Source: Clostridiales bacterium
Lineage (GTDB): Bacteria > Bacillota > Peptococcia > DRI-13 > UBA5745
Direction of reading: 5' to 3'
Assembly: GCA_009777025.1 (NCBI GenBank)
Contig: WRMS01000003.1
Location: forward strand, 1-36,176
DNA length: 36,176 nt
Positions 1 to 36,176 of this stretch are shown one piece after another. Below the pieces are notes generated by a model. The model did not search any database and was not told the origin of the DNA. It saw only the letters and a program-made list of their open reading frames with translations. The translations under genes were made by a program, and so were the position numbers. Numbering within the stretch: position 1 is the stretch's first letter; each line of letters begins with the position of its first letter.

Positions 1-2
1 TG

Positions 3-476
3 CCTAAGCTGGCCATGGCGGGGCTCCTGCATGACGGAGCGAAAGCTCTTGAACCAAAGGAATTAATCCGCTACGGGGAATCTCATGCTTTACTAACCGA
101 CCCGGCGGAAAGACTGAACCCTTCCCTGCTCCATGGCCCGGTGGCTGCCTGGCTGGCCTGCCATGCATGGGGGGTCGAAGACCCGGTCGTCCTGGAGGCG
201 ATACGCTTGCATACCGCAGGAGATGCGGGGATGAGTAAAGAAGCGGGTATCGTCTTTATGGCGGATTTGATTGAAGCCGGACGTAACTATGAAGGCGTGG
301 AGAAGCTCCGGCGTCTCTGCCGGGAAGATCTGCAAGCCGCCATGATCGAAGCGATCGAGCAAACCATGGTCTACCTGGAACACATGAAAAAGCCCCTGCA
401 TGGCGGAACGATCCGTTGCCTTGCATGGCTGAAGAAAGAGAGGGGCATGGAATGGAGAGCAAAGAGCAGGCCATAA
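3..476 (+). CDS. yqeK: YqeK-like HD-domain hydrolase, 5' truncated by window edge
   Basis: Reading frame open from the window edge (PKLAMAGLLHDGAKAL...), HD motif (LLHDGAK), directly upstream of rsfS as in nadD-yqeK-rsfS clusters. Confidence 0.85.
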   Translation, partial: PKLAMAGLLHDGAKALEPKELIRYGESHALLTDPAERLNPSLLHGPVAAWLACHAWGVEDPVVLEAIRLHTAGDAGMSKEAGIVFMADLIEAGRNYEGVEKLRRLCREDLQAAMIEAIEQTMVYLEHMKKPLHGGTIRCLAWLKKERGMEWRAKSRP

Positions 477-835
477 TATCCGCAAGGGCAATGGACCAGC
501 GAGGCGGCACAAAGATTACCGTATTGGAGATTGAGCGTCTGTCAACCTTGACGGATTACTTCGTCGTAGGCACGGGCAATACCCGTGTACAGACCCAGGC
601 GATGGCGGACAATATAGCAGACGGGCTAGTTAAGGAGGGGATACGTCCTATTCGAATAGAAGGCTTTGAAGAAGGACGCTGGATCCTTATGGACTACGGG
701 CATGTTATCGTTCATATATTCCAGGAGGATCAACGCAATTTCTATAACCTGGATCGCCTGTGGGCCGACGCCCCCGCGCTGCCCTTTGCGGAAGTCTTTC
801 CGGATAAGGTGACGGAGGATGCCAGGGAAACGTAA
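452..835 (+). CDS. rsfS: Ribosomal silencing factor RsfS
   Basis: MESKEQAIISARAMDQRGGTKITVLEIERLSTLTDYFVVGTGNTRVQTQAMADNI...GHVIVHIFQEDQRNFYNLDRLWADAP is characteristic of RsfS. The ATG at 452 is preferred over the ORF-track start at 416. Confidence 0.95.
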   Translation: MESKEQAIISARAMDQRGGTKITVLEIERLSTLTDYFVVGTGNTRVQTQAMADNIADGLVKEGIRPIRIEGFEEGRWILMDYGHVIVHIFQEDQRNFYNLDRLWADAPALPFAEVFPDKVTEDARET

Positions 836-839
836 GCGA

Positions 840-3446
840 CTATTGCGCGCTGTCGGCGGCAGGATTTGATTTCTTTAAGTATTTATGCATGATTTCCAAA
901 ACGTCATTGATATGAAGCGGTTTCCCCACATGATCATTCATGCCGGCTGAGAGGCATTTCTTGATATCCTCATGAAACACATTGGCGGTCATGGCAATGA
1001 TGGGAATGGTTTTCGCGTTCTGCCTGTCCAGTGCGCGAATGCGGCGCGTCGCTTCGTAGCCGTCCATTTCCGGCATTTGGACGTCCATAAAAATCATATT
1101 GTAGCGTTCCGGGTTTTCGCTGAACATCTGTACAGCCTCGACGCCGTTCTCCGCAATGTCGATTTGCGTTAAGGTCGGTTCCAGCAGGGTCAGGACTATC
1201 TCCCGGTTGATCTCTACGTCCTCCGCCAGCAATATGCGACTTCCCTCGAAAACACCGCTGATATCCGCGGTGTTTTGCGTCTCTTCCCCCGATATACGGT
1301 GATAGCCAAGAGATTCGCTGATGGTGTCTACGATAGAGGAGGGGAACAGGGGTTTGGGTAGAAAGGTGTGAATACCGGCTTCTTTCGCGTCCTTCTGGAT
1401 CAAGTCCCAGTCGGTGGACGAAATCATCACGACAACACTATTTGTGTCGGATTCCTTTTCTTTCAGCATTTTGCTTAGCTGGATGCCGTTTATACCGGGC
1501 AGCTTCCAGTCCACAAAGTAAATGTTATACGGCCCGTTTTTTTCCACCAGGGCCAGCGCTTCTTCACCGCTTGTCGTGGTATCGCAGGACGTTCCCATTC
1601 CCTGGACTATTTTTTCAAAATACGCTAAAATTTCCGGATCGTCGTCCACGGCAAGAATGCGAATGCCGGCTCGGTCGATGTTTGGATTTGCATACAGGCT
1701 GCGCTTTTGCGCTTGATCTTGAGGTACTTGATTGACCTGAAACGTAAAGGAGAAGGTAGAGCCTTTTCCCGGTTCGGATTCAACCCAAATATCCCCTCCC
1801 ATCATTTCGATAATGTTCTTGGAAATCGAGAGGCCGAGCCCGGTTCCGCCGTACATTCGCGTTGTGTCGCTCTTTGCCTGCGAAAAAGGTTGAAACAGAC
1901 GGGCCTGCTGTTCGGGATTGATGCCGATTCCCGTATCGATCACGGATAGCTTAATCGTACACACGCTGTCTTCTTCGGCCAGAAAACCGGTTTCGATCCG
2001 GATAGATCCGCCCTCCGGAGTGAACTTGATCGCGTTGCCTACCAGGTTCGTGATCACCTGCGCCAATTGTTGGTCGTCTCCAAAAAGAATTTCCGGTATG
2101 CTGCTGTCTATATACACGGAGAACTTCAGATTTTTTTCTTCCGCTTTAAAACTGACCACATTTACTACGCGCTGCAGCATCCTTTCAAAATTAAACTCGG
2201 ATGGGGAAAGCTCAAACTTCCCGGCTTCGATTTTTGACATATCCAGAATGTCGTTGATAATGCCCAAAAGGTGCTTTGCCGCGTCGTCAATTTTGTCGAA
2301 GCTATAATCCTTCCGATTAATATCAGCGGAAGATTTCCCAATCATAGCCATGCCGATGATCGCGTTCATCGGCGTACGGATTTCATGACTCATATTGGCG
2401 AGAAAGTCACTTTTCGCACGGCTCGCTTTTTGGGCGTCCTCCAGCGCTTCGGCGAGTTTTTCCTGAAGATCGATGATTACCGTCATATCATCGATACTCC
2501 CGACCACGCCGGATATCTGGTCGTTTTCATCGTACACGGGTACCGTTCGCGCGCGGAATTTTTTGCCGTCTATCTCGGAAATCCAATCCTGAGGGCCTTC
2601 AATCAGCGTCTTGTGTACATTGTCAATGATGTCGAAATGCCGCCCTTTATGTCTGGCGTAGGTCAGACTTTTCCCTTCGATGAAATCAGGCTCTACGCCG
2701 ATGGTTTTCAGATACAGTCCATTGAAAAGGGTAATCGTTTCATCCTTGTCCACGCTCCAGATCACACCGGCGTAATTCCTGATGACGGCGTCCAGCTTCG
2801 CATTGGTGGCATTGATTCTCCGGGTCATCTCATTTTTCAGTACGGCATTGGAAATCAACAGCCCAACGGAGTACAGGGCATGGATTTCCTCATCGGACCA
2901 GACCCGTTCCTTCCGGCAGTCGTCAACGCTGAAAAGGCCCCAGAACTTATTCTGCAAAAACAGGGGGATGATGACTATGGATTTTACATCATATCCACCC
3001 AGGAAATCCTGGTTGTAATGCGGCATTTTGGACAAGGGACCGTTGATGTACCCTTTACGGATAAACATGTTTTCCCATTCCGGCTTATCGCCGTAGGGGA
3101 ACTTCATCCGTACGGGAACCGGTTTTATCTGATTCCCGCTCTCACTCTGCCATGTGCATTGCTGGACAAAATGCGTGGCGCCATCGATTTCCTCATTTCG
3201 CCAGATATGGATACGGTCTGCGTCTACGCAGCTTCCGATAAGCTCAAAACATTCCACAAGGGATGCTTCAAACTCCGCTTCCGTATCTGCGTCCAGTAAC
3301 ACGACGGCTACACGGTTTGCCATGTTCAGTAAACGGTCCCGTTCTTCGATGAGGAGGATCACCTGTTTGTACTCTTCCGGACTTACGCAATCTGAGGTGC
3401 TAACTCTGTCGTTTTGCTGTATATTACGGTTGTCAATATTTACCAT
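840..3446 (-). CDS. Hybrid sensor histidine kinase (GAF-PAS-HisKA-HATPase-REC-REC)
   Basis: H-box [21 protein letters not shown]-box [25 protein letters not shown], and two receiver domains ([36 protein letters not shown]). Confidence 0.95.
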
Positions 3447-5208
3447 TATTATCGGCGCCTGCTATCAACATATAATCATAGAGAGGTGCGGCAGGGGAGC
3501 TTTTCATCTGCCTATTGAACTCCGGCGAAGAGCCATGTGCCACGCTATCCTGCTTGAGTTTAAACTGTGAGATATACGTTCTCAGCATGTCGGACTGTGA
3601 ACTCATTTCTTCCGAAGCGGCTGCGCTTTCCTGAGCGGTTGCACTGTTGTGCTGCACGACCTGTGCGACTTGATCGACGCTGGAATTGATTTGTATAATA
3701 TCCAAAGCCTGCTTTTCCGACGCTTCGGTAATGGCTTCCACAATATGGCTGCTTTCGTTAATGCCGGTGACTATCTCTGTTAAGCTTGCTGCGGTTTCGC
3801 CGGCAATCCGTACGCCCAGATTCGCTTTTTCAATTGAGTTTTCGATCAGGCTGCCTGTGTCTTTTGCTGCAGCAGCGCTTTTGGCTGCAAGATTACGTAC
3901 TTCTTCCGCAACAACCGCAAAGCCTTTTCCCGCCGCTCCCGCTCTGGCCGCTTCCACCGCGGCGTTTAGCGCGAGAATGTTCGTTTGGAAAGCGATATCG
4001 TCAATCACTTTGATAACCTTACTGATCGAACCGCTGGCTTCGTTGATTTCGTTGACCGCCTCGATCATTTCATCCATCTGCTGGCTGCCTCTTTCCGCGT
4101 TGTCTTTTATTAAGTCGGCCAGTTTATTGGCTTGTTCAGCCAGTTCCGCGTTTGCTTTGATTTTCTCCGCAATCTCGGCAATGGAGCTCGATAGCTCCTC
4201 GATGGACGCGGCTTGTTCGGTGGAGCCCTGGGCGAGTGATTGCGCGCCGTCGGCAACCTGCTTCGAGCCTGTGGAAACCTGTTCGGAGGACTGATGGATT
4301 TCTACAAACATATCATTCAGCTTTGTGCTCATCTGATCCAGGGAGTTACCGATCACATCCTGATCCGATAAAACCGATAGCTCGGAGGTCATGTCGCCAG
4401 CCGCGACGGTCTCCAGCACTTTGCTCACATTGGTAATCCGCCCAACGAAATCGGCGCAGGACTTGATCGTTTTCCCGATTTCGTCATTCACCCGGGAAAG
4501 GTGCTTAATCGTCTCCTGATCCTCCGCACTGAGAGAAATGTCGCCATAGGTACTGGCTTTCGTCATATAGGCAACAAGCGGGACGAGCGGCTTGACGATG
4601 CTCTTGGTAATGAACCATGCCAGGATGCAGGATATAGCCAGGGCGACGCCGATCAGCGCAAGGATCACGGCATTCATCAGGACCCCGAATTTTTCAATTT
4701 CAACGCTTTTTCCCTCCATGATGGTGGTATATCGATTCTCCATGCTGGATAACAGGTTGATCACTTCCTGGGTCTTGGGAAGAACGATGTTCGTCAGATG
4801 CTCCCTGGCTTCCCGGGTATTCCCCGACCTTATATATGCGACGATATCTTGCGCTTCATGATGGATCAAGTCGTGGGGTTCTGTGATCTTGCTCAACAAA
4901 GCGCGAATTTCTTGATCCTGTAAGTTTCTGGCTACCTCGCTATCCGTCCATCTGCCGAAGGCGCAAGCGCTCGGGTCGAGGGAACCTGTGAAATCCGCTC
5001 CTGTCATCACGGTTTCGGTAAGCCCCTGCCTCCATACAAAATGGGCGTTCAACACTTCGCTGATGCCGACGCTTTCCTTATGCATAACGTCTAATTCCCG
5101 GGACATACGCGTGAGAATACTGGAAGCCCCCAACCCGACGATACCGGTAATCACCCCGACTACCGCTACAAGAATGAATCCGAATAGAACTTTTTTACGA
5201 ATTGTCAT
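3433..5208 (-). CDS. Methyl-accepting chemotaxis protein with extracytoplasmic CZB-like sensor region
   Basis: Signalling hairpin [45 protein letters not shown]-terminal region has HFVWRQGL...[10 protein letters not shown]...HDLIHHE between two TM helices. Overlaps the kinase start by 14 nt. Confidence 0.95.
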
Positions 5209-5248
5209 ATGACTGCCCTTCTTTTTTTTTTGAGTTATACATTTTTAC

Positions 5249-5313
5249 TATAGGAATCCCTATGTATAGAATCATTTAGGGGATTCATATAATAGAATCC
5301 TTTGCGGGATTCC
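5249..5313. promoter_or_regulatory. Paired palindromic motif upstream of the MCP/kinase operon
   Basis: ATAGAATCATTTAGGGGATTCAT (5266) and ATAGAATCCTTTGCGGGATTCCT (5292), 26 bp apart. Each is a GAATC..GATTC inverted repeat. An additional ATAGGAATCCC lies just before. Confidence 0.45.
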
Positions 5314-5340
5314 TTTGCACGAGTTTTTTCTGTTGAAATG

Positions 5341-5384
5341 GATCGAATTTTCGTTTAACACAGGATTCAAACCTATGTTCAAAA
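5341..5384 (+). repeat. Dispersed palindromic repeat, copy A (divergent)
   Basis: GATCGAATTTTCGTTTAACACAGGATTCAAACCTATGTTC aligns with copies B (9129-9172) and C (11788-11829). Confidence 0.5.
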
Positions 5385-5625
5385 TATTCCGTACATTATT
5401 AAAGTAGGAATTATCTTTTCAAATATTGTAAATCTTGCGTACTATGACTATAATACCCTAAAATTGAAAAGACGAACCACAAAATACACCCAGAAAACAG
5501 CCGGGTGTTTGTTAAGCCTTGTCCAATTGGCAATCTGTCCGGCGGCGAAGCCTCCGGTTGGCAACATCCTTTACCGTAATTCCGTTCAACGAACCGGGTC
5601 AACGAAGTCGTTTTTTCCCGCGGCG

Positions 5626-5688
5626 TTAGCAACTGACACTTTTGACTTCTTGTTTTAATATTGATGCCTTTAGGGTGTCAGTTACTAA
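5626..5688. repeat. Imperfect inverted repeat, possible mobile-element scar
   Basis: TTAGCAACTGACAC (5626-5639) and GTGTCAGTTACTAA (5675-5688): 13/14 complementary arms with a 35-nt spacer. Confidence 0.45.
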
Positions 5689-5751
5689 ATTGCTCTAATG
5701 AGTTTTCAAACACGTCCTAAAGCAAGTGATCGGAAAGATACAATCTCCTAC

Positions 5752-5806
5752 TTGACAGGAAGGCAATATTATAGTAGTATAAATATGATATCATTATAGT
5801 ATCATT
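5752..5806 (+). promoter_or_regulatory. Sigma-A type promoter plus operator-like repeats for the SPFH gene
   Basis: TTGACA (5752) - 17 nt - TAGTAT (5775), then palindrome ATGATATCAT (5785-5794) and direct repeats TATCATT spaced 11 nt (5789, 5800). Confidence 0.55.
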
Positions 5807-5844
5807 CTTATTGGGAAGAGCATATGAAACAGGAGGTATTTAGC

Positions 5845-6846
5845 ATGGAAACCAAAAGCTACACAGAAACAGAAAAGGTCGTTCAGGGGCTAAACGGTCT
5901 CGTACTTATGCCCATCCTCATCCTGCTGCATATCAGCACGATAGCCGGTTTTATCATCAGCGCGATACATTCTTCCGTAATGAGCATAGTCCTCTGCGGG
6001 CTTGGGTTTATCATTATACCCCTGTGTTATCCAGGACTGAAGATCATCAACCCAAACGAAGCGCTGGTCCTTGCCTTATTTGGCAAGTATTATGGCACCA
6101 TCCGGCAAGCGGGTTTCCACTGGGTTCATCCTTTTTGTGTGGGGATCAACCCAACGGCGTCGTCAGCGTCCACGCAGTCGAACCTCAAGGAAACGACGAA
6201 GTCGCTTTTCGTCGGTCAACTGAGTTCGGGCGTCGCGGAGGAAAGCAGGACCTCGGGCAAGAAATTGTCCCTGAAAACATTGACGTTGAAAAACGACATC
6301 CAGAAAGTCAACGATGTGCTCGGCAATCCTGTGGAGATCGGCGTCAATGTGATCTGGCAGATTGCGAACACCGCAAAAGCCGTATTCAACGTGGACAATT
6401 ACAAGGAGTATCTTTCGATCCAGTGTGATTCGGCGCTGCGCCACATTGCCAGGAGTTATCCTTACGACGTTTCCGAGCAGGGGGATGAACGATCGCTGCG
6501 AGGCTCCAGCCAGGAAGTAGCGGAAAAGCTCAAGGATGAGCTTCAGGCTAAAGTGGAGGTCGCGGGAATCAAGGTCCTGGAAGTCAGGATCACCCATCTG
6601 GCCTATGCGCCGGAGATTGCCGCAGCTATGCTGCAGCGCCAACAGGCTGTCGCGGTCATCGAAGCCCGGCAGAAGATCGTTGAAGGGGCGGTCGGTATGG
6701 TGGAGATGGCGCTCCATAAGCTGAGTGAGAACAATATCGTCACGCTGGACGATGAAAGGAAAGCAGCGATGGTCAGTAACCTGCTGGTGGTACTCTGCGG
6801 CAACAAGGACGCCCAGCCGATCGTCAACAGCGGCTCGATTTATTAG
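5845..6846 (+). CDS. SPFH/band-7 domain protein
   Basis: N-terminal TM segments, then [31 protein letters not shown] and [48 protein letters not shown], typical of SPFH proteins. AGGAGG precedes the ATG at 5845. Confidence 0.9.
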
Positions 6847-6892
6847 CGCTCCGAACCACTCGTCAATTGAGCGGAGAAAACGAGGGAAGCCG

Positions 6893-7078
6893 ATGGACAA
6901 AGAACAGAAAAACAGAGATGGGCCGGACAAAGAGAAAAAGCAAATTCTGCTGCGGCTGTCTCCTTCTCTGTGGCGGGACCTGGCGCGATGGGCGGAAGAC
7001 GATTTCCGTTCCATCAACGGGCAGATAGAGTATCTGCTCACAGACTGTGTGAAAAACAGGAAAAAGGAGCGGAAGTAA
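6893..7078 (+). CDS. Small Arc-like ribbon-helix-helix protein
   Basis: MDKEQKNRDGPDKEKKQILLRLSPSLWRDLARWAEDDFRSINGQIEYLLTDCVKNRKKERK. RHH pattern (LRLSP..W..L..WA...FRSINGQIEYLL). ORF-track start at 6725 overlaps the SPFH gene. Confidence 0.8.
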   Translation: MDKEQKNRDGPDKEKKQILLRLSPSLWRDLARWAEDDFRSINGQIEYLLTDCVKNRKKERK

Positions 7079-7272
7079 ACGGGATATTGATCGCGGATTG
7101 AAAACATGAATGGATTTGCGCGGATGGGAACGGATTGAAACAAGCGGCGGGGAGTAAAGCGATTTTAGGGTGTACTCTGCGATAGGGAAGTCTGATTTAA
7201 TGGGGGAAAATACCAAGTCGAATCCATCCATGGATCCTGTCTTCGGATGGATAGAAAAAGGAGTGAACCCCC

Positions 7273-8607
7273 ACGAGTAAGGTAATTGTCATTGGCGCCA
7301 ATCATGCCGGCACTGCCGCCGTTAACACCATATTGTCTCAAAATCCGAAACCGGAAGTCCTTGTATTTGACCGCAATTCCAACATCAGCTTTTTGGGCTG
7401 CGGCATGGCGCTTTGGATCGGCAACCAGATCCGTACATCTGACGGTCTGTTCTATTCCAATCAAGCGCTGCTGGAGGAAAAAGGCGCAAAAGTCTATATG
7501 GAAGCCGACGTAACAGAAGTCGATTTTGATCAAAAAAAAGTCTCCGTCACATTGAAGAACGGCGACTGTATCAACGAATCCTATGACAAACTGATTATCG
7601 CAACCGGTTCCTGGCCGATCATTCCAGACGTGCCAGGCGTAGATTTACAAAATGTGCAACTTGTCAAACTGTTTCAAAACGCGGAGGAAGTGATCGAAAA
7701 GCTAAAAAATCCGGAAATTCAAACGATCTCCGTGATCGGCGCAGGCTATATCGGCGTTGAACTGGCGGAAGCGTTCCAACTGCATGGAAAGAAAGTAGAC
7801 CTGATCGACGTGATGCCGCGCTGCCTGTCTTCCTACTACGACGAGCCCTTTTCTCTCGCAATGGACGAAGTCCTTCGCAGCCACGGCATACGCTTGCATT
7901 ACGGTGAAAAACTGTTGGAGATTCAAGGCGGTCAGAAAGTGGAAAGCGTCGTCACAGATAAAGGCAAATACCCTTCCGATATGGTCATCCTCTGCGTTGG
8001 CTTTCGTCCCAACGCCCAATTGGGAAAGGGAAAACTGGAGCAATTCAGAAACGGCGCGTATCTGGTGAACAAGCGGCAGGAAACATCCGTGAAAGACGTC
8101 TATGCCATCGGCGACTGCGCCACCGTATATAACAACGCTATCGATTCCCGCGACTATATTGCGCTGGCTACCAACGCGGTGCGCAGCGGCCTTGTCGCCG
8201 CGTATAATATCTGCGGGATCGATGTGGAGAGTATCGGCGTACAAGGGTCAAACGGCATTTGTATTTACGATTATAAAATGGTCTCCACCGGTATTTCTGT
8301 CCAAAGGGCGGCATCGATGGGAATGGATGTGGCTTATACGGACTACGAGGATCTACAGAAACCGGAATTCATCGAAACGGAAAACCCCAAAGTCAAGATT
8401 CGCATCGTTTATGATAAAAAAAGCCGTGTGGTCATCGGCGCGCAAATGGCGTCCTCTTACGATATGTCCATGGGAATACACATGTTTTCCTTGGCCATTC
8501 AAGAAAAAGTAACCATTGACCGGTTGAAACTGCTGGATATTTTTTTCCTGCCCCATTTCAACAAACCCTATAATTACCTGACCATGGCCGCCCTTAGCGC
8601 CGAGTAG
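7273..8607 (+). CDS. FAD-dependent CoA-disulfide reductase / NADH oxidase family protein, apparent ACG start
   Basis: (T/M)SKVIVIGANHAGTAAVNTIL Rossmann motif and SFLGCGMALW redox Cys; VIGAGYIGVELAEAF; YAIGDCATV. AAAAAGGAGTG RBS lies 9 nt before ACG at 7273. The ORF-track start (TTG 7333) would delete the Rossmann motif. Confidence 0.85.
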   Translation, partial: TSKVIVIGANHAGTAAVNTILSQNPKPEVLVFDRNSNISFLGCGMALWIGNQIRTSDGLFYSNQALLEEKGAKVYMEADVTEVDFDQKKVSVTLKNGDCINESYDKLIIATGSWPIIPDVPGVDLQNVQLVKLFQNAEEVIEKLKNPEIQTISVIGAGYIGVELAEAFQLHGKKVDLIDVMPRCLSSYYDEPFSLAMDEVLRSHGIRLHYGEKLLEIQGGQKVESVVTDKGKYPSDMVILCVGFRPNAQLGKGKLEQFRNGAYLVNKRQETSVKDVYAIGDCATVYNNAIDSRDYIALATNAVRSGLVAAYNICGIDVESIGVQGSNGICIYDYKMVSTGISVQRAASMGMDVAYTDYEDLQKPEFIETENPKVKIRIVYDKKSRVVIGAQMASSYDMSMGIHMFSLAIQEKVTIDRLKLLDIFFLPHFNKPYNYLTMAALSAE

Positions 8608-8635
8608 CGCTTGCAGGCCAGAACAAAAATGGCTA

Positions 8636-8664
8636 TTGACAGAATGAGAAACGCGGTCTACAAT
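8636..8664 (+). promoter_or_regulatory. Promoter for the T-box leader
   Basis: TTGACA (8636-8641) - 17 nt - TACAAT (8659-8664). Confidence 0.7.
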
Positions 8665-8670
8665 AGCACA

Positions 8671-9127
8671 ATATGATCCACAAGAAATAGAGCGATGAAG
8701 GGGATAAAGTTCCGTACTCGGCGCTTCAGAGAGCTGTCGGATGCTGCGAGACAGCGGCCTGTACAGAACATAACTCACCCCGGAGCTTCCCGCCCGAAAG
8801 GATTGTCCGCAAAAAAGACAAGCAGCGAGTCTGTGACGCAGGATTTTTTGGTACTGGCAAGGCAAGCGACGACAGATGGGAAGGAGCATACACGATGGTA
8901 TGTGACTGAGCAGATGGAGGACGCGGACGCAGCCAGGAGCAAAAAAGACAAGTCAGAGTAGGGGGGACGGTGATCCCACCGTTATCAAAGGACCAGCATT
9001 ACCTGAGCCTATCAGACGATGCCGGATAAGAGGGCGGCGAAGACCCGCCAAAGAGAGTGGTACCGCGGAAGTTGAGCTTTCGTCTCTCACTGTTTTACCT
9101 GACAGTGAAGGACGAAGGCTTTTTCAT
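8671..9127 (+). ncRNA. T-box leader, predicted Leu (CUC) specifier, with intrinsic terminator
   Basis: Stem I GATGAAGGGGATAAAGTTC..AGAGAGCTGTCGGATGCTGCGAGACAGCGG..GAACATAACTCACCCCGGAGC. GUUC/GAAC and GGGG/CCCC bracket the loop AUAACUCA (specifier CUC 8774-8776). T-box motif GAGAGTGGTACCGCGG (9053-9068). Confidence 0.85.
9077..9125 (+). terminator. T-box intrinsic terminator
   Basis: CTTTCGTCTCTCACTG..CAGTGAAGGACGAAGG followed by CTTTTTC. Confidence 0.8.
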
Positions 9128-9128
9128 T

Positions 9129-9172
9129 GAACGAATCTTCGTTCAGCAGAGGATTCGGACCCGTGCCGAACG
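9129..9172 (+). repeat. Dispersed palindromic repeat, copy B
   Basis: GAACGAATCTTCGTTCAGCAGAGGATTCGGACCCGTGCCGAACG. Contains perfect GAACGAA-TC-TTCGTTC and CGAATC...GATTCG arms. Confidence 0.6.
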
Positions 9173-9287
9173 TTAGATGCGTCCATGCACACACGATTCA
9201 CAGCGGCGCTCATTGATTGTGGAAGGCCGGACGGCTGGGAGGAAATACCGATAAGCCGCCGAAAGTATAAGAAAGAGGTGAAGGGCA

Positions 9288-10952
9288 ATGGAAAAGCTTT
9301 GGGAAATCACCCTGGGGGATCTGCTGGACTATCAGGCGGAGCGGCATCCGGATCAGGACTGCGTCATATACAATGACAGGCCTTTCCGGACTACGTACCG
9401 GGAGTTTCGGGACAAGGTCAATTTGGTAGCCAAAGGTTTTCTAAAACTGGGCGTCAAAAAAGGGGATCACATCTCCATGTGGGGAACGAATGTACCGGAA
9501 TGGCAGCTCGCCTTATGGGCGGCTTCCAAGATTGGCGCCGTCCTGGTGACGGTCAATACCGCGTACAAAATCTTTGAGGCGGAGTACCTGCTGCGCCAGT
9601 CGGATACCCATACGCTGGTCATGACAGAAGGCTTCAAGGACAGCGACTATGTGGCGATCATGCAGGAGTTGGTACCGGAGCTGGAAGGCGCAAGCCCGGG
9701 CGAATGGGAAAGCGATGTGCTGCCCTGCCTGAAGAACATCCTCTTATGCGGCGGCAAGGAGCTGTCCGGTATGCGCAACTGGGAATCGCTTTACGAACTC
9801 GGAAAAGAAATCAGCGACGAGACGCTGGCGGAGGCGCAGAAAGCCTGTCATTTCCACGACGTGGTGAATATGCAATACACATCCGGTACGACAGGCTTCC
9901 CGAAGGGCGTCATGCTGACGCACCTGAACATTTTAAATAACGGTTTATCCATCGGCGACTGTATGAAATTCTCGACGGCGGATAGATTGTGCCTGACTGT
10001 TCCCCTGTTTCATTGCTTCGGTTTGGTGCTGGCAACCATGGCGGCGGTCACCCACGCTTCGACGATGTGTATCGTCGAAGCCTTCAGCCCTGCGGCTGTG
10101 CTGAAAACCATCCATGAAGAAAAATGTACTGCCTTTCACGGCGTTCCCACAATGTTTATCGCGATGATGGACCACCCGGACTTTGCCAGGACGGATTTTT
10201 CCCAAATGCGGACCGGTATCATGGCCGGTTCTCCCTGCCCGGTCAAAGTCATGCGGCAGGTGGTGGATCAGATGAATATGTCAGAAATTACTATTGTCTA
10301 TGGGCTGACAGAGTCTTCTCCCGGCTGTACACAGACCACTACGGAAGATTCCCTGGAATTGCGGGTTTCTACGGTGGGGCGCAGTCTGCCCTTCGTCGAG
10401 ACAAAAGTTGTAGACCCGGATACGGGGGAGGAATGCATACCCGGCGTTCCCGGTGAATTTATGGCCAGGGGATATAATATAATGAAAGGCTATTATAAAA
10501 TGCCGGAAGCTACGGCTGCCGCGATTACGGAAGATGGTTGGCTTCACTCCGGCGATCTGGCGACGGTGGACGAAAACGGGTATTATAAAATTACAGGCCG
10601 TATTAAGGATATGATCATCCGGGGGGGCGAAAACATCTATCCAAAGGAGATCGAGGAATGCTACTATACTCATCCAGACATTCAGGATGTACAGGTGATC
10701 GGCATCCCCAGCGAAGCGTATGGAGAGGAAGTTATGGCTTATGTCATACTGAAGCCGGGCATAAGCATGACAGAGGACGAAGCCAGGGAATTCGTACGGA
10801 CGCGGATCGCCCGTCATAAAGTGCCGAAATACGTAGCGTTCATTGATGAATTCCCCATGACCGCCAGCGGCAAGATCCAGAAATATAAACTCCGTGATAT
10901 GGCAGTGGATATGCTCAAGTTGCATGACGCCGCCAGTATCGAGACAGCGTGA
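9288..10952 (+). CDS. AMP-forming acyl-CoA synthetase
   Basis: AMP-binding motif YTSGTTGFPKGVMLTH, YGLTESSPG, HSGDLATVDENGYYKITGRIKDMIIRGGENIYPKEIE, and C-terminal TASGKIQKYKLRD. Confidence 0.95.
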   Translation: MEKLWEITLGDLLDYQAERHPDQDCVIYNDRPFRTTYREFRDKVNLVAKGFLKLGVKKGDHISMWGTNVPEWQLALWAASKIGAVLVTVNTAYKIFEAEYLLRQSDTHTLVMTEGFKDSDYVAIMQELVPELEGASPGEWESDVLPCLKNILLCGGKELSGMRNWESLYELGKEISDETLAEAQKACHFHDVVNMQYTSGTTGFPKGVMLTHLNILNNGLSIGDCMKFSTADRLCLTVPLFHCFGLVLATMAAVTHASTMCIVEAFSPAAVLKTIHEEKCTAFHGVPTMFIAMMDHPDFARTDFSQMRTGIMAGSPCPVKVMRQVVDQMNMSEITIVYGLTESSPGCTQTTTEDSLELRVSTVGRSLPFVETKVVDPDTGEECIPGVPGEFMARGYNIMKGYYKMPEATAAAITEDGWLHSGDLATVDENGYYKITGRIKDMIIRGGENIYPKEIEECYYTHPDIQDVQVIGIPSEAYGEEVMAYVILKPGISMTEDEAREFVRTRIARHKVPKYVAFIDEFPMTASGKIQKYKLRDMAVDMLKLHDAASIETA

Positions 10953-10969
10953 GGGAGAAAGGAGAGAAT

Positions 10970-11779
10970 ATGATGAAATACGGTTTTTCTACCATAGGCT
11001 GTCCCGAATGGTTATGGAAAGAAGTCGTTTCCACAGCGAAAGACCTGGGCTATGACGGCATAGAGCTTAGAGGCCTTGCGAACAAAGAGTACCTTCCTTC
11101 AACCCGCAGTTTTTCCATAGAGAATTGCAGCGAGATCCGGCTTCAGCTGGAGGCGCTGGAGCTCTCGATTCCCTGCCTGAGTACTTCCGCGTTTATCTAT
11201 GACAAGAATCTGCAGGAGAAAGCTCAGACAGAGATGCGGGACTACATTAACCTGGCGCCGCTTCTGGATACGCCTTTCGTACGGGTGTTAGCGGATAAGG
11301 AAGCTGTACCGGGTAAAGATGTGGACGAAGGGGTCGTGCTGGAGAACTTACGGGAAATCTCAAGCCTTGCCGAAGACAAAGAAGTCATGATTTTGGTGGA
11401 GTCCAACGGCGTATTTGCGGATTCCCGGCGGCTTGCCGCCCTCATGGAGAAGCTGGACGACCCGAATATCGGCGTCCTCTGGGATATCCATCATCCTTAC
11501 CGATTTTTCGGGGAAAGCCCGGCGGAGACCTATAAGCGCTTACAGGATTGGATATGCTATGTCCACATCAAGGATTCCCTCATGGAAAATGGCAAGGTAG
11601 TGTATAAAATGCTGGGGTACGGCGATATACCGCTCAGGGAAGCGCTGCACAGCCTGCAGGAAGCCGGCTACGACGGCTTTATCGTATTGGAATGGCTAAA
11701 GCGCTGGGTGGCGGACCTGGAAGACCCGGGCGTTGTTTTCGCCCATTTCCCCTTTGCCGTGAAACGGATTATGAAGTAG
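10970..11779 (+). CDS. Sugar phosphate isomerase/epimerase-like TIM barrel protein
   Basis: MMKYGFSTIGCPEWLWKEVVSTAKDLGYDGIELRG...VLWDIHHPYRFFGESP...YVHIKDS...GYDGFIVLEW: xylose-isomerase-like TIM barrel. Confidence 0.85.
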   Translation: MMKYGFSTIGCPEWLWKEVVSTAKDLGYDGIELRGLANKEYLPSTRSFSIENCSEIRLQLEALELSIPCLSTSAFIYDKNLQEKAQTEMRDYINLAPLLDTPFVRVLADKEAVPGKDVDEGVVLENLREISSLAEDKEVMILVESNGVFADSRRLAALMEKLDDPNIGVLWDIHHPYRFFGESPAETYKRLQDWICYVHIKDSLMENGKVVYKMLGYGDIPLREALHSLQEAGYDGFIVLEWLKRWVADLEDPGVVFAHFPFAVKRIMK

Positions 11780-11787
11780 AATGAGAT

Positions 11788-11829
11788 GTTCAGCATGGGC
11801 CCGAATCCTGTGCTGAACGATGATTCGTT
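11788..11829 (-). repeat. Dispersed palindromic repeat, copy C
   Basis: Minus strand AACGAATCATCGTTCAGCACAGGATTCGGGCCCATGCTGAAC, close match to copy B, between convergent genes. Confidence 0.6.
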
Positions 11830-13469
11830 TAGTCAATATCCACTACTTTTCCCGGCCCTTCCATCATCAAAACGGCTTCCGTATCCATCTCGATTTCGGT
11901 TTTGTACTCTCTGTGCCTGGAGGTTATTTCCTCCAGGTATTCTTTCGCATCCTTAAAGAAACTCGCAATGATCAGACAAAACACGATGCCGATGGGAAAG
12001 GCGGCGATGATGGACACCGATTGAAGGCTGTTGATGGAGTTCTCCGCGAAAATCAAGCCGATGGGAAAGATGATGAAAACACAGGCCCAGAACGCCCTGA
12101 CCGGTTTCGCAGATTCTTCGTCCGGGGGAAGGTGGATATAGGAATACGCCGAAATGACCAGGGTCAGGGAATCAAATGTGGTCGAGTAGAACGTCACCAT
12201 CATGACAAAGAGCGCGATCAGCAGGACCTCTGTCAGCGGTAACGTCTCAAAGATTTGGATGATACCCAGATTGACGTCGGTTCCGTCAGCCACCATGCTG
12301 ATGACGTCAATCTTTCCCGCGAGCTGCTGCGAAAGACCATAATTCCCGAATATGATAAAGCTGAGAAAGGTACCGGCAATCCCGTAACCATAGGTGCCGA
12401 GGATCACATTCTTGATCGTCCTTCCGCCGCTGATCATCCCGATAAAGAATGGCGTCGCCACACACCAGGCCATCCAGTATGCCCAGTAGAATATGGTCCA
12501 GTTCTGGGCGAAGCCGTTAATGCCGTCGCCGGAGGCGCGAAGGGGATCCATCCAGGTGGACAGCCCGATGAAGTTTTGAAACAGATTGCCGATCGAGGTT
12601 ATACCGGTCTCGATGATATATCTTGTCTCGCCGCCGACAAATAGGAAGTAGAGCAGCATGGCAAAAAAGATCGTCGTGCATATCGCCGCGGACTTAATGA
12701 TCCCCTGTATCCCGCTGAGGACAGAAATCGTATAGACGGCCGCGATGCAGACGAGGACGCCGATGGTCAGCCCCGCGCTCATAGGAATCGCGAAAACCCG
12801 GCTGAGAGAGGCCGCCAGGAGGGGCGTCGCCAGGGAGAAAGTAGTCGCCGTTCCCGCGAGAAGGGCTAATATAGCGATAAAATCAATGAGTTTACCCACT
12901 GCACCGTCCACTTGATCGCCAAAGAGCGGGCGGCAGGATTCGGAAAACTTTTGCTTGGTCCGTCCTCTGACATGGAGCATAAACGCGAAAGCGACAGCCA
13001 GCATAACGTAGAAACCCCAGGGAATCGGTCCCCAGTGAAACAAAGGGTAGGTGGAAGCCCAGTCCTGGATCCCGCCAAGTTGTTCGACGCGGGGTTCTGC
13101 GGCGTAGAGCGCCCATTCGATAAACGAATAGAAGATAATGTCGGCTGCAAAGACGCCGGTGAAGATCATCGTCGCCCACTGGAAATCGTTATAATGCGGT
13201 TTATCCATACTGCCCAAGCGGATGTGCCCGTATTTGGAAAACGCGATATAAAGGGTGATAAACAAGATTCCCAGCCCGATGAGTATATAGAAAAAACCGA
13301 GCTCATTGCCCAGGAATCCGCGTATCACGTCAGTGATTGCAGTGGATTGCTCCGGCGCGAAAATAAAAATGGCGCAGAGCGCCGCAACGCAAATAAGCGG
13401 TAAAATGATCAGCGGCCAATCCAGCGCTTTCAGCAAGTTGCTCAGCCTATCCTTTGTCATTTGATTCAT
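11829..13469 (-). CDS. BCCT family (betaine/choline/carnitine) transporter
   Basis: ~12 TM protein with YPLFHWGPIPWGFYVMLAVAFAFMLH and FYWAYWMAWCVATPFFIGMISGGRTI, the BCCT signature. Confidence 0.93.
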   Translation of the reverse strand: MNQMTKDRLSNLLKALDWPLIILPLICVAALCAIFIFAPEQSTAITDVIRGFLGNELGFFYILIGLGILFITLYIAFSKYGHIRLGSMDKPHYNDFQWATMIFTGVFAADIIFYSFIEWALYAAEPRVEQLGGIQDWASTYPLFHWGPIPWGFYVMLAVAFAFMLHVRGRTKQKFSESCRPLFGDQVDGAVGKLIDFIAILALLAGTATTFSLATPLLAASLSRVFAIPMSAGLTIGVLVCIAAVYTISVLSGIQGIIKSAAICTTIFFAMLLYFLFVGGETRYIIETGITSIGNLFQNFIGLSTWMDPLRASGDGINGFAQNWTIFYWAYWMAWCVATPFFIGMISGGRTIKNVILGTYGYGIAGTFLSFIIFGNYGLSQQLAGKIDVISMVADGTDVNLGIIQIFETLPLTEVLLIALFVMMVTFYSTTFDSLTLVISAYSYIHLPPDEESAKPVRAFWACVFIIFPIGLIFAENSINSLQSVSIIAAFPIGIVFCLIIASFFKDAKEYLEEITSRHREYKTEIEMDTEAVLMMEGPGKVVDID

Positions 13470-13526
13470 ACGTTTTTTTTAACCTTTCTACATCTGATCG
13501 GATGGATGATCACAGACCAAACTCGT

Positions 13527-15284
13527 TTAAACCTCAAGCTGGTTCAGCGCCTTTTCGATGAGCTTTTTCGCATACTGATGGAAGCGTTTGGAGTATCGGT
13601 ACTGCCGCAGGGAATAATCCCCGTAGTTTACGCCCATTCTGTTTTTGTATTCACACCACACGGACCAGAGGAGGCCTCCGGCTGCGGCGTAGGCATAGAC
13701 TTTAAACCGGTTCAGATCACTGGCTTCCCCATCGAAATATTGATCGATGACGCGATCGGCGCAGCTTTTATCATAGTTGGCATAAAGGCAAAACATGGCA
13801 ATGTCGATGTGGGGATCGCACATGCCGGCGTACTCCCAATCGATCAGATATACCTGGTCGCCGATAAATACAAAATTGTCCGACACCGCGTCGATATGGC
13901 AAAGGCATTTTTCTTTCGGCATGACGCTGAGCAGAGCGGTCAGTTCGAGGATTTTCTCTTTGGTTTCTTCATAATCCGAAAACTGTGGCTCTCCGTCACG
14001 CAGACTCTCATAATGATCAAGTCTCTCCAACAGGTCAAAGGAATGGGAGACTTGCAATTTCATTTCATGGAGCTTCCGAAGATGCCGCATACAGACGCCC
14101 ACATCCTCGTCGTTCTGGATATCGCATACCCTGGCATCGGTCCAATACTCCGCAACTTTGTAACCGTCGTCCGGCGAGATATAGACGATCTTGTCGGAAA
14201 GGTTTTTGTCAGCAAGGAGTTTGTAGACTTCGGCTTCCTGCCGGCGGTTGATGAGTTCATTGCTGCCTTCACCCGGTACACGCAGGATGTAAGGGGAATC
14301 TGCAACAGAAAAGCGCATAAGGCGGTTGGTCATTCCTTTAAATAAACCGGATATATCGGTGATGTCTTCCGGTGTGACGCCGAATATTTCGCCGATCAGG
14401 TTGATTCGCCTTGAGCGCAGATCCTTCGATTCGCTGTCCAGTTCACGCAATTCTTCATACGTGTTGATCACGTAAGCGGTCTGACCGAGCATAACCCGGG
14501 CATAAGGGAGCATCTTGTTGCCGAAGAACAAGGCCCTTTCCCAAGTTTCTCTATAGAATCTGCGCTGCCTGTCCAACCGGATGACCTGCTCCCTGACTTT
14601 CGCCGCTTCGTCTTCCATGAGATAACACAGGCCCGTCATCGAGTTGCCGGCGCTTTCATCCTCTGTATAGACCAGTTCCATCTTGCGGTTCAAGCGTACA
14701 AAGCTATCGTCGTCCACATATTCAGAAATCGCGTACCAGGAAAAGAATTCATTGCTGTTAAATGGATTGCGGGAGACCCATATATTGCTCGGCACGATGT
14801 AGCAATTGGACAAATGACCGGATGCCAGCCTGAGGGTGTGTAGACTGTCCCGGTTGGCAAACTCGTGATCGTAGATTAATTCTACATCAAAGGCGTCCAT
14901 GAGATACTCCAGCTTCTCCATCATGTAGCCGACGACCACATGGATTTCCGTTACGTTCACGTCGTGAAGCTGCCGTATAATCCGTTCGATAAGGGGCTCG
15001 TTGTTTATCTTCAGGAGGCCTTTCGGAACCCGATTGATCGGTACCATCCGGTGTCCCATTCCTGCCGCGAGGATGACGGCTCGCTGCGGCCTGGCGCCCT
15101 CCATATACTTTGCTGTTTTTTCAGTGATGCAGAAACTGTCGTCAATGTAGCCTTCATCGATCAGTTTCTTTAGCGAAGAATTCACAAGCCCGATGGAAAA
15201 ACCGGTTCGCCTTACGATTTCTCTATGGTTAAGATAGCTATAGTTGGCTAGGACCGCCAATACGATCCAATCCCTCTTGTTCAT
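13527..15284 (-). CDS. HTH - NTP transferase (LicC-like) - choline kinase (LicA-like) fusion
   Basis: N-terminal winged-HTH-like region; RAVILAAGMGHRMVPINRVPKGLLKINNEPLIERII nucleotidyltransferase; C-terminal CHIDAVSDNFVFIGDQVYLIDWEYAGMCDPHIDIA choline/ethanolamine kinase. Confidence 0.9.
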   Translation of the reverse strand: MNKRDWIVLAVLANYSYLNHREIVRRTGFSIGLVNSSLKKLIDEGYIDDSFCITEKTAKYMEGARPQRAVILAAGMGHRMVPINRVPKGLLKINNEPLIERIIRQLHDVNVTEIHVVVGYMMEKLEYLMDAFDVELIYDHEFANRDSLHTLRLASGHLSNCYIVPSNIWVSRNPFNSNEFFSWYAISEYVDDDSFVRLNRKMELVYTEDESAGNSMTGLCYLMEDEAAKVREQVIRLDRQRRFYRETWERALFFGNKMLPYARVMLGQTAYVINTYEELRELDSESKDLRSRRINLIGEIFGVTPEDITDISGLFKGMTNRLMRFSVADSPYILRVPGEGSNELINRRQEAEVYKLLADKNLSDKIVYISPDDGYKVAEYWTDARVCDIQNDEDVGVCMRHLRKLHEMKLQVSHSFDLLERLDHYESLRDGEPQFSDYEETKEKILELTALLSVMPKEKCLCHIDAVSDNFVFIGDQVYLIDWEYAGMCDPHIDIAMFCLYANYDKSCADRVIDQYFDGEASDLNRFKVYAYAAAGGLLWSVWCEYKNRMGVNYGDYSLRQYRYSKRFHQYAKKLIEKALNQLEV

Positions 15285-15430
15285 CGTATCATATTCACTC
15301 CTGTTCATGAAAAGACGATAATTGCATTTGACCAAAATATAAAGCAGACGGACAGGTTTGTCAATACACTGTCCGCCTATTTCTAATTTATTTCTACCTA
15401 TGATTCTACTTTAAGACGAGCTTCGCTCGA

Positions 15431-16102
15431 TTATTTAAGGATTCTGAAAGTGCCGATGAAAGGCAGCTCTTTTGCCTTGCCGGAAAACCCGTTAAGCAAA
15501 CCGATGACGCCGAGGGCTAGGATGACAAGCCGGACCACAGTCCTGATCAGGCTTGTAATAAAAGCAAGCCTCCAGGTAAGAAGGGAAGCCAGTAATCGGA
15601 CAACCAGTTCGGCGGCGACGCCCAGAATCGCCAGGATTAGGCCCTGGTTCGCGTGAAAACGGGCGTATTTTGAATCAGGACAGGAAATAAGCGGCAGAAA
15701 AAACAGAATGTAGGCAAGCCCGCCCATGTTCTTGTTTTTCTCGATATCCGCCGGATCATAGGCTTCGGTTTCATCTGCGGTACTTTCGACGATCGTCTTC
15801 AGCGTGTCTAAATTCAGTTGGCTTTGCAAGCCGGACGCTGCTTTCTCCGGAGGCGGCTGACCCTCCGTTTGCTGGGCTTCGGTTTGCTGTGGGTTTTGCT
15901 GCCCTTCGACGGCCGTCTCCGCTTCAACTACTTGATCCTGGGTATCCTGGGTTTCCTGGTTATCCTGTGCGTCCTGGAATTCAGGCTGCTGTTGATCTTG
16001 CTGCGCATCAACAGCTTCGTCGCCGGCGACCGGCTGACCGCAGGAACCACAAAACCGCGCGTCCTCTGCAATCTGCTCCCCACAATTGTTACAAAATGCC
16101 AT
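15431..16102 (-). CDS. Zinc-ribbon membrane protein with Q-rich linker
   Basis: MAFCNNCGEQIAEDARFCGSCGQPV double-CXXC ribbon, Q/E-rich low-complexity linker, then hydrophobic C-terminal region. Confidence 0.8.
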   Translation of the reverse strand: MAFCNNCGEQIAEDARFCGSCGQPVAGDEAVDAQQDQQQPEFQDAQDNQETQDTQDQVVEAETAVEGQQNPQQTEAQQTEGQPPPEKAASGLQSQLNLDTLKTIVESTADETEAYDPADIEKNKNMGGLAYILFFLPLISCPDSKYARFHANQGLILAILGVAAELVVRLLASLLTWRLAFITSLIRTVVRLVILALGVIGLLNGFSGKAKELPFIGTFRILK

Positions 16103-16197
16103 ACGTAATCCCCCTGTTCTAAGTTTATTATCCATATCTATATACTGATGAAGAAGCTGGGCATTTGGCCGCTATCGGCATTATGCTTGTACTTCAT

Positions 16198-16590
16198 CTA
16201 CTTTTTTGATGAGCGCATAGCTTTGAGATGCTTGATACTCCCGTCAGAAGCAAGGCGTTTGTAGTCTTCTGATTCCACACCGTATATTGCTATTTTACCA
16301 TCTTCGTTGCAGTGAACACCCCAACCGTATTTTTTGCCAAGCGCAGAAGCACGGAAACATGGTTGTGGCTTTGCAAAAAAATCCTCACGCGCAAGTCCCT
16401 TGCGGTTGCCATTTGATTCGTACAGTACATCATCCGAACTGTACGTATATGGCTGATCAATGAGCATTTCATATTCTATCTGAACAGCAGTACGCGGTTC
16501 CTTTACAGGTGGCTTTTCAGCAACAGTTACCGGGCAATCCTCCGCAACTTCAATAAAAGTGTCAAAATAATTTGTGCTATTCTTAGCCAT
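16198..16590 (-). CDS. DUF6157-like small protein
   Basis: MAKNSTNYFDTFIEVAEDCPVTVAEKPP...AVQIEYEMLIDQPYTYSSDDVLYE. RBS AGGAGG upstream of MAKNSTN. Confidence 0.7.
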   Translation of the reverse strand: MAKNSTNYFDTFIEVAEDCPVTVAEKPPVKEPRTAVQIEYEMLIDQPYTYSSDDVLYESNGNRKGLAREDFFAKPQPCFRASALGKKYGWGVHCNEDGKIAIYGVESEDYKRLASDGSIKHLKAMRSSKK

Positions 16591-16935
16591 AACCAATCCT
16601 CCTTCCGATAGGATCGATGCCAGAATCTTCCGGTTATTCCCGACCATAGTAGAGCAGAAGCCATTTATGAAATAGTATACCCCTTGATTTGTTCCTTGAC
16701 AAGCAGTAGGAGAACAATTCTGAGTCAGATTCTGAGTCAGGTTTATTTGGTTTATACGCAGTTATGCCGCAGGCAGTGATCGCGGCAGGCCGTTTCGATA
16801 TCCCTATAATAATGCGCAGGTTAATCGGTGCTTTGACAAGATAGGACGAAACCAATTATACTGAGGCATAAAACCGTCGTTTGCATGCGGGAGAAAGCGT
16901 TTTTTCCATAGCGCAGCCGCGGGAAGGAGGATGTT

Positions 16936-18111
16936 GTGATTTTATCCGATAAAATGCAGTATTTTGGACCTTCCATCTTTGTCAAACTGAAGGATGCGGT
17001 TGCTTCGTGTTCTTTGCCGATCTGCGATCTGAGCGTGGGAACGCCAGACTTACCGCCGCCGAAGCACATCATAGACGCTTTTCTTGCGGCTGCAGCCGAT
17101 GTCGAAAACTATAAATATGCTCTGGCGGATACGCGCGAATTGCAGGACGCGGTTGTGGAATGGTATCAACGCCGATTTTCCGTGTATCTGGAACGTGAGA
17201 ATATCTGCGGGCTCGTCGGGTCGCAGGACGGACTTGCTCATCTTCCCCTTGCGCTCGCAAATCCGGGCGATCCTATTCTTGTACCGAATCCCGGTTATCC
17301 CATGTTTCTCAGCGGCGCGCGGCTATCGTCAGCCGCTATTGTCTATACCCCGATTCAGGAAGAGAATGGTTATCTTGTAGATTATGAAAGCATATCGCCT
17401 TCTGTCGCACACAGCGCTAAGCTTCTGATTCTGTCATACCCCGCGAATCCGTTGGGACGGCTTGCCCCGATGGAGTTTTTTGAGAAAACCGTTTGGTTTG
17501 CGAAAAAATATGGCATTTACGTATTACATGATAATGCGTATGTGGAGCTTACCTTCGATGGCGCGCAGGGACACAGCTTTCTGGAAATCAAAGGGGCAAG
17601 CGACATAGGCGTGGAGTTCAACAGCCTGTCGAAAAGCTACAATCTTACAGGCGCCCGTATTTCCTTTATGCTTGGCAACGCGGATCTGTGCGCCGCGTTG
17701 ACGCAGCTTAAATCGAATATTGATTATGGGATCTTTAAGCCTGTGCAAGCTATGGCGATTGCCGCAATCTCGGGACCACAGGACGGATTGGTCTCCTTGC
17801 GCGCCGAATACCAGGCAAGGCGAGACGCGCTGTGTTCCACTCTATCGGAGGGAGGATGGCGCGTAACGCCTCCTCAGGGGACGATGTTTGCCTGGCTGAA
17901 ACTTCCGGAAAGATTCCAAGATTCGTTGGACTTTACTTTGAAGTTATTGGATAATACGGGAGTCGCCCTGGTACCCGGCGTCAGCTTCGGGTCCCTCGGC
18001 GAGGGCTATGTGCGTATTGGCCTGGTACGCCCGGCTACTGAAATGACGTCGGCTGCGCAAAAAATCATGGCGTTTATGGAAAAGCCGAACGATGGGCCCC
18101 CCGTGGTATAG
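16936..18111 (+). CDS. PLP-dependent class I/II aminotransferase
   Basis: LVPNPGYPMFLSGARLS, ILSYPANPLG, EFNSLSKSYNLTGARISFMLGN (PLP Lys), GTG start after GAAGGAGG. Confidence 0.93.
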   Translation: MILSDKMQYFGPSIFVKLKDAVASCSLPICDLSVGTPDLPPPKHIIDAFLAAAADVENYKYALADTRELQDAVVEWYQRRFSVYLERENICGLVGSQDGLAHLPLALANPGDPILVPNPGYPMFLSGARLSSAAIVYTPIQEENGYLVDYESISPSVAHSAKLLILSYPANPLGRLAPMEFFEKTVWFAKKYGIYVLHDNAYVELTFDGAQGHSFLEIKGASDIGVEFNSLSKSYNLTGARISFMLGNADLCAALTQLKSNIDYGIFKPVQAMAIAAISGPQDGLVSLRAEYQARRDALCSTLSEGGWRVTPPQGTMFAWLKLPERFQDSLDFTLKLLDNTGVALVPGVSFGSLGEGYVRIGLVRPATEMTSAAQKIMAFMEKPNDGPPVV

Positions 18112-18245
18112 CAGCGAAGCTTTAGGCTGCCATTGCTCCTCGTACGAGTAGCAATACGTCATGCCAATCGTTTTCATTACGTTGCCGCTTCTCGGATTGT
18201 TCACGTCATGCGTTGCGGTGATAAATGGCAAGCCAGCTTTTTATC
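18105..18245 (-). pseudogene. C-terminal remnant of a GNAT-type acetyltransferase
   Basis: Minus-strand KAGLPFITATHDVNNPRSGNVMKTIGMTYCYSYEEQWQPK resembles the C-terminal acetyl-CoA-binding part of GNAT proteins. Immediately preceded by an in-frame stop, no N-terminal half. Confidence 0.55.
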
Positions 18246-18289
18246 ACAGACCCAATTCGTTCTAGCCCGTTATTGTGCGATTTTGCGAT

Positions 18290-18565
18290 TTATTGTGGAG
18301 ATAGCAGTTGACCAACAAATAGTATTATTTCTTCTTCCGTTAATGCTTTCGCCCTTTTAATGGCGAGTACATCTTCACCGCTTGGTAATTTGGTTGTAAG
18401 GTGTATATCACTTGAAAGCTGAAACTTAATTCCACCTTTTGTAGTAGCTTGTACTTCTCCATTTACAAGCAACTCAAAATTGCCCGAAGTAGGCTTGAGT
18501 TCTATTTTGTAATCACCATATTGATAGGTCAACACTTTGCCTTTCGATACGACATCCATATTCAT
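18290..18565 (-). CDS. Small conserved-looking hypothetical protein
   Basis: MNMDVVSKGKVLTYQYGDYKIELKPTSGNFELLVNGEVQATTKGGIKFQLSSDIHLTTKLPSGEDVLAIKRAKALTEEEIILFVGQLLSPQ. GAGGAGGG RBS before ATG. Confidence 0.6.
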   Translation of the reverse strand: MNMDVVSKGKVLTYQYGDYKIELKPTSGNFELLVNGEVQATTKGGIKFQLSSDIHLTTKLPSGEDVLAIKRAKALTEEEIILFVGQLLSPQ

Positions 18566-18626
18566 TCCCTCCTCAACAATAAAATAACAAAGCCAATCGT
18601 ACCATAGTTTCCATAAAATCACAACT

Positions 18627-18710
18627 GCATATTCAGAAGTTGTGCATATTCAGAAGTTGTTTTTCTCAGAGAGTGTTTTTCTCAGAGAGTGTTTTTTTCA
18701 GAGAGTGTTT
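18627..18710. repeat. Two stacked short tandem repeats
   Basis: GCATATTCAGAAGTTGT x2 (17 nt; 18627-18660), then TTTTTCTCAGAGAGTG x ~3 (15-16 nt; 18661-18707). Confidence 0.85.
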
Positions 18711-18714
18711 TTTA

Positions 18715-18743
18715 TTGACGCATAAGACGATTCGTGCTAAAAT
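18715..18743 (+). promoter_or_regulatory. Promoter of the trpS T-box leader
   Basis: TTGACG (18715) - 17 nt - TAAAAT (18738). Confidence 0.6.
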
Positions 18744-18754
18744 CCAGTAAAATC

Positions 18755-18992
18755 AATACAAAACCGATGATTAAGAATAGTAATCATAACAGCGAAATCA
18801 CAGAGAGCCGCCGGCGGTGGGAATGCGGTATTTCAAATTATGATGAATGGGCTTAGGAGGGCAATCCAAAAGGCTTATGCCGAGTAGGCGTTGACGAAAA
18901 ATCCCGGTCGTTATACGGGAAGCGCATGATGGTGCGAACACATGGAGGTGGCTAACAGAAAACTTCTGTCCTTATGGGATGGGGGTTTTTGT
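18755..18992 (+). ncRNA. T-box leader, Trp (UGG) specifier, upstream of trpS
   Basis: Stem I GATGATTAAGAATAGTAATCATAAC..AGAGAGCCGCCGGCGGTGGGAATGCGG, GAA-UGG-G-CUUAGGAG specifier region (UGG 18848-18850), AGGTGGCTAAC antiterminator, terminator ACTTCTGTCC-ttatg-GGATGGGGGT-TTTT. Confidence 0.85.
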
Positions 18993-19078
18993 TATGTAAG
19001 CCCATTATCCGATTGCCATTGGCGTCAGGGTAATCATGAAAATCGGCGGCAGCCCATTTTAGAAAGAAGGTTATAGAG

Positions 19079-20062
19079 ATGAGAAAACGCATTCTAACAG
19101 GAGACAGGACAACCGGCAGGCTGCATCTCGGACATTATATCGGGAGTTTGCAAAACCGCGTCAGGCTTCAAGACGAATACGAAACCTTTATCTTGCTTGC
19201 GGACGTACAGGCGCTCACAACCCACTTCGATAAGCCGGAACTGATAAATGAAAGCATCTATGACGTCGCAATCGATAACTTGTCTGTCGGGCTTGATCCG
19301 GAGAAGGCCACGCTTGTTCAGCAATCTCAGGTTTCAGCAATCGCGGAGCTCACTGTTTTCTACTCTATGCTGGTGTCGGTCAATGCGCTCAGGCACAACC
19401 CGACGATTAAGACAGAGGCAAAGCAATATGGTTATGATGATCTATCGTATGGATTCTTAGGTTATCCTGTCAGTCAGGCAGCGGATATTACCTTCTGTAA
19501 TGCCGATCTTGTCCCGGTGGGGGATGACCAGTTGCCTCACATGGAACAAGCCCGGAAAATCGTACGCCGATTCAACGATCTCTATGGCGAAACCATTAAA
19601 ATCCCCAAAGAACTCTTAAGCAAAACACCCCGTCTGGCGGGGCTTGACGGAAACAGTAAAATGGGAAAGAGTTTAGGAAACGCCATCTATCTATCGGACG
19701 ATGAGAATACAGTCATAGATAAAGTGAAATCCGCATTGACGGATACCCATCGAATCGCCATTTCCGATAAAGGCAATCCGGATTTATGTATGGTCAGCCA
19801 ATACCAGAAATCTTTCAATGCGGAAGAATACGACAACATTTGCGAAATGTGCCGCGCCGCAGATATCGGCTGCGTCGCATGTAAAAAAGTACTGTATACA
19901 AAACTGAACGAGATCCTGGCTCCGATCCGTGAGCGCAGGACATTCTACGAGAATCGAAAAGAGGCTGTACGTGAAATGATTGTGACGGGCACGATGAAGG
20001 CGAACGAAATTGGCGCTGAAACCATGCAAAAAGTAAAGCACGCGATGAAGATCGCGTTATAG
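19079..20062 (+). CDS. trpS: Tryptophanyl-tRNA synthetase
   Basis: ILTGDRTTGRLHLGHYIGSLQN, PVGDDQLPHMEQARKIVRRFN, and SKMGKSLGNAIYLSDD (KMSKS-like). Downstream of the Trp T-box. Confidence 0.97.
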   Translation: MRKRILTGDRTTGRLHLGHYIGSLQNRVRLQDEYETFILLADVQALTTHFDKPELINESIYDVAIDNLSVGLDPEKATLVQQSQVSAIAELTVFYSMLVSVNALRHNPTIKTEAKQYGYDDLSYGFLGYPVSQAADITFCNADLVPVGDDQLPHMEQARKIVRRFNDLYGETIKIPKELLSKTPRLAGLDGNSKMGKSLGNAIYLSDDENTVIDKVKSALTDTHRIAISDKGNPDLCMVSQYQKSFNAEEYDNICEMCRAADIGCVACKKVLYTKLNEILAPIRERRTFYENRKEAVREMIVTGTMKANEIGAETMQKVKHAMKIAL

Positions 20063-20212
20063 TCGAAAAATATGGACAAGCGCATCTTATACGTACTATT
20101 GAAGACCACTACCAGACATTGGAGTATAATGGATCTATAGAATACAGCAAAATGACTGCGCATAATCGAGCCAATGGAATATCAGAAAAAATGGGAAGAT
20201 ATGTTGATCATG

Positions 20213-20650
20213 AATTATGAACTAAAGGAAAATATATTAGCAGCGAAAGACTTCATAAAATTGCGCGATTCTGCGGGGTGGGGCGCTGCGCCGCCAGAGC
20301 ATCAAATTGAAGAGGCTCTAAAAAATTCACTTGTTACGATTTCTGCGGTTTTTGAAGGCCGGATCATAGGCATGGGAAGGCTTGTTGGCGATGGCATGAG
20401 TATTTGTTATGTACAGGAGATGATCATTTATCCCGAATATCAAGGAAAAGGAATTGGAAAAGCGATAATGGATAAACTGATCTCCTATATCATAAAGAAC
20501 GGTTTTACGAATACTTATGTCACAGTAGGACTTTTTTCTGCAAAGGGGAAAGAAGGGTTTTACAGTAAACTTGGTTTTGTAGAACGCCCTAATGAAAAAC
20601 GTGGCGCCGGAATGGAGTTGATTTTGAAAGTAGGTGATCGTGATGATTAG
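20213..20650 (+). CDS. GNAT family N-acetyltransferase
   Basis: YVQEMIIYPEYQGKGIGKAIMDKLI acetyl-CoA motif and GFYSKLGFVERPNEKRGAGM. Confidence 0.9.
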   Translation, partial: NYELKENILAAKDFIKLRDSAGWGAAPPEHQIEEALKNSLVTISAVFEGRIIGMGRLVGDGMSICYVQEMIIYPEYQGKGIGKAIMDKLISYIIKNGFTNTYVTVGLFSAKGKEGFYSKLGFVERPNEKRGAGMELILKVGDRDD

Positions 20651-21152
20651 GATAATGACTTTGGCCGACGTGCCTCGTGTAGCGGAGATACATGTGTTTG
20701 GTTGGAGAGATGCGTATCGGGAGATCATTTCTGATGATTATTTATTCAACACTATGCTTGTATCAAAGCGCATGAAATATTTCGAGGAAGCTGTTGTCAA
20801 TAATTCGGAAGAAAGCTATGTGTTTGATGATGGAATTCTAAGGGCATTTATGACAATAGGCGCTTGCAGGGATACAGACAAGCCGGATTCGTTCGAGCTT
20901 TGGGGGATTTATGTTGACCCATTCATGCAGAAACATGGAATCGGCTCCAAAATGGTTGGCTATTGTGAAACGAAAGCTTCGGAGAGGGGTTTTAGTGAGA
21001 TATATTTATGGGTGCTTGAGAAAAATGTGAAAGCCATTACTTTTTATGAAAAGTTGGGCTATGTACCGGACGGTTCGGCGAAAACCAGTGACCATCTTCC
21101 GGTCAGTGAGTTAAGATATGTAAAGCATCTATACCAGCAAAGTTCCACATAA
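20634..21152 (+). CDS. GNAT family N-acetyltransferase
   Basis: ELWGIYVDPFMQKHGIGSKMVGYCETKASERGFSEIYLWVLEKNVKAITFYEKLGY. Confidence 0.92.
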   Translation: MIVMIRIMTLADVPRVAEIHVFGWRDAYREIISDDYLFNTMLVSKRMKYFEEAVVNNSEESYVFDDGILRAFMTIGACRDTDKPDSFELWGIYVDPFMQKHGIGSKMVGYCETKASERGFSEIYLWVLEKNVKAITFYEKLGYVPDGSAKTSDHLPVSELRYVKHLYQQSST

Positions 21153-21318
21153 AGTAGAACACAGATGGAATTTCGAAAAAGATTTCCTGGTAATAAATTC
21201 ATTTGCGTATGGAGTCATGCGCATCGCCGTTGTATTCGCTCCTGATTTGCTCCGCAGCCGGTACGTTTCATTAGCTAGAGCGGACGCGCCCTTGCCACTA
21301 CGATACCAAGATCCCGGG

Positions 21319-21429
21319 ATGAAGAGCCTCGCAGTGAGGGAGTGGGAATGCCCGGGGTGCGGGACGCGCCACGACCGCGACCAAAACGCAGCGGCGAGCA
21401 TCCTGCACAACAATAATAGTTGCAAATAA
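21319..21429 (+). pseudogene. TnpB (IS200/IS605 family OrfB) C-terminal remnant
   Basis: MKSLAVREWECPGCGTRHDRDQNAAASILHNN: zinc-finger CPxCG and RuvC-III DRDxNAAxxIL motif of TnpB. No upstream RuvC-I/II. Confidence 0.8.
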
Positions 21430-21467
21430 TCGGTTCAAGTACAAAAGTGGTGTATCAGTAGAGGATC

Positions 21468-22058
21468 TTGACGAATAACTTGAGTAAAAACAGAAATTGG
21501 ACAGTCCTCTTAGTCGGCGGAGCATCCGGAACGGGTAAATCCTGTTTCGCGAAGGCAATAGCTCGTCACTACGGGATAAGTGTTCTGGAAATCGATGATA
21601 TTAACCAATCCTTAAAAGCGATGACTACGAAGGATACGTTGCCAGCCATGCATTACTTTAGTACCGGTCTGGACTGGATGAACATTGGCGTTTCGGAAAA
21701 CGTGAACTGGCTTATACGTGTCAGCAAGGAAATGATACCCGCACTTACGGCAATAATTAAACGGCATCTGGAGGACGATGTCCCCATCATTATGGAAGGC
21801 GACTTTCTTTGTCCTGATCTTGCGGCAAGCTTTAGTGGAAGTGAGGTTAAATCGTTGTTTATTATGGAGCGGGACAAAAATCAGATATTGCAGAATTTGA
21901 TGAATAGAGAAGGCGGCAGTCCGCAGCACTCTAGAGCCGACATAAGCATTGCCTATGGGGAATGGCTAACTGAGGTATGCAAAAAGAAAGGGATAAATGT
22001 CATTGAATCGAGACCATGGAATAATGCATTAAGCAGGGCATTGGAATATCTGGAATAA
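21468..22058 (+). CDS. P-loop kinase-like protein
   Basis: VLLVGGASGTGKSCFAKAIARHYGISVLEIDDINQSLKAM Walker A plus substrate-like acid pair; PIIMEGDFLCPDLA. Confidence 0.75.
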   Translation: MTNNLSKNRNWTVLLVGGASGTGKSCFAKAIARHYGISVLEIDDINQSLKAMTTKDTLPAMHYFSTGLDWMNIGVSENVNWLIRVSKEMIPALTAIIKRHLEDDVPIIMEGDFLCPDLAASFSGSEVKSLFIMERDKNQILQNLMNREGGSPQHSRADISIAYGEWLTEVCKKKGINVIESRPWNNALSRALEYLE

Positions 22059-22181
22059 CGAGGACGTTGTATTGCTATCGCTGAACCGGACACAACGCAA
22101 GACTTAATAATTGTCATTTGCAGCCGAATAGTGTATAGTATTGGCAAGTAAGGAATCCAATGAATTTAAAAAGGAGATCCC

Positions 22182-22445
22182 ATGGAACTGGCAAAAATAA
22201 CGTCAAAAGGACAGATTACCCTTCCAATCAATATCAGGCGCACACTCAAGCTTAACGATGGCGATAAGGTTGCCTTTATCGAAAAAGACGGCCAGTATGT
22301 GGTCATCAACCCTACAATGCTCGCATTCGAGAATGCGCAGAAAGCATTCGAGGGGGAGGTTGAACGGCTTGGTCTCAGAGATGTTGATGATGTTGTGTCC
22401 TTGGTCAAGGAGGTTAGGGCTGAACGGAAAGCGACGCAGGCATGA
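22182..22445 (+). CDS. AbrB/MazE/SpoVT-type antitoxin-like DNA-binding protein
   Basis: MELAKITSKGQITLPINIRRTLKLNDGDKVAFIEKDGQYVVINP swapped-hairpin AbrB motif. Confidence 0.9.
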   Translation: MELAKITSKGQITLPINIRRTLKLNDGDKVAFIEKDGQYVVINPTMLAFENAQKAFEGEVERLGLRDVDDVVSLVKEVRAERKATQA

Positions 22446-22519
22446 GAGTGATGCCTGATATCAACCAAGACATAAGCTGCCGGGCTGTCTGGTATTTTAG
22501 TTATCATCAAATGGCTTGA
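22442..22519 (+). pseudogene. Degenerate PIN-domain toxin start
   Basis: ATGA overlap with the antitoxin. MRVMPDINQDISCRAVWYFSYHQMA* resembles the PIN N-terminus MRVM-DTN-LIS but stops after 25 codons. Confidence 0.5.
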
Positions 22520-22546
22520 ACTGAAACGATGAAGAGATGAAGAAAA

Positions 22547-24175
22547 ATGAAGAAATTACCGCTTGGAATACAGAATTTCAACGAAATGATCACAGGGGAT
22601 TATGTGTATGTCGATAAAACCCGGGACATTTATAATCTCATCAGAGGTGCGAAATATTACTTTCTATCCCGCCCGAGGAGATTCGGGAAATCCCTGCTCC
22701 TTGACACGATCGGCGAGGTCTTTCAGGGTAACAGGGAACTCTTCAAAGGACTTTGGATAGACGACTCCGATTATGATTTCGCCAAGCATCCGGTGATCCG
22801 CCTCGATATGAGCAATATCCCCAATAAAACGCCGGATATATTGGAGCGTTCTCTTTTCGAAGAATTGAATGCCTGTATTCAGCGAGAAAAAATGAATGTA
22901 AGCGGAACAGAGTCCGCTGTTCTTTTTAAGCGCCTGATCGAAAACTTGCGGGAGAAATACAATCAAAGGGTCGTCGTACTCATCGACGAGTATGACAAAC
23001 CGATACTCGACCACATCGACGATAGGGAGACTGCTGAAGCCAACAAGAAAGTCATCCGGGAATTCTACGGTATCCTCAAGTCGATGGATCCCTATCTCCG
23101 GTTCAGCTTCTTTACAGGGGTGTCGAAGTTCACGAAAACTTCCCTGTTTTCCGAACTTAACAATTTGAAAGATATCACTCTGGATGAAGACTACACAAAT
23201 ATATGCGGCATTCCTATCAATAGCCTCGACTACTATTTCGGCGAACATATCAAGAACCTGGAGAAGCATAAAAGGTTTAAAGATATTCACAATATCCGGG
23301 AAAGAATACTGGCGTGGTACGACGGCTACTCATGGGACGGGGAAACAAAGCTGTTAAACCCCTTTTCGCTCCTCAGTTTTCTCGATCAAAAAAAGTTTTC
23401 TGCGTTTTGGTACGCCAGCGGTACGCCAAGGTTTCTACTGGACTACATCAAGAAGCAGCCGGAATCGTTTTCCGGCCTTAAAAACGCGGAGATTACAGAA
23501 AACATGCTGGATGCGGTAAATCTAGACAATATTATGGTAAGCTCCATGCTCTTTCAAACCGGTTATCTTACGGTGAAGGAAATACCGACCACACAGCACA
23601 CGCCTGTCTATCTGGTGGACATTCCGAACTTTGAAGTCAGGGACGCGTTTAACCATCACGTCCTGTCGTCTCTCATAGAAAGAGACGACGAGTACACGGG
23701 GCGCGCAAAACTGGCCATAGACAGGGCGCTCCGGACGAGCGACCTGCAGCAGATGCTTACCATACTGCGGGGGCTATTCGCTTCTATCCCATACGAACTC
23801 CACGTAGACGCCGAAGCGTACTACCATTCCATATTCTACGCCGTGATGACGGTACTCGGGTTTGACATAGACGCCGAAGTCTCCGTATCCACGGGCAGGG
23901 TGGACGCTGTACTCGATCTTGACGATAAAGTGTACATCATAGAGTTTAAATTTGAACGCTGCCCTGCTAATGCAAGCGAAGAAGACCGGCAAAAACACTT
24001 CGATCAGGCTTTAAGCAAAGCAATGGATCAGATCAAAGACAGGGGTTATCACAAAAAGTACGCGGGAACCGGAAAAACAGTGTATCTGGCGGCTTTCGCA
24101 TTCCTCGGCAGGGACGATATCGAGATGCGGTGTGAACAGGACGTCGCGAAGCACTTGGATCGAGGTTCGATATAA
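22547..24175 (+). CDS. AAA-ATPase-like (pfam09820 type) protein with C-terminal PD-(D/E)XK (DUF1703) domain
   Basis: LPLGIQNFNEMITGDYVYVDKTRDIYNLIRGAKYYFLSRPRRFGKSLLLDTI...; VVVLIDEYDKPILDH; C-terminal GRVDAVLDLDDKVYIIEFKF. Confidence 0.95.
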   Translation: MKKLPLGIQNFNEMITGDYVYVDKTRDIYNLIRGAKYYFLSRPRRFGKSLLLDTIGEVFQGNRELFKGLWIDDSDYDFAKHPVIRLDMSNIPNKTPDILERSLFEELNACIQREKMNVSGTESAVLFKRLIENLREKYNQRVVVLIDEYDKPILDHIDDRETAEANKKVIREFYGILKSMDPYLRFSFFTGVSKFTKTSLFSELNNLKDITLDEDYTNICGIPINSLDYYFGEHIKNLEKHKRFKDIHNIRERILAWYDGYSWDGETKLLNPFSLLSFLDQKKFSAFWYASGTPRFLLDYIKKQPESFSGLKNAEITENMLDAVNLDNIMVSSMLFQTGYLTVKEIPTTQHTPVYLVDIPNFEVRDAFNHHVLSSLIERDDEYTGRAKLAIDRALRTSDLQQMLTILRGLFASIPYELHVDAEAYYHSIFYAVMTVLGFDIDAEVSVSTGRVDAVLDLDDKVYIIEFKFERCPANASEEDRQKHFDQALSKAMDQIKDRGYHKKYAGTGKTVYLAAFAFLGRDDIEMRCEQDVAKHLDRGSI

Positions 24176-24186
24176 AAATGATATAA

Positions 24187-24215
24187 TTGACAAAGCCTTA
24201 TGCGGTTGATATAAT
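24187..24215 (+). promoter_or_regulatory. Perfect consensus sigma-A promoter
   Basis: TTGACA (24187-24192) - 17 nt - TATAAT (24210-24215). Confidence 0.8.
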
Positions 24216-24726
24216 GACGCTTGATGTTTTTGAGACAAGGTCGGGAATTCCTATGATTGCAGAAATCGGCCGGTTAAGGGACGATCCGGGAGAGTTTACG
24301 GATTATGACTTTGTGTTTGTTCCGGCGGACAGTGGAGAAGATTGCATACTGCTTACCTCGGTTCATTTTACCGGAGCAATGACCTATGGCGGCACTGCAT
24401 TTCTGCTCAAAGGTAAATTGTCCGCCCGTGTGCAGTTGCCTTGCAGTCGCTGTTTAACGCCTGTTGAAGAAAAACTGGACATCGATTTTGATGAAGAGTT
24501 TGATGAGCAGGAGTACCCCGATGAGGATGCGGTAATCGATTTGGAAGATATTGCCTCTGAGATATGGATTACTTCGATCCCCATGCAGGTGCTATGCCGC
24601 GAGGACTGCAAAGGCTTATGTTCGCTATGTGGCAAAAATCTGAATGAAGGCGAATGTGATTGCCTCACAGAAAGCATAGATCCAAGGCTGGAGATCCTGC
24701 GGGATCTGATCAAACCGCAGGATTAA
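24214..24726 (+). CDS. YceD/DUF177 family protein
   Basis: LPCSRCLTPVEEKLDIDFDEEFDE...VLCREDCKGLCSLCGKNLNEGECDC: YceD cysteine pattern, upstream of rpmF. Exact start uncertain (24214 or 24253). Confidence 0.9.
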   Translation: MTLDVFETRSGIPMIAEIGRLRDDPGEFTDYDFVFVPADSGEDCILLTSVHFTGAMTYGGTAFLLKGKLSARVQLPCSRCLTPVEEKLDIDFDEEFDEQEYPDEDAVIDLEDIASEIWITSIPMQVLCREDCKGLCSLCGKNLNEGECDCLTESIDPRLEILRDLIKPQD

Positions 24727-24910
24727 GGCGGACGACGCAGACAACACAGATAACGCCGTATGGCGGAATAAGAACAAGCTGTTAAGTCTGGCGAAGGAAT
24801 TATTTTGCCAGACAAGGCGTCAAGGAAGGCCGTCGAAGGAGTGTATCCAAACATACATGACTGAGGCGGACGACGCAGACAACGCCGTATGGCGGAATAA
24901 GAACAAGCCA
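24727..24910 (+). repeat. Intergenic structured repeat, group 1 (one full and one partial unit)
   Basis: GCGGACGACGCAGACAAC..CGCCGTATGGCGGAATAAGAACAAGC..CTGGCGAAGGAATTATTTTGCCAGACAAGGCGTCAAGGAAGG..GGAGTGTATCCAAACATACATGACTGA, then restarts at ~24862. Confidence 0.9.
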
Positions 24911-24927
24911 GAAAGGATTGGATTGAA

Positions 24928-25116
24928 ATGGGCGTACAACAACACCGTCACTCGAAAGCCAGGGTACGGAGGAGCCGCGCGGTGGTCATGAAAATGCAGA
25001 CCCCCAAATTCGTGGAATGCCCCAAGTGTCATGAGTTTAAGATGCCTCATCGACTCTGTCCGTCGTGCGGTTATTATAATGACCGTATCACGGTTCCGGT
25101 TAAGAACGAGGACTGA
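24928..25116 (+). CDS. rpmF: 50S ribosomal protein L32
   Basis: MGVQQHRHSKARVRRSRAVVMKMQTPKFVECPKCHEFKMPHRLCPSCGYYNDR. Confidence 0.96.
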   Translation: MGVQQHRHSKARVRRSRAVVMKMQTPKFVECPKCHEFKMPHRLCPSCGYYNDRITVPVKNED

Positions 25117-25134
25117 CAACTAAAGGGGAAACGG

Positions 25135-26121
25135 ATGAAGATCGCTTTGGACGTCATGGGCGGCGATCGCGCGCCGGATGAAATCCTGATCGGCGCCAAG
25201 GAAGCCTTAACTTCATTGGAAGAATTAGAATTGCTACTTGTCGGGGACAGGGGAGCCATATTGCAACTCTGGCCTGAGGCGGAGTCAAATCCCAGAACCG
25301 AGATCGTGCATTGTACGGAAGTCATCGAAATGCAGGAATCTCCGGCGGCCGCATACCGCAGAAAGAAAGACGCTTCTATCACGATCGCCTCAAGACTGGT
25401 GAGGGATCAGGAAGCGGAAGCGGTGGTTTCCGCCGGAAGTACAGGCGCTCAACTGGTGGCGGGCTTATTTGAGCTTGGACGCATGGAAGGCGTTGCCCGT
25501 CCGGCGATTGCCACATGTATACCGACGCTGCGAGGGCCGAGAGTGATGTTGGACGTCGGCGCGAATACGGACTCCTCTACGGAGAATCTCCGGCAATTCA
25601 GCTGGTTGGGAAAGATTTACTGCGAGATTGCGCTGGGCATTCGAAATCCAAGAGTCTACTTATTGAGTAACGGCACAGAGCAAGAAAAAGGAAACGAGTT
25701 GACGGTCAATACCTATCAGGTTCTGATGGCGGAAGAAGGCTTGGGTTTCTGTGGTAGCATTGAAGGCAGAGACTTGTTCAACGGAGAAGCGGACGTCATC
25801 GTTACGGATGGTTTTGCCGGCAATGTTGCGCTTAAGACCATGGAAGGAACTGCAGAAGCGCTGTTTACGATGATGAAAGAAGCATTTCGGAAGAGTGCGC
25901 GCAGTAAGCTTGGCGCCTTCCTGCTCATGCCGGCGCTGAAGAAAGTCAAGAACAGTCTGGACTATGAGGAAATCGGCGGCGCCCCTTTGCTTGGCGTCAG
26001 AGGACTCAGCGTAGTATGTCACGGCAGTTCCGGCGCAAAAGCGATTTGCGCGGCGCTGATCAAGACAGCCCAATGGATCGAATCCGGGCTGCAGGAGAAA
26101 CTGGCCGCCAATAAATTTTAA
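25135..26121 (+). CDS. plsX: Phosphate acyltransferase PlsX
   Basis: MKIALDVMGGDRAPDEILIGA...VSAGSTGAQLVAGLFELGRMEGVARPAIATCIPT...LLGVRGLSVVCHGSS. Confidence 0.97.
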   Translation: MKIALDVMGGDRAPDEILIGAKEALTSLEELELLLVGDRGAILQLWPEAESNPRTEIVHCTEVIEMQESPAAAYRRKKDASITIASRLVRDQEAEAVVSAGSTGAQLVAGLFELGRMEGVARPAIATCIPTLRGPRVMLDVGANTDSSTENLRQFSWLGKIYCEIALGIRNPRVYLLSNGTEQEKGNELTVNTYQVLMAEEGLGFCGSIEGRDLFNGEADVIVTDGFAGNVALKTMEGTAEALFTMMKEAFRKSARSKLGAFLLMPALKKVKNSLDYEEIGGAPLLGVRGLSVVCHGSSGAKAICAALIKTAQWIESGLQEKLAANKF

Positions 26122-26210
26122 TGAAATAATCGGATTCCGGTCAAAAACAAGCCGGAAAGTATTGACCGATGCATAGCAACTTGTTATTCTGAATTGAAGC
26201 AAATGCAAAA

Positions 26211-26530
26211 CGATGACACACCGTATGGTGTAAAGCAGACAACGCCGTATGGCGGAAAAAGAGCAAGCCGTTTAAGTTTGGCGAAGAAGTTTTTTCGCCA
26301 GACAAGGCGTCAAGGAAGGTCGGTGAAGGAGTGTATTCAGACATACATGACTGAACCGAACGACGCAGACAACGCCGTATGGCGGAAAAAGAGCAAGCCG
26401 TTTAAGTTTGGCGAAGAAGTTTTTTCGCCAGACAAGGCGTCAAGGAAGGTCGGTGAAGGAGTGTATCCAGACATACATGACTGAACCGAACGACGCAGAC
26501 AACGCCGTATGGCGGAAAAAGAGCAAGCCA
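26211..26530 (+). repeat. Intergenic structured repeat, group 2 (two full 130-nt units plus partials)
   Basis: GCAGACAACGCCGTATGGCGGAAAAAGAGCAAGCC at 26235, 26365 and 26495 (exact 130-nt period), near-identical interior TTTAAGTTTGGCGAAGAAGTTTTTTCGCCAGACAAGGCGTCAAGGAAGG. Confidence 0.95.
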
Positions 26531-26544
26531 AAGGGGGTGGCGAT

Positions 26545-26775
26545 GTGAGCTTATCTGACCAAATCAAATCTATTTTGTCCGCCCATTTAAGCGTTGAGCC
26601 GGATGATTTGACTGATGGCACGAGTTTTGACGATCTGAACGCGGACTCCTTGGATGTGGTGGAAATTATTATGGCGCTGGAAGAGGAATTTGACATTGAG
26701 ATTCCTGATGAGGACGCCGAAAAAATACGTACAGTCGGAGACGTCACGGAATATATCAAAGAGCGCATCAACTAG
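26545..26775 (+). CDS. acpP: Acyl carrier protein
   Basis: [67 protein letters not shown] phosphopantetheine site. GTG start after AAAGGGGGTGG. Confidence 0.95.
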
Positions 26776-26789
26776 CAGGCAAGGTTTTT

Positions 26790-26834
26790 ACCGCCTCTTG
26801 ACACCTTTTCCAGTGCAGGAGGCGGTTTTTACAT
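26790..26834 (+). terminator. Intrinsic terminator after acpP
   Basis: ACCGCCTC...GAGGCGGTTTTTA hairpin with U tract. Confidence 0.75.
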
Positions 26835-26890
26835 TATAGGAAACGCATGGGTATGGGCGAAGCTCACCTTAGAGAACAGAAGGAAAAAGA

Positions 26891-27628
26891 ATGCAGGAAT
26901 ACCCATTATCAGATATCATTGAGGCACTGAAACTGGACTCTCTGGAAGGCTTTTCCGCGCGAGAAGACTTGCTCCGTCAGGCATTCCGGCACCCTTCCTA
27001 TACGATGGAGCATCCGGAGGAATGCGGTAGGAATCCCTATCTGGAAAGCAACCAAAGAATGGAGTTTTTAGGCGACGCTATCCTGGGGTTTATCGCTGCA
27101 TATAGACTATATCAGGCGAACCCGCAATGCCAGGAGGGAGAGCTGACAAAGAAGCGAGCTTCCCTGGTGCGCGAGAAATCCCTTGCCGCCGCGGCGTCCT
27201 TCATGGGATTGGACCGGTATATCAGGCTGGGCAAAGGGATCGCTGCCAGCGGTGGCGCCGGACAGCCTTCGATCCTGGCGGATACGTTTGAAGCCCTGCT
27301 GGGTGCGCTGCATCTTTGCGGCGCGACGATGCCGGCGCTAGAGGATTTCGTATTCCGGGCTTTGGAGGATAGCCGCCAAATGACCGGCGAAGCGGAAGAT
27401 GAGGATTATAAAGGGCAGTTGCAAGCGTGGATCCAGAAAACGAATGTCCAAAAGCTGTCCTATGCTATACTGGACGAGAAGGGGCCGGATCACCGCAAGG
27501 TGTTTCTGGCTGCGGCCTATCTCGATCAAGATGAAATTGGCAGGGGTTGGGGCAATACGAAGCAGGAAGCCCAGAAAGCCGCGGCAAAGGCTGCCTTGCA
27601 GCAATTGCATGAGGAGACAAAAAACTGA
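26891..27628 (+). CDS. rnc: Ribonuclease III
   Basis: NQRMEFLGDAILGFIAAYRLY signature, ADTFEALLGALHL, C-terminal dsRBD (DYKGQLQAWIQK...GNTKQEAQKAAAKAAL). Confidence 0.96.
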   Translation: MQEYPLSDIIEALKLDSLEGFSAREDLLRQAFRHPSYTMEHPEECGRNPYLESNQRMEFLGDAILGFIAAYRLYQANPQCQEGELTKKRASLVREKSLAAAASFMGLDRYIRLGKGIAASGGAGQPSILADTFEALLGALHLCGATMPALEDFVFRALEDSRQMTGEAEDEDYKGQLQAWIQKTNVQKLSYAILDEKGPDHRKVFLAAAYLDQDEIGRGWGNTKQEAQKAAAKAALQQLHEETKN

Positions 27629-27671
27629 GCGCACAAGGGCTGACTGAAGATTGCGGAGGATTCGATAAGCG

Positions 27672-30600
27672 ATGTTCCTGAAAAGATTGGACATACATGG
27701 ATTTAAATCTTTTGCGGATAAAACCTCATTTGAGTTTCAACCCGGGATTACGTTGGTCGTGGGTCCGAACGGCAGCGGTAAATCCAACGTAGCCGACGCC
27801 ATTCGCTGGGTACTCGGTGAGCAGAGCGCAAAGACGCTCCGCGGGGGCAAAATGGAAGACGTTATCTTTGCCGGCAGCGAGAAGCGAAGATCCCTTGGCA
27901 TGGCGGAAGTATCCCTGACAATCGACAATACCAACGGCGGCCTTGCTCTGGAGTTTCAGGAAATCACAGTGACGCGCCGTCTGTACCGCTCAGGAGAGAG
28001 CGAATACTTAATCAACAAAACACCTTGCAGGTTGAGGGATCTCCACGAGCTGTTTATGGATACGGGCATTGGCCGCGAGGGCTTTTCCCTGATCGGGCAG
28101 GGGCGTGTGGAAGAAATCCTCCTGGCCAGACCGGATGAAAAACGGATGATCCTGGAAGAAGCCGCCGGGATCATCAAATATCGTTATCGTAAAAAAGAAG
28201 CTGCAAAAAAACTGGAGGAAACAGGTCAACATTTGCTGCGAATCGAAGATTTGCTGCTCGAACTCAAAGCCCAGGAAGAGCCTTTGGCCCGCCAGGCGGA
28301 AGAAGCGCGGGCTTACAGGATCCTCAAGGAAGAACTGGACGGCTTGGAGATTGGGATGATGGTGGCGGAGATTCGCCAGGCTGACGACCGCCTGCAAAGC
28401 CTGCAGACGGAGCTTTCGGCATTAGAAGAGTCGCTGCTGACCCAGAGGAGCGGCTTTCTGTCGGCGCAAGGCCATGAGGAAAGCCTCCGTTTGGCGCTGG
28501 ATCAAGCCGGCGAGCAGATCAACGGTCTGCAAGAGGATATTTATCGGCGCAGCTTGGAACGGGAGAAGGCGGAAAATGAACAGCGTATAGAGACGGAGCG
28601 CAGCGAAGATCTGGAGAAGCAAGCCAAAACCCTGTCCGACGAGGCCGTCGTGTTGGAAGAAGAATGGAAGGAATTGTCCGAGCAATGGCAGACGCGGAGA
28701 GAACAGGAAGCCCTTTTGGCGGAACGGGTCGACAGAGCAAGCAAGCTTGTCGAAGAGGAAGAAGCCAGTCAGAAAGAAGCAGACGCTGAGACGGAACACA
28801 TCCGGCAAACCCTGGATAAAGGGGACGAGGATCATTTTGAATTGCTTCGGAAAGACAGCGCCCTGCAGAATCAGGAAGTCGGCTTCAGAGAAAACCTGTC
28901 CTCCGCGGAGAGAATGAAGGAACGGATGGCGGAAACCGGCTTGAAGCTTCATCAGGATCTGCAAAATGTGCAGGAACGTATCGCTTCGCTGGAAGCCAGG
29001 CGAACCTTGCATCAAGCGGAGAGCGCCCAAATGGAGAAAGATATACAAACCGCCGGAGCAGCTTTGGAAAAGGCGGCAGGGGAGCAGCAGGCAAAGCAAC
29101 AGGACAACCGGACGCTGGCTGGGGAAAGAGGACAGGCGTTGTCCAGATACAAGTTGCTGGAAGAAATGGAAAAAGAAGGACAGGGTTATGCCCAGGGCGT
29201 CCGGGAAATACTGCAGCGTCGCAGCAAGGAAAGGCTTCCCGGCATTATCGGGACGGTGGCGCAGAACCTTCGCGTCGATAAGGAGTATGAGCTGGCCGTC
29301 GAGACGGCTTTGGGCGGGCAGGCGCAAAACATCATCACCGAGACGGAGCGTAGCGCCCAGGACGCCATTCGCTGGCTGAAGAACTTTGATAAAGGCAGGG
29401 TGACCTTTTTGCCCCTGGATACCGTCAGAAACCGACCAATGCAGGAAGGCGCAGGCCCGAAAGGCAAGGGTATGATCGGCAGGTTGGCGGACCTGGTGGA
29501 TTTCGAAGACCGGCTGCTTCCGGCGATGGAGTTCGTGCTGGGCAGAATATGGCTGGTGGACGAGTTGTCCAATGCAGTAGCAAGAGCAAGAGAGACGGGA
29601 TTTCAATACCGTATGGTGACATTGGACGGGCAGATGGTCAATGCCGGAGGATCCCTGACCGGCGGCAGCGTGCGCTTAAGCGGCGGGGGCTTTATCAGCC
29701 GGCGCAGGCAGTTGGAAGAACTGGACCGGGATATCCGCCAGATGTCCAGAGACCTGGTAGCGGGAGAAGAGCAGGAAGAGGCTTTGCGCGGCAAACGGCG
29801 TCAGGCGAACGATGCGCTGGAAGCGCTGAAAGAACAGCAGAGCCGGAACGGTTTAGCCGCCGCGGCTGTGGAGAACGATATGCTTCACTGCCGACAGGAA
29901 GAAAGCAGGCTCTTACAAGAGCAGGAAATGATCGGCAGGCAGCAGGAAGAAGAAGAACAGGAGCAGGCCAGGATTAGCGCGATGCTGGACGGGTCCGGCA
30001 TCGAGAGAAAACGTTTGGCGCAGGATATCGCGGCAAATCGCGAAAGCATGGAGGCGCTGAGACAGGAACTCCAGACGCGGCAGAGCCAGCGGGCAAACCG
30101 GCAGAGCAGGCTGACAGAGTTGAAGGTGCAGCTTGCCGAGGACAAGGCGAAGACCGACGCCTTTGATCGGGAGGGCAGCTTTCTCCGGAGCCGGATGGAG
30201 CAGATCCAAAGCAGAATCGCCTCGCAGAAAGAAAATAGCGCCCTGAGCATGAGCCGCAGCCGCCAGCATAAGGAAGCGGCGGAGCGCAGCAGCGGGGAGA
30301 TACGATATATAGACGAAATCCTGATTGCACTGGAGGAAGAAAAGAAAAAAGCGCAGGACAAGAGGCTTGCACTGCAGCAGGAAGCAGCCAGCCTGGACGA
30401 AAGCCAGAAGGCGGTCAGCGCGGAGATCGAGAAAAAGCAGGAGAGGCGGCAGCAACTCCTGGTTCAGGAAGGCCGACTCCAGGTAAATCTGGAGGAATGG
30501 AAAAACCGGATGAGCGAACAGTTTTCCCTGGATTGGGAAATTGCTCTGGAAACGGTTCAGCCGGTGCAGGAAAAGCGGCGGGGGCAGCAAAGAGTGAAAG

Positions 30601-31235
30601 AACTCAGAGAAGAGCTGGCTGCTATGCCCGAGGTGAATCTGGCTGCGGTGACAGAGTACGAAAAGCTGCTGGCGAGGCTGGAACTGTTGGGTACACAGAC
30701 GGAGGACCTCCGGCGCGGCAAAGCAGACCTCGAGGCGATTATCAGCGAAATGGACGCTTTGGTATCGGAGCGATTTAAAGAAACCTTTGACCAGGTCAAT
30801 GTCCATTTTGATGCGATATTTCAGCGACTGTTTGCCGGAGGAAGAGCAAGTCTTGTCCTTACCCAGCCGGATAATTTGCTGGAGACGGGAGTGGACGTCA
30901 TAGCCCAGCCTCCCGGTAAGAAGCTGCAGCATCTTGCGCTGCTTTCCGGCGGAGAAAAAGCCCTGTCCGCTATCTCCCTTCTGATGGCGATGCTGCGGGT
31001 CCGTCCCAGTCCTTTCAGTATACTGGATGAAATCGAATCCAATTTGGACGACGCCAATGTGGATCGCTTCGCGGAGCTGATCAAAGAATATAGAGATAGC
31101 GGCAGTCAGTTTATTATTATCACGCACAGGCGAGGCACGATGATAGCGGGAGACGTCATTTACGGCATATCCGCCCAGGAGTTTTCCGGCGTTTCCAAAG
31201 TGATTAGCGTACGATTGGAGGAAGCGGCAAAGTGA
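27672..31235 (+). CDS. smc: Chromosome segregation protein SMC
   Basis: MFLKRLDIHGFKSFADKTSFEFQPGITLVVGPNGSGKSNVADAIRWVLGEQSAKTLRG, coiled coils, hinge, C-terminal LLSGGEKALSAISLLMAMLRVRPSPFSILDEIESNLDDANV. Confidence 0.98.
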   Translation: MFLKRLDIHGFKSFADKTSFEFQPGITLVVGPNGSGKSNVADAIRWVLGEQSAKTLRGGKMEDVIFAGSEKRRSLGMAEVSLTIDNTNGGLALEFQEITVTRRLYRSGESEYLINKTPCRLRDLHELFMDTGIGREGFSLIGQGRVEEILLARPDEKRMILEEAAGIIKYRYRKKEAAKKLEETGQHLLRIEDLLLELKAQEEPLARQAEEARAYRILKEELDGLEIGMMVAEIRQADDRLQSLQTELSALEESLLTQRSGFLSAQGHEESLRLALDQAGEQINGLQEDIYRRSLEREKAENEQRIETERSEDLEKQAKTLSDEAVVLEEEWKELSEQWQTRREQEALLAERVDRASKLVEEEEASQKEADAETEHIRQTLDKGDEDHFELLRKDSALQNQEVGFRENLSSAERMKERMAETGLKLHQDLQNVQERIASLEARRTLHQAESAQMEKDIQTAGAALEKAAGEQQAKQQDNRTLAGERGQALSRYKLLEEMEKEGQGYAQGVREILQRRSKERLPGIIGTVAQNLRVDKEYELAVETALGGQAQNIITETERSAQDAIRWLKNFDKGRVTFLPLDTVRNRPMQEGAGPKGKGMIGRLADLVDFEDRLLPAMEFVLGRIWLVDELSNAVARARETGFQYRMVTLDGQMVNAGGSLTGGSVRLSGGGFISRRRQLEELDRDIRQMSRDLVAGEEQEEALRGKRRQANDALEALKEQQSRNGLAAAAVENDMLHCRQEESRLLQEQEMIGRQQEEEEQEQARISAMLDGSGIERKRLAQDIAANRESMEALRQELQTRQSQRANRQSRLTELKVQLAEDKAKTDAFDREGSFLRSRMEQIQSRIASQKENSALSMSRSRQHKEAAERSSGEIRYIDEILIALEEEKKKAQDKRLALQQEAASLDESQKAVSAEIEKKQERRQQLLVQEGRLQVNLEEWKNRMSEQFSLDWEIALETVQPVQEKRRGQQRVKELREELAAMPEVNLAAVTEYEKLLARLELLGTQTEDLRRGKADLEAIISEMDALVSERFKETFDQVNVHFDAIFQRLFAGGRASLVLTQPDNLLETGVDVIAQPPGKKLQHLALLSGGEKALSAISLLMAMLRVRPSPFSILDEIESNLDDANVDRFAELIKEYRDSGSQFIIITHRRGTMIAGDVIYGISAQEFSGVSKVISVRLEEAAK

Positions 31236-32122
31236 GCTTGTTCGGCGGTTTATTTCAAAGAATCAGCCAAGCTATGGGCTTAAGCAGAATCAGTGACGAA
31301 TTTTTCGACGCCTTGGAAGAGCAGTTGATCATGGCGGACGTAGGCGCGGCGATTGCCCTTGAATTGACGGAAGAACTGCGTAAGGAAGCCAAAAAGCAAG
31401 GCTTCAGCACAGTGGAGGCTTGTGAAACCTACTTTCGGGAGCGGATTACCGCCATGTTGGCGGAAGGGGAACATGCGCTCCAATTTGCGGAGTCCGGCTT
31501 GACCGTCATTCTGTTTCTCGGTGTAAACGGCGTGGGAAAGACCACGACCATAGGGAAACTGGCCCTTCAATTAAAGGAAAAAGGCTTGTCGGTTCTCGTC
31601 GCCGCCGCGGATACCTTCCGGGCGGCGGCCATCGATCAGTTGGCGATCTGGTGTACCAGGGCGGGAGTCGACCTGATCCGTCAGCAGGAGGGCGTCGATC
31701 CGGGTTCCGTGGTCTATGACGCCATTGCGGCAGCGCACTCCCGCAAGTCGGATGTTCTGCTGGTGGATACGGCGGGAAGACTGCAGACAAAGCATAATTT
31801 AATGGAAGAATTGAAGAAACTGCGCAGAATCATTGAACGGGAGCATCCAGGGCAACCCCGGGAGGTGCTTCTTGTGTTGGACGCCACCACCGGGCAGAAC
31901 GCCCTGTCCCAGGCAAAAATGTTCAAAGAAGCAGCCGGCGTCACCGGCGTGGTACTCACCAAACTGGACGGAACCGCAAAGGGCGGCGTGGTCTTGGGCA
32001 TTACGCACGAGTATGGGCTTCCGGTTAAATTTACCGGCTGGGGAGAGAGTATAGGCGACTTGGAGCTGTTTGACGCCACAGAGTTCAGCCGTCGCCTTTT
32101 TGAGAACGCGGAAGCAGAATGA
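31232..32122 (+). CDS. ftsY: Signal recognition particle receptor FtsY
   Basis: LFLGVNGVGKTTTIGKLA, VAAADTFRAAAIDQL, VLLVDTAGRLQTKHNLMEEL, TKLDGTAKGGVVLGI. GTG start overlaps the smc stop. Confidence 0.97.
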   Translation: MSLFGGLFQRISQAMGLSRISDEFFDALEEQLIMADVGAAIALELTEELRKEAKKQGFSTVEACETYFRERITAMLAEGEHALQFAESGLTVILFLGVNGVGKTTTIGKLALQLKEKGLSVLVAAADTFRAAAIDQLAIWCTRAGVDLIRQQEGVDPGSVVYDAIAAAHSRKSDVLLVDTAGRLQTKHNLMEELKKLRRIIEREHPGQPREVLLVLDATTGQNALSQAKMFKEAAGVTGVVLTKLDGTAKGGVVLGITHEYGLPVKFTGWGESIGDLELFDATEFSRRLFENAEAE

Positions 32123-32196
32123 GGCGCACAAGATTGTGAATCCCGATCCTGTGGAAGCAAAGAACAGTCGGACGCTTTGGGGAAAGGATGATGACG

Positions 32197-33483
32197 ATGC
32201 GGTTGCAAATCAGAGAATATCCGGTCACTTCTTTGGAATGGGCGGATATGAACGGATATGCGGAGGGCAGCCTGACGCTGCATAAGGAGGCGCTCATTCG
32301 CTTTCTGGAGGAAGACGGCGGATTAGCGGAGCTGATGCTTACCGATCTGGAACTGATCTGCCCGCAGACGTCTGCCAGGGTGATCAATATTGCGGAAGTA
32401 CTGCCTGCCCATGCTCGCCTGGGGGAGGGCGCTTCCGACTATCCCGGCTTGGCGGGGCCCTTGCAAACTGCGGGAGAGGGTATATCCGTGCAGCTAAGCG
32501 ACTTTTCTGTGCTGGCTATCGCGAGTCTCCCCAGCCGCTATGTCAAAGTGCTGGATAAAGAAGGGCCGGGAAATGCGCTTTCCCCTTATAGCGGACACTT
32601 TCATCTGGCTTTCCGGGCTGTGCCGCGTAAGCAAGATATGAGGCGAAGCGACTACTTTGCACAATTGAAGAAAATGGGACTTATCCTTGGCGCCTATGTC
32701 GCCAGGGTCGCAGCCGGATCCGGCGCTGCGCCGCATCGGGCGGCTGACTATGACTTGACCCCTTGTGCGGATAAACTGCCGAGGGCGGTCTATGTTTGCA
32801 TGCTCGCTTCCCTCCAGAACTGGGATAAGGGCGAGCCCATACTCTACGGCAACGATCTGGCCAACATGCTCCCCTGCGTCCTGCATCCGAACGAGATGCT
32901 CGACGGCGCCATAACGGCCCAGAACTTCAATCTGGGTATCGATACCTACTCCTTTGTCAACAATCCGGTCGTCAAGGAGTTGTACGCCAGACACGGTAAG
33001 GATCTGGATTTCGCCGGCGTCGTCGTGTACGCATCTCACGCAACCCGTGAGCAGAGAGAACGTTCGGTGCAGATGACCTGCACGCTCGTTAAGCACGTTT
33101 TGCACGCGGATATGGCGATATTGACGAAAGTGGGCGGCGGTATTCCCGAATCTGACGTAATGATGGCGGTGGAGAACCTGGAGAAACAAGGCGTGACGAC
33201 TACGGCTATCCTGTGGTCGCAATGGGGCGACGGCACAATCAAGGATATCCTTTCGGCCTTTTCTCCGGCAGCCGACGCTATGGTTTCGGTGGGCATCAAC
33301 GACACAGCGATCTGCCTGCCGCCGCAGAAGCGCGTGGTGGGCGGACTGACTCTGGATCCGCTGTCAGACGACCCGGAAGCATTACCCCAGCCTGCGGATC
33401 AGGAGATCGTACTGCGTACAAGGGAGTACTGTGGGGCGATCAACCAGCTTGGGGCCTCAAAAGTAGCAATGATCGAGCGATGA
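32197..33483 (+). CDS. Glycine/sarcosine/betaine reductase component B proprotein (GrdE/GrdG/GrdI type)
   Basis: MRLQIREYPVTSLEWAD...ANMLPCVLHPNEMLDGAITAQNFNLGIDTYSFVNNPVVKELYARHGKDLDFAGVVVYASHATREQRERSVQMTCTLVKHVLHADMAILTKVGGGIPESDVMMAVENLEKQGV. RBS GGGGAAAGGA supports a start at 32197. Confidence 0.88.
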   Translation: MRLQIREYPVTSLEWADMNGYAEGSLTLHKEALIRFLEEDGGLAELMLTDLELICPQTSARVINIAEVLPAHARLGEGASDYPGLAGPLQTAGEGISVQLSDFSVLAIASLPSRYVKVLDKEGPGNALSPYSGHFHLAFRAVPRKQDMRRSDYFAQLKKMGLILGAYVARVAAGSGAAPHRAADYDLTPCADKLPRAVYVCMLASLQNWDKGEPILYGNDLANMLPCVLHPNEMLDGAITAQNFNLGIDTYSFVNNPVVKELYARHGKDLDFAGVVVYASHATREQRERSVQMTCTLVKHVLHADMAILTKVGGGIPESDVMMAVENLEKQGVTTTAILWSQWGDGTIKDILSAFSPAADAMVSVGINDTAICLPPQKRVVGGLTLDPLSDDPEALPQPADQEIVLRTREYCGAINQLGASKVAMIER

Positions 33484-33502
33484 CGCCAAAGGAGGAAGCG
33501 GC

Positions 33503-34807
33503 ATGAGCGGGAAAACCTATCGCGTTGTGCAGTATTTGAATCAGTTCTTTGCCGGCGAAGGCGGAGAAGAACAAGCGGGCGCGCGCCCCCATTCCATCGA
33601 TGGACCCGTCGGTCCGGGCCGCCTGCTCGAAGAATCCTCAGGCGGCGCTCTTCGCGTAGCCGCTACGGTCATATGCGGCGATAACCGCTTTGTGGAAGAT
33701 CCCCAGGCGGAGGAGGAGCTCCTTTCCATGATAGCCGGCTTTCGTCCGGAAGCCTTTGTCGCGGGGCCTGCTTTTCTGGCGGGGCGTTACGGAGAGGCCT
33801 GTGCGGAGCTATGCAAAGCAGTGCGGGAAAAGCTCGCCATACCCGTGATCACCGGGCTTGCGCCCGCGCATCCTGCCGTAGACAGATACCGGAGCGCCCT
33901 CCGTATCGTGCGGACGGGGGCGAACGCCGCCGATATGCGAAAAAGCATGCCGCTGATGACAGCCGTTCTGCTGAAGGATCTGTGGGAAGAGGAGCTTTCT
34001 CAGGATGAACAGGACGCGCTATTCAAACGCGGCCTGATTGAAAACGCGGTTTTGTCAGAAAACGCGGCCCGGCGTGGAGTGGCTATGCTGCTGGCAAAGC
34101 AGCGGGGAGAAACGTGGCAAAGCGAGATACCCATTCCCGTATTCGATTATTCGCCGCCTGCGCCACCGGTAACTGGACAGCCGCTCAAGGTCGCCCTTGT
34201 GACCGACGGCGGGCTGATGCTGAGAGGCAATCCGGAGAAAATGCCCTCCGGCCGCTGTGTCCGCTACTATACCATCGATCTGCATGACAGAGCGAGTCTC
34301 GATCCTTCCTGGCTGGAAGTGAATCATTTCGGATACGATACCCGCTATGTAGCCGCCGATCCCCATAGGCTGACGCCCTATGATGTGGTCAGAGATTTAG
34401 AAAAGGCAGGGGAGCTTACCCTTCATCCCAGGCTCTTCACGCTGGCAGGCGTAGCCACCGCAGTGGAAAGCGCAGCCGCTATCGGCAGAGGGATAGCCGG
34501 GGAACTCAAGGAAGCGGGAATTCAGGCGGTCATCCTGACCTCCACCTGAGGCACCAGCACGCGCTGCGGTGCAGTGATCGCCAAAGAACTGGACAGAGCC
34601 GGCATTCCGACCGCGCACATCTGTACGATGCTCAATGTATCCAAAGGCATGGGCGGGAATCGCCTGATCCCTTCGCGAAGCGTACTCCACCCCACAGGGG
34701 ACCCTGAACTCTCCCCCGATGAGGAGTACAGCCTGCGTCTGGAGATCGTCAGAAACGCAATCCGCGCCCTGGGGGCGGACATTCAGGCGCCGCAAGTATT
34801 TGAGTGA
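33503..34807 (+). CDS. Glycine/sarcosine/betaine reductase component B selenoprotein (GrdB/GrdF/GrdH type), Sec at in-frame UGA 34547-34549
   Basis: ...VILTST-[UGA=Sec]-GTSTRCGAVIAKELDRAGIPTAHICTMLNVSKGMGGNRLIPSRSVLHPTGDPELSPDEEYSLRLEIVRNAIRAL. Same frame on both sides of the UGA. Confidence 0.92.
34551..34572 (+). promoter_or_regulatory. Candidate bacterial SECIS hairpin
   Basis: Starts 1 nt after the UGA: GCACC-A-GCA-CGCGC-TGC-GGTGC, an 8-bp stem with bulged A and 5-nt loop. Confidence 0.6.
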
Positions 34808-35002
34808 AGCGAAAATCTCCGGACGATTGCGTGATTCTGGATTCCGGACATCCAAATTTTCTAATTGAAATTCTATAGTACATATGATATACTTGACTGC
34901 ATTGTTAATTTTCTACTTTAATACTGTATTTTTCCACAAACGGATGGAGAACATCATCTTCAACCCGCATTGACAGGAACCATGGAGGAGGGAGAATTCT
35001 TG

Positions 35003-36176
35003 ATGACAAGAAAAATCTTAGCCGTATTTGTTTTAGCAGCCATGATACTCACCGGTATGCCCATGACGGCATGGGCGGGCGGTGTGCAGACAGGGACGAA
35101 TACCGAAATCAATGTCTACGGTTCTGTTATAGAGGGACCCGACAGGCCTGTGCTTGTGCAGCCGATCGGTAACCTGGACGGAAATGGCGATGGCGCGGAA
35201 TTTAACCTGACGATTATCTCACAGAGTGGCTTTGCCGCAGGGGATGAGATATACGTCGCCTCCAGACGGTGTCTTGTGGATTATTTCTATTATTGGGATG
35301 GGCAGGGGAACTGGATTCCTTTTGGCAACGCGCCTGGCGACACGATCGGCAATCCCGGGGAGATGCAGCAAACGGACAGTACGTATGCCCTGCAGATCAC
35401 CTATGGCGATATGCTTCGTCCGGTTGGCAGCAGCGAAACGGTAGCGACAGCGAGAATTAAAGTGGTTTCCGTCGCTGCCGGAGTTTCGCAGATCGTCTTT
35501 GGCAGGGACGCGGCGGATACAGCCACCTATGCCGGGGGTGTGATACCGTTTGACGGGCTTAGCCAAATCATTGGACAAAGAAGTTACCCGGCGGAATATG
35601 CCGCTTCCTTAGGCGGCGGCGTACAGACGGGGACGAATCCCAAAGTCAATGTCTATGGCTCCGTTGTTGAGGGACCCGATAGCGCTGCACCCGTGCAATT
35701 TATTTACAGCTTAGACGGAAATGGCGACGGCGAGGAATTTGATCTGGCAATCCTCTCCGAGAGTGGTTTTGCCGCGGGGGATGAGATATACGTCGCCTCC
35801 AGCCGATATGCAGTCGATTATTTTTTTTATCAGGACGCGCAGGGACGCTGGATCCCTTTTGGTAACGCGCCCGGCGACGAGATTCTCCATCTTAGCAAAA
35901 TGCAGCAAGCAAACAATTCTCATGCTTTGCAGATCACCTATGGCGACATGCTCCGTCCGGTTGATGGCAGCGATACGGTAGCGACAGCGAGAATTAAAGT
36001 GGTTTCCGTCGCAGCCGGGACTTCCCAGATCGTCTTTGGCGCGGACGCGGCGGATACCGCCTCCTATGCCATGGGTGTGACGCCGATTGACGGATTAATC
36101 AGAATTATTGGAGTCAGAAGATATCCGGCCGAATATACTTTTTCATTGGGCGGCGTGCAGACGGGGACGAATACCA
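35003..36176 (+). CDS. Secreted protein with tandem ~178-residue repeats (3' truncated)
   Basis: Open frame to the window end, absent from the ORF track. Signal peptide MTRKILAVFVLAAMILTGMPMTAWA, RBS GGAGGAGGGAG. Repeats begin GGVQTGTN at ~35081, ~35618 and ~36152. Confidence 0.88.
   Translation, partial: MTRKILAVFVLAAMILTGMPMTAWAGGVQTGTNTEINVYGSVIEGPDRPVLVQPIGNLDGNGDGAEFNLTIISQSGFAAGDEIYVASRRCLVDYFYYWDGQGNWIPFGNAPGDTIGNPGEMQQTDSTYALQITYGDMLRPVGSSETVATARIKVVSVAAGVSQIVFGRDAADTATYAGGVIPFDGLSQIIGQRSYPAEYAASLGGGVQTGTNPKVNVYGSVVEGPDSAAPVQFIYSLDGNGDGEEFDLAILSESGFAAGDEIYVASSRYAVDYFFYQDAQGRWIPFGNAPGDEILHLSKMQQANNSHALQITYGDMLRPVDGSDTVATARIKVVSVAAGTSQIVFGADAADTASYAMGVTPIDGLIRIIGVRRYPAEYTFSLGGVQTGTNT

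Follow-up and report, generated by a model that had tools for sequence, protein, structure and literature searches.

Several small repeats of Bacteria resemble the hairpin described here. The ERIC sequences of enterobacteria (also called IRU or RU-1, 127 bp) are intergenic and non-autonomous, have a similar length and form a long hairpin; they are co-transcribed with neighbouring genes and their orientation matters (PMC2229807). They differ by their hosts, their 7-bp ends and their TA termini, and no shared nested MITE form is mentioned for them (PMC2229807). The Correia or NEMIS elements of Neisseria are MITEs, and their RNA hairpin has been proposed as a cleavage substrate of RNase III (PMC2229807). 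They have 24-bp TIRs and TA ends, whereas the clostridial family has a separate structured core, which is found either inside TIRs or alone. The BOX elements of Streptococcus pneumoniae are modular, with variable tandem units, lie beside genes and are strongly folded when transcribed (PMC3049150); they are built from boxA-boxB-boxC modules, whereas in the clostridial family one hairpin is repeated between direct copies of a sequence which we call R. ERIC, NEMIS and BOX are analogues in kind only, set apart by their hosts and ends. YPAL (RU-2) of Yersinia is a 168-bp palindromic element with targets in or adjoining dyad symmetry (PMC2229807), but its inverted repeats are internal, its target duplications are 3-26 bp long and its hosts differ.

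In the window, the whole stretch of 36,176 nt which was analysed, Rfam gives no match at the gathering threshold; the best sub-threshold match of a permissive search is RT-17 (E = 1.6). Literature searches returned analogues and no description of this hairpin family, and nucleotide searches of plasmids and phages gave no match. The family is uncatalogued, being absent from Rfam and from the literature found; in the preliminary description of the window, too, no family had been identified by eye. We consider it quite probable that the repeats, which lie among fatty-acid and ribosome genes in an uncultured clostridial bacterium, are non-autonomous mobile hairpin elements of one family and that their folded strand is under selection.

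Repeat units of the window and their neighbouring genes

The features of the window are the following:

8833-8956, + strand: fourth hairpin copy, TGAC/GTCA outer-stem subfamily (covariance model, 117.5 bits)
24745-24787, + strand: left R copy and spacer of the yceD-rpmF unit (repeat search)
24788-24911, + strand: hairpin unit in the yceD-rpmF spacer (covariance model, 103.0 bits)
24928-25116, + strand: rpmF, ribosomal protein L32 (Pfam PF01783)
25135-26121, + strand: plsX (Pfam PF02504)
26162-26190, + strand: promoter-like TTGACC-17-TATTCT upstream of acpP (conserved in three relatives)
26212-26234, + strand: degenerate R-like stretch with ACACC-GTAT-GGTGT (by eye, weak)
26235-26269, + strand: R copy 1 (GCAGACAACGCCGTATGGCGGAAAAAGAGCAAGCC), lone left copy (repeat search, reading of the sequence)
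26278-26401, + strand: hairpin unit 1 of the acpP-leader array (covariance model, 102.8 bits; TRF array)
26290-26303, + strand: R* arm TTTTTTCGCCAGAC of unit 1, partner of R 26365-26399 (helix 2, 92% of cells paired)
26408-26531, + strand: hairpin unit 2 of the acpP-leader array (covariance model, 105.6 bits; empty-site alignment)
26460-26477, + strand: apical stem of unit 2, GTGTAT-loop-ATACAT (alignment; pair 26462-26477, E = 0.0045)
26545-26775, + strand: acpP, acyl carrier protein (Pfam PF00550)

TRF finds a tandem array at 26235-26529 with a period of 130, 2.3 copies and 99% matches. A repeat search of the window gives 130-nt copies which start at 26235, 26365 (99%) and 24745 (68%), and shorter copies of 46 nt at 24734, 24863, 26223, 26353 and 26483. 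The recurrence at 26235, 26365 and 26495 noticed in the preliminary description is therefore borne out. The R copies at 26365-26399 and 26495-26529 supply units 1 and 2 with their 3' arms; the R* arm of unit 2 is found at 26420-26433, and unit 2 ends at the ribosome-binding site of acpP, AAAGGGGGTG. On the yceD-rpmF side there is a single diverged unit (24745-24911). The array and this unit had been listed before; the full copy at 8833-8956, which has the highest covariance-model score in the window, had been overlooked. Its neighbours are an oxidoreductase gene and an AMP-binding enzyme gene (Pfam), and a lone R-like stretch, CAAAAAAGACAAGC, precedes it. YceD, L32, PlsX, acyl carrier protein and RNase III (rnc) are all matched in Pfam, in agreement with the names rpmF, plsX and acpP given earlier to the genes around the repeats. 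Short tandem repeats are also present at 18626-18713, with units of 16-17 nt and about four copies of TTCAGAGAGTGTTTTT.

Fold of the unit and its paired changes

The unit is one long imperfect hairpin of about 120 nt with conserved internal loops. From the outside inwards it has an outer stem NNNC/GNNN, an internal loop GCAGGA/GACAA, a 15-bp pair of arms R*/R, a second internal loop AAGGC/ACGCAG, short stems and an apical stem GYGTAC-loop-GTACRT. The 15-bp arm is TTTTTCGTTTCTGGC/GCCAGAAGCGAAAAA; its version in the window is TTTTTTCGCCAGAC/GTATGGCGGAAAAA. Against dinucleotide shuffles the fold has z = -9.2 for two units and z = -6.8 for one. In five loci of two relatives (L120, L121, L127, L133 and L134, in G003 and G004) a further hairpin-like stretch of about 45 nt, CTCAATCTGCTATCCGNAGATA...GGGCGCAAATG, is inserted between core and R arm.

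Two small hairpins in each unit had been proposed earlier. The sequences quoted for them are present, ACACC-GTAT-GGTGT at about 26218-26231 and CTGGCGAA..TTTTGCCAG at about 24788-24811, but the conserved structure is the single long hairpin and both small ones are local alternatives in the subfamily of the window. The arm GCCGTATGGCGGAAAAA of hairpin 1 pairs instead with TTTTTTCGCCAGAC, across the unit. Other subfamilies have GCCAGAAGCGAAAAA in place of this arm, which cannot form hairpin 1 and still pairs with TTTTTCGTTTCTGGC. Comparison of the subfamilies rules out hairpins 1 and 2 as conserved units.

For the paired changes we used 23 core sites of the host and of related genomes, aligned by sequence alone. 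With the outer stem included, standard pairs occupy 90.1% of the cells (74.8% when shuffled) and changes on both sides are found in 151 cells (49 when shuffled). The outer stem varies from copy to copy and is 100% paired. The covariation score is 0.480, against 0.199 in shuffled alignments and 0.07-0.11 with slid partners, a control which flatters the structure since it was drawn by eye on the same alignment. A tree-aware G-test with APC correction was applied to 33 copies (MAFFT alignment, FastTree tree); in its null the inferred substitutions of each column are dropped again on the tree, which approximates R-scape and is not R-scape itself. Six pairs have E < 0.05, all nested in one helix. 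In the coordinates of unit 2 they are 26410-26529, 26462-26477, 26411-26528, 26448-26491, 26420-26520 and 26457-26482; two of the six belong to the outer stem, which was absent from the model tested. The shape of the hairpin is kept by paired changes. The preliminary description had suggested selection on a DNA or RNA fold, to be checked by covariation in many copies, and had named beforehand what would speak against it: no covariation, or a known MITE or Rfam family that explained everything. Significant pairs were found, and no such family.

The two strands of the element are not equivalent. As RNA, the named strand gives the more stable fold of the two in 84 of 86 copies (44/45 free-standing copies of family f1, 16/17 of family f10 and 24/24 MITE cores). 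All 23 of 23 copies keep the three tandem GA/GA motifs of the apical part, where a G.U pair is invariant too; in unit 2 the invariant tandem G.A motifs flank the apical stem. On the complement the G.A and G.U positions become T.C and A.C mismatches, so the constraint is on one strand, either as RNA or as single-stranded DNA. The family is a clear example of selfish repeats with a folded strand that appears to be selected.

An objection to this reading is that correction by template switching from arm to arm of a palindrome can give paired changes without selection. The repeats would then be neutral palindromes, and their arms are indeed well matched yet different between copies, as quasipalindrome correction predicts. 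Such correction leaves, however, the strand asymmetry and the fixed G.U pair unexplained. Covariation is also found at the apical stem, inside imperfect helices, the sense strand is favoured nearly throughout, and correction would remove invariant non-Watson-Crick positions such as G.A and G.U. We consider a neutral origin of the fold very unlikely.

That the units are translated into short peptides, or serve as a leader cistron (AAGGAG followed by RTGACTGAG), is hardly credible. Nearly all copies have, some 14 nt ahead of an ATG or GTG, an AAGGAG or GGGAG which resembles a Shine-Dalgarno sequence, but both motifs lie within the paired apical stem, frame and stops vary between copies and the indels are not in threes. 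Peptide coding was rejected because the frames are not kept; the repeat is a non-coding, structured, intergenic sequence, as it was first described.

Distribution of the family and its MITE form

A strict core pattern has matches only in the family of the host (2 of 399 genomes of the phylum). The covariance model R1 finds a wider spread, so that the narrow range is a limit of the strict pattern and not of the hairpin family. With E ≤ 0.01, E-values which rest on a short calibration, R1 gives about 170 copies in 16 of the 47 genomes of the class: 41 in G001, 20 in G005, 17 in G035, 14 in G006 and 8 in the host (G000). Among the 399 phylum genomes there are matches in three further genomes, which belong to other families; as judged by eye, the element is found directly before a tRNA gene in one of them and before a 5S rRNA gene in another. 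In G124 a related hairpin (L233, 582-666) lies shortly upstream of a 5S rRNA gene and is preceded by a weaker second copy. The closest named PlsX proteins are those of Clostridiales bacterium Nt197P3bin58 (75%) and of Clostridia bacterium SM1-B15.1 and R1-B15.2 (71%).

In sister genera a version of the hairpin of about 104 nt, with the same internal loops, is the centre of elements of 166-169 bp with inverted ends. They are found in G005 and G006, and this form also occurs among the copies of G001, G003 and G004; an example of the long inverted arm is TTAGGACTTGTTAAACAATAACCTG. Pairs of TIRs are 166-169 bp apart in at least 12 loci, and the elements are short and non-coding: they are classical MITEs, a form which had gone unnoticed in the preliminary description. 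Most complete copies which we read have TAA on both sides as a target-site duplication, and one has CTAG; two copies have about 110 extra internal bases. The loci read around the TIRs, where contigs often end in these repeats, showed neither a transposase nor an autonomous element with such ends. At least in this form, the copies would have spread by a transposase acting in trans. The free-standing copies weigh against the main reading: those of the window have an outer stem of only 4-11 bp, and the free-standing copies, these included, show no proven target duplication.

The fold might also be a single-stranded DNA hairpin recognised by a transposase, like REP/RAYT or the ends of IS200/IS605, with its presence in RNA incidental. 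It is strand-specific, sheared G.A pairs are also possible in single-stranded DNA, the hairpin sits at the centre of the MITEs, and antisense and convergent copies occur, above all in family f10. But it is internal to the MITE and not at its ends, the invariant G.U pair and the many other G.U pairs favour RNA, the free-standing f1 copies are mostly sense to the surrounding genes, and no HUH-type partner gene was identified in a non-exhaustive search. We find this possibility rather unlikely.

Genomic sites and possible role as RNA

The comparison with empty orthologous loci which had been recommended earlier was possible in three relatives that have no acpP array. They have in common with the window a promoter-like TTGACC-17-TATTCT (or TATCCT) and a ribosome-binding site AAGGGGGTG, with nothing of the array in between. 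Because the array of the window is placed between these two sites, its hairpins are probably transcribed, as RNA within the predicted 5' leader of acpP. In the yceD-rpmF spacer a decayed element is present in G001 (27 bits) and none in the other two relatives.

Each hairpin is flanked by direct R copies. In the rplE-rpsN spacer the host has two units and R, and G002 has only R and TTTTGGCGA-GCCAAAGGAGG; in the rpmC-rpsQ spacer G003 has a full element, and the host and G002 each have a lone R. Such turnover of R copies at orthologous sites would fit slippage between them across the hairpin. Replication slippage between the direct repeats could add units, as in the 130-nt arrays, or delete them, leaving lone R copies.

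One site has been retained over a long time. Four species of two genera, G000, G002, G004 and G005, share an antisense copy at one position in the rplF-rplR spacer (L002:146-270 of G000 C99, L017, L183 and L203). The sequences of these copies have diverged, with a mean column identity of 78%, which includes the near-identical pair of G000 and G002, yet the fold is kept, at -71 to -85 kcal/mol in each.

About 35 free-standing f1 copies are sense to the following gene versus about 5 antisense sites; the counts are approximate, as they come from rough ORF calls and from translations inspected by eye. The sense copies usually end less than 20 nt from the following start codon. The f10 copies are for the most part antisense to the gene that comes next, or convergent with it, and have their end at its stop codon; in L169, L172, L184, L189 and L230 the 3' end of the hairpin is within about 3 nt of the stop codon of such a neighbour. 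In L173 and L185, from two f10 species, the hairpin is directly upstream of an RNase E/G-like gene, whose product could act on such hairpins.

These positions bear on another explanation, a cis-acting regulatory or processing RNA which has been domesticated in translation operons and now spreads mostly vertically. Copies adjoin rpmF, rpsN, rpsQ, rplN, rplX, rplT, rpsP, tRNA and 5S genes, although this enrichment was judged by eye; the rplF-rplR site is kept in its four species and the site upstream of the RNase E/G-like gene in two. Most sites, however, differ between species, many copies lie beside unrelated genes and the acpP array is absent from the three relatives compared. We find this explanation unlikely.

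For a mobile hairpin with a selected strand, the likeliest effect as RNA would be double-strand processing, or insulation of the downstream ribosome-binding site, by analogy with what has been proposed for NEMIS and ERIC. It is also conceivable, though in our view rather unlikely, that the hairpin is an RNA module which travels alone and as cargo of MITEs, with a selected strand-specific fold containing three tandem G.A motifs, and that a dedicated protein, which binds or processes it, mediates a cis effect on the transcripts of ribosomal-protein, tRNA and acpP genes.

Selection on the folded strand and the presence of the same hairpin both free-standing and inside MITEs set this family apart. 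Whether small bacterial repeats are passengers or carriers of a selected RNA structure is rarely testable. With its many and diverse copies, compensatory changes, strand asymmetry and long retention at a ribosomal-protein site, the family is well suited to asking how mobile hairpins come to be incorporated in mRNAs.
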